From positions 24,170 to 88,169 of the forward strand of contig NZ_FOGL01000019.1 of assembly GCF_900111195.1 (NCBI RefSeq): a stretch of DNA of 64,000 bases. Direction: 5' to 3'. The notes under the pieces are model-generated. The model had not been told where the DNA came from and ran no database searches. It was given only the letters and a program-made list of their open reading frames with translations. Each line of letters begins with the position of its first letter. Position 1 is the first letter of the stretch. This document shows positions 1 to 64,000 of this stretch, piece by piece. The DNA comes from Gracilibacillus ureilyticus (GTDB taxonomy: Bacteria; Bacillota; Bacilli; Bacillales; Amphibacillaceae). The position numbers and the translations under genes were made by a program.

Positions 1-83
1 CATAAGTCTGTATCTGCTAAGCGAATCTGATCACCAATAGTTGGTCCATATAAGGATACATATTGCTTGCGTGATAGCTTCAT
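1..83 (-). CDS. ureC: Urease alpha subunit, N-terminal fragment
   Basis: Only the first 27 codons lie in the window; the gene runs off the left edge. The translation contains the characteristic start of the urease alpha subunit (RKQYVSLYGPTIGDQIRLADTDL-like, here split by no gaps): tyrosine-glycine-proline-threonine followed by GDQIRLADT. UreC carries the nickel active site that hydrolyses urea to ammonia and carbamate in the cytoplasm. It starts 3 bases after the ureB stop and its ribosome site GAAGGAGG lies inside the end of ureB, so it is the third gene of a ureABC operon. The nickel ligands and accessory genes ureEFGD are outside the window. Confidence 0.95.
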   Translation of the reverse strand, partial: MKLSRKQYVSLYGPTIGDQIRLADTDL

Positions 84-86
84 TGA

Positions 87-446
87 TTATTCCTCCTTCT
101 GGAATCCAAGTAATCTATTAGAAATATTCTCTATATCTCTCACACTGCCGTTCGTTAAATTATTAAGACCGAATACTTTGCGTTCCCCTGCAATTTCTAC
201 TAATTCCACTTCCTTTTCTTCCCCTGGTTCAAAGCGAATTGCCGTTCCAGCAGCAACATGGAGCCGCATGCCAATTGCCTGCTCCCGGTCAAACTTCAAG
301 TAGCGATTGACCTCAGGAAAATGAAAGTGTGAACCGACTTGAATCGGCCTGTCACCAATATTTGCTACCATCAATATCTTCACATTCCGACCCTTATTTA
401 TTTCAATTCCTTCATTATGAAAACGAATCTCACCAGGAATCATCAT
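87..446 (-). CDS. ureB: Urease beta subunit
   Basis: A 119-residue protein with the typical UreB opening ([15 protein letters not shown]) and the conserved run [18 protein letters not shown] near residues 37-54. UreB is a structural subunit that assembles with UreA and UreC into the cytoplasmic urease trimer; it has no catalytic residues itself. Two methionines open the frame; the first sits 8 bases from an AGGAGG site, so I use it, although the family usually starts at the second. It follows ureA after 13 bases and precedes ureC by 3 bases, the standard three-subunit bacterial arrangement. Confidence 0.97.
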
Positions 447-459
447 GGATGTATCCTCC

Positions 460-762
460 TTAAATTATTGGTTGATGTACCGTAACAAGTTTTGTTCCAT
501 CAGGAAAGGTTGCTTCAATCTGCACACTTTCAATCATTTCAGGTACACCTTCCATAACTTCGTCTGATGATAAAACCTGCTTTCCTTCCCGCATCAATTG
601 AGCCACCGTTTTCCCTTCACGCGCTCCCTCAAGTAAATAACAGCTTATCAATGCAACAGCTTCAGGATAATTAAGCTTCAATCCTTTATTTTTCCTTTTC
701 TCTGCCAATTCTCCTGCAAGAAAAAGTAACAGCTTTTCCTGTTCAACGGGATTAAGTTTCAT
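460..762 (-). CDS. ureA: Urease gamma subunit
   Basis: A full-length 100-residue UreA, matching the usual length of the family. Recognisable blocks are the start [14 protein letters not shown], the segment [22 protein letters not shown] (residues about 29-50) and [24 protein letters not shown] at the C-terminus. It is the first gene of ureABC and has a good GGGAGG ribosome site. Urease releases ammonia from urea for nitrogen supply or pH control. The promoter region upstream contains a perfect TnrA/GlnR-type operator, so transcription is probably tied to nitrogen status. Confidence 0.97.
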
Positions 763-820
763 AGATATCCTCCCAACCTATCATGAAATAAGATCTTTTT
801 CTATATCTATTGTTAAGGCT

Positions 821-826
821 AGCATA
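821..826 (-). promoter_or_regulatory. Possible -10 element of the ureABC promoter
   Basis: On the minus strand these bases read TATGCT. A start site about 7 bases downstream would place the TnrA/GlnR-type box centre near -46, close to the roughly -49 position at which TnrA activates promoters in Bacillus subtilis. No convincing -35 hexamer is seen, which is common for activator-dependent promoters. The assignment is inference from spacing. Confidence 0.4.
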
Positions 827-851
827 ACAATCATCAGCCTCACTATTATGA

Positions 852-868
852 TGTTAGATTTTCTAACA
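852..868 (-). promoter_or_regulatory. TnrA/GlnR-type nitrogen operator before ureABC
   Basis: The bases read TGTTAGATTTTCTAACA, an exact fit to the TnrA/GlnR consensus TGTNANATTTTNTNACA, including the central ATTTT. It lies about 85 bases upstream of ureA, the first gene of the urease operon, which is under TnrA and GlnR control in Bacillus subtilis. The match is seen directly; which of the two regulators acts here, and whether as activator or repressor, is inferred. Confidence 0.85.
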
Positions 869-942
869 AGGTTTTTTAAGTTGATTTTTTTATCAGGACC
901 GAAGCGGGATCAGTGAGATTCATTCAACCTCCAACCTCCATA

Positions 943-976
943 TAAAAAGCTCTCCCACAAATAGTGAAGAGAGCTT
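943..976 (-). terminator. Intrinsic terminator after mazEF
   Basis: On the minus strand an 8-bp stem AAGCTCTC/GAGAGCTT with a 14-base loop is followed by TTTTTAT. It lies just downstream of the mazF stop and closes the mazEF transcript before the urease promoter region. Confidence 0.75.
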
Positions 977-988
977 ACATATTATCTA

Positions 989-1327
989 TTATTCTTCAGA
1001 TTCCAGTATTCCGTACAAAATATCTCTTACCTCATCTAATATATCCCTAGGAACTTTCTCTATGAATGTTAGTTCTCTCGTTTTTATGTCCATAGTTTTC
1101 ACATGCTCACAGCAGATCATTCCATTTGTCTTTGTACGTCCCTCACATTTTATATGTAACGGCGATGGCTGTCCGTGCGGGATAATGGGACAAGCAATTG
1201 CCATGCCTGTAAACCGGTGAAATGTGTTATTACTAATGATGAAAAGGTACTGTTGTTCCTTTGGTTGATACCATGAACCAGTCTCCATTTCAAGTAGGGC
1301 TATATCTCCGGGATTAGGTATATACAT
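989..1327 (-). CDS. mazF: MazF/PemK-type endoribonuclease toxin
   Basis: A 112-residue protein of the MazF/PemK/CcdB-fold family: the N-terminus MYIPNPGDIALLEM carries the conserved proline-glycine-aspartate, followed by a beta strand LFIISNN and MAIACPII, and it ends with a helix DILDEVRDILYGIL. Family members cleave mRNA when not bound by their antitoxin. I chose the internal ATG that overlaps the mazE stop by one base (TAATG) and has a GGAG site, rather than a start 12 codons upstream inside mazE. The one-base overlap with an AbrB-like antitoxin gene supports a toxin-antitoxin module. The sequence is divergent from B. subtilis EndoA, so its cleavage specificity cannot be guessed. Confidence 0.85.
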   Translation of the reverse strand: MYIPNPGDIALLEMETGSWYQPKEQQYLFIISNNTFHRFTGMAIACPIIPHGQPSPLHIKCEGRTKTNGMICCEHVKTMDIKTRELTFIEKVPRDILDEVRDILYGILESEE

Positions 1328-1569
1328 TACAGTAACTCCTTTCCTTCCTTTCTGATCTCCCATTCACTTTCTTTCATCACTTCATCTTCCCGAAATTCGC
1401 TTATCCGCTCTTTTAAGGTAAGGTGCTTACGAATGGGAGATAAAACAATATTACCATCAACTACTTTTAACTTTACCTGGTCGTCTTCCGATATGCCTGC
1501 AAGTTCTAAAATTGCTTTTGGTAACCGAATTGCCTGACTGTTACCCCACTTTTGAATCCTCGTATCCAT
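1327..1569 (-). CDS. mazE: MazE/AbrB-type antitoxin
   Basis: An 80-residue protein beginning with the swapped-hairpin AbrB fold typical of MazE antitoxins: RIQKWGNSQAIRLPKAIL at residues 4-21, then a beta strand VKLKVVDGNIVLSPI and an acidic C-terminal tail that in this family threads into the toxin. It is translated first and overlaps mazF by one base, the usual order. The protein should neutralise MazF and, as a dimer, repress its own promoter. The frame is open for 23 more codons upstream but the ATG used here matches the family start and follows AAGGAGG. Confidence 0.88.
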   Translation of the reverse strand: MDTRIQKWGNSQAIRLPKAILELAGISEDDQVKLKVVDGNIVLSPIRKHLTLKERISEFREDEVMKESEWEIRKEGKELL

Positions 1570-1612
1570 AAATAACCTCCTTACTCGCTTACCTATCATT
1601 ATATCACGGATA

Positions 1613-2545
1613 TTATCCATTCGTGCCGAGAATATCAATTGTTAAAGGGTAAACGTACTGCTGAACTGGTGTCTCTATTATTTCCTTTTCCACAACTTCT
1701 ATTAATGGCATTTGTGACCCCTGATAATCTGTGATAGTTATTTTACCTGTAATCGACATCCACGTATCGTCTTCTACTGTTATTTCTTCATCAAACTGTG
1801 TTAAAAATCCTATTAGACTAGCATCAGCTACACAATGTGTAATCAGAAACCGCCCGATCACCAACTGATTTGGCTGAAATCCTTTTTCTCTGTATACAAA
1901 CCCTGTTAATGTTATTTCTTTGCCATGATATAAATCAGGATTTTCCATTACTTGCTGATATATGCTGGAATACAAAACATCGTTCATATCAATATGAGAT
2001 AGATTAACCAGTTTGTTTTTGAATTGGTCATAGTCTGCTTTGGATATTTTATTTTGATAAACATTCGGGTCAATTTCATTCTCATCACCTGGATTCCCCT
2101 CTGACAGAGTTGGATTCGTTTCATCAGTATAGCTTTCCTCTATTGGAATACTGGTCTCCTCCTGATTAGTCAAGAACATCGTTGCTCCTTTATTTCGAGC
2201 AATCGATGCATCGAGAGTTGCTAATGGAAAAATAAAACCTGTCAACAACGGGCAGACTAAGATGAAATAATTGATACCCTTCTTCCAGTTCATTGGCTGG
2301 TCACCATGGTCATGATGGTGACTATCTGTACAATGATGGACGGCAGTATGTTTACTAAAAGAGACAACTCTGAATAATTGAGAAAAAAATAATAGAAGAA
2401 AAAGCATCGCCCCTATCATGCTCAATGTCTCATATTTCGGGTTTACTAGCTTTAGCAGGTCTCCAGTCAGGTGTAATTGATAGATATAAAGAAAAAACAG
2501 AAATAGAATGACAGCGCGAACGAGCTGTTGCCAATTAATCGACAT
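1613..2545 (-). CDS. ycgQ: TIGR03943-type permease partner (YcgQ-like)
   Basis: A 310-residue protein that I recognise as the partner of the YcgR-type permease (TIGR03943, UPF0703). It has two N-terminal membrane segments (about residues 8-24 and 42-60), a histidine-rich loop between residues 66 and 80 that also holds one cysteine, a third membrane segment near 95-112 and a long extracytoplasmic C-terminal domain. The His-rich loop suggests metal binding. The frame is open further upstream, but the ATG at codon 33 lies 10 bases from AGGAGG and is preferred. It starts 14 bases after the ycgR stop, so the two are co-transcribed. The Zur box upstream suggests a role in zinc supply; no transport activity has been shown from sequence. 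Confidence 0.8.
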   Translation of the reverse strand: MSINWQQLVRAVILFLFFLYIYQLHLTGDLLKLVNPKYETLSMIGAMLFLLLFFSQLFRVVSFSKHTAVHHCTDSHHHDHGDQPMNWKKGINYFILVCPLLTGFIFPLATLDASIARNKGATMFLTNQEETSIPIEESYTDETNPTLSEGNPGDENEIDPNVYQNKISKADYDQFKNKLVNLSHIDMNDVLYSSIYQQVMENPDLYHGKEITLTGFVYREKGFQPNQLVIGRFLITHCVADASLIGFLTQFDEEITVEDDTWMSITGKITITDYQGSQMPLIEVVEKEIIETPVQQYVYPLTIDILGTNG

Positions 2546-2559
2546 ATTAACCATTCCTC

Positions 2560-3555
2560 CTATAGATAGCCTTGAATGAATGTTATAATGATAAACACAG
2601 AGATAGTAATAATGGATACTAATACAACAACAAACCTCCATTTAAACACGCTCAACATCATGAAAGTATTTTTCAGGTCAATCATTGGACCATAGATTAG
2701 AAAACTCAAAATGGCACCTCTCGGAAAAACTCCTGAAAATGATGAAGCAATAAAGGCATCCGCTTCTGAACAAAGTGAGAGTAAAAATGCTAGTCCCATC
2801 ATGACAAATACGGAAAGAAACGGACCATCGCCTATACCTGCCAGTACATTTGTCGGCACATATACTTGTACACATGATGCTAAAAGCGCACCGATAATTA
2901 AGTATTTACCCATGTCAAAAAATTCATCAACAGAATGAATTAAAGTTTTTCCTAGCTTTTTTCCAATGCCATTATTCACAGTGTGGTTACAACTTTCTCT
3001 ATGTTCTTTCTTTACCTTTAGCTGATCAGATTGATAAAAGAAACCAATTATTATACTAATAACTATTGCAGCAACAAAACCTGCCCCCATTCTTAATAGT
3101 GCTATTTCCAAGTCATTCCCAAAAGCCATATATGTTGAAAAAATTACGATAGGATTAATTAATGGTCCTGTTAGCAGAAAACCTACCCCTGCATAAATAG
3201 GCACACCTTTTGCCAGTAATCGACGGACAATTGGGACAATCCCGCATTCACACGCCGGGAATAGAGACCCTGCAACACAACTCATAACAATTGCTGCATA
3301 TTTGTTATTCGGAATAAGACGACTTAACTGTTCTTCTGATATAAAAATTTGAATAAACCCGGCAATTAATACACCAATTAATACGAAAGGCAGTGCTTCT
3401 ATCAAAATACTTAGGAAAATAGTATTCACTTGATAGAAGGAATCGGGAATAACCAATAATGATGATGAACCATTGAGTGTGACAATAAAGGCTACCATTG
3501 CAAACAGGCATAATAAAAATAGATCGATACTGATAGATACTAGATTTCTTCCCAT
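2560..3555 (-). CDS. ycgR: YcgR-like permease (DUF318/COG0701)
   Basis: A 331-residue polytopic membrane protein of the DUF318/COG0701 permease family. Two repeats of membrane helices flank a loop; the hallmark FPACECGIVP has cysteines at residues 102 and 104, and a second copy-like motif LSLCSEADAF lies near residue 270. Relatives include ArsP-like and predicted metal permeases. I chose the ATG preceded by AAAGGGAG over a start 26 codons upstream. The gene leads an operon with the TIGR03943 partner. A 21-bp sequence 42 bases upstream matches the Zur operator with one mismatch, which points to induction under zinc limitation. Confidence 0.82.
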   Translation of the reverse strand: MGRNLVSISIDLFLLCLFAMVAFIVTLNGSSSLLVIPDSFYQVNTIFLSILIEALPFVLIGVLIAGFIQIFISEEQLSRLIPNNKYAAIVMSCVAGSLFPACECGIVPIVRRLLAKGVPIYAGVGFLLTGPLINPIVIFSTYMAFGNDLEIALLRMGAGFVAAIVISIIIGFFYQSDQLKVKKEHRESCNHTVNNGIGKKLGKTLIHSVDEFFDMGKYLIIGALLASCVQVYVPTNVLAGIGDGPFLSVFVMMGLAFLLSLCSEADAFIASSFSGVFPRGAILSFLIYGPMIDLKNTFMMLSVFKWRFVVVLVSIITISVFIIITFIQGYL

Positions 3556-3596
3556 ATAATCTCCCTTTACTGATTTTATCAATAGGAAAATTTTAC

Positions 3597-3617
3597 AAAT
3601 CATAATAATTACGATTT
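3597..3617 (-). promoter_or_regulatory. Zur box before ycgR-ycgQ
   Basis: The 21 bases fit the Bacillus Zur operator AAATCGTAATNATTACGATTT at every position except one (A for G in one half-site). The site lies 42-62 bases before the ycgR start codon, where repressor binding would block the promoter. Zur represses zinc-uptake and zinc-sparing genes when zinc is abundant. The motif is seen; the regulation is inferred. Confidence 0.8.
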
Positions 3618-3830
3618 GAATATTCCCTATCACTGAAACTTATGATAATCTTCCGATAGATATTCCCATAGATTTTTCTATCCATTTGATCAACAAATTA
3701 TAAATCTTTAATACCTGGTATGTATAAAGGGAGTACAACAGATAAATAAAATATGGTACAATAACAAATGCTGTTTTTTTCATTATTATAAATGTATTTT
3801 TGAAAATAGATTGTTATGGGAGTGATCGTC

Positions 3831-5294
3831 ATGCAACAACAGAATAAGGAATTAGCTCGTGCAATTGGTACGAGTAAAATACAGCAATTGGATTTTCGTT
3901 TGGGTGAGTTTGGAGCTGCAGTTCCTTTATTATTTTTCATAATCTGGGCAATTACGACAAGCGTCCTGCAGTTATCTTCAGAGGTTGGATTAGTTCTGGG
4001 TGCCATCTTCGGGATTACTTTAGGTTTGTTTTTTTGTAAGAGTAAGTGGGCTGACTATGCCCAAGGATTGTTCGAAGGATTAGCGCAGCCAATTGGAGTT
4101 GTGGCAATGGTCGCATGGTTCTATGCCGGCATGTTTGCCCAGGTATTACAAGTCGGTGGATTAGTGGAAGGATTAGTGTGGGTCGGCAACATTACTGGAT
4201 TCACAGGTGGATGGTTTGTTGGGTTAACATTCATTTTGGCAGCTGTATTTTCCACTGCAGTAGGTACAGGTTATGGTACAACAGTTGCTTTCGCCACATT
4301 AATGTATCCTGCTGGTGTGGCGACAGGAGCAGATCCTACCATATTATTTGCTGCAATTCTGGCAGGAGCGGTCTTCGGTGATAATCTTGCACCGGTATCA
4401 GATACAACTATTGTGTCAGCAACAACACAAGGTGCCGATGTTCCCGGGGTTGTCCGCAGCAGATTTAAGTATGCGATTGCCGCAGCTATTCCGACCCTAA
4501 TACTATTCATTATTTTTGGTGGAGGCGGTTCTTTTGAAAACCAGGCAAGTATAGAATCATCAACAAGTCCTGCTGGTCTGGTTATGCTCATACCATTTAT
4601 CATTGTATTAGTCTTAGCACTGTCCGGAAATCATATTATCACATCACTAACTTGGGGTATTATTACTGCTGTAGTTACTATCGCTATTTTCCCAGTAGGC
4701 TCATTACAAGAGGTAATCAGCTTTAACCCTGATTCTGACAACATTGTGGAAGGTGCTTTAATAAATGGTATTATCGGTTATATGAACATGGCTATTCTCA
4801 TCCTCTTAATTGTTGCTTCTGCCCATCTATTAAGATTGGGCGGGACAATGGAAGCTATCACTGTTTCCTTAATGAAATGGATTAAAGATTCGATCCGCCG
4901 AGCTGAATTCGCTATTTGGGGTATAGTAGCATTATTAAACAGTGCAATTACAATCAATACAGCTGCAGAAATTGCTGCTGCACCTTTTGTCCGTGAAATT
5001 GGGGAAAAATACAAAATTCACAGCTACAGAAGAGCGAATATGCTAGATGCCATCACTTCTGCATTAGGATATATTTTTCCATGGGGAGCACCTGTACTAC
5101 TGGGGTGGTCAACGATTACAATGATGAAGGATACGTATGAATGGCTTCCAGTCGTTCCACCTACCTCAGTCTTTCCTTTTGTTTTTCAAGGGTGGTTCCT
5201 TATGATCGTTATGCTTGTCGCAGCTTTAACAAGCTGGGGAATACGATATCAAGGTAAAAATGGCGAAGAAATAAAAGAGTTACCAAAAGACTAA
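3831..5294 (+). CDS. nhaC: NhaC-family Na+/H+ antiporter
   Basis: A 487-residue membrane protein with about 11-12 hydrophobic segments. The motif GDNLAPVSDTTIVSATTQG (residues about 185-203) is diagnostic of the NhaC family (Na+/H+ antiporters and related amino-acid exchangers such as malate-lactate antiporter MleN). A second conserved half-site, INTAAEIAAAPFVREI, lies near residue 390. It likely expels sodium in exchange for protons across the cytoplasmic membrane. I chose the ATG 8 bases after GGGAG instead of one five codons upstream. The gene is monocistronic and ends at a strong terminator. Substrate could instead be an organic acid; the family cannot be resolved by eye. Confidence 0.88.
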   Translation: MQQQNKELARAIGTSKIQQLDFRLGEFGAAVPLLFFIIWAITTSVLQLSSEVGLVLGAIFGITLGLFFCKSKWADYAQGLFEGLAQPIGVVAMVAWFYAGMFAQVLQVGGLVEGLVWVGNITGFTGGWFVGLTFILAAVFSTAVGTGYGTTVAFATLMYPAGVATGADPTILFAAILAGAVFGDNLAPVSDTTIVSATTQGADVPGVVRSRFKYAIAAAIPTLILFIIFGGGGSFENQASIESSTSPAGLVMLIPFIIVLVLALSGNHIITSLTWGIITAVVTIAIFPVGSLQEVISFNPDSDNIVEGALINGIIGYMNMAILILLIVASAHLLRLGGTMEAITVSLMKWIKDSIRRAEFAIWGIVALLNSAITINTAAEIAAAPFVREIGEKYKIHSYRRANMLDAITSALGYIFPWGAPVLLGWSTITMMKDTYEWLPVVPPTSVFPFVFQGWFLMIVMLVAALTSWGIRYQGKNGEEIKELPKD

Positions 5295-5306
5295 ACTAAT
5301 GATTCT

Positions 5307-5343
5307 AAAAAGCTTCTTTCTTACAGGAAAGAAGCTTTTTTTG
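5307..5343 (+). terminator. Terminator after nhaC
   Basis: A perfect 14-bp stem (AAAAAGCTTCTTTC with its complement), a 6-base loop and a T-run lie 13 bases after the stop codon. Confidence 0.93.
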
Positions 5344-5583
5344 TTAAAGATAAAATGATAAATTCTCCCCTTCTTTTTTAATTTCTTTATTCTAATCCGT
5401 TTTTAATGACTGCTAAATGAAGGACAATAAGCATGTTATAGAGGAAAGAAAAGTAAATATAAGATGAAAAATACCTGCATAATCACTTATTAATAAAATC
5501 CCTAAATATTTGTAATTTCTGTAACTATTTTTTATATTCATTAAGGAAACATATTCCAAGTAATATGGAGGGAAGGTATACTT

Positions 5584-5868
5584 ATGCTCTATTCAAAAAA
5601 CTATCTTCCGACTGGCAGTGTAGTTGGATTACATAATGATTCAAGAAGGTTATTAATCATCGGACGACAGGTTTTTTCAGAAACTCATCAGATTGTAAGG
5701 GACTATACAGCCCTGAACTATCCGAATGGTTTTACGAATGCAGAAGAGTCTTTTATATTATTCGATAATAAAGACATCCATACCGTTTACCATTATGGTT
5801 ATGTCGATGAAAAAGAAATGCAGTTAGATCAATTGCTAACCAATGCAGAAAGAAAAGGGGGAAAATAA
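5584..5868 (+). CDS. DUF4176-type small protein of type VII/LXG loci
   Basis: A 94-residue soluble protein with the DUF4176 pattern: YLPTGSVVGL at the start, RRLLIIGRQ near residues 21-29, a tyrosine-proline-glycine-like turn (ALNYPNGF) and a C-terminal HYGYVDEKE. DUF4176 genes commonly sit beside LXG polymorphic toxins exported by the type VII (Esx/Yuk) system in Bacillaceae; the molecular role is unclear, possibly as a small chaperone or adaptor. A strong GGAGGGAAGG site precedes the ATG. The next gene is a broken LXG-like frame starting directly after this stop, which supports the assignment. Confidence 0.7.
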   Translation: MLYSKNYLPTGSVVGLHNDSRRLLIIGRQVFSETHQIVRDYTALNYPNGFTNAEESFILFDNKDIHTVYHYGYVDEKEMQLDQLLTNAERKGGK

Positions 5869-5869
5869 A

Positions 5870-6781
5870 TTGGGTACAATTTCCTTCAACAAGAATTTGC
5901 CAGCAGAAACAAGCAAAGCTATTGGTAGTTTAGAACAGCACTTCAGCACATTACTGGAACAAATGGTCTACTTTCAGTTAGAACTTGACAAGCATAATGG
6001 AAAAGCTGCCGTAAGCCTCAAAGACAAGATAATATTGATTTCTTCAGTAAAGCAAGCAGTCGGCTTTTATACTTTGCTGATACTGTGCTTCATTTTGTCA
6101 GAGCTGTAGTGGAAGTAGATGAGCTGGTTTGTTCTGCCTTTAACCTGCAAAGCAGAGCAGAATATAGTTATACATACTCTCCTTCTAGAATTGAGGAGGA
6201 AATCAAACTTACCCCTGCCGCTCTGAAAGAAGCAACGGACACTTTCTAAGGGACTTTACAAACCTTGAGGAAGTATTAAATGAGTTTGAATTAATGCTTG
6301 ATCAAGTTATTTTCGATACACAGTTTCCATGGGACCAAGTTGATGAAATCTGGCCACATGCCAAAATTGAGATCGGTTATATTATTCTGAACGCTAGGGA
6401 GCGACTGAGGGAATTAATGGATAATGCACATGGTCTGATTGAAGAATTATTACGTGTCGACCATTTAATATATCGCCTTTACTTCCGGTTGTGAATTAAA
6501 CACGAGATCTACCTCCTTATAAGCAAGGAGAGTTTTCGGGATTTGAGAATGTTTCTGTTTATGTGCATGGGATTGAGTCGAACTCCGAGGCATTTCTGGA
6601 AGGTGCTACAACAGGTGGAGAGCCGGGTGATATTATTGTCCATATGCATAGAGATGGATCGATTGAGAGATTTATAATCAGTGATCAAGACGGTGTAAAA
6701 CAACGAACTGCTATCAGTAAGACACGACTTGAGAAATTAATTTCCACAGGTGAATCACAGAATCTGCAAAGGAGAAACTAA
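5870..6781 (+). pseudogene. Degraded LXG-like toxin gene
   Basis: The frame opens with a TTG behind AAAGGGGG directly after the DUF4176 stop and encodes an alpha-helical N-terminus (KAIGSLEQHFSTLLEQMVYF...). Near 6080 it must shift to another frame to continue (ADTVLHFVRAVVEVDELV...), meets a stop near 6249, continues in a third frame (DFTNLEEVLNEFELMLDQV... to 6494), and finally in the first frame again with VSVYVHGIESNSEAF...ISKTRLEKLI ending at 6781. At least two frameshifts and two stops are needed, so it is a pseudogene. The helical make-up and DUF4176 neighbour fit an LXG-domain protein, but without a database search the family is uncertain. It ends at the start region of the following lipoprotein gene. 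Confidence 0.55.
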
Positions 6782-6782
6782 C

Positions 6783-7934
6783 ATGTATAAATTGACCCAT
6801 GCTACGTTATTTATTTCGGCATGCCTATTATTATTTGGTTGTGGCTCCAAGACTGCTTCTATTCCAGATACTCATTATATAAATGGATTTCCTGTAACTG
6901 AAACACCTGCCCTATCAGAATTTTTAAATTATTTAAATACAGATTATGCAGAACACCAACTAATGCAAAAAAAAGATATACGAATTTTCTCACAAGAAAA
7001 CTGGGTTAGTGATGATCCTAAACAAATCAGTTATTATCAGTACACAAATAAACAGCTTTTAACTTATTACCGACCGATCTTTAATGCAAGTAACCCTAGT
7101 ATAAAATTAAACGAATTAAGAAATAATGAAGAAAAACTGCATTTAAATAAATCAATAGGAAATCTGGACACTTATAATCTTCCAAAAATTGAAATGACAG
7201 AACAAAACCAACTTAAAATACAAACATCCAAAAATCAAAAAACAATACAATTAAATGAAGAGTTGGAAAGATACGGAGTGACGAATGATACTAATTTCCA
7301 CTTTACTTTAGGTGCTATTAATGAAAATAACCTGCTAATTATTCTTGAAGATACAGATAAAGCAAACATTACAAGCGAACAGTTCTACCTTTTTATTGAT
7401 CAGCAATTAGCAAACTTTACAATCACCCAATTCCAAAAAGAAAGAGCAAATGAATTTATGGAATCAGGAGAGTTAGAACCTTATTATGACTTATTTCCTA
7501 AAACAGGAGATTTTATAAGTGTATTTGGAACTGTAATTGTTAATACTGAAACGAATAAAGTCACTCCTCTTCAAGATGAGGACCTGCTAAGTAAAGATGG
7601 GAAATTTGTTTATCTTGGCGGGGATATGAAGGAGCCATCTGATGATTTAGAAGATGGTGTACAACGAATCCAAACGATCGAAAATTACACTCAAGGAAAC
7701 GAGGTTTATGAAGAAGAATTTTCGATTGATTATGGAGAAATTTCTGACCAGTTAGACTTTGATACAAAAAATATAATCACAGCAGATATTGTCTACTTTA
7801 ACGAAGACTATGTTGTGTTAACCCTTCTTTATGCGGGCAGACTTGTTGGTCATGGCGGGGAAACCAATGTGCTGATTGATTTACAAGATGAAGAGAATCC
7901 TCAAGCTTATATGGTGAATTTAGGATTACAATAA
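6783..7934 (+). CDS. Lipoprotein of unknown function (first of a tandem pair)
   Basis: A 383-residue secreted protein with a type II signal peptide and lipobox LLLFGC, so the cysteine is lipid-anchored at the outer face of the membrane. I do not recognise the domain. The body is polar, rich in Asn, Gln, Glu and Tyr, and ends with a strand-rich region (YVVLTLLYAGRLVGHGGETNVLIDL). The ATG used follows AAAGGAG; an upstream in-frame ATG has no site. It follows the broken LXG-like gene and has a damaged paralogue immediately downstream (8186-9349), so the pair arose by tandem duplication. It could be an accessory or immunity-type factor of the LXG locus, but that is only suggested by position. Confidence 0.8.
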   Translation: MYKLTHATLFISACLLLFGCGSKTASIPDTHYINGFPVTETPALSEFLNYLNTDYAEHQLMQKKDIRIFSQENWVSDDPKQISYYQYTNKQLLTYYRPIFNASNPSIKLNELRNNEEKLHLNKSIGNLDTYNLPKIEMTEQNQLKIQTSKNQKTIQLNEELERYGVTNDTNFHFTLGAINENNLLIILEDTDKANITSEQFYLFIDQQLANFTITQFQKERANEFMESGELEPYYDLFPKTGDFISVFGTVIVNTETNKVTPLQDEDLLSKDGKFVYLGGDMKEPSDDLEDGVQRIQTIENYTQGNEVYEEEFSIDYGEISDQLDFDTKNIITADIVYFNEDYVVLTLLYAGRLVGHGGETNVLIDLQDEENPQAYMVNLGLQ

Positions 7935-8185
7935 TAGAGTAGAGGTTCCAAAAAGTTAAGCCTAATAGTATGAACTTTTCAACATAACCCTGAATAGCAA
8001 TAGCTAATCAGGGTTATAAATATCGGGATAATTTTTGTGTTTCGAGTAATTAATGCATATACATATATGAGAAGTGATCCAATGACCGATAGTATAATCA
8101 TATCAAAGCCGTACCCTCAATTATACGGAAATGGAGTTAATAAAAGTGGTTAATTATTCGACTAGTGTAGAAGGGAGAAATTAGA

Positions 8186-9349
8186 GTGAAACATTATATA
8201 AAAATGGTAATATTTCTATCTACAATAATATTAACAATCGGTTATACTGATGATAATCCTTCTTTTCCGGAAACCAAATATGTTGAGGGCTTTCCTGAAG
8301 CAAAAAGTTCTGCTTTATCTGATTTCCTAGTCGATTTTATTACCTATGAAGATGAACTTGTCCGTGATGAAAACAACAACTATATATACTCCCAGGAAAG
8401 TCGAGAAAGACCTTCATCTGTTATTAAGTATTACAAAATTAGTGAAGAACAGCTAATGCTGCACTATGCACCATTGATTGCATCCGAAAACCCCAGTCAA
8501 GTTTTTAACAAAATAAGAAACAGTAACGAGCTTATCGAAGAACCAATTAATAATAATCAAGAGTATTCACTACCTACCGTGGAAATGAAAGATAATAACC
8601 AGCTAGAAATAACAAACCAGCAACATACACAAATCATCGATCTTAATGATGAGATGAGGAGTTATGGAATCTCGGACGATATAATTTTACATTTTTCGAT
8701 TAATGCTATTAAGAACAGTCAAATATTTATTACTCTTAAAGAATATGATAAGTTAGGGGATAATAGATTATGGTATCACCTTTTTGTTGACTTGCAATCA
8801 GCAACATATACATTTACACCATTTCATCAGGAAAATCAACAAGAATTAATCCAATCAGAACAATTACAACCTTATTATCAGCTTTTTCCTACGGTAGAAG
8901 ATCATATAAGCATATTGGGGACAACTATTGTTGACACAAAATCGAACGAAGTTTCTTTTATTAATGAAGATGATCTTCTCAGCGAGGATGGGAAATACGT
9001 ATATTTAAATGGAGATATTTATACTAAAAATGAGAGTTCTGATTTATCTACACCAGAAAATCTATCGGATGGAGTACAAAGAATCCAAACAATCGAAAAT
9101 TACGCTCAATGAAACAATACATATGAAGAGGAATTTTCCATTGATTATGGAAAAATAGCCAAACAATTAGATTTTGATTCAAATAACATAGTTACTGCAA
9201 ATATTGTTTACTTTAATTATAATTATGTTGTCTTAAGGCTTGAATATGCAGGTAAATTTGTCGGTAATGGCGGCTCAACAAATGTTCTTATTGATTTGCA
9301 GGACAAAGAGTATCCTGCCGCTTATTTAGTAGATCTAGGGATTATGTGA
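8186..9349 (+). pseudogene. Inactivated paralogue of the preceding lipoprotein
   Basis: This reading frame aligns along its whole length with the lipoprotein at 6783-7934, for example FPEAKSSALSDFL against FPVTETPALSEFL and GVQRIQTIENYAQ against GVQRIQTIENYTQ. It has two lesions. The lipobox cysteine codon TGT is TAT (ILTIGY), so it cannot be lipidated. An in-frame TGA at 9110-9112 replaces the glycine codon GGA of the paralogue, after which the same frame stays open to 9349 and still matches the paralogue's end. The GTG start follows AAGGGAG. A truncated 308-residue product could be made, but would lack the last quarter and membrane anchor. Confidence 0.85.
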
Positions 9350-9417
9350 TAATCGGAAAATTCGTCCATGATTTAACCAATTGAAGCTTCACCCTGATTA
9401 TCAAAGTTTTTCTCATT

Positions 9418-9445
9418 ATAAAAACCCCCAACAGGTTGGGGGTTT
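9418..9445 (-). terminator. Terminator of the repeat lipoprotein gene
   Basis: A ten-base-pair GC-rich stem (AAACCCCCAA with complement, loop CAGG) is followed on the minus strand by a T-run, directly after the stop of the gene at 9453-11381. Confidence 0.88.
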
Positions 9446-9452
9446 GGCTATG

Positions 9453-11381
9453 TTAGATCGTATTTTGCTCAACACTTAGATCTGTTATTAGAAATTGACC
9501 ATTTATTCTTTTTACCGTATAAACACTAGTATATTCGACTACTTCTTCCGTTGCGTCCACTGAATAAAAAATGTTGTACGATTCATTAACAGTAACGTTA
9601 TACACATCCGCACTTATGTTGGCAATATTCTCTACAGAAAAGGAAAGCACTTCTTCATATACTCCCTCATCATAAAGTCCATTAATAAAATTGACTTGCT
9701 CATCATAGAATGAGCTATTTATGTCGATATGGCTGTCTAAATAGTACGTATCACCATAATTCACCGCATAAATATACTCATCTAAATAGCCATTAATCAA
9801 TTGTTCAATTTCCGCTTTATCTGCCTCTAACTCCATATTCTGGACATATTGATCTGCTTCTTCAAGAGAAGATCTGACTAAACTGATTTCGTCATAATCT
9901 GTCAAAATCCTGATCGTCTCACCATCAACCTTTTCAATGGTAGAATATTCAGAGTCAATCGTAACCTCCAGTGTATTATAGCTGGCATATTCTACAACAA
10001 TGCTTAATTGCTCATTTGTTTGCAGCTGTGTCATTAATCCATCTTCATTGATTTCGATATAGTAACTTCCATATTCATCTTCGGCTTTCCAAATTCCTGC
10101 TATATCCTCTAGAGATAACAAGTTTTCATATACTAATTGATTTTGGAAGTAGACAGAAGAATACTCACTTAAATCTTCTTCTACTAACTTTTCCTCTGTA
10201 CCTTGAACCAAATATAATTGGCCATTTTCATCCGCATATGCTATATTTCCATAGTAATTCGCATAGTTATCGATACCTGTCACTAATTTTTTCTCATTGA
10301 TGAATAGTTCATTATCTTCATTTAAATAAGCGATATCGCCATCAGGACTCAATTCATATAATATAACATCAGTACCTATTGTTTCTTTTTCTTCGTTATC
10401 TTTTAAATGAACTAATTGAGCATCAGTATTTAAGTAATAGATACCATCATCAAAAAGTTGGAAGCTGGTGACTTCACTGGCAATCTTAGTCGATTTTTCT
10501 TCATCTATACTTTTCTTATATAAATTATCATCATCATTTAAGTAATAATAACCACCATTATAGTAGTAGAATAAATACACATTTGTGGCTATTTCAACTG
10601 TGGATTTTTCGCCACCTAATTCTGTTGCTTGTAAAGTTTGTGACTCATCTTCCCATGTCATATAAACAAGCTGGTTATCTACCATCTCGAGAAAATCCAT
10701 GGATGCTTCATCACTTGATATGCGAATACTATCTTCATCCTTAGGTTTATAATACAACATAGAATCATCATTTAAATAAGCGATATCACCCTCAGCAGTT
10801 AACATTTCGAAAGATGAGACATCGTGTGCAAGATTTTCTTCTTTTCTAGTATCTACATTATACTTTGTTAAATCGCCGTCATCATCCAGATAGTATAAAA
10901 CCTTATCTAGGAAATAATGCTGGTATACGTTAGAAGCAATTTTTTCTCCAGCGGTATCTTCTTCACCAATAATATAAAGATCCATATTTTCATTCTGGTA
11001 AAGTACAATATCATTTGGGTAATTTCCATCAAATAGATAGACTTCTTCAGCAAGTTTCTTCTTTTCTTCCCCTGACTTATACTGATAAAGATCTCTATCT
11101 TTATTTAAATATAAAACTTTATCCTCATTATTATAATAAACAAAGTTATTAGTCAAAACATCATCTGAAATCTTGGTAACTTTCTCTTCTCCACTTTTTT
11201 CATATAATGTCCCATAACTTTCATAATCATCGATGGTTCCCTCTTCTGAAAATAATAGGAATTTAGAATTAATTTCTTCTGGTGGTGCTTCTACACTTTC
11301 CGCACTATTATTGGAACATGCTGATAGTGTAATTAAAACGAATAAAAATATCCCCCAAACTAATTGTCTCTTTCTAATCAT
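9453..11381 (-). CDS. Large lipoprotein with repeated beta units and C-terminal NTF2-like domain
   Basis: A 642-residue secreted lipoprotein: signal peptide with lipobox LSAC (cysteine 22). From about residue 40 to 400 it contains repeats of roughly 40-45 residues centred on the pattern YYLNDDxxLYKK / IAYLNEDNELF, resembling the blades of a beta-propeller (as in DUF5050-type proteins). A domain with lipocalin-like strands follows (GIWKAEDEYGSYYIEINEDG). The last ~120 residues (YLDEYIYAVNYGDTYYLDSHIDINSSFYDEQ...) look like the NTF2-like domain at the end of TcaA-type membrane proteins. Very acidic overall. The role is unknown; surface sensing or binding is plausible. It is monocistronic, with an ATG behind AAAGGGTGG. 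Confidence 0.85.
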   Translation of the reverse strand: MIRKRQLVWGIFLFVLITLSACSNNSAESVEAPPEEINSKFLLFSEEGTIDDYESYGTLYEKSGEEKVTKISDDVLTNNFVYYNNEDKVLYLNKDRDLYQYKSGEEKKKLAEEVYLFDGNYPNDIVLYQNENMDLYIIGEEDTAGEKIASNVYQHYFLDKVLYYLDDDGDLTKYNVDTRKEENLAHDVSSFEMLTAEGDIAYLNDDSMLYYKPKDEDSIRISSDEASMDFLEMVDNQLVYMTWEDESQTLQATELGGEKSTVEIATNVYLFYYYNGGYYYLNDDDNLYKKSIDEEKSTKIASEVTSFQLFDDGIYYLNTDAQLVHLKDNEEKETIGTDVILYELSPDGDIAYLNEDNELFINEKKLVTGIDNYANYYGNIAYADENGQLYLVQGTEEKLVEEDLSEYSSVYFQNQLVYENLLSLEDIAGIWKAEDEYGSYYIEINEDGLMTQLQTNEQLSIVVEYASYNTLEVTIDSEYSTIEKVDGETIRILTDYDEISLVRSSLEEADQYVQNMELEADKAEIEQLINGYLDEYIYAVNYGDTYYLDSHIDINSSFYDEQVNFINGLYDEGVYEEVLSFSVENIANISADVYNVTVNESYNIFYSVDATEEVVEYTSVYTVKRINGQFLITDLSVEQNTI

Positions 11382-11415
11382 AATTGTCCACCCTTTTCTT
11401 TTTCTAGTACTTTAA

Positions 11416-12068
11416 TAATAGGGGTTTTTTCTCTTGTCGTCAATTGTCGATTTATGTAAATAGTGGGGATATATTATATTTATTTTACTGGAATACCTGT
11501 TTAAGAATCCTTTATCGTTATCCAAAAGTTTTAACTTTTTAACATACAAGCATATTGTGTGACTATATAATATGGAAATTAATGAGCAGTTTTTGTTATT
11601 GGAATTATTTCATGCAAGACTTTTATACTACATGAATCGGATGGTTCATAATCCTCTGCATCAAAAATTGATTGATGCCACGGGGAGCAGGTTGAGGAAC
11701 ATTTTCTTCTAAGATTTATATATTCACTTTACCTCTACATTAATTCTTAGGTATTTCCAGCAGTATGCTCAAATGTCCCTCTTTCAAAATCTTCTAATTT
11801 TATTATTCTACTTTTGTTCTCAATAACCACCAACAATCCCGCCCTCCTATCTGCAAATTCAATATTATCCTAACAAAGTTAAATTACTACATTTTTAAAA
11901 AGTATGTTATTTTTTATAATTGTCTAGACACATAACTTATTTTTATGTTTCTGCATCTTCACTACAAGCAAGAGGATACTAGATTTTATTCATAAATAAA
12001 GCTATTTTAATTATATTAATTTTTTGTTAAATATCATTTTATAACTAGTTATATAACATGATATTATG
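11416..12068. other. Long AT-rich intergenic region with one operator copy
   Basis: About 650 bases between the divergent lipoprotein and gntR genes hold no credible coding frame. The only recognisable element is a copy of the TGTCTAGACA operator at 11921-11930, about 190 bases before gntR. The right part is extremely AT-rich and leads into the gntR promoter. Confidence 0.6.
11921..11930. promoter_or_regulatory. TGTCTAGACA operator copy 1
   Basis: A perfect 10-bp palindrome identical to those at 12078-12087 and 13902-13911. It sits about 190 bases upstream of the gntR start and could help loop DNA or serve as an auxiliary site. Confidence 0.6.
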
Positions 12069-12074
12069 TATAAT
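12069..12074 (+). promoter_or_regulatory. -10 element of the gntR promoter
   Basis: A perfect TATAAT preceded by TG, 47 bases before the gntR start codon. The -35 region is poor. The operator palindrome begins 3 bases downstream, covering the expected transcription start. Confidence 0.6.
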
Positions 12075-12076
12075 TA

Positions 12077-12088
12077 ATGTCTAGACAT
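12077..12088. promoter_or_regulatory. ATGTCTAGACAT operator at the gntR promoter
   Basis: A perfect 12-bp palindrome placed directly downstream of TATAAT and 33 bases before the gntR start, the classical position for autorepression. The core recurs upstream (11921) and before the ABC transporter genes (13902). Confidence 0.75.
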
Positions 12089-12120
12089 ATTTAGTATAAT
12101 CTATGAAAGAGATGAATTGA

Positions 12121-12837
12121 ATGAAACCACAATATATGCTAATTCGCGATCAAATTTTACAATTAATCGAAGATGGGATATTAAAAGCAGGAGAAAAATT
12201 GCCATCAGAAATTGAAATGGCGAAGAAATTTAAGGTGTCTCGAGAAACGTTTCGCTCCGCTGTCAAGCTTTTAGAAAAAGAAGGGAGATTAGTGGTGAAG
12301 CGCGGAGCTGGAACCTTTGTAGTTAAAGCTTTACCCAATATACCAAATCGCTTAGAAAAACTAGGTAGTGTTACCAATATGATTAAATCTGCTGGTTTAA
12401 ATGAAGGGGAACGACGAGAATCCATTCGCCTTGCTTCTTGTACTAAGGAATGGGCTAAGGCATTACAACTTAAAGAAGGAGATTCTGTTATAGTCAATGA
12501 GCGTATTCGGACTGCAAATGACGAACCCACCGTTGTATCCATTAATATTATACCAGAGCACATTATTGGCAGAGACATCTTAAAGGAAAAAGTGATTGGT
12601 TCTTTGTTTGCATACTTGGAAGAACACTGTCAGGTATATATTACGAGCGCAGATGCCGAGTTAAATGTTCCGCTACACACAGACATTCAGTGTCAAAAAC
12701 TACTGATCCGACCCGAAACAACCGTTTTAATGATGAAACAGCTACATTATAATCGATTAAATGAGCCTGTGCTCTACTCAATGGATTATTTTCGAAATGA
12801 TGTATTTCAATTTACGATTAGAAGGGTGCGAAATTAA
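12121..12837 (+). CDS. GntR-family transcriptional regulator with UTRA domain
   Basis: A 238-residue regulator. Residues about 5-70 form the GntR winged helix (ILKAGEKLPSEIEMAKKFKVSRETFRSAVKLLEKEGRLVVKRGAGTFV), and residues about 95-235 form the UTRA ligand-binding domain of the HutC/PhnF subfamily (for example INIIPEHIIGRDIL and PVLYSMDYFRNDVFQFTIRR). Such proteins usually repress an adjacent uptake or catabolic operon until a sugar, amino acid or phosphorylated ligand binds. Three identical TGTCTAGACA palindromes nearby, including one at its own promoter and one before the ABC genes, are the likely operators. It is co-directional with and 5 bases from the phosphatase gene. Ligand unknown; phosphate ester suggested by neighbours. 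Confidence 0.9.
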   Translation: MKPQYMLIRDQILQLIEDGILKAGEKLPSEIEMAKKFKVSRETFRSAVKLLEKEGRLVVKRGAGTFVVKALPNIPNRLEKLGSVTNMIKSAGLNEGERRESIRLASCTKEWAKALQLKEGDSVIVNERIRTANDEPTVVSINIIPEHIIGRDILKEKVIGSLFAYLEEHCQVYITSADAELNVPLHTDIQCQKLLIRPETTVLMMKQLHYNRLNEPVLYSMDYFRNDVFQFTIRRVRN

Positions 12838-12842
12838 CCAAG

Positions 12843-13640
12843 GTGTTACTATTTAATAATAAATTAGACCTAGATTTAGATACCATTGAAGTAGCCAAAA
12901 TTATTAAAATAGCTGGAAATATTGTTAGAAACAGTTTATTTGTCAATGCCTATCAATTTAAAATCAACCAAGCAGACTTAGTAACAGAAATGGATAGTAA
13001 GGTAGAGAAATTCTTAATAGAGCAGTTACAGCAATTGGCACCAGCTTATCGATTTGTAACCGAAGAAACAAATCCAAATGAAGCGATACGTGAGGAAGAG
13101 ATGACTTGGATTATCGATCCGATAGACGGTACGATGAACTTTGTACATGGATTTGAGCGGATATCAATCTCTGTTGCCCTTTGTAAAGGGGAAAGGCCCA
13201 TTGCTGCTTGGATATATGATATCCATCAGGAAAAATTGTATACAGCAATGCAAGGGAAAGGTGCCTATTGCAACAATGAGGTGATATCAGTCTCTGAAAC
13301 TCCTAAGCTGGAGCATGGTTTAATAGCATTTGGTTTTTCTGCTCAACAGTGGGTTGAAAAAGAAGAAGTCTTACAACTAATGCAGCGATTTGCTGGTAGT
13401 TCCCGAGGTATTCGTATAACTGGCTCATCCTGTCTAGACTTAGCAGATGTTGCAACAGGCCGTTTGGATGGTTTTTGGCATTTTGGCTTACAACCATGGG
13501 ACATTGCAGCTGGCATTTTACTCATTACTGAAGCGGGAGGAACTTGTACCGCTCTAGACAATGAAAATGCAATCTGTTCTGATAGCATCGTTACATCGAA
13601 CAGTCATATACATCAGCAATTGAGACATACTTTAAAGTAG
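12843..13640 (+). CDS. Inositol monophosphatase family protein
   Basis: A 265-residue member of the IMPase superfamily (inositol-, histidinol- or fructose-bisphosphate phosphatases, CysQ). The metal-binding motifs are complete: EE at residues 74-75, DPIDGT at 92-97 followed by NF, and WDIAAGILLITEAGG starting at W219-D220. It removes a phosphate monoester from a small cytosolic polyol or sugar phosphate using Mg2+. The GTG start lies 5 bases after gntR with an AAGGGTG-like site inside the end of gntR, so both are on one transcript that ends at the strong hairpin at 13695. Its place between a UTRA regulator and an importer suggests it processes the imported compound. Exact substrate is not predictable. 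Confidence 0.9.
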   Translation: MLLFNNKLDLDLDTIEVAKIIKIAGNIVRNSLFVNAYQFKINQADLVTEMDSKVEKFLIEQLQQLAPAYRFVTEETNPNEAIREEEMTWIIDPIDGTMNFVHGFERISISVALCKGERPIAAWIYDIHQEKLYTAMQGKGAYCNNEVISVSETPKLEHGLIAFGFSAQQWVEKEEVLQLMQRFAGSSRGIRITGSSCLDLADVATGRLDGFWHFGLQPWDIAAGILLITEAGGTCTALDNENAICSDSIVTSNSHIHQQLRHTLK

Positions 13641-13694
13641 TAATACTCTAACTAGAAGAGATCACGGTTATTTAAATGTATAGAGGTTAATTAT

Positions 13695-13744
13695 AATCCG
13701 AACGATATTATTATGTCTTATAATAATATCGTTCGGATTTTTAC
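13695..13744 (+). terminator. Strong terminator after the phosphatase gene
   Basis: A perfect 20-bp inverted repeat with a 5-base loop (arms 13695-13714 and 13720-13739) is followed by TTTTTA. It separates the gntR-phosphatase transcript from the ABC transporter promoter downstream. Confidence 0.93.
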
Positions 13745-13901
13745 TGTCCAACAAGGAGCAAATTAATCCTAACAATTTTAAGGATAGTGAATCAGCTGTT
13801 ATTTCCCCACCAATTACTACATTTTCGTTGTATTCTAACTTTGACTTATGTGAACAATCATTTCATTAGGGATCGCTTTTCCAATTCCACATTAAAAAAA
13901 T

Positions 13902-13911
13902 TGTCTAGACA
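13902..13911. promoter_or_regulatory. TGTCTAGACA operator at the ABC promoter
   Basis: A perfect 10-bp palindrome abutting the -35 hexamer of the promoter for the ABC transporter genes. Identical to the sites near gntR, which ties the transporter to that regulator. Confidence 0.75.
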
Positions 13912-13940
13912 TTTACATTAAATTTACGTGTAATTAAAAT
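13912..13940 (+). promoter_or_regulatory. SigA-type promoter for the ABC importer
   Basis: TTTACA at 13912-13917, a 17-base spacer and TAAAAT at 13935-13940. Each hexamer differs from consensus by one base. The operator touches its upstream edge. Confidence 0.7.
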
Positions 13941-14114
13941 AATATTAACGAAACTATGATAATATGTCTATAGGACTGGAGGAAAGGAGCGTTACTTATT
14001 CAAAAACATGATAGTTTGATAGTTGATAAAGTGAGACTTCTCAGCAAAGAGGATCTTACAGTTGGTTAACACCGTGATAAACGGAAAACACTTATTTGTC
14101 TAGAGGAGAATACT

Positions 14115-14957
14115 ATGCATGTGGAATTAAAATCATTTAGTCTAAATCGTTTGCTGCGATGGACTGGGATCGGATTTGTAATTCTATGGACCATCTTTCC
14201 TATTTATTGGATGTTGAATAATTCATTTAAAAAAAGAGTGGATATTTTTACAGAGCAACCATCATTATTGCCGTTTAATCCAACTCTAGCAAATTACAGC
14301 CAATTGATTATCGAGATGGATTTCTTAGTAACATTGAAAAACAGTTTGATCGTTGCAGCAATATCAACCATCATCGTAGTAGCAATTGCGAGTCTTTCCG
14401 CTTACAGTCTATCAAGATATAACTTTAAAGGGAAAAAGCTTATTTTATTATGGGTGATTTTAACGAGAATCTTCCCTCCTATCACGTTTGTGATTCCTTT
14501 GTATTCATTGATGGGAAGTGCAGGATTATTAAATACCCAAGTCGCTCTTATTTTAGCTTATGTCGCTTTTAATCTTCCATTTGGCATTTGGCTTTTAATT
14601 AATTTTTTTAATGATATTCCAATGGAGCTAGAAGAGAGTGCAACAGTTGATGGTGCCTCACCATTCCAAGCTTATCGTAAAATAGTATTGCCACTTGTTG
14701 CGCCAGGTATAGGAGCTACGGCGATTTTCACATTTATTACAGCTTGGAATGAGTTTTTATACGGTTTAATATTTGTGCAATCTCAAGAATTAATGACTGC
14801 CCCCGTTACATTATCCGGGATGATAACGGAATATTTAGTACTTTGGGGTCCGATGAGTGCAGGAGGTATTTTATCATTACTTCCCATGCTGATTTTTGTT
14901 TTGTTTATGCAAAAAACCATGGTCAGTGGTCTGACTGGTGGTGCGGTTAAAGGATAA
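14115..14957 (+). CDS. ABC sugar-type importer permease, MalG/CUT1 family
   Basis: A 280-residue inner-membrane permease with six predicted helices and the EAA loop EESATVDGASPFQAYRKIVLPLVAPG (about residues 174-199) that contacts the ATPase. The C-terminal layout is that of MalG-like subunits of carbohydrate uptake type 1 systems. With the MalF-like protein at 16510 it would form the transport pore for the solute delivered by the binding protein encoded in between. An ATG behind AGAGGAGA is used. The gene order permease-binding protein-permease is unusual. No ATPase is encoded in the cluster, so a shared MsmX-like ATPase is expected. Confidence 0.92.
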   Translation: MHVELKSFSLNRLLRWTGIGFVILWTIFPIYWMLNNSFKKRVDIFTEQPSLLPFNPTLANYSQLIIEMDFLVTLKNSLIVAAISTIIVVAIASLSAYSLSRYNFKGKKLILLWVILTRIFPPITFVIPLYSLMGSAGLLNTQVALILAYVAFNLPFGIWLLINFFNDIPMELEESATVDGASPFQAYRKIVLPLVAPGIGATAIFTFITAWNEFLYGLIFVQSQELMTAPVTLSGMITEYLVLWGPMSAGGILSLLPMLIFVLFMQKTMVSGLTGGAVKG

Positions 14958-14986
14958 AAGCAATTATTAAATGAGGAGTGTTACAT

Positions 14987-16276
14987 ATGCAGCAAAAGAA
15001 AAATGGCTTAATTTTATTAATGATGATTATCGTTATGACAATTGCCACGGCTTGTGGCAATTCGTCCAGTGAAGAAGCAAATGCATCTAATACAGACAGT
15101 CAAGAGGCAACAAAGCTAACCTTTGCTGCACGTGAGGGAGAAATGGCTGATGCAATTAAAGCAGTTGTTCCGAAATATGAAGAAGAAACCGGAGTAGAGG
15201 TGGAAGTTGTCAGCATGCCTTTTGATCAGTTAAAAGAATCGGTTGTATTGGATATTCGTAATAATGGTGGTGCGTATGATTTAACGATGATTGACGATCC
15301 ATATATGCCAGAATTCGGTGAAGGCGATTTGCTTGTTAAATTGGATGAATATTTTCCTAATGGATTAGACGAAGATTTTCTTACTCAAGCTGTAAATTTA
15401 GGAAAACACCCATATGAAAGTGGTGAATTAATTGCATTACCTTTATTCGGTAATGTGCAGTTATTTTATTATCGAACAGATTTACTTGAAAAACATAATT
15501 TAGATGTCCCTGCTACATGGGATGATGTAGTAAACATTGCAGAAACAGTTGTAGAAAATGAGGATAATATTTACGGCTATGCGGTTCGGGGACAAAGGGG
15601 AAATCCGATTGTTTCGGACTATATGCCATTGTTCTGGGCATACGGTGGTACTGTACTGGATGAGAATAACCAGCCACAAGTTAACTCTGAGGCTGGAATT
15701 AAAGCAATGGAAACATACTTAAAGCTTAAAGGTTTAAGTCCAAAAGGTGTGGAGAGCTTTAATACAGACCAAATCGCCACATCATTGACACAAGGACAAG
15801 TTGCAATGGTTATTGCATGGCCATCATGGGTTTCTCAAGTTGATAATGAAGAAAGCTCTAAAGTTGTTGGTAAAGTAGATTTATCTGCTGTTCCATCCCA
15901 GGTATCTGACTCTTCTGCAATGATCGGAAATTGGATGCTAGGAATTCCAAAATCATCTCAAAACGTAGAGCCAGCTGTAGAATTTATGAAATGGATAACA
16001 AGTCCAGAAATCCAAAAAGAAATGGCACTTGATGGTGGTGGGGCACCAACACGAATAAGTGTTTACCAAGATGAAGAACTAAACGAGGTTTATCGTCATT
16101 ATCCGGCACAATTAGAAGCATTACAAAATTCTGTTGCACGTCCTAGAACACCACTTTGGAGCCAAATCGAAGATACTTGGGGCTTGTACTTATCCCAAAT
16201 CTTGTCTGGCCAACTTGAAGTCGAAGAAGGTTTGGTTAAAGCAAACGAAGAAATTGCTAAAATTATGAGTAAATAA
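14987..16276 (+). CDS. ABC extracellular solute-binding lipoprotein, family 1
   Basis: A 429-residue lipoprotein (signal peptide, lipobox ATAC) of the family 1 sugar-binding proteins (MalE/UgpB-like). Typical blocks are VPKYEEETGVEVEVVSMPFDQL, YDLTMIDDPYMPEF and GQVAMVIAWPSW. It should capture the substrate outside the membrane and pass it to the two permeases. The ATG at 14987 follows GAGGAG by 8 bases; a GTG three codons upstream is rejected. It starts 29 bases after the MalG-like gene. The ligand is unknown: the nearby phosphatase and phosphodiesterase suggest a phosphorylated polyol or phosphodiester such as glycerophospho compounds, which is inference. Confidence 0.92.
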   Translation: MQQKKNGLILLMMIIVMTIATACGNSSSEEANASNTDSQEATKLTFAAREGEMADAIKAVVPKYEEETGVEVEVVSMPFDQLKESVVLDIRNNGGAYDLTMIDDPYMPEFGEGDLLVKLDEYFPNGLDEDFLTQAVNLGKHPYESGELIALPLFGNVQLFYYRTDLLEKHNLDVPATWDDVVNIAETVVENEDNIYGYAVRGQRGNPIVSDYMPLFWAYGGTVLDENNQPQVNSEAGIKAMETYLKLKGLSPKGVESFNTDQIATSLTQGQVAMVIAWPSWVSQVDNEESSKVVGKVDLSAVPSQVSDSSAMIGNWMLGIPKSSQNVEPAVEFMKWITSPEIQKEMALDGGGAPTRISVYQDEELNEVYRHYPAQLEALQNSVARPRTPLWSQIEDTWGLYLSQILSGQLEVEEGLVKANEEIAKIMSK

Positions 16277-16440
16277 AGTGAGACTTTGATCAGTGGGGAT
16301 TTTTATTTCCTCCGCTGATCATCAGTGAAACTTATCAGGATGCTTAGCGTCTGTTATCCCCCACTTACCATCTTCATGTTACTCAAAACTTTTCTTTTAG
16401 GGTATTACAGGCGGTTAGCGCTGTGGTAAAAATCAATTCC
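16275..16440 (+). repeat. Dispersed intergenic repeat, copy B, with terminator-like hairpin
   Basis: Begins AAAGTGAGACTTTGATCAGTGG and forms a hairpin at 16288-16320 (GATCAGTGGGGA pairing with TCCTCCGCTGATC). Further right it shares CTGTTA and TTCATGTTACTC with the copy near 23.7 kb and CGCTGTGGTAAAA with ones near 39.9 kb and 54.66 kb. It fills the 233-base gap between the binding protein and the second permease and may partly terminate or process the transcript there. Confidence 0.6.
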
Positions 16441-16509
16441 ACCCTATTGGTATCCGTGTTGTTACATTTCTAATAGAGTGGAAATGACTTATTTTAAAGG
16501 AGTTTACCT

Positions 16510-17382
16510 ATGCAGCGAACGAATAAAATGACATACATATTTCTCATCCCAACAATTATTGTTTTTCTCGTACTCACAGTATACCCACTCTTATACGTCA
16601 TAACTGCAAGCTTCTTTAGTATGAATTATTTACAAGGAACTGAATGGAAGTTTGTCGGTTTTCAAGGTTATCAAGAGCTCTTTCAAGATTCATTGTTTTG
16701 GGTAGCCTTTAAAAATACAATAATATTTGTGGTTATTGCTGTTAGTTTGGAAGTGTTTTTTGGGTTAATGTTTGCTATTCTGTTTCAAAAGAATTTTAAA
16801 GGAAGCGCCATTATTCGATCGATTGTGCTATTACCTATGTTATTACCACCGATTACAGTTGCTCTTACCTGGAAGATGATGTATGAGTATGACTATGGGA
16901 TCATTAATTATTTTCTTACTTTAGTAGGCTTACCAGCAATCGAGTGGTTAAGCTCAGCGGATTGGGCATTATTTTCGATTGTTATTACAGATGTCTGGCA
17001 ATGGACACCATTTGCCTTTTTAATTATTTTAGCATCACTTCAGACCATTCCTAAGGATTTATATGAAAGTGCTGCTGTAAATGGAGCAAGTGGATTTCAA
17101 GCTTTTCGTTACATCACTTTACCCCTATTAAAACCTGTTATATTGCTTGTGTTATTTTTAAGGACAATTGATACATTTCAGATTTTCGACAAAATGTATG
17201 TTCTTACAGGTGGAGGGCCAGGGAATGCAACGGAAACCCTCACCTTCTACATTTATCGTCAAGGCTTTCGTTATTTTGAAACGGGTTATGCCACCGCAGC
17301 AACCCTTGTCGTGGTAATTATTATTGTGATATTGTCGATCGGCTATATAAAAAGTGTATATAAATCAGCCTATTCAAGGTAA
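16510..17382 (+). CDS. ABC sugar-type importer permease, MalF/CUT1 family
   Basis: A 290-residue permease with six membrane helices, the first at residues about 8-30. The EAA loop is YESAAVNGASGFQAFRYITLPLLKP (about residues 187-211), and the end carries TGGGPGNATETLTFYIYRQGF, a hallmark of MalF/UgpA-like subunits. It pairs with the MalG-like subunit at 14115. It has a good AAAGGAG site. The 233-base gap before it holds a dispersed repeat, so its expression may be partly uncoupled from the binding protein gene. Confidence 0.92.
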   Translation: MQRTNKMTYIFLIPTIIVFLVLTVYPLLYVITASFFSMNYLQGTEWKFVGFQGYQELFQDSLFWVAFKNTIIFVVIAVSLEVFFGLMFAILFQKNFKGSAIIRSIVLLPMLLPPITVALTWKMMYEYDYGIINYFLTLVGLPAIEWLSSADWALFSIVITDVWQWTPFAFLIILASLQTIPKDLYESAAVNGASGFQAFRYITLPLLKPVILLVLFLRTIDTFQIFDKMYVLTGGGPGNATETLTFYIYRQGFRYFETGYATAATLVVVIIIVILSIGYIKSVYKSAYSR

Positions 17383-17440
17383 TGACAAGGGTGGACTTCC
17401 TGATTGGATGTTCAGTAATAATGGAGAAAGGGGATGTAAG

Positions 17441-18289
17441 TTGGGAAACATTGTGCTTCATATCATAACAGACTTACATATGAAGAATATTGATGGGGAT
17501 GTAAATCACAAAGAGTCTATTGGAGAGCAAGGATTATTTTATTCAGTTCCTGCTAATTTTCGCTCCTTTGCAACCATTGCTAACAAAGAACAACCTGATT
17601 TTGTTTTATCTTTAGGAGATTGTATTCATGGTTCATGCCCACCAGATAAATTTATGGAAATATGGGATTCCATAGAAGCTCCCAAAGCAATTACACCTGG
17701 AAACCATGATTTAGATGTTTACAAACAAATAAGAATTGCCGATTATTTCGGCTATAATGGTGTCCCAGTAAAAGCAGGGAGTCCTTTTCACAAATCTTAT
17801 GTAATACGTAAGGAAAAGGTGTCCTGCCGAATCATCATGTTAGATAGCAGTTTCGATGTGAAACAACAATCGGGGAATCACTGGCAAAATTGCCAACTAC
17901 ATGATTCCGCTTTGGATTGGATAAAAGAACAGCTGGGGAAGAATAAGGAGGATTATATACTTTTATGCAGTCATGTCAGCCCGCATCATTACAAGCATGT
18001 GAAGAACTTTTATAATGACAGACAAGCCAAGCAAATCGCAAATATTGTTACAAATTATGTTAATCGAAATCAAGAAGTCAATGTTATCAGTTTTGCAGGC
18101 CATGCCCACCCAGAGGCCCCAGAGTTTTCCAGCAGCTTAGGATCAGGTTTTCCAGGTGTTATTTTCCCATCAATGATTCGTCATAAAAAGGGTACACCTG
18201 GAGGCGGTCCAAATGGTGTCTATTCTGTGGTCACTTTAGAACCTAACGATTATCGAGTACAAATGAAGTGGTTACCTTATACAGAATAA
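17441..18289 (+). CDS. Calcineurin-type metallophosphoesterase
   Basis: A 282-residue cytosolic protein with all metal-ligand motifs of the calcineurin-like phosphoesterase fold: D11-x-H13, GD at 59-60, GNHD at 87-90, H178 in CSHVSPHH and GHAH at 220-223. Relatives include 3',5'-cAMP phosphodiesterase (CpdA) and glycerophosphodiesterases (GpdQ). The start chosen is a TTG behind AAAGGGGAT, because the reading frame upstream overlaps the permease end and the family begins just before D-x-H. Coming last in the GntR cluster, it could hydrolyse an imported phosphodiester before the IMPase-like enzyme removes the remaining phosphate. That pathway is inference. Confidence 0.85.
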   Translation: MGNIVLHIITDLHMKNIDGDVNHKESIGEQGLFYSVPANFRSFATIANKEQPDFVLSLGDCIHGSCPPDKFMEIWDSIEAPKAITPGNHDLDVYKQIRIADYFGYNGVPVKAGSPFHKSYVIRKEKVSCRIIMLDSSFDVKQQSGNHWQNCQLHDSALDWIKEQLGKNKEDYILLCSHVSPHHYKHVKNFYNDRQAKQIANIVTNYVNRNQEVNVISFAGHAHPEAPEFSSSLGSGFPGVIFPSMIRHKKGTPGGGPNGVYSVVTLEPNDYRVQMKWLPYTE

Positions 18290-18723
18290 TTGATAGCGAG
18301 TATAATAATAGGCAAAGATATATGATAATCAATGTTGATTATCACTATCTATAGAATGAAGCAATCTTATGAGCTGAATCAAATCGACATTTTGAACACG
18401 TTGATCATAGCGTTTCCTGCAAAGGGAGCGTTTTTCACCTTATGTTTTTGAATATCTTAAAAGTCATTTCGCTGATCAATTCGTTCACATAGGTATGTCA
18501 CGTGATCTGAATTATGTCTTCCAGGGATCAGTTTCCTTCATCCGGCTTTTCTCTACTACTCTCCCCACCAATAAGTGCTTTTAGATCCACTTGCATAAAC
18601 GGAATGGAGTCATTGTTATGGGCTAACTCATATGGAAAATAAACTTAGCGTAAATGCGTGTATTGCTGAGTCCCACAATACGATCTGATTTCATCCTCTT
18701 GGTAAGAGCATGGTTCCTCACAT
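18290..18723. other. Gene-free stretch, possibly decayed coding DNA
   Basis: About 430 bases between the metallophosphoesterase and the convergent amidase gene. On the plus strand, 18411-18580 reads as a short protein-like frame (RERFSPYVFEYLKSHFADQF, then VHIGMSRDLNYVFQG) that begins after a stop and has no start or ribosome site. It could be a remnant of a lost gene. I see no clear terminator. Confidence 0.3.
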
Positions 18724-19521
18724 TTAACTTTCACTATTATACAAATGGGGTACCCTGCTTGTAAAAATGGGAATTTGATTTCTCGTATTTTTTACTATGT
18801 CCAAATCGATTTCAGCAAAGATAGTCGCTTCTTTCTCTGTTACCCCTTTTGCAACTATCTCTCCTGAAGGTTCTACAATCAATGATTCTCCTGCGAATTG
18901 AGTATTGTAGCATCTTCCACAACTATTCGCAGATATAATGTAACACTGGTTTTCAATCGCCCTTGCCTGTTGTAATATTTTCCAGTGATCTTTTCTTGAA
19001 GAAGGCCACTGTGCAACAATATAGATTACTTCTGCCCCTTGTAATATAAGGGAACGTATTATCTCTGGAAAACGAAGATCATAACAAATAATAACCCCCA
19101 TTTTCGTACCGTTTAGTTCAAACACTTTATCCTTTTGTTTGCCACCTGTTAAATAGCGAGGTTCATCCAACATTGGAACTAGATGTATTTTATCGTATTT
19201 ATACACAAGTTCACCAAACTGATTAACTATGAAACTGGAATTATAGATTTCATGATTGACCCGATTTGCTACAGAGCCACCAATAATATTAACATCGTAC
19301 TTCTTCGCTAGTTCACTTAGAAACTCTATCGTTTGTTTTCCGTGATCATCCGCTAATGCTTCTAATTGATCTAGAGCATAACCTGCGTTCCACATTTCCG
19401 GCAGGACGATTGTATCTATCTCGTCAACGTTTGCTAGTCCTTCCATCCAATTAGCAACCTTTTCTCTGTTCTGCTCTGGCTTTCCAACAATAACGTCCAT
19501 TTGATATATAGCATGCTTCAC
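18724..19521 (-). CDS. Carbon-nitrogen hydrolase (omega-amidase/nitrilase family)
   Basis: A 265-residue cytosolic hydrolase of the nitrilase superfamily with the complete catalytic triad: glutamate 42 (LPEMWNAGY), lysine 111 (KYDKIHLVP) and cysteine 146 (VIICYDLRFPE). It resembles the omega-amidase branch (YafV, and MtnU of the methionine salvage cluster of Bacillus), which removes the amide from alpha-ketoglutaramate or alpha-ketosuccinamate. No methionine salvage genes are adjacent here, so that role is only one option. The ATG is preceded by GAGGTG. Single gene, convergent with the ABC cluster. Confidence 0.9.
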   Translation of the reverse strand: MKHAIYQMDVIVGKPEQNREKVANWMEGLANVDEIDTIVLPEMWNAGYALDQLEALADDHGKQTIEFLSELAKKYDVNIIGGSVANRVNHEIYNSSFIVNQFGELVYKYDKIHLVPMLDEPRYLTGGKQKDKVFELNGTKMGVIICYDLRFPEIIRSLILQGAEVIYIVAQWPSSRKDHWKILQQARAIENQCYIISANSCGRCYNTQFAGESLIVEPSGEIVAKGVTEKEATIFAEIDLDIVKNTRNQIPIFTSRVPHLYNSES

Positions 19522-19837
19522 TACTTATCACCTCTTTAGTTTATTTTATCATTATCATTTCTTAGTGAAAATGTTGTCTACTTTTCATATATGAATATGA
19601 TTGGAAAGAACTCATCAAAGCAATTGAAGAGATATATGCAGAATATTTAGTTGGATCTGGTGAGGGAATATATAGATAATGGGACTGCATGTTAGAAATA
19701 TTGTGGAAGAAAGTGAGAGGTGTCCTTACAGGTGATGGCATTTTTCTAGTATAATACCACCACATGCTGGAATATGTTAAACAATTTGTTCTTCAATGAC
19801 ACGGAAAGGAACAATCTATTGATTACAATTTCCTTTT
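19522..19837. other. Intergenic region without recognised elements
   Basis: About 316 bases between the amidase and the HisA-like gene. A 29-codon open segment on the plus strand (19590-19676, ending GSGEGIYR) looks protein-like but has no start; I see no terminator or operator that I would defend. Confidence 0.4.
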
Positions 19838-20599
19838 TCAATATTTTTTACAATAATTTACTACTTCTTTATAAGACAGGTCCCCACCAAAAATATCCAG
19901 TGCACTGCCTATTGTAACATCTAATTTCCCTTTTGACAGTTTATTAAACAACTCCAAGTCTTCAATTGAGCGAACCCCTCCTGCATAAGTTGTCGGGATT
20001 GTGACCCAATCGGCTAATTTCTCCACTAAACTTGCTTCCATTCCACTTCTTTTTCCCTCTACATCTGCCGCATGGATAAGGAATTCATCACAATATTGCT
20101 CCATATGTTCAATTGTTGCTTGACTAATCTCAATATTACTAAATTTCGTCCAACGGTCAGTGACAACAAACCACTTGTCATCTTTCTTCTTACAGCTTAG
20201 GTCAATGACAAGATTTTCCTTACCAATTTTTGAAACCAGTTTTTCTAAGCGGTCCCGTTTCAGCTCACCATCTTGAAAAATATAGGAAGTCACAATCACA
20301 TGAGATGCCCCATTATTCAAATAATAGGCAGCATTATCTGCGTTAATTCCACCACCTATTTGAAGCCCGCCAGGATATGCCTGAAGTGCTTCTATAGCAG
20401 CATCCTGATTCCCGTCCCCTAGCATGATAACATGTCCACCCGTCAGGTTATTTCTTTTGAACATATTAGCATAGTAACTGCTGTCATATTCAGAAACGTA
20501 ATTCTCTATAACAGGTTTGTCTTCATCATTAAGTGTCTCGCCAACAATTTGCTTTACTTTTCCCTGGTGAATATCAATGCATGGTCTAAAATTCATCAT
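19838..20599 (-). CDS. hisA: Eukaryotic-type HisA isomerase
   Basis: A 253-residue TIM-barrel protein with FRPCIDIHQGKVKQIVG at the start (catalytic aspartate 9), GGHVIMLG near residue 54, LQIGGGI, ASHVIVTSYIF, LVIDLSCKKKDDKWFVVTDRW and HAADVEGKRSGM. This pattern belongs to the fungal/plant-type HisA (yeast HIS6, TIGR02129), distinct from the usual bacterial HisA that opens IIPAIDLxxGxCVRL. It catalyses the Amadori rearrangement of ProFAR to PRFAR, step four of histidine synthesis. No other his gene is nearby: it stands alone between an amidase and NamA. It may replace or supplement a standard HisA, or have been recruited for another sugar isomerisation. Confidence 0.85.
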   Translation of the reverse strand: MMNFRPCIDIHQGKVKQIVGETLNDEDKPVIENYVSEYDSSYYANMFKRNNLTGGHVIMLGDGNQDAAIEALQAYPGGLQIGGGINADNAAYYLNNGASHVIVTSYIFQDGELKRDRLEKLVSKIGKENLVIDLSCKKKDDKWFVVTDRWTKFSNIEISQATIEHMEQYCDEFLIHAADVEGKRSGMEASLVEKLADWVTIPTTYAGGVRSIEDLELFNKLSKGKLDVTIGSALDIFGGDLSYKEVVNYCKKY

Positions 20600-20691
20600 A
20601 GCAAAATCCTCTCAATCTATTGTCATACTATTCATTTATTTTAAACGAAATGCCAAAAAGAAGAAAGGTGCCTGCTGTGTAGAGGCACCAT

Positions 20692-21714
20692 TTATGAGAA
20701 TCCCCTCTCATATTGTACAGGTATTTCTACCTTCTGTTGTAACTGGTGTGCTGCATGAATCGCCCAATACGGATCACGCAACATACCCCGTCCAACAGCG
20801 ATAAGATCGGCATCTCCATTTCCTATCGTTGCATCAGCTAGTTGAGGACTGTCTAAGTTACCAACAGCGATAACCGGCACCTTGAGGGCTTCCTTCATTG
20901 CTCGTGCAAACGGGACCATATACCCCCCATGTGTTCCTGGGTTTCGGGAAGCAGCGATTCTGCCTTCACCACCTGCACTAATGTGAAATACATCAACACC
21001 TGCATCTTTATATTTCTTTGCAAGTTCAATGGCATCTTGTAAAGTATAGCCATCCTCAGCAAATTCTGTTGCAGAAATGCGTAAAATCAAAGGCATGTCT
21101 GCAGGCATTTCCTCTTTGGCTTCTTTGATTACATCCACCCCAAATTTAGATAGCTCTGCATATTCATCATCTCTTTTATTCGTTAAATGAGAATGAAACT
21201 GATGAATAAGATAACCATGTGCACCATGTAATTCAATTGCATCAAATCCTGCTTCTACCGCACGTTTGACGGATTGGCGAAACTTATTTACCAATTCGTT
21301 TACTTCTGCCGTAGTTAGTGCTTTTGGTGTTTTGTATTTTTCACTAAAACGGATGGCCGATGGCGCCACCGGAGTATCTGCATCTTCAGCTTTTCTTCCA
21401 GCATGAGCAATCTGGATACCAATCTTCGCACCTTGGGCATGCACAGCATCGACGATTTTTTTATATGCCGGTATCTGATCATCTGACCATAACCCGAGGC
21501 AATTGTTTGATATTCTCCCGTCTGGTTCGATGTTTGTCATTTCTACGATAATAAAAGCTGTTCCGCCAACAGCACGGCTAACGTAATGAGTATAGTGCCA
21601 GTCATTTGGGGTACCATCTTGCTCCGTTACAGAATATTGGCACATCGGTGGCATGACAACTCGATTTTTCAAGTTTAAGTTCTTTATTTGAAAAGGGCTG
21701 AACAATTGATCCAT
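20692..21714 (-). CDS. namA: NADPH dehydrogenase of the old yellow enzyme family (NamA/YqjM)
   Basis: A 340-residue FMN-dependent ene-reductase. Signature residues of the YqjM class are present: cysteine 25 and tyrosine 27 (MPPMCQYS), histidines 163 and 166 (ELHGAHGYLIHQF), and the FMN-binding end DLIAVGRGMLRDPYWAIHAA. It reduces alpha,beta-unsaturated carbonyls and nitro compounds and is induced by oxidative and electrophile stress in B. subtilis. After histidine 166, the normal segment SPLSNxRTDEYGGSxxNR is replaced by SHLTNKRDDEYAELSKFG, so the GGS-NR loop is missing. The gene is monocistronic with an AAAGGAG site. Confidence 0.93.
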   Translation of the reverse strand: MDQLFSPFQIKNLNLKNRVVMPPMCQYSVTEQDGTPNDWHYTHYVSRAVGGTAFIIVEMTNIEPDGRISNNCLGLWSDDQIPAYKKIVDAVHAQGAKIGIQIAHAGRKAEDADTPVAPSAIRFSEKYKTPKALTTAEVNELVNKFRQSVKRAVEAGFDAIELHGAHGYLIHQFHSHLTNKRDDEYAELSKFGVDVIKEAKEEMPADMPLILRISATEFAEDGYTLQDAIELAKKYKDAGVDVFHISAGGEGRIAASRNPGTHGGYMVPFARAMKEALKVPVIAVGNLDSPQLADATIGNGDADLIAVGRGMLRDPYWAIHAAHQLQQKVEIPVQYERGFS

Positions 21715-21847
21715 TATTAATTTCTCCTTTATTTAAACTTTTCTCTAATAGTAAGTATATCAAGATAAAAATGGTTATTCACTTAATTGAACTTAAATTA
21801 GGGAATTTATGATATGATAACAATACTTATCTTTACGGAGGCTAATT

Positions 21848-22666
21848 ATGGAAAATCTGAAAGTAACACCGCAATATTTACAGGCAGACTGTGCTAATTG
21901 CTTCGCCCTATGTTGTGTTGCGCTGCCATATGCCAAATCCAGCGATTTTGCTTTTAATAAGACTTCAGGTGAGCCTTGTCGCAATTTAGACAAGAATTTT
22001 CTTTGCAGGATTCACAAAGACCTCAGGGAAAAGGGATTCAAAGGCTGCACCGTATATGAATGCTTTGGTGCTGGACAGAAAGTATCACAGCATATTTACA
22101 AAGGAAAAAGTTGGCGCGATTCCCCCAATATCAGTAAGGAAATGTTCGAAGTATTTCCAATTGTTCAGCAGCTTCATGAAATACTTTATTATTTGAATGA
22201 AGCTGGAAATAGATCGGAAACTCAATCTATCCACAAGCAGCTTTCAAGTGAATTTGAAAAGATTGATAATCTTACAAAAATAAATCCGAAAGAAATTCTT
22301 TCACTTGATATCAATGAAATACGCGCTGGGATCAATCCATTACTAATCAATGCCAGTGAGCAGGTACGAAAAAAATATAAAAGAAATGGAAGGATGAACC
22401 TACCAAGGGAATTGTTTGGTGCCAGTCTGCAGAATCAAAATTTGTCAGGTTACAGCTTTCGTGGATCGATACTAATTGGTGCCAACCTTAGCAATTCAAA
22501 TTTGAGAGGAGCAGAATTCATCGGAGCTGACTTGCGGGGCACCAATCTCTGCGGAGCCGACATGCAAGAAAGTATTTTCTTAACACAATCCCAATTAAAT
22601 GCTTCAAAAGGCAACAAGGAAACTAAATTACCTCCACACCTTCAACTGCCTCATCACTGGGGCTGA
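21848..22666 (+). CDS. Pentapeptide-repeat protein with N-terminal cysteine cluster
   Basis: A 272-residue protein in two parts. The N-terminus has cysteines 15, 18, 22 and 23 (CANCFALCC) followed by 44, 53, 67 and 72, a zinc or iron-sulfur cluster pattern like YkgJ-type domains. A helical linker leads to pentapeptide repeats A(D/N)LxG at residues about 190-245 (FRGSILIGANLSNSNLRGAEF, IGADLRGTNLCGADM), which form a right-handed beta helix. Some pentapeptide proteins mimic DNA and protect gyrase; here the number of repeats is small and the role unknown. It has a GGAGG site and is separate from the Mn-catalase gene downstream. Confidence 0.88.
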   Translation: MENLKVTPQYLQADCANCFALCCVALPYAKSSDFAFNKTSGEPCRNLDKNFLCRIHKDLREKGFKGCTVYECFGAGQKVSQHIYKGKSWRDSPNISKEMFEVFPIVQQLHEILYYLNEAGNRSETQSIHKQLSSEFEKIDNLTKINPKEILSLDINEIRAGINPLLINASEQVRKKYKRNGRMNLPRELFGASLQNQNLSGYSFRGSILIGANLSNSNLRGAEFIGADLRGTNLCGADMQESIFLTQSQLNASKGNKETKLPPHLQLPHHWG

Positions 22667-22694
22667 CAAAAAACACGGTAATAGTTGTCACACA

Positions 22695-22738
22695 TTTTTA
22701 AATAGGCACATAAAGTATGACAGATACCTATTTAAAAA
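22695..22738 (+). repeat. Perfect inverted repeat before the manganese catalase gene
   Basis: Arms TTTTTAAATAGG and CCTATTTAAAAA (12 bp, perfect) around a 20-base spacer. The right arm ends at the ribosome site AAAGGATG. It could be an operator or a hairpin that limits translation; as a terminator for the upstream gene it lacks a T-run. Confidence 0.6.
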
Positions 22739-22750
22739 GGATGTGTGCGC

Positions 22751-23587
22751 ATGTTTTATCATATTAAAGAATTACAGTATCCTTCAAAACCTGACAGACC
22801 AGATCCCCTCTTCGCAAAACAGTTACAGGAGGTTCTTGGCGGACAGTTTGGAGAAATATCTGTAGCCATGCAGTACTTATTTCAAGGGTTTAATGTAAGA
22901 ATCGATGGCAAATATAAGGACTTGTTAATGGATGTTGGTACAGAAGAATTAGCTCATGTGGAAATGCTGGCAACAATGATAGCAAGATTACTAGATAATG
23001 CCCCTGTTGGTGACCTGGAGGAAGCTTGTAAAAATCCGGTGTTAGGTGCGATTATTGGCGGGATGAATCCTCAGCATGCGATTGTTTCAGGATTAGGTGC
23101 TATGCCTGCAGATAGTGTTGGAAATCGATGGACTGCTGACTATATCATAGCAAGCGGTAACTTACTGGCTGATTTTCGGGCGAACTTAAATGCAGAATCA
23201 CAAGGACGTCTGCAAGTTGCAAGACTTTATGAAATAACGTCAGACAGAGGCGTTAAAGACATGCTTTCATTTTTGATCGCTCGTGATACGATGCATCAGA
23301 ATATGTGGTTAGCTGCAATTGAAGAGTTAGAACAAAAAGAAGGTGTGGTCGTACCTTCCACTTTCCCTCGCGAACTTGAAAAACAGCAAGTAGCTTATGA
23401 TTTCTATAACTTCTCCCAAGGTGATGCCTCTGCAGAAGGAAGATGGGCATATGGGCCTAGTATGGATGGTTGCTCCGAGTTCAGGTATATTCAAAACCCG
23501 CCTGCATACGGAGAAATTCCAGTTCTTAACCCTGCTCCACCATATATATTTGATACCAATTTCCAAATACCGCCATCATTATGTTAA
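22751..23587 (+). CDS. Manganese catalase
   Basis: A 278-residue ferritin-like di-manganese catalase. All five ligands align with those of Lactobacillus plantarum Mn-catalase: E35, E66, H69, E149 and H182. The C-terminal tail wraps in the same manner (YGPSMDGCSEFRYIQNPPAYGEIPVL). It dismutates hydrogen peroxide without heme and resembles YdbD of B. subtilis; the shorter spore-coat protein CotJC is related. ATG at 22751 is used, 10 bases after AAGG; a GTG two codons earlier is less likely. A heme catalase is also encoded in this window (51456-53105). Confidence 0.93.
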   Translation: MFYHIKELQYPSKPDRPDPLFAKQLQEVLGGQFGEISVAMQYLFQGFNVRIDGKYKDLLMDVGTEELAHVEMLATMIARLLDNAPVGDLEEACKNPVLGAIIGGMNPQHAIVSGLGAMPADSVGNRWTADYIIASGNLLADFRANLNAESQGRLQVARLYEITSDRGVKDMLSFLIARDTMHQNMWLAAIEELEQKEGVVVPSTFPRELEKQQVAYDFYNFSQGDASAEGRWAYGPSMDGCSEFRYIQNPPAYGEIPVLNPAPPYIFDTNFQIPPSLC

Positions 23588-23899
23588 TTCTTCATTTTGA
23601 AAACTGGGTAGAATGTGTTCCAGCTAAAGCAGAGGATTATTAAATAGTCAGTATCCCATATGAATCGTCATCAATAAAAAAGACTTTTGATCAGTGGGGG
23701 GATTTTCCTTCTCCACTGGTTATCAGCAATTTCACAAAAATAATTAACATCTGTTAGAGTCGCCTTTTTTCATGTTACTCGAATATTAAAAAAAAGAAGT
23801 ATTTGTGCTGAGAAAACATCAAGAAAAAAGTCCCTTAGATATTTCACCTAGCTTATGCTTTTTTAGCATAGCATTCAAAGCTTCTTAAAAAGCCTACTC
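23588..23899. other. Intergenic region with repeat copy C
   Basis: About 310 bases between convergent genes. It holds a dispersed repeat (about 23680-23800) and, at 23854-23870, a small hairpin TATGCT/AGCATA with a T-rich loop near the PAP2 stop. Confidence 0.55.
23680..23800 (+). repeat. Dispersed intergenic repeat, copy C
   Basis: Carries GACTTTTGATCAGTGGGG and a hairpin at 23688-23724 (GATCAGTGG against CCACTGGTTATC), then CTGTTA and TTTCATGTTACTCGAA. This matches copy B at 16275-16440 block by block. It lies after the Mn-catalase gene and may act as its terminator. Confidence 0.6.
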
Positions 23900-24613
23900 C
23901 TATACGCCATGTCCTGGCTGTATTTTTTCCTTTCTCTTTTTCTCCCTGTACATCATTAATTTCATAGCAAAAATACTTATAATTAACCATGAAAGTCCCA
24001 ATGCCAATCCTGCAATAATATCAGTGAAGAAATGTACGCTTAATACTACCCGACTTAATGCTATTGATAAAATCAGCAGGGAAGATAATGAAATGAGAAT
24101 GATCTTAAGACATTTTTTCAGTTTACTAACTGCAATTAAATAAACCAGAAACCCGTAAAACGTCATCGATCCGGTAGCATGTCCGCTCGGAAAGCTGAAT
24201 CCTGTGCCGTCATACTGCTCAAGCAGCTCAGGACGTTCTCTTTCAAAGAATATTTTTAACAGCTTTGTTAGCCCGCTGATTCCAATCATATTAATTGCGA
24301 AAAATACAGCTATCCACTTACTCTTCCTGGAGAAAAACAGTAAGTAAATAAACAGCATTGCTGAGGCAACTGTGACAAACAGCACGGATCCTGCTTCTGT
24401 TATGTACCCCATAAATGTGTATAAAAAGGTATCGCTAAAATTTACCATAATATTCTGCACTGCAGTATCGACGGTGAATTTTTCTTTCTCTGCAACATCC
24501 TCTGCCAATTCAACAAATAATGCCATCGAAATGGCAATAATTATAAATCCAGTCACTAATATGATAAGAGATACTTTTGGTATGTTTTTCACTTTTCGTA
24601 ACGTTTCTAACAA
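23900..24613 (-). CDS. PAP2-family phosphatase
   Basis: A 237-residue membrane protein with about six helices and the three PAP2 phosphatase motifs: KIFFERERPE, PSGHATGS and SRVVLSVHFFTDI (catalytic histidines in the second and third). The active site faces outside the membrane; substrates are phosphatidic acid, phosphatidylglycerophosphate or undecaprenyl pyrophosphate, and the choice cannot be made from sequence. The start used is a TTG six bases after GGAGGGTGG; the open frame upstream contains no site and no family similarity. Monocistronic. Confidence 0.88.
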   Translation of the reverse strand: MLETLRKVKNIPKVSLIILVTGFIIIAISMALFVELAEDVAEKEKFTVDTAVQNIMVNFSDTFLYTFMGYITEAGSVLFVTVASAMLFIYLLFFSRKSKWIAVFFAINMIGISGLTKLLKIFFERERPELLEQYDGTGFSFPSGHATGSMTFYGFLVYLIAVSKLKKCLKIILISLSSLLILSIALSRVVLSVHFFTDIIAGLALGLSWLIISIFAMKLMMYREKKRKEKIQPGHGV

Positions 24614-24864
24614 TGGCTTCCACCCTCCCCGTTCTCCTTCATTTATTGTAGTTATTTCCTTTAACCCACTAATTAAAACACATCCGATTTTACCCATGTG
24701 TGAAATAAGTGTGTAATTACAAGCATAATTGATAAACAAATGTAAAAATTATATGGAAAGCCTATAGTGGCAACAACTCATGACAATCCCTTCCTTTCTT
24801 ATGTGTTGAAACGAGAAACTATTCATGTTTGAATGGGGATACAATGATTTTAGGAGGAACTTTA

Positions 24865-25587
24865 ATGAAAAGAATACTATTTTTATTATCACTAGCATTG
24901 TTACTTGTTTTAGCTGCCTGCAATAGTGAAGATAGCCAAGATACAGCAGAGCAAACGGAAGAGGAAGAGCAAACGGAACAAAAGACGGAGGGAAGCCCTG
25001 AAGAAGGACAAGTCTCTTCAGAGAAGCAAGTTGAACCGGATAAGACTGTCGCCAAGGTAAATGGGGAAGAAATAAAAGGGGAAGAATATAATAGGCTTTA
25101 TCCTCAGGTAGTCAGTTATTTACAGCAATACGGCCAAGACACAAGTGATTCAGAAGCAGTTAAAGAACAAGTACTAAATGAACTTGTCACACAGCAGTTA
25201 ATCATCCAGGACGCAAAAGCAGAAGGAATAGAAGTGGCAGATGAGGAAGTTACTTCTGAGATGGAGACAATTAAAGAGCAATACGGGGAAGACTATGCGG
25301 GAGCACTGGAAGCATCAGGATTTACTGAAGAGAGTTTTCAGCAGCAGTTAGCGAAGGACATGCTTCGCGTTAAATACATCGAGACACAGCTTGATACAGA
25401 TGTTAGTGATGAAGAGGTCGAAGAGTATTATAATGAACTAGTTGCAAACTCTGAACAAGAGATCGGCGAGCTTAGCGAAGTGGAAGGACAAATTAAAAAT
25501 GCTCTTACACAGCAGAAACAACAAGAACAACTCCAGCCTAAAGTGGAGGAACTCCGTGAACAGGCAGAAATTGAGCTGTTAATTTAA
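24865..25587 (+). CDS. SurA N-terminal-like lipoprotein
   Basis: A 240-residue lipoprotein: lipobox LAAC (cysteine 19), then an acidic low-complexity linker (EEEEQTEQKTEGSPEEGQ, residues about 30-50), then a SurA_N-type helical chaperone domain (VAKVNGEEIKGEEYNRLYP, LVTQQLIIQDAKAEGIEV) to about residue 190. Unlike PrsA or SurA it has no parvulin (PpiC) rotamase domain; the chain ends after VSDEEVEEYYNEL and a Q-rich helix. It probably assists folding of secreted proteins at the outer membrane face. The ATG follows AGGAGG. An imperfect hairpin GAAGGGCA/TGCCCTTC follows the stop. Confidence 0.88.
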   Translation: MKRILFLLSLALLLVLAACNSEDSQDTAEQTEEEEQTEQKTEGSPEEGQVSSEKQVEPDKTVAKVNGEEIKGEEYNRLYPQVVSYLQQYGQDTSDSEAVKEQVLNELVTQQLIIQDAKAEGIEVADEEVTSEMETIKEQYGEDYAGALEASGFTEESFQQQLAKDMLRVKYIETQLDTDVSDEEVEEYYNELVANSEQEIGELSEVEGQIKNALTQQKQQEQLQPKVEELREQAEIELLI

Positions 25588-25593
25588 ATAGAA

Positions 25594-25617
25594 GAAGGGC
25601 ATATTTCTTTGCCCTTC
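25594..25617 (+). terminator. Possible terminator hairpin after the SurA-like gene
   Basis: Perfect 8-bp stem GAAGGGCA/TGCCCTTC with an 8-base loop 7 bases after the stop; no T-run follows, so efficiency is doubtful. Confidence 0.5.
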
Positions 25618-25869
25618 CCTCATCCCACGGGTAAATATTACCATTTTCAGATTCCCACATTTTTTGCAATAAAATATAGTAATATACCAAATACCCAGGA
25701 TTCTTAGAGCATTTTAAAAAATGACTATGAAGGATTTACTGAATAATTACTATTCCTCTATTTTTTTCAATTTTTTTGAAATTCCCTCTTGCTAATTCCT
25801 TACATTTTTAGTACTATTTAAGGCATATAAAATTATTTCAAACTCAAAATATTAAAAGGAGCCAACAAC

Positions 25870-26352
25870 ATGTTTATTTCTTTGTCAGAAACTTTTCAAA
25901 GAAAAAGAGATGAAATGTTTGAAAGTGCTAAAAATACTCCATTAACTTCTAAAATAACCGTTAACCATAGTCAACAGTTAGATCATTTTATTAATCACTT
26001 CCAAAGCAAGAGACATTCGGAGATTTACATTGCAGAAATGCTGGATAATCAAACCCTGACCGTAAAGCTAAAAGGTCAGTTAGATATCAATACTTCAAGC
26101 AACCTAACTAACTATATCGACCAAAATAAACATCAATGGCTCAATGTAGAAAAACTGTACATTGATATACTGGATTTACATTTCTTTGATACAAGTGGAA
26201 TAAAAAGTATCGTTTCATTTATGGAGGAAATGAAAACTAAATCAATCAGCATTTCCCTTATTACTACGAAAAGAGCATTTGAGATTCTGGATTTAATGGG
26301 TGTCACGGAAGTTTTTGATGATTGTAATGATAAGACCTTTCATACTATTTAA
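25870..26352 (+). CDS. STAS-domain protein (anti-sigma-factor antagonist type)
   Basis: A 160-residue protein with a variable N-terminus and a STAS domain from about residue 60 to the end: LTVKLKGQLDINTSSNL and YIDILDLHFFDTSGIKSIVSFM. Serine 109 in DTSGI is at the position phosphorylated in SpoIIAA and RsbV. Such proteins release a sigma factor from its anti-sigma partner, or relay stress signals as RsbR-type scaffolds. No kinase or sigma gene is adjacent, so the target is unknown. Strong AAAAGGAG site; alone on its transcript. Confidence 0.85.
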   Translation: MFISLSETFQRKRDEMFESAKNTPLTSKITVNHSQQLDHFINHFQSKRHSEIYIAEMLDNQTLTVKLKGQLDINTSSNLTNYIDQNKHQWLNVEKLYIDILDLHFFDTSGIKSIVSFMEEMKTKSISISLITTKRAFEILDLMGVTEVFDDCNDKTFHTI

Positions 26353-26608
26353 ACGCTAAATGGAATGTTGGGTCTTTTTTTCTTCTTTAAAAGGGATTGT
26401 TGCCCCATCGTAATTTAAAATGAGCCTTCCCAAGAGATCCCTCCTCCAATCTCCAGCCATATATGCAACGTCTGCCTGTATGTTTGTCCCCAAAAGATGA
26501 CAATTTTTCTCCACCAGTAATCAGGCTTTTCCATCTTAAATGAACAAAACAACAACCAAGAAGAGCAGCCTCACCTGATAGGCATAGGAGACTGCTCTCA
26601 TATATATG

Positions 26609-29197
26609 TTAAATAGATTCTTGTTTCAGGCCGTCCATAATATTTTCTTTCTTTATTTTTTTGATCGAATAGATCATTGTTGCTCCAACTATTACAAAGA
26701 TACTGATAATAACAAATAGAATACTCATCCAAGGTAACATAAATCCATATTCAAATGTACTTAGAAAAGCATTATACATTAGGACAATAATTATAACACT
26801 TAACGGTAAGCCGTATAACAGTGCTTTTATCCCATAGAATATACTTTCGTAGTAAATCATCTGATCAAAACTTTTCGGAGTCATTCCTACAGACTTTAAC
26901 ATGGCAAATTCCCGCTTACGTAATGCCACACTTGTAGAAATCGTATTAAATATATTAGCGATCGAAATTGCAGAAATTAATACAATAAAACCATAAACAA
27001 ACACAGCCATAAATAATAACAATCGCTGTTCATCTTCTTTTTGTTGAACAACATTGTAATAGGATATACCAGAAGTCTTAAGTTCGTTTATTTCCTCCAC
27101 AGTTTTATCAGGATCAGAACTATTCAAAAATAATGTTTCCTCTACTAAATGCTCTGCACTTTCAGCTAATTCATTGAATATTTGTTCAGGCACTACTACG
27201 TCTACTCCTCCAGTATGAGCTGTATACATTCCCATTGGGATTTGGTCGGTTAATGCTCCCGTTTCTATAGTGCCTAGTGGTAATTCCTTGTCTGTTTCAT
27301 AATCCGTTGCAAATAAACTAAGTTCATCACCTAACTCTTGGTGAATGGAATTTGCATGAATAAATCGGCCGGTTTCTGGATCTCTATAAGTAATTTCATC
27401 TATAATAATTGCTTTTGGGTTAGATGGATCCATGAACTCTTCAGGATCAGCTCCAATTTTCTTAGCGTAGGCTGAGAAGCTCTTGTGATCATATCCATAA
27501 AAATTCACATAGTAAGGATATTTCCCATCCTTTAAGGCTTCATTATAATATGGATCTTGTTTCAATCTTTCATTAATCTTATCCTCATCTACCCAAGTAC
27601 TAACTTGCAGAAAATCTACCATACTATATTCTGTAACAGTTTCTAATTTGGTAAAAGGATCTAAGTCTACATCAGTTAAATTATTGGAATTGCCGCCAAG
27701 TTTGAAGTCGAAATTAATATTCTCCATTGACATCTCAAATGATTTCTCTAAGTTATCAGTAAAGTAAGATATTGAAATAAATAAAACAATACTGATTACT
27801 AAAGAAAATAAAGTTGCTCTATAACGTTTCTTGTTCCGTTTTAAATTCTTCAATCCTATTTCTGCTTCAATTCCAAAAAGTTTGCGAGTTAATTTTGATG
27901 TTTTTACTGATTTTCCGCTCAACTTCACATCATTGGATTGTCTTATGGCATCAATTGCAGAAATTCTTGAAGCTATTATGGCAGGTTTATATGTGGAAAT
28001 GAATATCGTAACAGCTGATATAATTACTGAAGTAATAATGGACCAAGGAGTCAATACAACATACAAATTCTCCGACACACCTAAGGATTCTTCAATAATA
28101 ATAACAGAATTAATAAACCAGAATGTTAAAGCTATTCCACAAACCCCAGCAATTATACCTAAAGGAATACTAATTGATCCGACAACTGCACCTTCAAAAA
28201 ATACTGAATTCCGTTTTTGTTTCTTTGTTGCACCAATACTGGAAAGCATACCTAGATGGCGCGAGCGTTCAGAAACACTTATTGCAAATGCATTATATAT
28301 TAATGAAATAGATCCAATCATTATAACTAGTATGATAATACCAAAAAGAGAAAAAAGTGTAATCGCTAAATCCATATTCTTTGTTAAGCCATAATATCTC
28401 AGCAGCTCATTATTATACGTTACTTCTTCTCTATTCAGTTGTTCCATGATGTTTTCTGCATTTTTAAATAATGAAAAATTAACATCTTTAAAAGTAACAT
28501 GTGCGTTCACACTTCCAGCCGCTGATAGCCGTTCCATATCCAAATAACTGATCGCGGTATACCCTGGTGACCATGATATATCCCAATTAGATTGTTCAAT
28601 GATACCAACAACTGTAAATGTCCTTGTCTCTTCCTTTTTCCATTCCTCAATTATTTGGCCTTCCAACACTTGTAATTCATCCGATTGACCCAGTTGCACT
28701 TTAGTATCAGCATCATAGCGTTGGCCTATATCCATTGTAATTTGATCACCGATTTCTATGACAACTTCTGTATCTCGCCATAATTCATTTGAGATAATAA
28801 TTTCATTGGGCGAATTTGGTAATCTGCCACCTTTGAGTGTGATCGGAAATTGTGCCAATCCATTATCATTTATTTGCTGAATAAAGAGATAAGGCTTATT
28901 TGGATTATGAGCCCCTTCTAATTTTGCGTATCCTAATTTACTGATCAAACTTATTTCATCTACCGAATGGTCGCTACTGATAATATCAATATCCTCTTCG
29001 GAAACCGCTCGATATAATGCATGCCACTCACCATTATCAGCAATCGATTGCCGCTTCATTAAGTCAAGAAAGGACACACCTAAAGTAGTCACGGCTGTAA
29101 TCATAGCGACAGAAATAATAATACCAATTATTGTTACTAATGTGCGTTTGCGATTTTGTTTTAAGTGCCTTATGGTTAGTTTATTAATAATATTCAT
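26609..29197 (-). CDS. ABC transporter permease with two FtsX-like domains
   Basis: An 862-residue membrane protein: one helix at residues about 18-40, an extracytoplasmic MacB-type domain, three helices between about 280 and 410 (first FtsX domain), a helix near 455-475, a second large outer domain, and three helices between about 750 and 850 (second FtsX domain). This architecture belongs to peptide-antibiotic or lipoprotein-type exporters paired with LolD-like ATPases. Its start overlaps the ATPase gene by 4 bases. With the two-component genes upstream it likely forms a cell-envelope stress detoxification module, similar in logic to Bce-type systems although the permease fold differs. Confidence 0.9.
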   Translation of the reverse strand: MNIINKLTIRHLKQNRKRTLVTIIGIIISVAMITAVTTLGVSFLDLMKRQSIADNGEWHALYRAVSEEDIDIISSDHSVDEISLISKLGYAKLEGAHNPNKPYLFIQQINDNGLAQFPITLKGGRLPNSPNEIIISNELWRDTEVVIEIGDQITMDIGQRYDADTKVQLGQSDELQVLEGQIIEEWKKEETRTFTVVGIIEQSNWDISWSPGYTAISYLDMERLSAAGSVNAHVTFKDVNFSLFKNAENIMEQLNREEVTYNNELLRYYGLTKNMDLAITLFSLFGIIILVIMIGSISLIYNAFAISVSERSRHLGMLSSIGATKKQKRNSVFFEGAVVGSISIPLGIIAGVCGIALTFWFINSVIIIEESLGVSENLYVVLTPWSIITSVIISAVTIFISTYKPAIIASRISAIDAIRQSNDVKLSGKSVKTSKLTRKLFGIEAEIGLKNLKRNKKRYRATLFSLVISIVLFISISYFTDNLEKSFEMSMENINFDFKLGGNSNNLTDVDLDPFTKLETVTEYSMVDFLQVSTWVDEDKINERLKQDPYYNEALKDGKYPYYVNFYGYDHKSFSAYAKKIGADPEEFMDPSNPKAIIIDEITYRDPETGRFIHANSIHQELGDELSLFATDYETDKELPLGTIETGALTDQIPMGMYTAHTGGVDVVVPEQIFNELAESAEHLVEETLFLNSSDPDKTVEEINELKTSGISYYNVVQQKEDEQRLLLFMAVFVYGFIVLISAISIANIFNTISTSVALRKREFAMLKSVGMTPKSFDQMIYYESIFYGIKALLYGLPLSVIIIVLMYNAFLSTFEYGFMLPWMSILFVIISIFVIVGATMIYSIKKIKKENIMDGLKQESI

Positions 29198-29877
29198 GGA
29201 CGAATCACCTCGTCTTTGGCGATTTTCCCATCTTCGATTGAAATGACACGGTCTGCCTGTAATGCAATTCTTTCATCATGAGTGATAATTATTAAAGTCT
29301 GATTGTACATTTTATTAAACAATTTTAACAGTTCAATAATTTCTTTACTATTTTTGCTATCTAAGTTACCGGTCGGTTCATCTGCAAGCATAATTGCAGG
29401 ATTACTAATTAAAGCACGACCAATAGAGACACGCTGCTGCTGTCCTCCCGATAATTGATTTGGCAAGTGCTCTAATCGTTTTTCCAACCCTAATTTACCA
29501 ATGATATCGCGGAACTGCTTTTTATCCACTTTATGTTGGTCGAGCAGGAGAGGTAAAGTGATATTCTCTTCAACTGTTAATACCGGAAGTAAATTATAGA
29601 ATTGGTAAATTAATCCTATTTGTCTGCGTCTGAAAATAGCAAGCTGGGTTTCATTTAGTTGATTTATATCTGTGTTTTCTACTAAGACCTGTCCACTCGT
29701 TGGACGATCCACTCCTCCTAGTAAATGAAGTAAAGTAGATTTTCCAGATCCCGATGGACCGATAATTGCAACAAACTCCCCTTTATTGACAGAAAAAGAG
29801 ACATTATCCAGTGCTTTCACTGCGGTCGCACCTTTACCGTAAGATTTAGACAGATTGTTAATTTGTAATATAGTCAT
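29194..29877 (-). CDS. ABC transporter ATP-binding protein (LolD/MacB type)
   Basis: A 227-residue ATPase with Walker A GPSGSGKST (residues 40-48), Q-loop LIYQFYNLLP, signature LSGGQQQR, Walker B IMLADEP and the switch histidine in THD. The LLPVLTVEEN segment after the Q-loop is typical for ATPases serving FtsX-type permeases. It powers the 862-residue permease encoded directly downstream, with which it overlaps by 4 bases. The histidine kinase gene ends 90 bases upstream, so the four genes may be one transcript. Confidence 0.94.
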   Translation of the reverse strand: MTILQINNLSKSYGKGATAVKALDNVSFSVNKGEFVAIIGPSGSGKSTLLHLLGGVDRPTSGQVLVENTDINQLNETQLAIFRRRQIGLIYQFYNLLPVLTVEENITLPLLLDQHKVDKKQFRDIIGKLGLEKRLEHLPNQLSGGQQQRVSIGRALISNPAIMLADEPTGNLDSKNSKEIIELLKLFNKMYNQTLIIITHDERIALQADRVISIEDGKIAKDEVIRP

Positions 29878-29966
29878 GAATATTCCTCCACAAATTTAAT
29901 TATCTATAGTTTATCTGTCTAAAATGACTGCCAAGTGACTATAAAGTGACAATATTGTCATATAAC

Positions 29967-30971
29967 TTAAATTATTGCATGATAGAATTTGAGGTGGAAT
30001 TGTGTGCCCGCTCCTTGCAGGCTGTAGACTTCGATATCACCTTGCTGATTTGTCACAATACTGTACGCCATTGCTAATCCAATCCCAACGCTGTCGTCAC
30101 TGCCGTCTTCCCCTTTGTAGAAACGTTTAAAGATATAAGGTAAATCTTTTTTGTTAATACCTTTTCCATTATCCTCAATAGTAATTAAGGTATAAAGCGT
30201 ATTCTCTTTAAATGAAATAGTGATGGTTCCTCTCTCACCGGTATGTTCCACACAGTTTTTTAAAATATTGATAACGGCTTCTTTTGTCCAATTAAAGTCG
30301 CCCGTAATCATTACATTCGAATCACCATCTATTTGTAAACTTTGATTTTTTATGTCCATTGGAATAATAACAGATTCAACCGCTTTGTTTAATAGTTCAC
30401 TAACTTGATAAGGTTCCTTTTTAAAATGAACAACTCCTGCATCTATTTTAGCTAACTTCAGTAAAGTGCTAACGAGCCATTCCATCCGTTCTAATTGACT
30501 TTGGATGTTATGGATGAATTCCATTCTTTTCACTTCTTTTAATTTGGGATCACCCAGTAGATCTGCCATGACCATCATGGAAGTTAGCGGAGTTTTTATC
30601 TGGTGTGAAATATCTGAAATTGCATTGTTTAGTTTTACTTTTTCCTGTTCAAGCATTTTATTCTGTTCGGCCAATTTCAATGTAACTTTGTATATTTCAT
30701 TCTGGAGAATACTAAGTTCGCCCTCGCGGTTATCCCGAATATCAAGACTGTATTCTCCACTATTTATTTTTCTTAAATTAGATGACAACTGACTAATTTT
30801 ATCGTATCGATAATAAGTGTAAAAGAGATACTGCACCAACAAAACAGAGAAAGTTATCACAACAAACCAGACAACTTGGATGGAGAAGAATATTGCTGCT
30901 GTCGTTGTTGTCAAGGTTCCAATCATTATAAAACCTAATAGGAAATAAGCAATCTCTTTATTTCGTAACAC
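29967..30971 (-). CDS. Sensor histidine kinase with two membrane helices
   Basis: A 334-residue kinase. Two helices (about residues 8-28 and 33-52) separated by almost no loop mark an intramembrane-sensing type. A HAMP-like segment follows, then the dimerisation domain with phospho-acceptor histidine 123 (SDISHQIKTPLTSM) and a HATPase domain with N-box NILKNCVEH and glycine boxes DNGKGI and GIGLAMAYSI. It phosphorylates the regulator encoded upstream, whose gene end it overlaps by 14 bases. The absence of an outer sensor domain suggests that the adjacent ABC transporter does the sensing. Confidence 0.93.
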   Translation of the reverse strand: MLRNKEIAYFLLGFIMIGTLTTTTAAIFFSIQVVWFVVITFSVLLVQYLFYTYYRYDKISQLSSNLRKINSGEYSLDIRDNREGELSILQNEIYKVTLKLAEQNKMLEQEKVKLNNAISDISHQIKTPLTSMMVMADLLGDPKLKEVKRMEFIHNIQSQLERMEWLVSTLLKLAKIDAGVVHFKKEPYQVSELLNKAVESVIIPMDIKNQSLQIDGDSNVMITGDFNWTKEAVINILKNCVEHTGERGTITISFKENTLYTLITIEDNGKGINKKDLPYIFKRFYKGEDGSDDSVGIGLAMAYSIVTNQQGDIEVYSLQGAGTQFHLKFYHAII

Positions 30972-31656
30972 GTAATTCCTCCATTCTATATCCCATGCCT
31001 CTTACTGTTGTTATGATTGTCGGTTTCTGTGGCTGTTCTTCTAATTTCTCTCTTAACCTTTTAATATATACCGTTAATGTATTGTCATTAACAAATTCAC
31101 CAGCAATATCCCAAATCCGTTCCAGCAACTGGTCTCTAGTTAAAATTTGGCCAATATGATTTGCAAAAATTAAGAGTAACCGGTACTCCAATGCTGTTAA
31201 AAGCACTTCCTCTCCACTCTTAAATACTTTGCCTTCTGATTTGTTTATTTTAATATTCTGACACGTAATCACCGATCTTTCATTTGGTGATTTTTGATAT
31301 CTTCTGGCAACTGATTTTATCCTTGACAGCAATTCCCTAATCCGAAAAGGTTTCGTAATATAATCATCCGCCCCCATGTCTAATCCCATTACAACATTTA
31401 CTTCATCATCAAGAGCTGTTAAAAAGATAACTGGTTTATCACTTAATTGCTTCACTTTTTGGCACAAATCATAACCACTGCCATCAGGTAATGACAAATC
31501 AAATAAAAATAAATCAATTTGATTTATCTTTTCACGGATGGTCATTTCCGCTAAACCAGCCTGATGACAGACGATGGTCTCACAACCATCCTGTTGCAAG
31601 GAAAATTCCAATCCTGAAGCAATTGTTTTATCATCTTCAACCACCATTATTCTCAT
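30958..31656 (-). CDS. OmpR-family response regulator
   Basis: A 232-residue two-domain regulator. The receiver has acidic residues D8 and D9, phospho-acceptor aspartate 53 (LFLFDLSLPDG) and the lysine in YITKPF; the C-terminus is a winged helix (LTALEYRLLLIFANHIGQILTRDQLLERIW, TVYIKRLREKL, VRGMGYRM). It should bind direct repeats upstream of the ABC genes and activate them. The ATG preceded by GAGGTG is chosen over a TTG six codons earlier. It is the first gene of the RR-HK-ATPase-permease set. Confidence 0.94.
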   Translation of the reverse strand: MRIMVVEDDKTIASGLEFSLQQDGCETIVCHQAGLAEMTIREKINQIDLFLFDLSLPDGSGYDLCQKVKQLSDKPVIFLTALDDEVNVVMGLDMGADDYITKPFRIRELLSRIKSVARRYQKSPNERSVITCQNIKINKSEGKVFKSGEEVLLTALEYRLLLIFANHIGQILTRDQLLERIWDIAGEFVNDNTLTVYIKRLREKLEEQPQKPTIITTVRGMGYRMEELRVTK

Positions 31657-31700
31657 TGATAACACCTCACTCAAATTACTGATAAATTAAGACTATAACG

Positions 31701-31738
31701 AAAAGGAAGCTTTCGCAAGTTACGAAAGCTTCCTTTTT
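31701..31738 (-). terminator. Terminator between the DHA2 pump and the response regulator
   Basis: A perfect 15-bp stem (AAAAGGAAGCTTTCG and complement) with a 7-base loop, 8 bases beyond the stop of the MFS gene. It ends in a T-run when read on either strand, but its position suits the MFS gene. Confidence 0.9.
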
Positions 31739-31746
31739 AAAAACCC

Positions 31747-33270
31747 CTATTTCTCTGTAGCAAGATTGACTGCAGAGATTTCTTCTTTCTTCTGTTCATA
31801 ATGTGGCTTCACTCTCTTAATAAAAAATGCGAGAATTAATGCGACTACAGCGATTAGTGTAGATATAAGGAAAGAGAAATTAATACCGTTAAGCATTGCT
31901 TCATTTAAGATCTCTGGCGGCACTACTAATTCACCATCAGGCCCTGCCTGTCCTGCACCCATTGTAGTAGCAGCTTCTGTCAATAATTCTTCTGTCTTAC
32001 TTTCTGTGCGGTTATTCATCACAGTGATCAATAGAGCTGAGCCAATCGCACCAGACACTTGCTGTAATGTATTATTCATTGCAGTACCGTGTGGATTGTT
32101 TATTGCAGGCAGCTGGTTTAATCCGTTTGTCATCACTGGCATCATAACCATTGACATACCGAACATCCGGAATGTATACAGGATAACTAAAGTGGAATAC
32201 GATGTATCCATTCCAATTCTGCTAAAGAAATAAGATGTAATTACAGTAATTGTTAATCCGATTACCGCAAGGCTTCTGGCTCCATATTTATCGAACAACT
32301 TTCCGGTAATTGGTGACATAATCCCCATTACAATCGCTCCTGGAAGCATAAGCAAACCTGATTCCATTGGAGATATCCCTCTAATGGTTTGCACATATAT
32401 CGGCATAAGAATCATTGCCGAAAACATTGCTATTGCGATGACGATTGAAATTGCCGATGATAAAGCAAACATTGGATATTTGTAAATTCTGAACTCTAAC
32501 ATTGGCTCATCCATTTGCAGTTGGCGAAGAATAAATGTGATCAATGCAATTGCTCCAACAATAATCGTTCCATAAACATATGGATCGTCCCACCCATTTT
32601 CTCCTGCTGTACTAAATCCATAAAGCAATCCACCAAATCCTATACTTGACAGGACAAGTGAGAATATATCAAGCTTGATCGCACGTTGCGGTGTAACGTC
32701 TTTCAATTTAAATATAGCTAGAATTAACGTTAACACAGCAATAGGTAACACAATATCAAATAACATTCTCCAGCTATAATGCTCGACTAACCACCCCGAA
32801 AGTGTCGGACCAATCGCAGGTGCTGTTATCATGACAATACCAAACATCCCCATCGCTGTCCCACGTTTTTCAACTGGAAATGCCGCTAACATTACATTCA
32901 TTAAAAGTGGCATCATTATTGCTGATCCTGATGCCTGAATCATTCTTGCAGCCAATAAAACACTAAAAGCTGGTGCAAGACTAGCTAGTAATGTCCCTGC
33001 AGTGAATAATGCCATTGCTGTTATAAATAACTTTTTATCAGAAAATCGCTGAATAAAAAAGGCACTAGCAGGGATCAGAATACCATTTACTAACATATAT
33101 CCAGTAGAAAGCCATTGAACCGCTACTGGTTTCACTTCAAAATCTTCCATTATGGACGGGAGAGCAACATTTAACAGAGTTTCGTTTAATAATGCTACAA
33201 AAGCTCCGATGAACAAAATCGCAATCATTCCATAAGGCGGTTTTGTTTGTAAATTTTTATTATTGGACAT
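31747..33270 (-). CDS. DHA2-family multidrug efflux MFS transporter (EmrB/QacA type)
   Basis: A 507-residue transporter with about 14 membrane segments. Motif A variants (FIQRFSDKKLFITAMALFTAGTLLA, LFDKYGARSLAVIG) and motif C (GIVMITAPAIGPTLSGWL) identify the drug:H+ antiporter family 2. It likely exports lipophilic or cationic drugs using the proton gradient, and resembles LmrB/MdtP of Bacillus. The gene diverges from a TetR-family regulator 150 bases away, which probably represses it. Two copies of TAGTCTAT occur in the shared promoter region, too short to call an operator with confidence. Confidence 0.92.
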   Translation of the reverse strand: MSNNKNLQTKPPYGMIAILFIGAFVALLNETLLNVALPSIMEDFEVKPVAVQWLSTGYMLVNGILIPASAFFIQRFSDKKLFITAMALFTAGTLLASLAPAFSVLLAARMIQASGSAIMMPLLMNVMLAAFPVEKRGTAMGMFGIVMITAPAIGPTLSGWLVEHYSWRMLFDIVLPIAVLTLILAIFKLKDVTPQRAIKLDIFSLVLSSIGFGGLLYGFSTAGENGWDDPYVYGTIIVGAIALITFILRQLQMDEPMLEFRIYKYPMFALSSAISIVIAIAMFSAMILMPIYVQTIRGISPMESGLLMLPGAIVMGIMSPITGKLFDKYGARSLAVIGLTITVITSYFFSRIGMDTSYSTLVILYTFRMFGMSMVMMPVMTNGLNQLPAINNPHGTAMNNTLQQVSGAIGSALLITVMNNRTESKTEELLTEAATTMGAGQAGPDGELVVPPEILNEAMLNGINFSFLISTLIAVVALILAFFIKRVKPHYEQKKEEISAVNLATEK

Positions 33271-33422
33271 GTAGTCTATAACCTTCTTTCACTAAATTAC
33301 TAAAGCACTTAAATATTTTATACCGATAGTCTATTTATTTCAACTATTATTTTAAAAGGTTTGAAAAATCCTAATATATCAGTTATCATTTAACTATACT
33401 TACGTTATAGAAGGATGAGTCA

Positions 33423-34295
33423 ATGAGTGATAAAAGAGAAGATATTATTAAAGCGGCCCATAAATTATTTGTTAATAAAGGGTTCGCAAAAACGTCCATT
33501 CAGGATATTTTAAATGAGGCAAATATTGCTAAAGGAACATTTTATAATTATTTTGATTCCAAAAAAGACTGCCTATTAGCAATATTGAATTACATTAATG
33601 AAGAAGTTGAAAAGAAACGATATGATTTAGCAAAAGGAAAGCAATTGGATGACGAAGAAGTTTTCATCCAGCAGATTGCTGTAAAGATGGATATAAATAA
33701 GCAGCATAATATGTTCACTGTATTTGAGACAGTATCTTTATCTGAGGATGAAACCTTAAAGAAATATATGATATCGAGACATAAAGAGGAATTAGTCTGG
33801 ATTTCCAGAAGATTAGAAGCCATTTATCCACAAGAAGCCGAGTCCATTACCATCGACCATGCTGTCATGCTGATCGGAATTACTCATCATATGAGCCATG
33901 CATCGAAGTTATTAGGGGCAGAGCCTGTTTCTACATTGTCGATTATCACCTTCGCGCTTAACAGATTAAAATCGATGATCCAATCACAAATTGATCAATC
34001 GGAAGTATTCCTGCATAAAAAGTGGCTTACTCTTCCAATAAATGAAAACAAAGTTGAAAAAAGTCATGTCTTTTCTACTATAGATCAACTCATCAATGAG
34101 GTTGACGGTCATGTAGACACAAAGTATATCCAGTCTCTCCAATTCCTGAAAGAAGAGCTGGAAGCCAAAGAGCCAAGGATCTTCTTAATTGATAGCATCT
34201 TTACATCCTTAATAGTGGTTTTCCAACACAAGAAGTGGGAGCATAAAGTTAACTTATTAAGAAATATGGTTGACAGCTTAACGAAGAAGAAGTGA
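33423..34295 (+). CDS. TetR-family transcriptional regulator
   Basis: A 290-residue regulator, longer than the usual 190-220. Residues about 5-52 carry the TetR helix-turn-helix (IIKAAHKLFVNKGFAKTSIQDILNEANIAKGTFYNYFDSKKDCL). The rest is a helical ligand-binding region with an extra C-terminal helical part. It diverges from the DHA2 efflux gene and most likely represses it until a drug binds. An ATG behind AAGGATG is used, and a strong terminator follows. Confidence 0.9.
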   Translation: MSDKREDIIKAAHKLFVNKGFAKTSIQDILNEANIAKGTFYNYFDSKKDCLLAILNYINEEVEKKRYDLAKGKQLDDEEVFIQQIAVKMDINKQHNMFTVFETVSLSEDETLKKYMISRHKEELVWISRRLEAIYPQEAESITIDHAVMLIGITHHMSHASKLLGAEPVSTLSIITFALNRLKSMIQSQIDQSEVFLHKKWLTLPINENKVEKSHVFSTIDQLINEVDGHVDTKYIQSLQFLKEELEAKEPRIFLIDSIFTSLIVVFQHKKWEHKVNLLRNMVDSLTKKK

Positions 34296-34326
34296 AAAGG
34301 ATAAACCCTTTCACTTCTCCTTTTTT
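34289..34326 (+). terminator. Terminator of the TetR gene
   Basis: Stem GAAGTGAAAAGG against CCCTTTCACTTC with a short loop, then a T-run; it overlaps the stop codon of the TetR gene. Confidence 0.88.
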
Positions 34327-34363
34327 CATCATCTACTACATTTATGATATACAGGTGATCGGT

Positions 34364-35131
34364 TTATTGTGATATTGTAAACGCCTGCTGTCCCATCTGA
34401 ATCCATGCCTCTTCAAAATCTTTACGATCGACTGCTTTGTTTTTATTGGATGATAGCGGATCATTTACATATACATTTTCTTCATCATAACCCGTAATTA
34501 CTGCACTATGGTGCTGATAGGTTACCTGCATAGGTCCTAATTCTGTTTGCCATGTCATGAACTGTTCCGGACCCAATTCTCGGAATTTAGCATTGGTAAT
34601 CACCCATACCGGCCTGTTATCTCTTATAGCTTCATATAATTCTTCAGGTTCTTTATTTGTCAAATCAATAATACGTTCATCCGAGACATATTCTTTCGCT
34701 AATTCCAGAATTGGTTCAATATACACACCGAGCCCAGGCTGGCTGAATGTTTCCATATTGCCAACAAACCCTTCATGCATATTTCCTCTAATCCCGTTGA
34801 CTTGAAAAGCTTCATATTGGATGTTCTTTGCTAACTCCATTTTATCTGTGTTAATATCATAATAGTTTAACAGCATTGCTAAACTAGTTACCTCACATCC
34901 GCGCATTAATTCCGGCAATTGAGAAATGTGAGGAACATCTAACATATAACTCTCTTTTTCTACAAAATCCGCAACAAAACTGCCAGTTTTTTCAGTCAAA
35001 CTAACGCTAGACGGTTTATTGAATGATACCGTCTTTACTTTTTCATTTTTGGTTTCTTTTGTCAGTTCAAAACCTCCAATTGCAAATACACTGAGCAAAC
35101 TAACAATTGCTAATCTTTTTTTTCCATCCAT
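34364..35131 (-). CDS. C39-like cysteine peptidase (YvpB-type)
   Basis: A 255-residue exported protein: a signal peptide or membrane anchor at residues about 5-22 and a papain-like peptidase_C39_2 domain from residue 62. Catalytic cysteine 79 lies in MRGCEVTSLAM, the histidine is in QHHSAVITGYD (residue 208) and the third position is in VYVNDP. Members act outside the cell on unknown peptide or wall substrates. It resembles YvpB of B. subtilis. Single gene between convergent and co-directional units; ATG behind AAGAAGG. Confidence 0.85.
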   Translation of the reverse strand: MDGKKRLAIVSLLSVFAIGGFELTKETKNEKVKTVSFNKPSSVSLTEKTGSFVADFVEKESYMLDVPHISQLPELMRGCEVTSLAMLLNYYDINTDKMELAKNIQYEAFQVNGIRGNMHEGFVGNMETFSQPGLGVYIEPILELAKEYVSDERIIDLTNKEPEELYEAIRDNRPVWVITNAKFRELGPEQFMTWQTELGPMQVTYQHHSAVITGYDEENVYVNDPLSSNKNKAVDRKDFEEAWIQMGQQAFTISQ

Positions 35132-35426
35132 AATTAGCCTACCTTCTTTATAATGATATACTAGGTTAATTTTTATCTTATAATTATTATAATATAAGTT
35201 AATGATGTCAGGAAGATGTCAAAAAAGAAAAAATGAGTATATTTTATTAAAAGATATTGATGAAAAGTCACATCACTATAATTTCGATAAGAATTGATCG
35301 AAAAAAAACGGATGAATCAACTATCAACAATTCATTGAACTACCCGCATGCTCTAAATCCTCTCCGCATCCATTCGTAATAGAAAAACCAACCGCCTATA
35401 TAGACAGCCAGTTTCCACATTACAGC

Positions 35427-36380
35427 TTATTTCATATACTTAGAGATAAAATTAGTTAATTCAGCTTGATATTTTCCTTCTTGTATAGCATATGCCTCAC
35501 CATGTCCCGCATTATCAAATAATACCAACTCTTTATCCGTTGGTGTGTTTTTGTAAAGTTCATGTGCCATTTCAGTTGGTACAAATGAGTCATTATTTCC
35601 ATGGAAATAAATGATCGGAATATGTGCTTTTTTGACCTGGTTTAAAGCAGAAGCTTCGACAAGAGTATAATCTGCCCTTAAGTTAGTAATCAAACTTGAT
35701 GTTGGTAAAATCGGGAATGCCGGTAAGTGATACATTCGGTCCATTTGGTATTTAAATAAATCATGGACATTTGTGTATGCGCTATCAGAAATAACTAACT
35801 CAACATTCTCTGGGTGTTTTTCTCCTGAAGCCATCAAAACAGTGGCTGCTCCCATAGATAAACCATGCCACAACACCTGTGTTTCTAAACCAGTTTTTTC
35901 AATTACTTTCTCTGTCCAATCAATCCAGTCTAGTCTGTCATGCCAGCCAAACCCAATGTAATCGCCTTCACTTTTCCCATGACCGCGCGCGTCAGCTATA
36001 AATATATTATACCCCAGCTTTTCATAATAGTATTGGCCGTATAATCCCATATCTTTTGCTTTGCCAAGATAACCGTGCGCAAGCATCACTGTTTTATTTG
36101 TTGGTTCTTTTGCTTCAAGATAATAGCCTTTTAAATTCAATCCATCAAACGACTTTAAATCCCATTCATCGAAATCCTGCTGGGCAACCCATTGTCTCCA
36201 TCCACCTTGCAAAAAAACATCCATTGCTGCTGCTGAAACAGTTAAATCCTGATTTCCTTGCAAAAAATCCTTTTGCTCGCGCTTTATAGCAAGGTTGTAA
36301 AAGAAGTTCCCGGCAAATATATCTGTAACTAACAAGACTGACAAAACACTAATAATCATTATCTTTATTCTCTTTTTCAA
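35427..36380 (-). CDS. Alpha/beta hydrolase with N-terminal membrane anchor (YqkD-like)
   Basis: A 317-residue protein with a hydrophobic N-terminal segment (residues about 7-25) and an alpha/beta-hydrolase fold. The nucleophile is serine 175 in HGLSMG; the acid is in FHGNNDSFVP and the histidine in NAGHGEAY. HGYLGKAKDMG near residue 102 forms the oxyanion region. It resembles YqkD and other bacterial BEM46-like hydrolases; the substrate (ester or peptide) is unknown. Located between the C39-like peptidase and the P450 gene on the same strand, with separate transcripts. Confidence 0.88.
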   Translation of the reverse strand: MKKRIKIMIISVLSVLLVTDIFAGNFFYNLAIKREQKDFLQGNQDLTVSAAAMDVFLQGGWRQWVAQQDFDEWDLKSFDGLNLKGYYLEAKEPTNKTVMLAHGYLGKAKDMGLYGQYYYEKLGYNIFIADARGHGKSEGDYIGFGWHDRLDWIDWTEKVIEKTGLETQVLWHGLSMGAATVLMASGEKHPENVELVISDSAYTNVHDLFKYQMDRMYHLPAFPILPTSSLITNLRADYTLVEASALNQVKKAHIPIIYFHGNNDSFVPTEMAHELYKNTPTDKELVLFDNAGHGEAYAIQEGKYQAELTNFISKYMK

Positions 36381-36530
36381 AATGATCCCCTTCTCCCCCT
36401 GTTGTTAATTCTATTATAACAAGAAGGAGACCAGTTTTGTTACATTTTGTCGATTTTTTTAGCCGGAAATAATAAGAATAAACAATTTCAGAAAATGGAT
36501 GGAGATGGTTATAGTCTATATAAAATAAAC

Positions 36531-36566
36531 AAGGCAGAGACGATTTTTCAAACCGATTCTGCCCTT
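36531..36566 (-). terminator. Terminator of the P450 gene
   Basis: Arms AAGGCAGA and TCTGCCCTT enclose a 19-base loop with further partial pairing; on the minus strand a T-rich stretch follows. It lies 8 bases beyond the cytochrome P450 stop. Confidence 0.65.
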
Positions 36567-36573
36567 TACGTTT

Positions 36574-37824
36574 TTACTTTCTTCTTATATTTTCCAGTAT
36601 TACTCTGCTTGCAGGAAGGCTTGGTATATCATTCATTGAATAAGTAAAATCCTGCTGAGGAACCTCATAGGATATTTTATTAACAAAGTAATTTAACGTA
36701 ACTTTTAAAATATCAATTGTCATCCATTCACCTGCACACCTGTGACCAATATCAAATTCTCCCCCGCCTTGGGGAATAAAGTCAAACGGATTCCCATTCC
36801 ACTCCTTAAATCGATCAGGCAAAAAGTGATCAGGCTCTTTCCAAATCTCCGGGTCATGATTTGTTCCATATAAATCTAGTAGCGTTAATGTTCCTTCTTC
36901 AAACGTATATCCATTCCATTCGAAACCCTTTTTTACTCTTGCAACTGTAAAAGGAAAAAATGGATAGAACCGCCGTACTTCCTGGATAAAAAACTGTAAT
37001 TGCTTATCATTACCTTGTTGGAGTTTTTCTACTTCTTTTGGAAATTGGATTGATGCCAGGATGGTAAAGTCAACATAGACAGAAACAGCTACAATAGGAC
37101 GTATTAAATTTAACACCTCTACTGATACAATTTCCGGTTCTAGTAACTGACCATCCAGATCACGATGCATACTAAATTGATATAATGGACGCCTCTGGTC
37201 TACTGTTAACTTACCATTTCTAATATCCAAAACAAGCTGTTTTATCCAATCTTCTGTTTTGGAACGTGACATCCTAGCTTTCCAGTGTTTAAGACCGATA
37301 GCTGAAGCATCTTCAAATAAATCATCAAGCTCATCCGTCAATTCCCTTTCATCTTCCTGCATCGGGATACCAACCCATCTCATCGCTACATTTGTTAACA
37401 CTCGCTTTGCTTCCTCATACACATTAAACTCTTCTGTTTGATTTCTTGTTATCGCTCTTTCCCATTCCATTTCTGTTAATTCTTTTACTTCACTTAACAT
37501 TTCTTTTGTCATGAATGACATGAACACCGCTTTACGGTGATGGTGCTTTTCACCATCCAATCCTTGAACTCCTCCCTCTCCAAATAATGTCTTTTGAATA
37601 CGGGACGGAGCGGCACCTTTTCGTATAAATTTATTATTATCATAAAATAATTCTGCCTCTTTGGTTCCAATCAGACAATTAGCTTTTTCTCCCATTATAC
37701 GTGTTTGAAAAACTCTAGAGTGATATTTATCTTTGCGGTTATAAATATAATTATAGCCTTCCTTCAATAATGAGATTGTATGATCCAGTCCTTTTTCCTT
37801 CGGCATATTCTGGTTATTTACCAT
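36574..37824 (-). CDS. cypC: Fatty-acid hydroxylating cytochrome P450 peroxygenase (CYP152)
   Basis: A 416-residue P450 of the H2O2-using CYP152 family. Heme-ligand cysteine 363 lies in GHRCAGEW, and the CYP152 signature arginine-proline is at 242-243 (LIRPIVAV); both numbers coincide with those of P450-BS-beta (CypC/YbdT) of B. subtilis. R242 binds the fatty-acid carboxylate, which substitutes for the missing acid-alcohol pair of normal P450s, so no redox partner is needed. The enzyme hydroxylates long-chain fatty acids at the alpha or beta position. The ATG behind GGAGG gives the same length as CypC; the open frame continues upstream. Confidence 0.93.
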   Translation of the reverse strand: MVNNQNMPKEKGLDHTISLLKEGYNYIYNRKDKYHSRVFQTRIMGEKANCLIGTKEAELFYDNNKFIRKGAAPSRIQKTLFGEGGVQGLDGEKHHHRKAVFMSFMTKEMLSEVKELTEMEWERAITRNQTEEFNVYEEAKRVLTNVAMRWVGIPMQEDERELTDELDDLFEDASAIGLKHWKARMSRSKTEDWIKQLVLDIRNGKLTVDQRRPLYQFSMHRDLDGQLLEPEIVSVEVLNLIRPIVAVSVYVDFTILASIQFPKEVEKLQQGNDKQLQFFIQEVRRFYPFFPFTVARVKKGFEWNGYTFEEGTLTLLDLYGTNHDPEIWKEPDHFLPDRFKEWNGNPFDFIPQGGGEFDIGHRCAGEWMTIDILKVTLNYFVNKISYEVPQQDFTYSMNDIPSLPASRVILENIRRK

Positions 37825-37987
37825 ACCCGCACCTCCATTTCGATCGAAAATCATATAACTATTTTTCCCCAAAGCAGTAAATAAAAAACAAACTTTCTCC
37901 ATAAAAGGAAAAAGAATGTTTAAATAGTATTTAGTTAGTGGTAAATCATATATAAAATGAGGAAATAAAATAGTTAGGGGTGTAAAA

Positions 37988-38830
37988 ATGGAGACTAATA
38001 TACCTTCTGTAACACTGCATGACGGAAATCAGATTCCAGTAATTGGCTTTGGTACAGCAAAAATCAAGGGTGATCTTGGGGCAGCTGCAATGGTGAATGC
38101 AATTAATAATGGCTATCGTCTTATTGACTTTGCCTATAATTACGAGAATGAGGGGACGGTAGGGGAAGCTCTCAGACGAACTTCAGTCCCTAGAGAAAAA
38201 ATTAAGGTTACCTCCAAACTTCCCGGTCGTTATCATGAATACAATGATGCAGTGGAAGCAATTCAAGAATCTCTTTACAGAACTAATCTCGACTACTTTG
38301 ACCTGTATCTCATCCACTGGCCAAATCCTAAACAAGATAAATATTTGGAAGCATGGCAGGCGCTGATTGATGCCCAGAGGTGGGGACTTATCCGCTCGAT
38401 AGGTGTCAGCAACTTTTTACCAGAACACTTGGAACGTCTGGAAAAAGAAACAGGAATCCTTCCTGCAGTTAATCAAATCGAATTACATCCATTTTTCAAC
38501 CAGCAGGAACAAAGAGAATGGCACGAAGAGCATGGAATCGTAACAGAATCCTGGAGTCCTTTATATCGTGCGAAAGATCTTTTTGAGAATCAAACCCTTC
38601 AGGGAATCGCAGAGAAACATAACAGAACCATCGCACAAGTCGTATTGCGCTGGCATTATCAACTTGGTGCTGTGACCATCCCACGCTCTACTTCCATTGC
38701 ACATCAACAAAAGAATATCGCTATTTTTGACTTTGAATTGGACAGCGAAGACATGACAAACATTAATCAATTAACTAGACCTGATGGCAGGATAAATGAT
38801 CAGGACCCTGCTGTATACGAGGAATTTTAA
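37988..38830 (+). CDS. Aldo/keto reductase
   Basis: A 280-residue NADPH-dependent oxidoreductase with the AKR tetrad aspartate 47, tyrosine 52, lysine 77 and histidine 110 (DFAYNYENE, VTSKL, LYLIHWPNP). NADP-binding segments VNQIELHPF and IPRSTSIAHQQKNI are present. It is close to the AKR5-type enzymes YvgN and YtbE of B. subtilis, which reduce glyoxals and other aldehydes. It diverges from the P450 gene and ends before a terminator. The physiological substrate is not predictable. Confidence 0.92.
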   Translation: METNIPSVTLHDGNQIPVIGFGTAKIKGDLGAAAMVNAINNGYRLIDFAYNYENEGTVGEALRRTSVPREKIKVTSKLPGRYHEYNDAVEAIQESLYRTNLDYFDLYLIHWPNPKQDKYLEAWQALIDAQRWGLIRSIGVSNFLPEHLERLEKETGILPAVNQIELHPFFNQQEQREWHEEHGIVTESWSPLYRAKDLFENQTLQGIAEKHNRTIAQVVLRWHYQLGAVTIPRSTSIAHQQKNIAIFDFELDSEDMTNINQLTRPDGRINDQDPAVYEEF

Positions 38831-38921
38831 GGAAGAAGCCTGGACATGTTCCATCTATTTAACAAAATCGGAACTGTTCAGGACAGGATGATGTACGATA
38901 ATATAAGGAAGATATAAAAAT

Positions 38922-38966
38922 TTCTCATGAACGGTAAATGCATCGATTGTTCATGAGAATTTTTTA
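38922..38966 (+). terminator. Terminator after the aldo/keto reductase gene
   Basis: A perfect 11-bp stem (TTCTCATGAAC and complement) with a 16-base loop and a TTTTTT run. It is about 90 bases downstream of the stop. Confidence 0.85.
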
Positions 38967-39046
38967 TTCCAATTACGCTGGCTGAGATCGGGAGGGCGGC
39001 TGAATTCCTTCGCTCCCTTTTTCCTTTGCACCAAGGCATTCAGAGT

Positions 39047-39811
39047 TCATACACTTTTTGACTCTGCAAGCTTGAATAAATAATATTGTTCTTCCCGTGC
39101 CATGTGGTCTGCCATCGATGCGGTGAAGGTGCTTAAAACCTCGGCACTTAATTCCATTTCCTCTAATTCATGCAAGAATGTCTGAAATAATCCCATCTCT
39201 ATCTCCACATCATGGTTAAATTTTTCAAGAGCGGGAAAGGAGTCAATGTTTGCCCGCAGATATCCCGTCAGTTCTACGGCTTTTAAATAAAATTGATCAA
39301 AATGTTTATTGAATGCGGCACTCTTTTCTTTCAGCCTCTTCTCAACGCCATCTAATCTGTCATTAATTGCTCCTGCATGGCCTGATGCATCAACTAACCA
39401 GAGTAAATGATGATGCAATTCATGAAAAATCGGCGGCTTATCTCCTTGCTTCAAATATGTCAAAATCAGGAGATACTCTTCTAATTCATTGACCATGTGA
39501 TTTAAAAAAGTTGGTGTTAAATGGATACCCATCTGTCCTGTCAGATGCCGTTTGATAATATATAATTTGAATTCCCTGAACTGTTTAGTAATTTCTTCAA
39601 CACTTTTAGCAAAGGATATGGCATTCGAATTATTTAATGTATTTGCCTGCATAAGCAGTTGGTCATAATATGTAATGAACGTGTTTGCTTTCTTTATATC
39701 CTCAGACTGTGAAGGATATAAAGAATCATGAATAAACCTGGCATGATCTGCTAATACTTGCAGCCAAAATTGATGTTCAAACATCGCGCTTCTTAGGTAA
39801 TTAGATTGCAA
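39047..39811 (-). CDS. DUF2935 protein, probable metal-binding helical bundle
   Basis: A 254-residue protein built of two similar four-helix units. Histidine and glutamate pairs recur where ferritin-like metal ligands would sit (FEHQFW, DHARFIHDSL, HELHHHLLWLVDASGHA, MADHMAREEQYYL). DUF2935 proteins are frequent in spore formers and of unknown function. The start is a TTG whose ribosome site AAGGGGGATG lies within the right arm of a strong hairpin (39816-39865), so translation may be controlled or coupled. The CotF-like gene lies upstream on the same strand. Confidence 0.83.
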   Translation of the reverse strand: MQSNYLRSAMFEHQFWLQVLADHARFIHDSLYPSQSEDIKKANTFITYYDQLLMQANTLNNSNAISFAKSVEEITKQFREFKLYIIKRHLTGQMGIHLTPTFLNHMVNELEEYLLILTYLKQGDKPPIFHELHHHLLWLVDASGHAGAINDRLDGVEKRLKEKSAAFNKHFDQFYLKAVELTGYLRANIDSFPALEKFNHDVEIEMGLFQTFLHELEEMELSAEVLSTFTASMADHMAREEQYYLFKLAESKSV

Positions 39812-39815
39812 TAAA

Positions 39816-39865
39816 AAACATCCCCCTTAATTACATGATAATTCATTATATTCAGGGGGATGTTT
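39816..39865 (-). terminator. Hairpin between the CotF-like and DUF2935 genes
   Basis: A perfect 12-bp inverted repeat (arms AAACATCCCCCT and AGGGGGATGTTT) with a 26-base loop. On the minus strand it runs into TTTTTTATTG, so it can terminate the upstream transcript, and it also buries the AGGGGG ribosome site of the DUF2935 gene. Confidence 0.75.
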
Positions 39866-39874
39866 AAATATTAT

Positions 39875-39935
39875 ATAAAGTGAGACTTTTGCACAGCCGG
39901 GGCACTACGGATCATTTACGCTGTGTTAAACTGGC
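39875..39935 (+). repeat. Dispersed intergenic repeat, partial copy D
   Basis: Begins AAAGTGAGACTTTTGCACAG and ends with TTACGCTGTGTTAAACTGG. Both ends resemble parts of the copies near 14.03, 16.28, 23.68 and 54.66 kb. Confidence 0.45.
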
Positions 39936-39941
39936 TTCTGA

Positions 39942-40568
39942 TTAATGCATATTTTGTTGTGGTGCTTTTGTATATGCTTGTAACATCATATTCATATCTT
40001 GCGTGTTTAATTGAGGAACCTGATAATATCCATTTTTATTTTGATACAGGAATAGCTCATAACTCATTTCGATCATGTTAGGAACACTATCAGCAAGAAT
40101 TCGGCGCATAACCGGATTATTCATTTCCACCCCAGCTTTTGTCAGTGCAGACGCTGCAGATTTAGTATGTGCCAGCATAAAGGAAGAATAGCACTCATCT
40201 GTAAATTCATTCACTGATTGCTTCGGTTTCTTCGGCTGACCTGCTTTCATACCATAAGTAACCTCATTGCTTTGCTGCATTTTGTATTGTTGTGTAGGTA
40301 CTTGAGGATCTTGGCCAGTTTGGAAAGAATCAATAATTGTGTTATACATTTGTGTCATAAATGACGTTTGACGTTGTAAAATGTCTTTTAATTCCGGATC
40401 CTGAATGTGTTGATCATACAATTTATATTGTTCCATTACTCCAATCATACAACCGATTACTTCGTGAGCATCAAGCATTTCATGAGCACCGTGATTTAGG
40501 CTGGTACCCTGGTTCATCATATTTGGTGACATTTGAGTTCCATTTTGCATTTGATTTTGATTTTGCAC
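39942..40568 (-). CDS. Spore coat protein, CotF family
   Basis: A 208-residue protein with a Gln/Asn/Met-rich N-terminus and a CotF-type ferritin-like helical region: HEMLDAHEVIGCMIGVMEQYKLYDQHIQDPELKDILQRQ (residues about 28-66) and a second set ECYSSFMLAHTKSAASALTKAGVEMNNPVMRRIL. CotF-domain proteins are assembled into the spore coat under late mother-cell sigma factors. A Q-rich tail ends the chain. It has an AGGAGG site and is the first gene of a possible bicistron with DUF2935, separated by a hairpin. Confidence 0.85.
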   Translation of the reverse strand: MQNQNQMQNGTQMSPNMMNQGTSLNHGAHEMLDAHEVIGCMIGVMEQYKLYDQHIQDPELKDILQRQTSFMTQMYNTIIDSFQTGQDPQVPTQQYKMQQSNEVTYGMKAGQPKKPKQSVNEFTDECYSSFMLAHTKSAASALTKAGVEMNNPVMRRILADSVPNMIEMSYELFLYQNKNGYYQVPQLNTQDMNMMLQAYTKAPQQNMH

Positions 40569-40725
40569 AGTTTTTGTCCTCCTATTTCTTAAATTTCACC
40601 ATTATATTTTCCTTTGCCGACATTTTTTATGTACACAACCTCATCATTTTTGGACCATCTCTATCTTTTCTTCTGTATGACAATTATCCCAAAGATAGGT
40701 TATACTACTTTACAGGAGTGATTTT

Positions 40726-41763
40726 ATGTCAACATTTTCTATCATCGGCGGAGGAATTGCCGGTGCTTCCATTGCATATCACCTGGCAAAATCCAATCAC
40801 AATGTAACCGTATATGACCGGTCGGATAAAGGCCAGGCAACCACAGCTTCTGCAGGTATTATCTGTCCATGGATAAGCCAGCGCAGAAATAAAAAGTGGT
40901 ACAGGCTCGTAACAGAAGGAGCCCGTTATTATCCTGATTTCATACAGGAACTAGAAATGAAAACGAAGCAATCTACAGATTACAGAAGAAATGGCGCTAT
41001 TTGTCTTTTTAAGGATGATCATATTCAGCAGCTTGCCTTTGAACGAATTTCCGCAAAACAGGAGGTCTCCCCTGAAATGGGTGATGTTAGAAAAATGAGT
41101 AAAGCAGAGGTAAAGGAAATGCATCCTCATTTGACTGATTACTATCCTGCTGTGTATGTGGAAGGCGGTGGCCAGATTAGCGGGAAGAGCCTTCTAAATG
41201 CTCTAAAGGAAGCTATACTTTTTCATGGTGGAAAGTGGATCAATCAGGATATTTCACCAACTTCCTGTGATGGGAAGGTCATCTATACAGCAGGTGCGTG
41301 GGCTGGAGAATATTCAAGTAATCCGATTGTTCGCCATCAGCGAGCTGAACTTTTACATCTAAAAATTAATGGGTCAACGCCAGCAAAGCAAACACCTGTA
41401 GTTATGGGATTAGGTCCAATGTATATTGTGGAAACAGGATCGAACCAGTATGCTATTGGAACTACTCATGAAGATACGGAGGACTTTTCCATTACACCCT
41501 CACTGGAAAATCAACAGTACCTGCATGGTGAAGCGGAACGGTACTTCCCGGACGTAGTGCTTGACGATCAGTTCATGTCTGTTGGATTGAGGCCGTTTAC
41601 GAGAGATTCGCTGCCATACATAGGATATTCAGAAGACGGGGTGTTTGTTGTCAATGGATTAGGGTCAACCGGTTTAACGTGCGGACCAGTAATTGGAAGA
41701 GAAGTTGCAGCATATTTAAATGGAGAGGAAACCATTTTAAATTTGAAGGATTATGCTTACTAA
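40726..41763 (+). CDS. FAD-dependent oxidoreductase (DadA/glycine-oxidase type)
   Basis: A 345-residue flavoprotein. The N-terminus SIIGGGIAGASIAYHLAKSNHNVTVYDR is a textbook dinucleotide-binding fold (GxGxxG), followed by the DAO motif ATTASAGIICPW. The C-terminal FAD contact GVFVVNGLGSTGLTCGPVIGREVAAYL is also conserved. Members oxidise D-amino acids, glycine or sarcosine; the substrate cannot be told. It has a CAGGAG site, stands alone and is followed by a terminator. Confidence 0.9.
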   Translation: MSTFSIIGGGIAGASIAYHLAKSNHNVTVYDRSDKGQATTASAGIICPWISQRRNKKWYRLVTEGARYYPDFIQELEMKTKQSTDYRRNGAICLFKDDHIQQLAFERISAKQEVSPEMGDVRKMSKAEVKEMHPHLTDYYPAVYVEGGGQISGKSLLNALKEAILFHGGKWINQDISPTSCDGKVIYTAGAWAGEYSSNPIVRHQRAELLHLKINGSTPAKQTPVVMGLGPMYIVETGSNQYAIGTTHEDTEDFSITPSLENQQYLHGEAERYFPDVVLDDQFMSVGLRPFTRDSLPYIGYSEDGVFVVNGLGSTGLTCGPVIGREVAAYLNGEETILNLKDYAY

Positions 41764-41776
41764 TTGATCGAGATTG

Positions 41777-41816
41777 AAAAAAGCTACCTTATCACATTTA
41801 ATAAGGTAGCTTTCTT
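41777..41816 (+). terminator. Terminator after the FAD oxidoreductase gene
   Basis: A perfect 13-bp stem AAAGCTACCTTAT/ATAAGGTAGCTTT with an 8-base loop, 16 bases after the stop. Confidence 0.88.
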
Positions 41817-41919
41817 GCCTGTTTATGCAAACACCCCGGGAGGTCATTTCATTTATAAAAAGTTTTACGAGCCTGATTTATACGAGAAGCTTTAACTGGT
41901 AACAAGCCGGGTAAAATAA

Positions 41920-42588
41920 TTAGTTGTTTTCGCTTCCATCAGGAGGTGTCATATAGTCTCTGCCCCAATCTTCTAGCTTATGGAGAATCGGTAAAAGCTG
42001 CTGTCCCTGCTCTGTCAAAGAATACTCTACCTTTGGAGGTACTTCAGGGTAGACCTCTCGATGAACCATACCATCATATTCTAATTCTCTTAACTGATTT
42101 GTTAACATTTTCTGTGTAATGTTAGGAATCAGTTTCTTCAGTTCTCCATATCGTTTAGTCCCTTTTCGTTCTAAATGACATAATATGATCAATTTCCATT
42201 TTCCTTCAATTACCGAGAGGGCCATCCTCTTCTCATAATATAAGTCCTGACTCTCCAATTGGGATGCCTCTAAGTACTTTTTCCCCCAATTCTTCAGCAT
42301 ATCTAATATGGGGATCAGGCTTTGTCCTTGTTCTGATAGAGAATATTCTACTCTGGGGGGTGCCACACGAAATACTTCTCGATGAACAATTCCGTTTTTC
42401 TCAAGTTCCCTTAATTGGTTTGTTAACATTTGTTGTGTAATATTCGGGATCAATCTTTTCAATTCACCAAATCGTTTCGTACCTTTTATACCTAAATTAC
42501 ACAGTATGGCTATTTTCCATTTTCCTTCTATAAGAGAAAGCGTCCATTCTTTTTCAGGATAAAAACACATTTTACTATCAGGTATCAT
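41920..42588 (-). CDS. hxlR: Tandem-duplicated HxlR-type regulator
   Basis: A 222-residue protein made of two complete HxlR winged-helix domains in one chain. Domain 1 (residues about 8-110) and domain 2 (about 115-215) align closely: [16 protein letters not shown] with [34 protein letters not shown] with [18 protein letters not shown], and [16 protein letters not shown] with [16 protein letters not shown]. Normal HxlR is about 120 residues and dimerises. In B. subtilis HxlR activates hxlAB in response to formaldehyde, using cysteine 11 and lysine 13. Here lysine is kept in both copies (PEK, YEK) but the cysteine is proline or tyrosine; a cysteine lies at residue 8. The gene diverges from hxlA. 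ATG behind GGAAGGG. Confidence 0.93.
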
Positions 42589-42623
42589 CTTAATCCCTTC
42601 CTCACGCTTTAGTCTATTCCAAG

Positions 42624-42659
42624 TTACTATAACAAAAAAAAGTGCCTACTTACAAAAAA
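42624..42659 (+). promoter_or_regulatory. Direct repeats before hxlA, probable HxlR boxes
   Basis: Two similar blocks, TACT followed by ACAAAAAA, at 42625-42639 and 42647-42659, are offset by about two helical turns. The second overlaps the -35 region of the hxlA promoter. In B. subtilis HxlR binds two 25-bp direct-repeat sites upstream of hxlAB. Identity as HxlR sites is inference. Confidence 0.5.
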
Positions 42660-42678
42660 GCCGCTTCCTGTATATGAT
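42650..42678 (+). promoter_or_regulatory. SigA-type promoter of hxlAB
   Basis: TTACAA (42650-42655), a 17-base spacer and TATGAT (42673-42678). The -10 matches 5 of 6 and the -35 4 of 6 consensus bases, in keeping with activator control. About 145 bases of leader precede hxlA. Confidence 0.7.
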
Positions 42679-42822
42679 TGGGCTATAGTAAGGACGGATG
42701 AATGAAAAGAATTGTTACGGGAATGATAGCTTTGTCATATGGCTTGTAAAAAAACTCATTTCAGTATTTTTTCATCCATGAAGATTTAACCAAATACATA
42801 AAAAATAAAAGGAGTGTTATTA

Positions 42823-43455
42823 ATGGAATTACAATTAGCGTTAGACCTGGTGAATATTCCGGAAGCGAAGGAAGTAGTAAAAGAAGTGGAGGATTATATC
42901 GATATAGTTGAAATCGGTACACCTATTATCAAAATCGAAGGACTTAAAGCAGTAAAAGAAATTAAAGAAGCATTTCCAAATTTACAAGTGTTAGCTGACT
43001 TAAAAACGATGGATGCTGCTGCATACGAAGTACAGAAAGCCTCTGAAGCCAATGCTGATATAGTTACAATTCTGGGTGTAGCTGAGGATGAATCCATTAA
43101 AGGTGCCGTAGAAGAAGCAAGAAAGAACGGGAAAAAGATTCTTGTCGATCTTATTGCTGTGAAAGATATAGAAACAAGAGCAAAAGAGTTAGATGAATTT
43201 GGTGTAGACTACATCTGTGTTCATACGGGCTATGATATGCAAGCTGTTGGCAAGAATTCATTTGATGATTTGAAAACAATCAAGCGTGTAGTAAAGAATG
43301 CAAAAACAGCTGTCGCTGGAGGTATAAAATTAGATACTCTTCCAGAGGTAATTAAAGCACAGCCAGATCTAGTTATTGTTGGCGGAGGCATTGCTGGTCA
43401 AGAAGATAAAAAAGGTACTGCAGCACAAATGCAGCAAATGATCCAGCAAGGATAA
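42823..43455 (+). CDS. hxlA: 3-hexulose-6-phosphate synthase
   Basis: A 210-residue TIM-barrel protein of the OMP decarboxylase superfamily: LALDLVNIPEAKEVV, IDIVEIGTPIIKIEG, LADLKTMDAAAYE (D-x-K-x-x-D type motif) and VAGGIKLDTLP. HxlA joins formaldehyde to ribulose 5-phosphate to give D-arabino-3-hexulose 6-phosphate, the entry of the ribulose monophosphate pathway. In Bacillus this serves detoxification rather than growth on C1 compounds. The ATG follows GGAGTGTT; three upstream codons are unlikely. hxlB follows after 6 bases and the tandem HxlR regulator diverges upstream. Confidence 0.95.
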   Translation: MELQLALDLVNIPEAKEVVKEVEDYIDIVEIGTPIIKIEGLKAVKEIKEAFPNLQVLADLKTMDAAAYEVQKASEANADIVTILGVAEDESIKGAVEEARKNGKKILVDLIAVKDIETRAKELDEFGVDYICVHTGYDMQAVGKNSFDDLKTIKRVVKNAKTAVAGGIKLDTLPEVIKAQPDLVIVGGGIAGQEDKKGTAAQMQQMIQQG

Positions 43456-43461
43456 TTTATT

Positions 43462-44016
43462 ATGAAAACTACGGAATACTTAAAAAGAATCCTAGAAGAG
43501 CATACTCATTCTGTTGATTTGATTTCTGACAGGGATGCCGAAGAACTAGTAAATATGATAATGGAAGCGAAAAAAGTATTTGTGACAGGTGCTGGAAGAT
43601 CAGGGTTAATGGTAAAATCCTTCGCCATGCGTATGATGCATATGGGAATTGAAGCGTATGTTGTTGGAGAGACTGTTACCCCTGCTTTTGAAGAAGGTGA
43701 TATATTGATCATTGCTTCCGGCTCCGGTGAGACCAGGACTCTTGTACCCATAACCGAAAAAGCTAAAAAAATCGGTGGAAAAGTTGCCACTGTAACATTA
43801 TCACCCGATTCCACAATTGGCAAAACAGCTGACTTAACATTTACATTGTCAGGTGCAGTTAAAGACCAGGCAAATAATAGTCAGACGATCCAGCCAATGG
43901 GCTCGCTATTTGAACAATCGTTACTGCTCGTGTTTGATGCACTCATTTTAAGGTTTATGGAAAAAAAGATCCTAGACACCACCGGAATGTATGGAAAACA
44001 CGCTAATTTAGAATAA
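43462..44016 (+). CDS. hxlB: 6-phospho-3-hexuloisomerase
   Basis: A 184-residue single SIS-domain sugar isomerase: VFVTGAGRSGLMVKSFAMRMMHMG at residues about 34-58, ILIIASGSGETRTLVP near 84-99, and the C-terminal MGSLFEQSLLLVFDALILRFMEK. It converts 3-hexulose 6-phosphate to fructose 6-phosphate, the second step of formaldehyde fixation. It is 6 bases after hxlA and clearly co-transcribed; a hairpin follows the stop. Confidence 0.95.
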   Translation: MKTTEYLKRILEEHTHSVDLISDRDAEELVNMIMEAKKVFVTGAGRSGLMVKSFAMRMMHMGIEAYVVGETVTPAFEEGDILIIASGSGETRTLVPITEKAKKIGGKVATVTLSPDSTIGKTADLTFTLSGAVKDQANNSQTIQPMGSLFEQSLLLVFDALILRFMEKKILDTTGMYGKHANLE

Positions 44017-44029
44017 TGTGTCAGGATAA

Positions 44030-44061
44030 ACAGAAGCAGGAAATTACACCCTGTTTCTGTT
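44030..44061 (+). terminator. Terminator after hxlAB
   Basis: Stem ACAGAAGCAGG against CCTGTTTCTGT with an 8-base loop, followed by TCTCCT. Good stem, weak T-run. Confidence 0.65.
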
Positions 44062-44084
44062 CTCCTAAATCTCTGTTCCTACAT

Positions 44085-45038
44085 TCACAGCTGTATGGAC
44101 GTACCACCAATCCGCTTATAACCTCGTATCTTGCTTAACTCTTCCACAAGTTGTAATGCTGCTTTATCTTTTGCTTTTGCTTCAATCATAATATCAGCAG
44201 ATTCGCCATAAGTCTGTAAAGCTTTTATAAACGGTATTGCAAAATCTAAATCGACATAGTCCGCATGTGCTCTTACTAACTTTTCCGACTTTGGTGAAGA
44301 CAGATGAAATTTTGGAGGTTTTCCTGTTCCCTTCCATGTGGAAAAAATTCTTGGTAATAACTCTTCATATGCTTCATTCCCCGGATTAGCCCAATGATGA
44401 TGAAAATCAAAAACAAACGGAATGTTATGACGTTCACATATTTGAAGTGTTTCTTCTGCTGTGTATGTCTTATCATCGTTTTCCAATGTTGTTTGCATAC
44501 GAATATTCTTATCTAGCTTGCAAAAGTTCTCGTTAAATCTCATAACAGCTTCTTGTTTATTCCCATATGCTCCACCTACATGTATATTTATAGTGGATTC
44601 CTGATGCAAATCCATAGCTTCCAGCATTTTATAATGGTATGTCATATCAATGATCGCATTCCTTGTAACATGATCCTGTCGGCTTGTAAACAATGTGAAC
44701 TGATTCGGATGGAAACTGACACGGATATTATGCTTTTTAACAAGATCTCCAATTTCTTTAAAAAGTTCTCTGAATGGGGTTAAAAAATCCCACTTTACAT
44801 CCGGATGTGTCGCAAGTGGTACAAGTGAAGATGACATTCGATATAGTTCAATTCCATGGGCGATATTATAATGTAGTATTCGTATGGTATTTTTCAGATT
44901 TTGCTCTGTAAGATGATAAAGTTTTTCCTTCCTGCTATCCTCATCCATTCTCTTCCAATTAGCATAAGTTAGTGTTCGTGAAGGGGATGCCTCCCATAAT
45001 GAAATTGCTGTAGAGACATATCCAAATTTAAGAATCAT
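44085..45038 (-). CDS. uvsE: UV-damage endonuclease
   Basis: A 317-residue TIM-barrel endonuclease of the UVDE family. The start ILKFGYVSTAISLWEASPSRTLTYANW, RVSFHPNQFTLFTSR, NIHVGGAYGNKQ, LENDDKTYT and VFDFHHHWANPG contain the metal-binding histidine, glutamate and aspartate residues. It nicks DNA 5' of cyclobutane dimers and 6-4 photoproducts, and in Bacillus is active in germinating spores. The ATG behind GGGAGAG is used; nine codons upstream are left out. It sits on the minus strand between hxlB and adhB. Confidence 0.93.
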   Translation of the reverse strand: MILKFGYVSTAISLWEASPSRTLTYANWKRMDEDSRKEKLYHLTEQNLKNTIRILHYNIAHGIELYRMSSSLVPLATHPDVKWDFLTPFRELFKEIGDLVKKHNIRVSFHPNQFTLFTSRQDHVTRNAIIDMTYHYKMLEAMDLHQESTINIHVGGAYGNKQEAVMRFNENFCKLDKNIRMQTTLENDDKTYTAEETLQICERHNIPFVFDFHHHWANPGNEAYEELLPRIFSTWKGTGKPPKFHLSSPKSEKLVRAHADYVDLDFAIPFIKALQTYGESADIMIEAKAKDKAALQLVEELSKIRGYKRIGGTSIQL

Positions 45039-45137
45039 TGTGTCATCTCTCCCATGTATAGACATGTATTTTTATAAAATACCCGGCCTTGTTCAAGAAA
45101 AAACCCCTTCTCCATAAAAAGGGGTTCTGTTTTGATA

Positions 45138-46274
45138 TTAAGGCTTTAAAACAACTTTTATACAGTTTTCCAGCTTTCCATCAAATATTTTATAGCCATG
45201 CTTAGCCTCTGCTAACGGCAGCGGATGTGTGATGATGTCACTTAAATCCACCTTGCCAGCCCCAATTAAATCATGTAAGTGCGGCATATAGTGAATAACA
45301 GGAGCCTGGCCTGTTCTTATATTTACATTTCTTTGGAAGATATCACCGAATGGAAAAGCGTTATAGCGTGATGCGTAAACACCTGTTACCTGTATATTCC
45401 CACCTTTTCTAACTGCTTGACTTGCGATTACCAGAGCTCCCATTGATCCTCCATGAAGTTTAAGCCCTGTCGCAAGGAATTCTAAATCTGTCATTTTTCC
45501 ATCCATACCTACACAGTCAATGACAATATCCGCACCACCCTTGGTTATCTCATGCAAATGGGCACCAACATTCTCAAACTCCTCAAAGTTAATTGTTTCG
45601 ACATTGTTGGTTCGCTTAGCATGTTCCAGACGATAGCCGACATAATCCACAGCTATTACCCGTTTTGCCCCTTTTAACCAGGCAAATTTCTGTGCGAGCA
45701 ATCCTATCGGCCCACAGCCCAGGATAATTACAGTATCACCCTCTTTCATACCAGAATTGTCGACACTCCAGTATGCAGTTACCCCTGCGTCTGAAAGTAA
45801 TACGAGGTTGTCACTGTCTACTTCACTGTCTTCAGGAATTTTGTACGGGGTGAAATTACCATATGGTACTCGCATATATTCTGCTTGTCCACCAGGATAG
45901 CCCCCGGTCGTCCCAGAATAACCGAAATATGCTCCCATTTCTCCGTTATCATTTGAATTATCACATTGACTTTCCAACTGGTGCTGACAGAACCAGCATT
46001 CACCACAGCTCACATTAAAGGGAATGACTACTCTGTCCCCTTTTTTTACTTTCGTCACTTCAGGACCTGTTTCTTCTACAATCCCCATTGGTTCATGGCC
46101 AATAATATAGTTTTCTTGAACATTGGGTATCATCCCATGAATAAGATGAAGATCAGAACCGCAAATTGCTGTATGTGTTAATTTGATAATAATGTCATCC
46201 GGCTTTTGTATTTTTGGTGCCTCAACTTCTCTTACTTCCACTTCTTTCACACCTTGAAAGGTTACAGCTTTCAT
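45138..46274 (-). CDS. adhB: Zinc-dependent alcohol/formaldehyde dehydrogenase (AdhB-like)
   Basis: A 378-residue medium-chain dehydrogenase. Catalytic zinc ligands are cysteine 38 (ICGSD) and histidine 60-glutamate 61; structural zinc cysteines are 90, 93, 96 and 104; the NAD fold is VIILGCGPIGLLAQ. A glycine-rich insertion (FGYSGTTGGYPGGQAEYMRVP) is typical of the glutathione-independent formaldehyde dehydrogenase-like subgroup. In B. subtilis adhB lies amid yraDEFG, and the same neighbours are found here, so I call it AdhB. With hxlAB 2 kb away it may oxidise formaldehyde or another aldehyde during sporulation. Co-directional with and 19 bases after the yraF-like gene. Confidence 0.9.
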   Translation of the reverse strand: MKAVTFQGVKEVEVREVEAPKIQKPDDIIIKLTHTAICGSDLHLIHGMIPNVQENYIIGHEPMGIVEETGPEVTKVKKGDRVVIPFNVSCGECWFCQHQLESQCDNSNDNGEMGAYFGYSGTTGGYPGGQAEYMRVPYGNFTPYKIPEDSEVDSDNLVLLSDAGVTAYWSVDNSGMKEGDTVIILGCGPIGLLAQKFAWLKGAKRVIAVDYVGYRLEHAKRTNNVETINFEEFENVGAHLHEITKGGADIVIDCVGMDGKMTDLEFLATGLKLHGGSMGALVIASQAVRKGGNIQVTGVYASRYNAFPFGDIFQRNVNIRTGQAPVIHYMPHLHDLIGAGKVDLSDIITHPLPLAEAKHGYKIFDGKLENCIKVVLKP

Positions 46275-46293
46275 ATCAATCCGTCCTTTACAT

Positions 46294-46653
46294 TTACTTT
46301 GGTGGTGTTGGAAACAATCCCTTGCGATTATTATTATCAGGAAAAAGTTTCAATCCAGCGATATCTACTGCAGTTTGTGCTGCTTTTAAATCCAGCATCT
46401 GCTGTTCACTTACATCATATGGATGGAACCACTTCTTTTCCATCATCAACTCAATAACTTCTGTATGATAATCAATAGCTGCTTCCATTTGATTGCGTAT
46501 AGTTGTCCGTACTTCGGGACTGGCCGCCTCTGTCAGGGCGATAGAATAATTTCGAATGGTTTCTTTTACAGTTATCAATAAATCCATTGCAATCGCAGAA
46601 TCGATTTGTTCCGGCATTCCAACAGAGTTGATTGGATCTAAATAATCATTCAT
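46294..46653 (-). CDS. yraF: CotF-like spore protein (YraF-type)
   Basis: A 119-residue helical protein of the CotF family: AIAMDLLITVKETIRNYSIALTEAASPEVRTTIRNQMEAAIDYHTEVIELMMEKKWFHPYD. It corresponds to the larger member of the YraG-YraF pair of B. subtilis (YraF 122 residues). It is between the small partner gene (14 bases upstream) and adhB. An ATG behind GAGGTG is used; a GTG three codons earlier is rejected. Its homologues in this window are at 47217 and 47892. Confidence 0.85.
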   Translation of the reverse strand: MNDYLDPINSVGMPEQIDSAIAMDLLITVKETIRNYSIALTEAASPEVRTTIRNQMEAAIDYHTEVIELMMEKKWFHPYDVSEQQMLDLKAAQTAVDIAGLKLFPDNNNRKGLFPTPPK

Positions 46654-46667
46654 GACTGTCACCTCGC

Positions 46668-46874
46668 TTATTCTGTTTCTGCATAAGGATATAAACGCTG
46701 AAGCTGTTTTATATCCAAAATAGACATATCCACATTCTTCTGCATTAATGCCCTAAGATCCTGATCAAATATGACACCTTGCATCAACTTTGCCTTTAAC
46801 AACCCAATTGTTTTCAAGTTCAATAGTTCATGGGTATCCATTGTTTCATGAATGGCCAAATTTTCTCTTCCCAT
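46668..46874 (-). CDS. yraG: Small CotF-like partner protein (YraG-type)
   Basis: A 68-residue helical protein: HETMDTHELLNLKTIGLLKAKLMQGVIFDQDLRALMQKNV. It is the small half of the CotF-like pair; the two together match the length of one complete CotF fold. First gene of the yraG-yraF-adhB set, with a GAGGGGG site. Divergent from the second pair at 47011. Confidence 0.83.
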   Translation of the reverse strand: MGRENLAIHETMDTHELLNLKTIGLLKAKLMQGVIFDQDLRALMQKNVDMSILDIKQLQRLYPYAETE

Positions 46875-47010
46875 TACAAAAACCCCCTCGTATTTTTGTA
46901 AAACTAAGCATATTTTGTCACAAATGGTTTATCCTATACACAAATAATTGTCAGCAGAGAAATAATGATAACTCTGATTATACAAATCTTGAAAATAAGA
47001 GGTGGAAAAA

Positions 47011-47220
47011 ATGGATAATAATAAACTGGCACTTCATGAACGTATGGAAATTCATGAGATCTTAACATTTAAAAACTTATGTTTAACAAAAGCTTCTACA
47101 ATGCAGGGGTTAGTTGGATGTGAACAATTGAAGAGTATTCTTCTTACAGATGTATCAGAAGGCAAACAACATGTTGAACAGTTAAACAACTTACTTAAAA
47201 ACAGAGAGGTGATTTCATGA
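47011..47220 (+). CDS. yraE: Small CotF-like partner protein (YraE-type)
   Basis: A 69-residue helical protein, LALHERMEIHEILTFKNLCLTKASTMQGLVGCEQLKSILLTDV, paralogous to those at 46668 and 47674. It overlaps the next gene by 4 bases (ATGA), so translation is coupled. The ATG follows GAGGTGG; a GTG three codons upstream is less likely. Probably expressed in the forespore or coat compartment, as its B. subtilis relatives are. Confidence 0.82.
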   Translation: MDNNKLALHERMEIHEILTFKNLCLTKASTMQGLVGCEQLKSILLTDVSEGKQHVEQLNNLLKNREVIS

Positions 47221-47516
47221 CAAATATGCTGCAGAAAATTGCTGGAATGGCGGGTATGACAGACCAGGTTATCGCAACGGATTTTTTAATTACAACAAAA
47301 ACTGCTGTAAGGAACTTAACTTTTGCTCTGACGGAATCTGTTACACCAGATGTAAGAGAAGTCCTTCAAAGGCAATTAAGTTATGCGATCGAAGCACATG
47401 AAAGAATCAGCCAATATATGATGGAAAAAGGATACTATCATCCAAGTGACATTGAAGAACAACTTGCAGTGGACTTAAAAGCTTCCAAGACTGCTTTGAA
47501 GCTGGCTAAAGAATAG
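47217..47516 (+). CDS. yraD: CotF-like spore protein (YraD-type)
   Basis: A 99-residue helical protein, the same length as B. subtilis YraD: VIATDFLITTKTAVRNLTFALTESVTPDVREVLQRQLSYAIEAHERISQYMMEKGYYHPSD. It is translationally coupled to the small partner by a 4-base overlap. A hairpin around 47522-47550 (GAGCAATTCCTGACCGGAATTGCTC) follows and ends in a T-run. Confidence 0.85.
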   Translation: MTNMLQKIAGMAGMTDQVIATDFLITTKTAVRNLTFALTESVTPDVREVLQRQLSYAIEAHERISQYMMEKGYYHPSDIEEQLAVDLKASKTALKLAKE

Positions 47517-47519
47517 GTA

Positions 47520-47551
47520 AGAGCAATTCCTGACCGGAATTGCTCTTTTTG
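47520..47551 (+). terminator. Terminator after the second CotF-like pair
   Basis: Stem AGAGCAATTCC against GGAATTGCTCTT with a tight loop and TTTTTGCG, directly after the YraD-type stop. Confidence 0.88.
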
Positions 47552-47673
47552 CGTTTAAGGACTCCAATTCTATTTACTCTTCTTTTAATCATTTTTTATC
47601 AAAAAGTGTTTAAACGCTAGAAAAAAAGAGAAAAGGTACTTATGTAACAGCATTTACTAAGGAGGTGCCGTCA

Positions 47674-47877
47674 TTGGCTAATACTAAAAGTTATGCACAA
47701 CATGAAATTCTGGAGGTACATGAAATTTTAACTCTTAAGTCCGCCTGTGCTGCTAAATCCAGTATGATGCAAGGTTTAGCAGAGGACAGTGAATTAAAAG
47801 TTCTGCTAAGAGAAGATACAAAGATTGCCCAGGAAGCAATCAAGGAACTCAAAGACATTTTGGAAAAAGCCAAATAA
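47674..47877 (+). CDS. Small CotF-like partner protein, third copy
   Basis: A 67-residue helical protein, YAQHEILEVHEILTLKSACAAKSSMMQGLAEDSELKVLLREDTK, paralogous to the YraE/YraG-type genes beside it. The TTG start, 8 bases after AAGGAGG, is preferred to a GTG that overlaps the ribosome site. It precedes its larger partner by 14 bases. Confidence 0.82.
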   Translation: MANTKSYAQHEILEVHEILTLKSACAAKSSMMQGLAEDSELKVLLREDTKIAQEAIKELKDILEKAK

Positions 47878-47891
47878 AGGAGGAATAGTAA

Positions 47892-48197
47892 ATGGCAAAC
47901 ATTCTCGATAAAATCAGCAATAAAGAATTAATTAATGATGAAGTAATTGCAACAGACCTGCTTGTTTCAGCTAAAGCAGCTGTACGAAATTATGCTGTTG
48001 CTATCACGGAAACTGCCAGCCCCGAAATTCACAAAGTATTAAAGAAACAACTAAATGATGCGATAGATCTGCATCACAAAATTGCGACATACATGATCGA
48101 TAAAGAATTATATCATGCATATGATATCAATGAACAAGTGGAGCATGATCTTAAAAAAGCAGATTTAGCTATGGATATGCCAACAAGCAGCAAATAA
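47892..48197 (+). CDS. CotF-like spore protein, third copy
   Basis: A 101-residue helical protein: VIATDLLVSAKAAVRNYAVAITETASPEIHKVLKKQLNDAIDLHHKIATYMIDKELYHAYD. It shares the YHxxD end of the helical region with the copies at 46294 and 47217. AAAGGAGG site; a terminator follows. Confidence 0.85.
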   Translation: MANILDKISNKELINDEVIATDLLVSAKAAVRNYAVAITETASPEIHKVLKKQLNDAIDLHHKIATYMIDKELYHAYDINEQVEHDLKKADLAMDMPTSSK

Positions 48198-48215
48198 ACT
48201 TCTGATAACTATAAA

Positions 48216-48255
48216 GTCTCTCTTAAAGGTAAATTACATAAGAGAGGCTTTTTTT
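48216..48255 (+). terminator. Terminator after the third CotF-like pair
   Basis: Stem GTCTCTCTTA/TAAGAGAGGC (one G-T pair) with a 13-base loop and a long T-run. Confidence 0.88.
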
Positions 48256-48489
48256 ATTTTGCGATATCCCTCTGTCCATCAGGCCATAATGCTGATTTCC
48301 TTTCTAAAGATAGACACACCGGTTGCGTTCGGGGTTACTCCTCTCTTCCCGAAATTTAATTACAAGATAACCCTTCTATTATTAGTCCCTAACGATACGC
48401 CGAAAGAGAAAATATTTTGTGCCATATTTGAAACTTTTATAAATATTATACGTAGATATTAGTAGGTGAAATGATAGGAGTCGATAGAG

Positions 48490-49107
48490 ATGTATAAGTT
48501 TATAACAGTTATCATTCGAATATTAATCGCTGTCCCTGCGATGGTGATCACATGGCTAGTCAGCTTTTTTGGATTGGAACTCTCTTTTTGGTATGCATCA
48601 TTAACCGCTCTGGCCGGAGCTGTTTTAACTTTTTGGATTGTTTCTGTTTATCTCCACTTCCGTTTTCTTAAAAAGAACCAGCTAAATATGAAGGAATATC
48701 GTTATATACGTAAAAATCTAGCAGAAGCACATCAAAAAATTCGTCGAATGCAGAAATCTCTATTATCGATTCGTCATATGATTTTTTTAAAAGAAATTAT
48801 TGAATTATTACGAATGATAAGAAAAATATATCAGATTACAAAGAAAGAACCCAGACGTTTTTATCTCGGTGAGAAATTCTATTTTTCTCATCTTGATTCA
48901 GCAGTAGAATTAACAGAAAAGTATGCGCTGTTATCTTCCCAACCTAAAAATATTGAAGTTGGCCAGGTTCTCCGTGAAACTCAGTATACCATTAAAGGAA
49001 TGAAAGAAACGATTGAAAATGACCTTTACCATATACTTTCTAACGATATAGAACAGTTGCACTTTGAGCTGGATTTTGTAAATAGGACGACAAAGCAGAA
49101 TAAATAA
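48490..49107 (+). CDS. xpaC: XpaC-family membrane protein
   Basis: A 205-residue protein with two N-terminal membrane helices (residues about 5-25 and 30-55) and a cytoplasmic helical tail (LNMKEYRYIRKNLAEAHQKIRRMQKSLLSIRH...). It matches XpaC of B. subtilis, historically linked to hydrolysis of an indolyl phosphate dye, real function unknown. It almost always precedes the TelA/YaaN gene, as here (27 bases). Both may act in resistance to envelope stress or toxic anions. Confidence 0.87.
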   Translation: MYKFITVIIRILIAVPAMVITWLVSFFGLELSFWYASLTALAGAVLTFWIVSVYLHFRFLKKNQLNMKEYRYIRKNLAEAHQKIRRMQKSLLSIRHMIFLKEIIELLRMIRKIYQITKKEPRRFYLGEKFYFSHLDSAVELTEKYALLSSQPKNIEVGQVLRETQYTIKGMKETIENDLYHILSNDIEQLHFELDFVNRTTKQNK

Positions 49108-49134
49108 TGAAAAACGAAAGGAATGGAGTTGCAT

Positions 49135-50310
49135 ATGATGAACGAAAAAAACGGCAGGATACAAAAAGATGATAGTAATTTAATGGATGATCTGCTGGCA
49201 AATCCTTTTGGAGATCATGAAGAAAAAAGAGACATGAATACCGTGCAAAAAGAAGAGAAGCAGCCGAAACTTATTGATGTACTCCCTGAAGAAGATAAAG
49301 AAAAAGCCCATACACTTGCCGCACAAATTGATCATACGAATCATAATGCTATCATTTCTTACGGAACTCAAGCACAAACAAAGTTATTATCTTTTTCCCA
49401 TACTATGCTTGATCACGTACAGAATAAAGACGTTGGTGAAGTCGGACAAGTAATCAGTGACTTAATGAAAAAATTTAATGAAATAAATCCTGACGATCTA
49501 AAGCAGGAAAAACAAAATGCACTGAAAAGGTTATTTGGGAAACTTTCCAGTTCAGTACAGGAAACACTTTCGAAATATCAAAAAACCGGTGCACAAATTG
49601 ACAGGATAACTGTGAAACTGGAACGTAATAAAGATGGTTTGATCTCTGATATAGCTATGTTGGAAAAACTTTACGAACATAACAAGGAATATTTCAAAGG
49701 GCTAAATGTTTATATCGCAGCAGGGGAGCTTAAATTGGAGGAGTTAAAGGAGAATGAAATTCCAGCACTGAAGAAAGCTGCTGAATCAACAAATGATCAA
49801 ATGAAGTATCAGGAAGTAAATGATATGATACAATTTGCAGACAGGCTGGAAAAACGTCTTCACGATCTGAAATTAAGCAGGCAAATTACTATTCAGAGTG
49901 CCCCGCAAATAAGGCTGATCCAAAATACAAACCAGGTGCTTGTAGAAAAGATTCAGTCATCTATCTTAACGGCGATTCCGTTATGGAAAAACCAGATTGC
50001 AATAGCCCTGACTATGCTGCGGCAACAGCACGCAGTCGAAGCGCAGAAGCAGGTTTCCAAAACAACTAATGACCTGTTACTGAAAAATGCAGAAATGTTA
50101 AAAACAAATACGATTGAAACAGCAAAACTGAATGAACAGGGACTCGTTGATATTGGAACATTAAAGAAAACACAAGAAAACTTAGTTACAACACTCGAAG
50201 AAGTACTCAAGATACAAGATGATGGACGAAGGAAACGTCTGGAAGCGGAACAGGAAATCAGTGCAATGGAAAATGACCTGAAGCAGAAGCTGCTGCATGC
50301 AAAAGAGTAA
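49135..50310 (+). CDS. telA: TelA-family toxic anion resistance protein (YaaN-like)
   Basis: A 391-residue soluble, strongly helical and coiled-coil protein of the TelA family. Typical blocks are NPFGDHEE near the start, IDRITVKLERNKDGLISDIAMLEKLYEHNKEYFKGLNVYIAAGELKL in the middle and SAPQIRLIQNTNQVLVEKIQSSILTAIPLWKNQIAIAL. Named for tellurite resistance, it more broadly accompanies resistance to tellurite, bacteriocins and cell-wall drugs. The ATG follows GGAG; one four codons earlier lacks a site. Second gene of the xpaC-telA operon. Confidence 0.93.
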   Translation: MMNEKNGRIQKDDSNLMDDLLANPFGDHEEKRDMNTVQKEEKQPKLIDVLPEEDKEKAHTLAAQIDHTNHNAIISYGTQAQTKLLSFSHTMLDHVQNKDVGEVGQVISDLMKKFNEINPDDLKQEKQNALKRLFGKLSSSVQETLSKYQKTGAQIDRITVKLERNKDGLISDIAMLEKLYEHNKEYFKGLNVYIAAGELKLEELKENEIPALKKAAESTNDQMKYQEVNDMIQFADRLEKRLHDLKLSRQITIQSAPQIRLIQNTNQVLVEKIQSSILTAIPLWKNQIAIALTMLRQQHAVEAQKQVSKTTNDLLLKNAEMLKTNTIETAKLNEQGLVDIGTLKKTQENLVTTLEEVLKIQDDGRRKRLEAEQEISAMENDLKQKLLHAKE

Positions 50311-50553
50311 TAAATAACCGTTCTGCTATCATTAAAAAGGCAGAGCAAAAAGGATGCACCCCGAATTTTTATAAATATGGGGTGTTTTTTTGTCTCATCC
50401 TCTAGCTTATAGAATATCGGAAGTTATCCCAGTGATCCCTATAATCCCGTTCGCTTCACTATTCTTTAAAGGAACAAGCCCATTTTTATTCTGTGCGACA
50501 CCGAATGCCTATAAGGCGGAATACATTATATTGTGCCACAGGAGGTGATTCGG

Positions 50554-51345
50554 ATGAGTACTTTATATAAAGATAGCCCTGCCGACCGAAATAATTTAAA
50601 TGATTGGCAGAAGACAGTTCTGCAAAAATTCGAAACCAAAATGATTGATAAAACAAGCCTCTTTCCGTGTATACCTGCTACGATTGGTTTTTCAACGAAT
50701 CAGCTGCGATATGGCTTTATCGGTGATCCCGGAAAGCAATCAACCATCAGCGATTTGGCAAAACTACTAAAAAAGTATACTGAAAAATCTAAGGATTTCG
50801 GTCCTTATACTTCTCTGATTGTATTTTACCAATTACCTGAAGAAGCCAAACGGATATATACAGTTGAGAAATATGAACAATTATTTTGGCAGCAATTAAG
50901 TTTATTAACATACCTTGATGAAAAAAAGTGGCCAGGAAGTATTCCAATTGAGCCACATCTCCCAATATGGGAATATTGCTTTCACGGTGAAAGGTATTTT
51001 ATGTATTGTGCCACACCTGCCCATAAGAATCGTCAAAGCAGGAATTTTGAAACGATGATGCTTGCAATTACCCCCAGATGGGTCTTAGAAAACTTTAATA
51101 AGGCTGACATCCCTGCAGCAAAAATTAAAAAGCGTGTTAGAGAGCGTATTAAAAACTATGATTCCATCGAGATACATCCCGACCTTAATACGTATGGTGA
51201 AGAGGATAACTACGAATGGAAGCAGTATTTCTTACGTGATGATAAGACCAGACTTGCAAAATGTCCCTTTCATCACATTTTTCAAGGGGAAGATATCAAA
51301 CGGCAATTACCGTTTGATAAATTTCAAGAAAGCGACATAAGGTGA
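50554..51345 (+). CDS. YqcI/YcgG family protein
   Basis: A 263-residue protein with the family hallmarks LFPCIPATIGFSTNQLRYGFIGDPG (residues about 33-57), LIVFYQL, WEYCFHGERYFMYCATPAHKNRQSRNF and a cysteine-histidine end (KCPFHHIFQG). YqcI/YcgG proteins are of unknown function; several conserved cysteines and histidines would suit metal or heme-like cofactor binding, but this is a guess. The ATG is preceded by AGGAGGTGAT, the best ribosome site in the area. Monocistronic. Confidence 0.85.
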   Translation: MSTLYKDSPADRNNLNDWQKTVLQKFETKMIDKTSLFPCIPATIGFSTNQLRYGFIGDPGKQSTISDLAKLLKKYTEKSKDFGPYTSLIVFYQLPEEAKRIYTVEKYEQLFWQQLSLLTYLDEKKWPGSIPIEPHLPIWEYCFHGERYFMYCATPAHKNRQSRNFETMMLAITPRWVLENFNKADIPAAKIKKRVRERIKNYDSIEIHPDLNTYGEEDNYEWKQYFLRDDKTRLAKCPFHHIFQGEDIKRQLPFDKFQESDIR

Positions 51346-51372
51346 TGGTAGTACAGAAGTAAGTTCCGCGAT

Positions 51373-51408
51373 AAAAAGGTAAGCTCATTTCTTGAGCTTA
51401 CCTTTTTA
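51373..51408 (+). terminator. Terminator between the YqcI-like and catalase genes
   Basis: Perfect 15-bp stem AAAAAGGTAAGCTCA and complement, 5-base loop, T-runs on both strands, so it can serve both convergent genes. Confidence 0.93.
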
Positions 51409-51455
51409 TAACAAAATCTATTATACTAATTCTAAAAAAGCAGCATTCTTCTCCT

Positions 51456-53105
51456 TTAATAAGGATCCGCCTCATGGCTTTTCTTAACAGCATCTTTTGT
51501 TGCTTGATTAGCATCTAAAGTGCCTTCACCAAATTTAGTCTTGCCAGATTCACGACCAGGAACCTGGTTTTCCTTTTTCATTTTCTCAGTTTCCTTCATT
51601 ACCTTTTCAATACCTTCCTTCACTCGGCGACCATAGTCTTCATCAGCCTGAGTAAAGTGATAAATCATAGCATCCTGGATTCGTTTATCACAAATAGCCA
51701 GAGCTTCCGATAAATTTTTGATTAGTTCATCGCGTTCCCAATCTTCGAAACTTCTATAAGTATCCCCTGCTTGACCATAATTATTAGGTCGGTCAATTGG
51801 TGCACTCATAGCCGCTGCATTATATTCAGGTTCATGAGGAGGTCGCTCTTCTTTCCCTGATTCCTCAAAGCCCCCGATCATTGATGGCTCATAATTAATA
51901 TGAGGATTGTCTCCAGATTCTTTCGGATCTCGGGTATCCATTTGACCGCGCTCCTGATTTGTACGAACTGGTACCTTTGGAGCATTTACGGGAAGTTTTA
52001 AATAGTTTGCTCCTACACGGTATCTTTGTGTGTCAGAATATGAAAATGTCCGCCCCTGAAGCATCTTATCATCCGAAAAGTCCATACCATCCACAAGCAC
52101 GCCAGTACCAAACGCAGCTTGTTCAATTTCTGCATGAAAATCAACCGGATTACGATCAAGAACCATACGGCCTACCGGCAGCCAAGGAAACTTATCTTCA
52201 GGCCATAACTTTGTATCATCAAGCGGATCAAAGTCCAGTTCCGGATGATAGCCGTCCTCCATAATTTGTACAAAAAGTTCCCATTCCGGATAATCGCCAT
52301 TCTCTATTGCTTCATAAAGATCCTGTGTTGCATGACCGACATTCTTCGCCTGGATAGCATCCGCTTCTTCTTGCGTCAAATTCCGAATACCCTGTTTCGG
52401 CTCCCAATGATATTTTACCAATACCGCTTCGCCCTTGTCATTTACCCATTTGTAAGTATTTACACCAGAACCTTGCATGTGACGGTATGTCGCTGGAATT
52501 CCCCATGGAGAGAAAACAAATGTTATCATATGTGTTGCTTCCGGTGAGCGGGAAACAAAGTCAAACATTCGCTCAGGATTAGGTACATTTGAAGCTGGAT
52601 CCGCTTTAAAAGCATGAATCATATCAGGGAATTTCATCGCATCCCGGATAAAGAAGATCTTCAAGTTGTTCCCTACTAAATCCCAATTCCCATCTTCCGT
52701 ATACATCTTCACAGCAAAGCCGCGTGGATCCCGTGCTGTTTCAGGTGAATCCTTAGCACCGGCAACTGTCGAAAAACGAACCATTAAAGGTGTTCTTTTA
52801 CCAGCACCAGAGAACACTTTCGCACGTGTATACTTCTCTACAGGTTCATCTCCAACTTTTCCATATGTTTCAAAATAACCAAACGCTCCTGATCCTCTCG
52901 CGTGAACAACACGCTCAGGAACTTCTTCCCGATCAAAATGGGAAATTTTCTCAATGAAATGATAATTCTCCAGTGTGGCTGGTCCACGATTGCCAATTGT
53001 ACGGATGTTTTGGTTATCCTTAACCGGATGACCCTGGCGTGTTGTCAACTTCTCACGTTTTACGTCTTTTTCATTTGAAGCATTCACATCTTTGTTCTCT
53101 GCCAA
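51456..53105 (-). CDS. Monofunctional heme catalase
   Basis: A 549-residue clade-3-like catalase. The catalytic histidine lies in [15 protein letters not shown], the asparagine in [19 protein letters not shown] context, and the proximal heme tyrosine in [15 protein letters not shown]. The length and C-terminal basic/acidic tail ([26 protein letters not shown]) recall KatX, the spore catalase of B. subtilis, rather than the shorter KatA. The start is a TTG 8 bases after AAGGAGG, skipping nine codons of the open frame. A palindrome with a PerR-like box lies about 80 bases upstream, suggesting peroxide induction. It complements the Mn-catalase at 22.7 kb. Confidence 0.94.
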
Positions 53106-53180
53106 AATAAAAACCTCCTTAAAATTAATCAACCTTATCTTTCCTGAAATTTATCATTTCATCCATAACAAGGTTATTTA

Positions 53181-53217
53181 TTGATTATAATTGTTATTAA
53201 TTTAAAATTATAATCAA
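53181..53217. promoter_or_regulatory. Palindrome with PerR-like box upstream of the catalase gene
   Basis: A perfect 12-bp inverted repeat TTGATTATAATT/AATTATAATCAA with a 13-base spacer. Within it, 53185-53199 matches the PerR box TTATAATNATTATAA at 12 of 14 defined positions, with one half-site perfect. It lies 76-112 bases before the catalase TTG. Confidence 0.55.
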
Positions 53218-53337
53218 TACTATAGTTATCATAATTTATATCTTGGTATGATTGCAAATAATTTGAAGCGATAACTTTATCCTTCCTCGAATGGATATCT
53301 GTAACTTATAATCTAAAATTAACTAGGTGTTTAAGAT

Positions 53338-53366
53338 TTGACATTTACTACTTTTTATGAGATTAT
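53338..53366 (+). promoter_or_regulatory. SigA-type promoter for the structured RNA
   Basis: A perfect TTGACA at 53338-53343, a 17-base spacer and GATTAT at 53361-53366. It would start a transcript near 53373 running into the RNA candidate. Confidence 0.65.
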
Positions 53367-53372
53367 AGTAAG

Positions 53373-53656
53373 GTTAACAATAGTAAAGTAATAAATAAGT
53401 GTTTCTGGCATTCTACGTAAAGTTTTTTTCAAGATGCTTATTCACACTGGCGCGACTAAGGGGTCGCAAGGACGTAAGAGCAGGTAGGGCTTACGTTGCT
53501 TAAGTTAGAAAATACCCAGTGGAACATGTACCGCGGTAAAGTGAAATTCTATTAATGAAATTTCCCACCCGAATTATCGGGAGATAAAATAATATTAAAT
53601 CTTATGTGTTACTTTATAAATCAAAGGGGTACTCTTATAGTAAGAGTACCCCTTTT
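53373..53656 (+). ncRNA. Unassigned structured RNA or leader upstream of cvfB
   Basis: About 280 bases bounded by a promoter and a perfect terminator. The core, 53445-53521, folds as a three-way junction: outer stem CACTGG/CCAGTG, a hairpin GCGAC/GTCGC (53452-53467) and a hairpin ACGTAAG/CTTACGT (53472-53496, 11-base loop). Downstream follow the palindrome ACCGCGGT, a stem GAAATT/AATTTC and a hairpin CCCGA/TCGGG (53568-53581). It is richer in GC than its surroundings and contains no open frame with a ribosome site. It could be an independent RNA or a riboswitch-like leader controlling cvfB, which starts 35 bases after the terminator. I could not match it to a known class. Confidence 0.55.
53623..53656 (+). 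terminator. Terminator before cvfB
   Basis: A perfect 15-bp stem (AAAGGGGTACTCTTA and complement) with a 3-base loop and a T-run. Its place between a promoter and the cvfB start is what suggests an RNA gene or an attenuator. Confidence 0.93.
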
Positions 53657-53690
53657 CCAATACATATAAAAGAGGAAGGAAGGTCTTAAC

Positions 53691-54542
53691 ATGATTAACC
53701 AAATAGGCACAATACAAACCTTGGAGGTACTGCGAAAAATTGAAACAGGTTATGTTTTAGATGGTGACATACTCCTCCATCATAATGAAACAGATACAGA
53801 ACTTGAGGCTGAGCAATCTGTTGATGTATTTCTTTATCAGGATAAAAAAGGACAAACTGTTGCAACTACACAATTACCATCCATTCAAATTAATATATAT
53901 GGCTGGGCAGAAGTTGTAGAAGTTTTACCACATTTAGGAGTATTTGTTGATATTGGTACATCAAAAGAAATCCTTTTATCAAAAGATGACCTGCCACTAT
54001 TTGAAAGTGTATGGCCAACGAAAGGCGATAAACTGTATGTTTCTCTAGGCAAAGATCGAAAAGGGCGCCTGCTCGCAATCCCTGCAACAGAAGGCGTTTT
54101 TGAAAGAGAATTATTTGAGCCTGCACATGAAAATCTGTTAAATGAAACAATCAGTGGTCGCATCTACCGCACAGATAGAGAGGGTTCTGCCTGTATCACA
54201 GAAGAAGGGTATCGGGGGTTTATCCACCACACTGAGCGAAAAGAAGAACCTCGCTTAGGAGAACTTGTGGAAGGCCGCGTCATTGAAGTGAAACATGATG
54301 GTACATTAAATGTATCGCTGAGACCCCTGAAACAACACAGCATGGGTGGAGATGCTGATGAGATACTGTTACGTTTAGAAGAAAACAATGGCATTATTCC
54401 ATTCTCCGACAAAAGTGACCCGGAGGATATCCGTGGTACATTTAACATTAGTAAGGCTGCATTTAAACGTGCGTTGGGTAAATTAATGAAAGAAGGAAAG
54501 ATTGAACAGCGTGACGGGAAAACTTATTTAATCTCTAAATAA
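53691..54542 (+). CDS. cvfB: S1-domain RNA-binding protein CvfB (YitL-like)
   Basis: A 283-residue protein: N-terminal S1-like domain (residues about 1-65), a second S1 domain (WAEVVEVLPHLGVFVDIGTSKEILLSKDDL, about 71-135), a third (ISGRIYRTDREGSACITEEGYRGFIHHTER... VEGRVIEVKHDGTLNVSLRP, about 145-210) and a C-terminal winged helix (FNISKAAFKRALGKLMKEGKIEQRDGKTYLI). CvfB binds RNA and affects virulence and growth in staphylococci; YitL is the B. subtilis homologue. It follows a structured RNA ending in a terminator, so its expression may depend on readthrough. Confidence 0.92.
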   Translation: MINQIGTIQTLEVLRKIETGYVLDGDILLHHNETDTELEAEQSVDVFLYQDKKGQTVATTQLPSIQINIYGWAEVVEVLPHLGVFVDIGTSKEILLSKDDLPLFESVWPTKGDKLYVSLGKDRKGRLLAIPATEGVFERELFEPAHENLLNETISGRIYRTDREGSACITEEGYRGFIHHTERKEEPRLGELVEGRVIEVKHDGTLNVSLRPLKQHSMGGDADEILLRLEENNGIIPFSDKSDPEDIRGTFNISKAAFKRALGKLMKEGKIEQRDGKTYLISK

Positions 54543-55022
54543 AACAATTTTTCTGAGCGTCTTTATACTTATACCAAAACGGATAGGCCGTCCATTTAAC
54601 CCCACCAAACTACCTTAATTATGGTCACATTTTAATTTGGAGGTTTTACGGACGGGCTACACCGTGATAAAACCAGTTTGTCAATGTTAATGCCCTCAGT
54701 ATATAACGATATTAATTATTCACATCTGAAAATTCAACTGTCAACTCCCACTCTTTAATTACCTGCTTCTGAACACCTCGACCTTCTCCTGAGAATTCTT
54801 CTATTCTAGCATTTTATCCTGTTATTTCGTTGTTTTACTCAGCCTATATAATTCATATGCTCGAAAACCATCTGGCGGCATTATATACAAAGCTTCCTAT
54901 GATTGATCCAGCTTACCGTTACTGATAATTCTCTCAGCCATTTAATCAAATTCCTGCTGAAGCTCCTGGTATGAAGGATTGCTGTTCAATTTTTGTGACA
55001 GGTAGAAAGGAGATGAACATTC
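54543..55022. other. Intergenic region with an imperfect inverted repeat
   Basis: No convincing gene. An imperfect inverted repeat occupies 54588-54655 and a short fragment ACACCGTGATAAA, shared with other intergenic repeats, follows it. The rest looks like unremarkable AT-rich DNA. Confidence 0.5.
54588..54682. repeat. Imperfect inverted repeat and dispersed repeat fragment E
   Basis: CCGTCC at 54588-54593 pairs with GGACGG at 54650-54655, and ACCCCACCAAA with TTTGGAGGTTT inside, giving a hairpin of about 20 imperfect pairs. It is followed by CTACACCGTGATAAAACCAG, shared with the segments near 14.07 and 39.9 kb. Confidence 0.5.
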
Positions 55023-55106
55023 ATGAAATTTTCCGTTTTAGATAATGAATTGGAAATAGATAGGTCCATAAAATGGTCAGAAGAAAAAAATATCATATTT
55101 GTTTAA
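55023..55106 (+). CDS. Possible 27-residue peptide
   Basis: A very short frame beginning MKFSVLDNELEIDRS behind AAAGGAG with a 10-base spacing. After the TAA the same frame stays open for about 20 codons, so it may be the start of a decayed gene instead. No homologue comes to mind. Support is only the ribosome site. Confidence 0.25.
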   Translation: MKFSVLDNELEIDRSIKWSEEKNIIFV

Positions 55107-55241
55107 TCTCGTCTACAGCAAGTGGAAAACCCCTTACATATGTTCTTGGGAAATTTAACCTTACTTCAATATTATTAAACTGATCCGATAATATAGTTTG
55201 GAATAAGTAAGATTATAGAGTGTGTGATAAGGAGGCATAAC

Positions 55242-56099
55242 ATGCAAATAAATACAGAAGAATATCATCCATTGTTACAGGCATTTGTAAAGGTAGCTCC
55301 CTTTTTGCAAACACTTGTAAATGATGACATAACCATTGGAATCTATGACACAGAAAAATTAGTCATTAACTTTCCAGCAAAGAATTTTTCTCTTAATGTA
55401 AACCCGGGTGATCCATTAATGGAAGGCGACATTGTAACAAGTGCAATTAGGGAAAATAAGAATCAAGCAACTGCGGTTCCACCAGAATTATTTGGTGTTC
55501 ACTTAATTGCGCGAGCTATCCCGTTGCATGATGAAGCAGGTAATGTAATAGGTGGTATAGGAGTCGGTCAAAGTATTGCGGATGATCAGAAATTAAATGA
55601 AACCTCAAATAATTTATCAACAATGATGAATGAGGTGACGAAAACAGTTGAAGAAATGGCTCAGGCTATTAGTTCACTTTCTGCTGATATTCAGCATGTA
55701 TCTGAAAGAGCAAACACAGTGAGTGATAGTGCTGGTACTATAGAAAAAATGTCCAATGTGGTAAAAGAAATTGCGGATCAGAGCAATTTACTGGGACTTA
55801 ATGCTGCTATCGAATCTGCTCGAGCGGGAGAACATGGCAAAGGGTTCTCAGTAGTAGCTCAAGAGATTCGAAAAATGGCAACGAACTCCAAAGATCATGC
55901 TAGTGAAATTCAATCGATTACAACCGAAATTCAAGATGCTATTAAAAACTTGAATGAACGAATCCAGAATGTAAATGAGCAGTCAGACTCACAAGCGGCT
56001 TCCATTGAAGAATTAACAGCAACCATGCAAGAAGTGAGCTCACATGTTCAAGTGCTAGCTGACCTTGCACAGAATAACGTAGAAGTAAGAGACAACTAG
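55242..56099 (+). CDS. yfmS: Soluble chemotaxis-type signal transducer (YfmS-like)
   Basis: A 285-residue cytosolic protein without membrane segments. The N-terminal half (to about residue 130) looks like a PAS-type sensor ([17 protein letters not shown]...[23 protein letters not shown]). The rest is an MCP signalling hairpin with the conserved tip [40 protein letters not shown]. YfmS of B. subtilis has the same size and lies with yfmT; here the pair is adjacent in the order yfmS-yfmT with 12 bases between. It could report the ligand of the aldehyde dehydrogenase pathway to CheA. ATG behind AAGGAGG. Confidence 0.9.
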
Positions 56100-56111
56100 G
56101 AGGAATTATTA

Positions 56112-57572
56112 ATGGCAGAATTAAAACAATTAAATAGCCAATACATAGGTGGTAATTGGCAAGAAGGCAGTAGCAGTCTACAAATAGAAAACAGAAATCC
56201 TTATAATGGTGAATTAATAGCACGTTATCAGGCAGCCAGTAAAGAGGATGTTGATTCTGCCTATCAAGCAGCAAAAAAAGCACAAAAAGATTGGGAAAAA
56301 ACAAATCCAGCGGTGCAACGTGAAGTTTTTGAAAAAATGGTTAAGGTTATCGAAAAAAGGCACGAAGCGATCGTTGATATCATAATTAGAGAGATTGGTG
56401 GAACTCGTTTAAAAGCCGAATTTGAAATTGGCCTGGTAAAGGATATGGTAAAAGAGGCAGCCACTTTTCCATTCAGAATGGAAGGAAAGATCCTGCCATC
56501 TGTAACTGACGGAAAAGAAAACAGAGTATATCGAGTACCTGTAGGGGTTGTTGGTGTGATAAGCCCATTTAATTTCCCGTTCTTTTTATCAATGAAATCA
56601 GTAGCACCTGCTTTAGCAGCTGGAAATGGTGTCGTGTTAAAACCCCATGAACACACTGTAATAACAGGCGGAACGCTGATAGCAAAATTGTTTGAAGAAG
56701 CAGGTTTACCAAAAGGCTTACTAAATGTTGTTACAACAGAGATCTCTGAAATTGGTGATGCGTTTGTTGAACATCCGATTCCAAAATCAATCTCATTTAC
56801 AGGTTCTACTCAAATCGGTCGTCATATTGGTAGTGTTGCAGGTAAAAATTTAAAAGAAGTTCATCTTGAATTAGGTGGAAATAGTGGCCTAATTGTATTA
56901 GATGATGCCGATATGGATCTAGCAGTTAGTGCCGCTGTCTTTAGCCGTTTTACACATCAAGGACAAATTTGTATGTCTGCTAATCGTATCATCATTCATG
57001 AAGATGTGTATGAAACTTTTGTTGAAAAATATATAGCTAAAGTGTCGACATTAACATGCGGAGACCCAAACGATGAGAAAACAATTATCGGTCCTCTTAT
57101 TAATGAGAAACAAGTAAAGAATACTGTGAAGCTAATTCAAATGGCTATCAATGAAGGAGCAGAACCTTTAATCAAAGGTGAAGTAAAAGGAAATGTTGTT
57201 GAGCCGGTTGTATTCGGTAATGTAACAAAAGAAATGACGATAGCAAAAGAGGAAATTTTCGCTCCGGTAGTCAGTTTAATAAAAGCAGCAAATGACGATG
57301 AAATACTTGAAATTGTAAACGACACGCTATATGGCTTAAGCGGTGCAGTTCATTCACAAAATATCGAAAGAGCAGCACAACTCGCTAAGCAGATGGAAAC
57401 TGGAATGATTCATATCAATGACGGGACCATTAATGATGAACCAAATGTTGCTTTTGGCGGGATGAAAAACTCAGGCGTGGGTCGACTTAATGGGGAATGG
57501 AGTTTAGACGCCTTTACGACAACAAAGTGGATTTCTATCCAACATAATCGTAAACAATATCCTTATTCATAA
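56112..57572 (+). CDS. yfmT: Aldehyde dehydrogenase (YfmT-like, aromatic aldehydes)
   Basis: A 486-residue NAD(P)-dependent dehydrogenase. Conserved elements are the cofactor segment ISPFNFPFFLSMKSVAPALAAGN, SFTGSTQIGRHI, the general base glutamate in LELGGNSG, the nucleophile cysteine in HQGQICMSANR and the C-terminal FGGMKNSGVGRLNGEW. It resembles YfmT, reported to oxidise vanillin and benzaldehyde. It is co-transcribed with the yfmS-like transducer and ends before a terminator-like hairpin. Confidence 0.93.
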   Translation: MAELKQLNSQYIGGNWQEGSSSLQIENRNPYNGELIARYQAASKEDVDSAYQAAKKAQKDWEKTNPAVQREVFEKMVKVIEKRHEAIVDIIIREIGGTRLKAEFEIGLVKDMVKEAATFPFRMEGKILPSVTDGKENRVYRVPVGVVGVISPFNFPFFLSMKSVAPALAAGNGVVLKPHEHTVITGGTLIAKLFEEAGLPKGLLNVVTTEISEIGDAFVEHPIPKSISFTGSTQIGRHIGSVAGKNLKEVHLELGGNSGLIVLDDADMDLAVSAAVFSRFTHQGQICMSANRIIIHEDVYETFVEKYIAKVSTLTCGDPNDEKTIIGPLINEKQVKNTVKLIQMAINEGAEPLIKGEVKGNVVEPVVFGNVTKEMTIAKEEIFAPVVSLIKAANDDEILEIVNDTLYGLSGAVHSQNIERAAQLAKQMETGMIHINDGTINDEPNVAFGGMKNSGVGRLNGEWSLDAFTTTKWISIQHNRKQYPYS

Positions 57573-57593
57573 GTTCGTAATCATATAGCTTAA

Positions 57594-57640
57594 AAAAAGG
57601 GGGTAATCTTTTCTATGTGAAAGAGTTATCCCTTTTCTAT
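57594..57640 (+). terminator. Terminator after yfmST
   Basis: An imperfect stem (AAAAGGGGGTAATCTTT against AAAGAGTTATCCCTTTT) with a short loop, about 20 bases after the stop. Confidence 0.7.
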
Positions 57641-57827
57641 TATGCCCTTACTGTGATTGCAGTAGAATACTCACCAGTGTACACATACTTCGAAATTCTC
57701 TTCCACCACAGAGTTTGATAATAAGTGTCCCCAGTTGGAAATTACCACAAATAATGGTCATATCTCCCTTATTTATGACTAAAAGAAACTAAGTCTGTGT
57801 AAACTTTGCTCGAAAATCTCTCAATCA

Positions 57828-57862
57828 ATAAAAAAGGACCCACCTATAAGGCAGATCCTCAT
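57828..57862 (-). terminator. Terminator of the TPR-GTPase gene
   Basis: On the minus strand GGATCTGCC pairs with GGTGGGTCC (several G-T pairs) and a run of six T follows, 11 bases after the stop. Confidence 0.7.
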
Positions 57863-57872
57863 ACTTAATAAA

Positions 57873-60617
57873 TCAACTTTTTTCATATATTTGTTCACCA
57901 GCAATACTCATCCATTCATATTGTCGGAGTTTTATTTCAAACAGAGTAATTGGATTAAAGTATATCTCAGGTTGATCACGTATATCACTTAGTACATTTT
58001 TATTTTCCTCGATCTCACTATATGTTTCTGTCAAAGTTTCACTTAATACTCTGTAAGAATCAGTAAAGAACATGTTAATATCCCGTTCCAGTGATCTTTC
58101 GAATATTTCAAATTGCTGCAGAAATTCATTAATAATGTTTTCAGTTGTTTTACTGTAGTCTTTCCTTTCAATAATTTGCTGATATTTATGATGAAGGGCT
58201 TCTTTATTTTTTAAAAAAGCCCCAGCAACTTTTCCAGCACTCTTCCATAAAAATGGTGAAATGGTGTAATGATTGATAAAGGCAGCATTCGTCAGCTGGA
58301 TATTTTTCCTAGTCATACGGGTAATATCACGATGCCAATCATCAAGTACCTTGCTATCACATTCGAAATATATCTTCTCTTCACCAAATAGATCATTAAA
58401 ACTCTCACTCATCTCTCTGAGGTAAGTACGGCTCTCACCAAGCTCCCTTTCGCTGGCAGCAATCCATTCCTGAAGTTCGGTATATAATTCAGGTAAAACT
58501 AATTCTTCAATATATTGATTGATCCTTTTATTTATTGCAGTATTAATCTCCGTATGAATGATTCCTAGGTCGCTATCTTCTTTAACTACATCAGCGCATT
58601 GCCGGGCCAGCTCCGGAAGCCTTTTTGCCAGGTCATTTCTCCATTTTTTTATAATAGTTTGATAGGAATTTCTAATGATACGTACCGAATGTTCTTCGAT
58701 GTCCCCTAATTGATTTTGGGCACCCTTCAATTTAGTAACTTTTTCTTCATTCCATTCAATATTTTTCACTAAGGAAAGCTCTACTTCTTCCCGCTTATCA
58801 AACAAAAACGCAAGCGACCTTTTAATATAATAGAGAAGTTTAGTTGTACGCTCCTCTTTCAGGTTATGTCCATACTTAATCGAGTTTATAAACACCGAAA
58901 ACTTGTCTATGAGATCTTTTCTATCATCGTTTTGGGAAAAGATGAAGATTTTCGATTCTGGAAAATAACCATGTATCCTTGAAGTTATTCTTTCCGTCCG
59001 TTCGATTGCTTCGCAGTCATCCGTATTACCCTCCATTTTGCATAATAAAAAATGGATAGGGATGTGAGGTGCCTTTTCCTTTACCCTCACAGCTTTATCA
59101 AGTTCGTTACCAGTCATATTTGAGTCAGCATTTAATACAAACATTATGCTGTCTGCCAAGTTAAGGTAATGTTTATTTACGTTATTTTCAAAATCATTAC
59201 CAGTAATTTCCGGAACGTCAATCAAACTAAGCTGATTTTCCTGTAAAAAGGCTACAGGCATTTCACAAGAAATAAATGTCTGCTCGTCTTTTTTCGCTTC
59301 CTTATATTCACTATGTTCCGCGATACTTTTTTCCTCATCCTCTCTAACTGCAACAATTTTCGCGTTATCTGCATCTTTGTAAAAAACTCCAGCATTAGTA
59401 GTATCATCTGACAGATCATCACTAATTAGCATATTTACAAGAGCTGACTTACCACTCATCTCAGTACCTGTAAGAATAATATGGAAATTCTCTATATCTT
59501 CCAATTCCTTTACGAAGAATGGGTAACGTTTATCCAGTACCACCCCTTCATCATTCGCCCATTTCATGATCGACTTAAAGAGCCTCAATCCATCATTTAA
59601 CCCATCAGGATAACGTTCTGAGTTATTTAAAAAGTGTTTCGCCATATCTACACCTGACTTATCGATATTTGATGGATAAATCTCACTCCATGCAAGTGCA
59701 GCCGAGGAGGCTAATGCGACATCTGATGTTACAGCAATTTTCATCCAGTTAATTAAGTGACTAGATATTAAATAAGAGAATTCTTTAATTAAATAATTGC
59801 CATTCAATAATTCAAAGTATGTTAGTTTATATTGATTGGAAAGCTTGCTCCATACATGTGACTGTCCAGGCTCAATGCTCGAAAGGAGATTATTGATTTC
59901 TTCTAGCCATGTGAAATAATAATCATTTTGTTTATAACTCTCCCATAAGGCATTTGTTAAACTTTCAAAACGATTCTGGTCAATATGGTAAAGGGTTAAT
60001 AATACTTCAACAAAGTAATTCGGGGGAAGATTTTCCGTATACCCTTGTTCTGCATAACCCTCCAATACTACAAACCATGATAACCCTTCAGTTCGCTTCG
60101 CCTCATTTACCGCAAGCTCAACAGCATTGCCCCAGTCTTGCTGTTCTTCAAAGTACATTCTGGCCATATCGGTTACATCCGGATAGTCCGGATTTGTATC
60201 AACTGCCTGCTTAATGGAATCAACGGCATTTTTATAATTGTCGAGCTGTATGTATAGTGAAAATAGTTGCAGCAGCACTTCAGTTTTTAATACATCAGAA
60301 TCTGTTTCCACAGCTTTATAATAATCATCCGCAATGGCAAGCAGATTCATTTTCACATGAGCATCAGCTATATTCTTCTGTGCCCAAGGCTTTAATTCAT
60401 TATCAACATTTTCCCATTTGAAAATGGCCGCCTCATAATCCTGATTAAGAAAATACACTTCTCCCTGCGCAAAGCGGATATAGGATAAATCAGGCATCTC
60501 TTTTTGTTGTTCCTCTTTATATAGTTCACTTAGTATCCTTATCGGCTCCACATTATGATTACCTTCAGTAAATGTATGATAATAGGATTTATTTATTAAT
60601 TGTTCTTCCAATGCCAT
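57873..60617 (-). CDS. TPR protein with dynamin-like GTPase domain
   Basis: A 914-residue soluble protein. Residues about 20-170 read as tetratricopeptide-like helices (RFAQGEVYFLNQDYEAAIFKWENV, EVLLQLFSLYIQLDNYKNAVDSIKQAV). A GTPase domain begins near 375: P-loop GTEMSGKS at 384-391, a Walker B-like SLIDVPE at 464-470 and the degenerate G4 region LLCKMEGNTDD at 524-534, where NKxD is expected. The remaining 340 residues are helical and coiled-coil, ending with long amphipathic helices, as in bacterial dynamin-like proteins. It may remodel membranes or act as a scaffold; I know no characterised homologue. Monocistronic, ATG behind GGGAGG. Confidence 0.75.
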   Translation of the reverse strand: MALEEQLINKSYYHTFTEGNHNVEPIRILSELYKEEQQKEMPDLSYIRFAQGEVYFLNQDYEAAIFKWENVDNELKPWAQKNIADAHVKMNLLAIADDYYKAVETDSDVLKTEVLLQLFSLYIQLDNYKNAVDSIKQAVDTNPDYPDVTDMARMYFEEQQDWGNAVELAVNEAKRTEGLSWFVVLEGYAEQGYTENLPPNYFVEVLLTLYHIDQNRFESLTNALWESYKQNDYYFTWLEEINNLLSSIEPGQSHVWSKLSNQYKLTYFELLNGNYLIKEFSYLISSHLINWMKIAVTSDVALASSAALAWSEIYPSNIDKSGVDMAKHFLNNSERYPDGLNDGLRLFKSIMKWANDEGVVLDKRYPFFVKELEDIENFHIILTGTEMSGKSALVNMLISDDLSDDTTNAGVFYKDADNAKIVAVREDEEKSIAEHSEYKEAKKDEQTFISCEMPVAFLQENQLSLIDVPEITGNDFENNVNKHYLNLADSIMFVLNADSNMTGNELDKAVRVKEKAPHIPIHFLLCKMEGNTDDCEAIERTERITSRIHGYFPESKIFIFSQNDDRKDLIDKFSVFINSIKYGHNLKEERTTKLLYYIKRSLAFLFDKREEVELSLVKNIEWNEEKVTKLKGAQNQLGDIEEHSVRIIRNSYQTIIKKWRNDLAKRLPELARQCADVVKEDSDLGIIHTEINTAINKRINQYIEELVLPELYTELQEWIAASERELGESRTYLREMSESFNDLFGEEKIYFECDSKVLDDWHRDITRMTRKNIQLTNAAFINHYTISPFLWKSAGKVAGAFLKNKEALHHKYQQIIERKDYSKTTENIINEFLQQFEIFERSLERDINMFFTDSYRVLSETLTETYSEIEENKNVLSDIRDQPEIYFNPITLFEIKLRQYEWMSIAGEQIYEKS

Positions 60618-60932
60618 TTCTTTACCTCCCTATTACCTGATTTAAAATAAAATTCAGTAAAAAGTTTAAACTATGCCCCTCCATTTTAACAAACATCAAC
60701 TTGTACAATATTTCATTCATTTATCAATTAGAATACATTTCTGTATCACCTCATGTTAACAGGCTTTCAAGCAGATTCAACTCGAAAAGGAGTGTAGCCT
60801 GACGATTTGCCAGATCGCACTCTGGAATACCCTCTATGGAAGGTCGAATCTTAAAAAATGAGACAAGGAATTATTCCCTGTCTCACCTCCTGAAAAACTT
60901 ACTTTATGGAGATCACTAAGTCTCCAGGTAAG
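60618..60932. other. Intergenic region with the hydrolase terminator
   Basis: About 315 bases. It contains the promoter side of the TPR-GTPase gene and, on the minus strand, the terminator of the hydrolase at 60853-60885. No gene seen. Confidence 0.5.
60853..60885 (-). terminator. Terminator of the alpha/beta hydrolase gene
   Basis: Stem TGAGACA with GGGAA/TTCC extension, short loop, then TTTTTT on the minus strand; about 48 bases past the stop. Confidence 0.82.
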
Positions 60933-61688
60933 TTAAATATTGGTTTTCACAAATTCTAATGTCATCTCAGCAACTCTATTATTTCCAGACTCCGAAAAGC
61001 CGTGACCTTCTCCTCGGAACACTTCGATTCCTGCATGAGGGTATAATTTCTCTGCCTTTGACCCATATTCAAGGGGTACTACTTCATCCTGATCTCCATG
61101 GAATATTAACACGTCTTTATTAAATTTTCCAATATGATCAAATACATTATACCCGTGAATCGATTCAAAAAATCTTCTACCTAATTGAACTCCCCATAAA
61201 TCATATGTATCCGGGATGCTATCAAGTGTCGGAAACCGTTTATTCCAGTCTTTTGCAATGCATAGTGCGGGGAACAGCAATAGAAGTCCGTTAATATCTG
61301 CTGCAAATTCATCCGCAACTAATGCCGATACTAGTCCTCCCATACTTCCTCCAAATAAAAAGATATGATCAGGATCAATGCTCTCCCAATTTTTAATTGT
61401 ATCTATCACTGCACACAAATCCTCTTTTTCTGTAAAGATGGTCATTTCTTCTGTATTAAGGTCACTCTTGGAATTTACGGAACCACCGCAAAAATCAAAG
61501 CAAAATCCCGCGATTCCATTTTTTGCTAAATATTCACTATTCATCGTAAAATCTGCATGTGTACCATTAAAACCGTGGCTGAAAATAACAACAGGACATT
61601 TCTCCTTACGATCAGGCATGTAAGAAACACCATGAATTTCCCTTCCGTTATGGTAAATCTTCACCGTTTCTATATGATAACTGCTCAT
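60933..61688 (-). CDS. Alpha/beta hydrolase
   Basis: A 251-residue serine hydrolase of the dienelactone-hydrolase/acyl-esterase type: VVIFSHGFNGTHADF near residue 35, nucleophile serine in FLFGGSMGGLVSAL (about residue 118), acid in FHGDQDEVVP and histidine in GEGHGFSE. It likely hydrolyses a small ester in the cytosol; the substrate is unknown. The start is the ATG 7 bases after GGAGG. It lies 63 bases downstream of the broken SDR gene and may share its transcript. Confidence 0.88.
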   Translation of the reverse strand: MSSYHIETVKIYHNGREIHGVSYMPDRKEKCPVVIFSHGFNGTHADFTMNSEYLAKNGIAGFCFDFCGGSVNSKSDLNTEEMTIFTEKEDLCAVIDTIKNWESIDPDHIFLFGGSMGGLVSALVADEFAADINGLLLLFPALCIAKDWNKRFPTLDSIPDTYDLWGVQLGRRFFESIHGYNVFDHIGKFNKDVLIFHGDQDEVVPLEYGSKAEKLYPHAGIEVFRGEGHGFSESGNNRVAEMTLEFVKTNI

Positions 61689-61751
61689 CTCCATACCTCC
61701 ATAATTTAACAGGTTCATTTCTAAATTTATCATCTCTCAATAGTTTTACTG

Positions 61752-62764
61752 TTATTTTTTAATATTAGCTAAAAATGCCTCATAAGAGGAAATTGCCTTA
61801 TCCATCTGCTCATTTAATTGTTCATCAATCGTTTGCAATTGCGGATTGTTTCTAAAATAGTTAATGGATTGGCGAATCCCCTTTTCAAAATTTGTTGTTG
61901 CCATATACGTCGGAACAAATGTCTTAATCTTTCGGTTATCAACAACATAACTGTTGCTTATATCACCAAACAATTGCCCCTTAAATTCAGGCATGAACAG
62001 AGAGATACACTCTGAAGTCATATGGACAGGCTTTGGCTCTACGCCTACCGCATTTCCTATCACGTTAAGATACTGGTTCCATGTCTTCACTTCGTCAGAC
62101 GTGATATGAAAAGCATGACCAATCGTTTGTGAATTACCGAATAATCCTATTAACCCTTTTGCAAAATCACTATTGTGTGTAATAGTCCATAAAGAAGTTC
62201 CGTCACCGGGTATTATTATTTTTTTCCTTTTTCGATACGATCGACAAGTGTCCATGGATGGGCACCACTTGTAATTGCAAAAGGGATAGTAGTTTCACCG
62301 TATGTATGGGATGGCCGTACGATGGTAATAGGAAAAGAATTGCTTCGGAATTCCTTAATCAGCCTTTCCTCACTTGCAATCTTATTTACAGCATAATCCC
62401 AAACCGGATTATGCTGCGGTGTTGATTCATCCAGCTTATAAAAGGCAGGCGGTCTTTGATATGTAGCGACCGTACTAATAAAAATATATTGATCCGTTTT
62501 CCCGCTGAAATAGTCGATATCCCGCTCTATATCTTCAGGAGAAAAATTGATCCAATTAACCACCACATCAAAATGCTTATCCTTTAACAGCGTTTTCATT
62601 TCTTCACGATTATTAATATCTCCATGAAGTAAGGTAGCTTCTTCCGGTACACAAGCATCTCTATTTCCGCGCGTAAGCAAATAGAGATCTATTCCTTGCT
62701 GAACTGCTAATTGCGTAGAGGCACTGCTAATGAGTCCTGTACCTCCGATAAATAGTACTTTCAT
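61752..62764 (-). pseudogene. NAD-dependent epimerase/SDR gene broken by a frameshift
   Basis: Two adjoining frames encode the halves of one extended SDR protein of about 336 residues. The N-terminal part (62216-62764) begins MKVLFIGGTGLISSASTQLA, an NAD-binding fold, and has the active-site region WDYAVNKIASEE. The C-terminal part (61752 to about 62225) starts at IIIPGDGTSLWTITH and continues to the end. The junction is a run of seven A on the coding strand near 62217-62224; eight A would join the frames as EKGKKIIIPGDG. It is therefore a one-base deletion, a sequencing error, or slippage. The family resembles CSP41-type epimerases; function unknown. Confidence 0.85.
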
Positions 62765-62773
62765 GGCATACAC

Positions 62774-63029
62774 TTCCTTTTCTATATCAGACTTACTCTC
62801 ATTCTAACATAATGAAAGTGTATTATTGGAGCTAGCTTCCCTATTCTTTGGCAATTGTCAAAATCATGATAATTATTATGCATCATATGATAATTACTAC
62901 ATCTCTTTTATAACAGGCTTCAGTTTCCCAGATATACTAAATTAACTTTCAGAGTCAATAGACAGTTTTTTAATTGGTACTACGAAAAAGAAAAAGAGAA
63001 ATTCCAGATTATCTCCCATATTTTGCCGC
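62774..63029. other. Intergenic region upstream of the SDR gene
   Basis: About 260 bases of AT-rich DNA before the sspO terminator; nothing beyond a likely promoter for the SDR gene is expected and no element is clear. Confidence 0.4.
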
Positions 63030-63082
63030 AAAAAAAAAACAGTATGATTTGCACTGTCCTCTTCTACAGTAGAAATCATACC
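63030..63082 (-). terminator. Terminator of sspO
   Basis: Arms GTATGATTT (63042-63050) and AAATCATAC (63073-63081), with an inner ACTGT/ACAGT stem, followed on the minus strand by a run of ten T. Confidence 0.9.
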
Positions 63083-63136
63083 ATTTGTCTATTTGTTTGG
63101 GGGTGCCCTATGCTCGCTGGTAATTACGGATGTAAA

Positions 63137-63292
63137 TTACTGACGTTTTTTCGTCTTCTTATTGTTCGCTTTTTCAGCTTGAGACAGCGGCTCATTGGCA
63201 AATTCATGATCAAATTGGCGGGACAAATCTTTTCGGACAGCCTGCTCATCATTCGTATTACTTTCTTGTCTTCTTTTTCGCTCTTTACCCAT
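63137..63292 (-). CDS. sspO: Small acid-soluble spore protein O
   Basis: A 51-residue, highly charged protein. Its C-terminus (HEFANEPLSQAEKANNKKTKKRQ in two parts: EFANEPLSQAEK and ANNKKTKKRQ) matches the end of B. subtilis SspO/CotK (48 residues). It is made in the forespore and packed into the spore. The ATG follows GGAGGTGAGAAGG; the open frame extends 40 codons upstream but has no site. In other bacilli sspO is paired with sspP; no sspP is seen here. A tnpB-bearing insertion lies about 105 bases upstream of its start. Confidence 0.8.
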   Translation of the reverse strand: MGKERKRRQESNTNDEQAVRKDLSRQFDHEFANEPLSQAEKANNKKTKKRQ

Positions 63293-63396
63293 CCTTCTCA
63301 CCTCCACGCAAATAGTCTGGCTAAATCCTCGCGATTTATGCGCGCTTACAGGTTGTCTATGCGCACTCATTGGTGTTATATTCGTAGTTAAGTACC

Positions 63397-63480
63397 TTGA
63401 ACTACCCGCCACTTAACTGCTCTTGCGAACTGTTTGAAGTGGGGGATTCCTAAGAACACCAGCGCACCCGCCAGTTATGA
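63397..63480 (-). ncRNA. Probable omega-RNA/right end of the tnpB element
   Basis: Directly downstream of the tnpB stop on the minus strand, CCCCCACTT (from about 63436) pairs with AAGTGGCGGG (near 63405-63414), and the element seems to end with TAGTTCAAG. This matches the hairpin right ends of IS200/IS605-family elements, whose 3' region encodes the omega-RNA that guides TnpB. The guide would be the host bases just beyond about 63397. The RNA probably begins within tnpB. Confidence 0.6.
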
Positions 63481-64000
63481 TTAGGCTATCCCCGTCGCAC
63501 CGACGGTTAGAAGTCTTATCGCTTCATTTCTAAGATTTTGTCCTGCGTTAATATCTCTTTGGTGATGGGCTCCACATTCGCAAGTCCACTCACGCAAATG
63601 GAGATCTTTAACGTCTTTATTTTTATAGCCGCAGCTCGAGCACAACTGAGAGCTAGGGAAGGTCTTACTCACTTCCACCACTGTCTTGCCGTACCATTTT
63701 GCCTTGTATTCCAACATGACTTTGAATTTATACCAAGACACATCCGAGATAGCTTGAGCTGTTTTTTTGTTTTTCATCATATGAGACACTTGCAGACTCT
63801 CCATTCCAATAACATCGTGGTTTTTGATCATATCGGTAGAAGTTTTATGCAAGAAATCAGTACGTTTGTTTTCGATTTTCTCATGGATACGAGCCACTTT
63901 GATTCGTTGTTTGTTCCAGTTGCTAGAGCCGAGGACTCGTCTTGAAAGGACCTGTTGAGCCTTTGTTAATTTTTGCTCTAGCGATTTAAAATAACGGTTG
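63481..64000 (-). mobile_element. tnpB: IS200/IS605-family tnpB, C-terminal part
   Basis: The reading frame is open from the right edge of the window to a stop at 63481, giving about 172 residues of the C-terminal half of TnpB. It includes helical [26 protein letters not shown], the RuvC glutamate region [17 protein letters not shown], the zinc finger [12 protein letters not shown]...[12 protein letters not shown] and the last RuvC aspartate in DINAGQNL. TnpB is an RNA-guided nuclease that helps retain the element. Conserved active-site residues suggest it is intact so far as visible; the N-terminal half and any tnpA lie outside the window. Confidence 0.93.

Follow-up and report, generated by a model that had tools for sequence, protein, structure and literature searches.

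The window, a stretch of 64,000 nucleotides of Gracilibacillus ureilyticus DNA, is predicted to encode on its plus strand a separate structured noncoding RNA of ~285 nt in its long form (53373..53656, putative start and end), with a promoter and a terminator of its own. Judged from the sequence, this RNA is read from the strand opposite to that of the Rfam model of BsrC, and it represents a corrected and extended form of that known small RNA family rather than an entirely new class. With regard to its function, we tentatively propose, at somewhat less than even confidence, that it serves as a trans-acting platform to which single-strand RNA-binding proteins of the cold-shock and CvfB kind attach.

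The transcription unit upstream of cvfB

The RNA is preceded by a predicted sigma-A promoter (53338..53366, plus strand), in which the -35 hexamer TTGACA (53338-53343) is separated by a 17-nt spacer from the -10 hexamer GATTAT (53361-53366), with a TG upstream (TG-A-GATTAT). This site has 10/12 matches and is the best among 10 promoter-like sites in 52800-54200, where shuffled sequences gave a mean of 5.0 (sd 2.3). At its 3' end, the RNA is closed by a terminator (53623..53656, plus strand) with a stem of 15 uninterrupted pairs (53623-53637/53641-53655, -22.5 kcal/mol). Its T-run consists of four T only (53653-53656), three of them within the stem, and is followed by CCAA; the hairpin was missing from a simple terminator scan, probably because the T-run is so short. 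The promoter and the perfect 15-bp terminator reported in the first-pass annotation were thus both recovered, and its claim of a separate structured RNA with its own signals is well supported by the sequence of the plus strand. The higher GC content that it described applies to 53436-53545 (49% compared to 23% in 53130-53337) but not to the RNA as a whole (36%, with 37% in the window). A coding role for 53373-53660 was rejected: all three plus-strand frames contain stops, and the first frame is open only in the last third, through the terminator.

By eye, tails of the CTTTTCCAATT type, with few T, end the hairpins that follow the RNA in the window (53652-53660) and at loci L013, L039, L052 and L071, and tails such as CTTTTCCAAT also close some hairpins in other families. 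The conservation of hairpin tails such as CTTTTCCAATT looks, by eye, greater than termination would need.

The next gene, cvfB (53691..54542, plus strand), starts 35 nt past the T-run and encodes a protein with S1 domains and a winged helix, matched by the Pfam domains S1_2, CvfB_1st, CvfB_2nd and CvfB_WH. On the other side, an AT-rich region (53130-53337, 23% GC) separates the RNA from a catalase-like gene (51456-53132, minus strand) that is directed away from it and scores 462.6 bits to the HPII model (cut-off 1102). A further frame of 270 aa (50533-51345) has a weak match to the GntA heme-dependent hydroxylase (61.6 bits, cut-off 145).

The conserved core and its long form

The core of the RNA (53436..53505, plus strand) is a three-way junction composed of P1, two hairpins and a GGUAGGG loop. 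Its helices are 53436-53440/53501-53505 plus the pair C53443-G53498, 53453-53457/53462-53466, and 53471-53478/53490-53497. Among the relatives, 96.4% of 1537 cells are paired, and 16 of the 19 pairs have changed on both sides. There are 199 cells with double changes, compared to a shuffled mean of 46.7 and to at most 30 when the partner is slid by 1 to 3 columns. The three-way junction proposed from the window alone is therefore borne out by covariation in relatives. The hairpin loop with the G-rich stretch is among the most conserved parts of the core.

We built a covariance model of the plus-strand core with short flanks, termed R1, from 81 sequences. R1 matched 214 of 398 genomes sampled from the class of the window, which establishes conservation well beyond this strain; of 299 genomes drawn from the phylum it matched 10, all of them within that class. 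In family f47, to which the Paenibacillus records belong (the window's own family is f1), two genera gave matches in 74/75 and 98/100 genomes, and matches with identical contig and position link named Paenibacillus records to the first of these genera. The genome of the window itself has a single copy of the core in the R1 search, and other genomes have up to four. One viral contig, IMGVR_UViG_2684623142_000002 (52,682 bases; L245 6979-7005), gave an exact match to a core pattern, the sole one in the scan, and this may be the edge of a provirus.

Around the junction, the long form appears to add a UGGC motif, a helix P2, an ACCGCGG motif and a closing helix P0, followed by the terminator. The long form comprises 68 of the first 97 loci and was sorted by the ACCGCGG motif (53530..53536, plus strand), outside which the other 29 loci fall, so the constancy of the motif within that set is circular and carries no evidential weight. 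Of all 97 loci, which were not selected by motif, 73 had CCGCGG in the 85 nt that follow the core, and 51 had UGGCNUUC 5' of the core (the UGGC motif of the window is at 53406..53409, plus strand); neither occurred in any of the 97 control windows 300 nt off. By eye, four loci outside the long form by rule (L027, L054, L062 and L091) resemble long forms that carry an insertion or a substitution.

The further stems described in the first reading correspond to P2 and P0. P2 pairs UUCUAC (53411..53416) with GUGGAA (53519..53524), both on the plus strand. In 63 distinct loci its own-partner score was 12.45, higher than in any of 200 between-genome swaps (average 11.58, maximum 12.16), although the helix is absent in a few long-form loci (L055, L096). 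At L027, L062 and L078, inserted sequence separates the junction from the P2 3' strand, in agreement with a modular fold. Support for P0 is modest. Its strands in the window are GUAAAGUAAUA (53383..53393) and UGUUACUUUAU (53607..53617), both on the plus strand, and it recurs as AAGUAAC with GUUACUU. The longest helices average 19.6 compared to 16.5 in shuffled sequences, with only 16 of 65 loci above the shuffled 95% mark, which makes this a weaker test than that of P2.

In the Paenibacillus form (L244, 688,067-687,745 and beyond, minus strand), UCGGCAUUUU precedes the core and GUGGAACAU follows it, which by eye recall UGGCAUUCU and GUGGAACAU of the long form. This likeness of the flanks suggests that P2 may predate the divergence of these families. 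Separately, CACACUGG and CCGCGGUAA may resemble words of 16S rRNA. A candidate CsrA site (AAGGAUG) was dropped on structure alone, since the G and A of the motif are paired in the junction.

Rfam family and strand of the RNA

At curated cut-offs, the sole Rfam match in the whole window is RF01410 (BsrC) at 53422..53509 on the minus strand, with 77.9 bits compared to a cut-off of 38. The same model matched 90 of the 101 genomes searched at genus, family and order level; among 14 control genomes, it matched B. subtilis only. The locus therefore belongs to a described family, though on the other strand, and the label "unassigned" given in the first-pass annotation holds for the plus strand only. 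Its expectation that an Rfam match would name the RNA but end its novelty is half realized, given that Rfam holds the core as BsrC but on the opposite strand. R1 and RF01410 match the same stretch in Bacillus halotolerans and in genome G879, which indicates one locus family. The Rfam model, however, describes 87 nt of the opposite strand as one hairpin, whereas the RNA proposed here has a three-way junction and is longer, with P0, P2 and ACCGCGG.

Three further Rfam matches were obtained in 53130-53690 with E up to 1, all of them below cut-off and overlapping the terminator hairpin, and all were rejected: RsaE (24.6 bits, minus strand, cut-off 79), RefA9 (25.2 bits, cut-off 49) and a plastid 3' UTR model (19.6 bits, cut-off 53.1). 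The models of the raiA motif/ModT (RF03072) and of the T-box (RF00230) were not among these four matches and were dismissed, and no cold-shock leader model matched the same region at E up to 1. The sequence GGUGGAA...ACCGCGG recalls AGGGUGGNACCGCG, which we take to be a T-box sequence, but the UGG of the RNA described here is part of P2 and, in several loci, varies together with its partner. In Alkalihalophilus pseudofirmus OF4, a T-box leader (L145 2938-3200, minus strand; 97.5 bits, cut-off 93) is located at a distance of ~2.3 kb from the RNA. In outline, the RNA resembles the raiA motif/ModT, a conserved structured noncoding RNA of Bacillota described in PMC11706538; according to that source the raiA motif spans Bacillota and Actinomycetota, whereas the core described here is limited to its own class in the phylum sample.

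Several lines of evidence place the RNA on the plus strand. In the core, 178 cells are G-U on the plus strand and 29 are A-C, 24 of the latter at one weak pair; since a G-U pair reads as A-C on the other strand, the excess of G-U points to the plus strand. Of 183 loci, 82 have terminator-like sites 3' of the core on the plus and 11 on the minus strand (8 and 5 in shuffled sequences), and 74 and 11, respectively, have promoters with at least 10/12 matches upstream of the core (17 and 12 in shuffled sequences). Among the 68 long-form loci, the terminator rule was passed by 16 on the plus strand and by 2 on the minus strand. These numbers are low because the rule asks for five T, and the hairpin of the window has four. 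Folding energy was of no use as a strand test because both strands fold well: 53373-53660 folds better than all 200 shuffled sequences on the plus (z = -3.96) as well as on the minus strand (z = -4.39), and the RNAalifold energies of -39.1 for plus and -32.7 for minus are not decisive alone.

A transcript is available from Paenibacillus riograndensis SBR5, for which RNA-seq placed a BsrC small RNA from 688,067 to 687,745 on the minus strand (PMC5670726 Table 4), the novel transcripts having been called from a library enriched for 5' ends (PMC5670726). In genome G879, R1 matches 687,846-687,923 on the minus strand and RF01410 matches there on the plus strand; a TATAAT, whose last base is located 6 nt upstream of position 688,067, is preceded at 17 nt by TTGCAA. 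The SBR5 transcript and G879 thus agree in position, strand and promoter, though G879 is not proven to be SBR5. In Bacillus halotolerans (L137, L200), one copy of the RNA has the same orientation as the two flanking frames, which are presumably ydaG and ydaH, and RF01410 is on the other strand. A small RNA from the BsrC locus has also been reported in B. subtilis besides P. riograndensis (PMC5670726), and tiling arrays of B. subtilis, as given in PMC2784878, joined bsrC with its upstream gene.

The opposite possibility, namely that the minus-strand BsrC is the functional molecule and the plus strand its mirror, draws on the score of RF01410 and on the stable fold of that strand. We regard it as highly improbable, considering that the G-U and A-C counts, the promoters, the terminators and the Paenibacillus transcript all favor the plus strand, as do the co-directional neighbors in B. 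halotolerans and the joining of bsrC to its upstream gene. If the plus-strand assignment is true, the BsrC entry masks a stand-alone structured RNA that is widely conserved in this class, and any probe, fold or target prediction derived from the strand in Rfam would address the wrong molecule.

The name BsrC, its locus, its second copy and its vegetative expression are already published. The second copy is described between cspC and ydeB (PMC8208703), and expression as vegetative (PMC4634765); the "BsrC" of PMC11805744 is the name of a strain, not of the RNA. In the portions of the BsrC literature covered here, which do not extend to the original description (Saito 2009, Gene), we found no statement of a wrong Rfam strand, a three-way junction or the company of csp genes, and bsrC, yitL and cvfB do not occur in the main texts of three surveys of structured RNAs.

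Neighboring genes and the proposed function

The gene context was compared across 153 loci, 97 derived from RF01410 and 56 hand-picked from the class search to spread over families. Genes for cvfB were located by tblastn with the CvfB protein of the window (E up to 1e-6); 3 of the first 97 loci have less than 700 nt of downstream sequence. In f1, 34 of 60 loci have a cvfB gene of the same orientation no more than 700 nt downstream, compared to none of the 93 loci from 46 other families. T-run and cvfB start are separated in those 34 loci by 23 to 377 nt (median 36 nt), typically too little to accommodate a promoter between the terminator and cvfB; in the window, likewise, the terminator lies between RNA and gene and no promoter is found in the 35 nt from T-run to ATG. 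A conserved position before the same gene, as expected of a cvfB riboswitch, was not found outside the family, and the RNA is therefore not simply such a riboswitch.

Outside f1, a csp gene is located within 1 kb in 29 of the 93 loci, distributed over 18 of the 46 families. With 0 to 8 csp genes per genome (101 class genomes), the chance expectation for eight csp genes in a genome of 3-4 Mb is 0.5-0.6% of loci, or about half a locus in 93, and the 29 loci are worth fewer events because related species are not independent. The csp gene is upstream on the same strand in 12 loci, downstream on the same strand in 12, downstream on the opposite strand in four and upstream on the opposite strand in one; L004, counted as downstream on the same strand, has a csp fragment there, and its full csp gene faces the RNA. 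None of the 60 loci of f1 has csp within 1 kb, and neither csp within 1 kb nor downstream cvfB was found in f47 (6 loci) or f46 (10 loci). At L009 and L175, csp lies just upstream of the RNA and cvfB is more than 1.1 kb downstream on the opposite strand.

One interpretation of these contexts is a cis-acting attenuator, in which the RNA would be a leader that responds to a ligand, to cold or to the protein encoded by the gene, and governs termination ahead of cvfB here and of csp elsewhere. The order of promoter, RNA, terminator and closely spaced cvfB in the 34 loci of f1 fits such a device, and in family f65 csp is downstream on the same strand in 7 of 9 loci, some of which, such as L206, have by eye a hairpin and a T-run in between. 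The cspB and cspC 5' UTR leaders with cold shock boxes (PMC8307031) are likewise RNAs beside csp genes for which read-through is a possible output. In contrast to those leaders, however, the RNA described here is found upstream of, downstream of, facing or far from csp. A pure leader should keep its gene, but cvfB never follows on the same strand outside f1, same-strand csp is as frequent upstream as downstream, 64 of the 93 loci lack csp within 1 kb, and the next open frame is opposed in 9 of 15 long-form loci outside f1 by a crude open-frame count. We therefore consider an attenuator unlikely in general; of the two roles suggested for the RNA by the first-pass annotation, a trans-acting RNA fits better, and attenuation of cvfB is possible within f1 alone.

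Since the RNA changes neighborhoods and often keeps its promoter and terminator, it most likely acts in trans. The neighbors that return encode OB-fold RNA-binding proteins, Csp in many families and the S1 protein CvfB in this one, and a U-run (53423..53429, plus strand), a possible site for U-binding proteins, precedes P1; together these favor RNA chaperones as partners of the RNA. Single strands rich in U are the preferred ligands of cold-shock proteins and of Hfq. A run of at least five T before the core was present in 95 of 185 loci compared to 27 of 185 after shuffling, and in 25 of 76 non-redundant windows compared to 8.8. Accommodating proteins of the Csp or CvfB type at the U-run and at the G-rich loop (GGUAGGG), the RNA would store, titrate or position them. 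In this window, cvfB is likely to be transcribed from the promoter of the RNA by read-through of the four-U terminator, given that only ~35 nt separate the terminator from the start codon. RNA and CvfB would then be made in a linked ratio, which CvfB itself might adjust. Terminator read-through in B. subtilis is altered when CspB and CspD are lost (PMC8307031), which makes such a loop possible but does not show that it occurs here. The absence of csp near the f1 loci, and of both csp and downstream cvfB in f47 and f46, speaks against a chaperone partnership, as does the fact that U-runs of six (20 compared to 13 in shuffled sequences) or seven (7 compared to 7) are hardly enriched. In addition, the 53.6-fold enrichment of BsrC with Hfq in B. 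subtilis (PMC3574147) would fit a base-pairing RNA linked to Hfq equally well.

In such a base-pairing role, the G-rich hairpin loop AGAGAGGUAGGG would bind target mRNAs at stretches rich in C and U, assisted by Hfq. The strong conservation of the loop is in agreement with this role. Many base-pairing small RNAs keep a short seed and lose the rest, but here the whole junction is kept with helices on both sides. BsrC does head the table of putative small RNAs recovered together with Hfq from B. subtilis (PMC3574147 Table 1), although the experiment as presented there lost strand information. Considering both sides, we find base pairing quite unlikely and continue to prefer, tentatively, the chaperone platform. 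B. subtilis carries the locus, and the function is therefore testable there. If the platform reading is true, the tie to csp would provide a first handle on the role of the RNA and on the control of the very abundant cold-shock proteins.

Among 52 named loci (L136-L187), 26 have a CarD-like gene, presumably YdeB, that precedes the RNA by ~170-310 nt in the same orientation, and csp is present somewhere in 8 kb in 10 of the 52. At L069, four tandem csp genes are located upstream of the core, the nearest 184 nt away.
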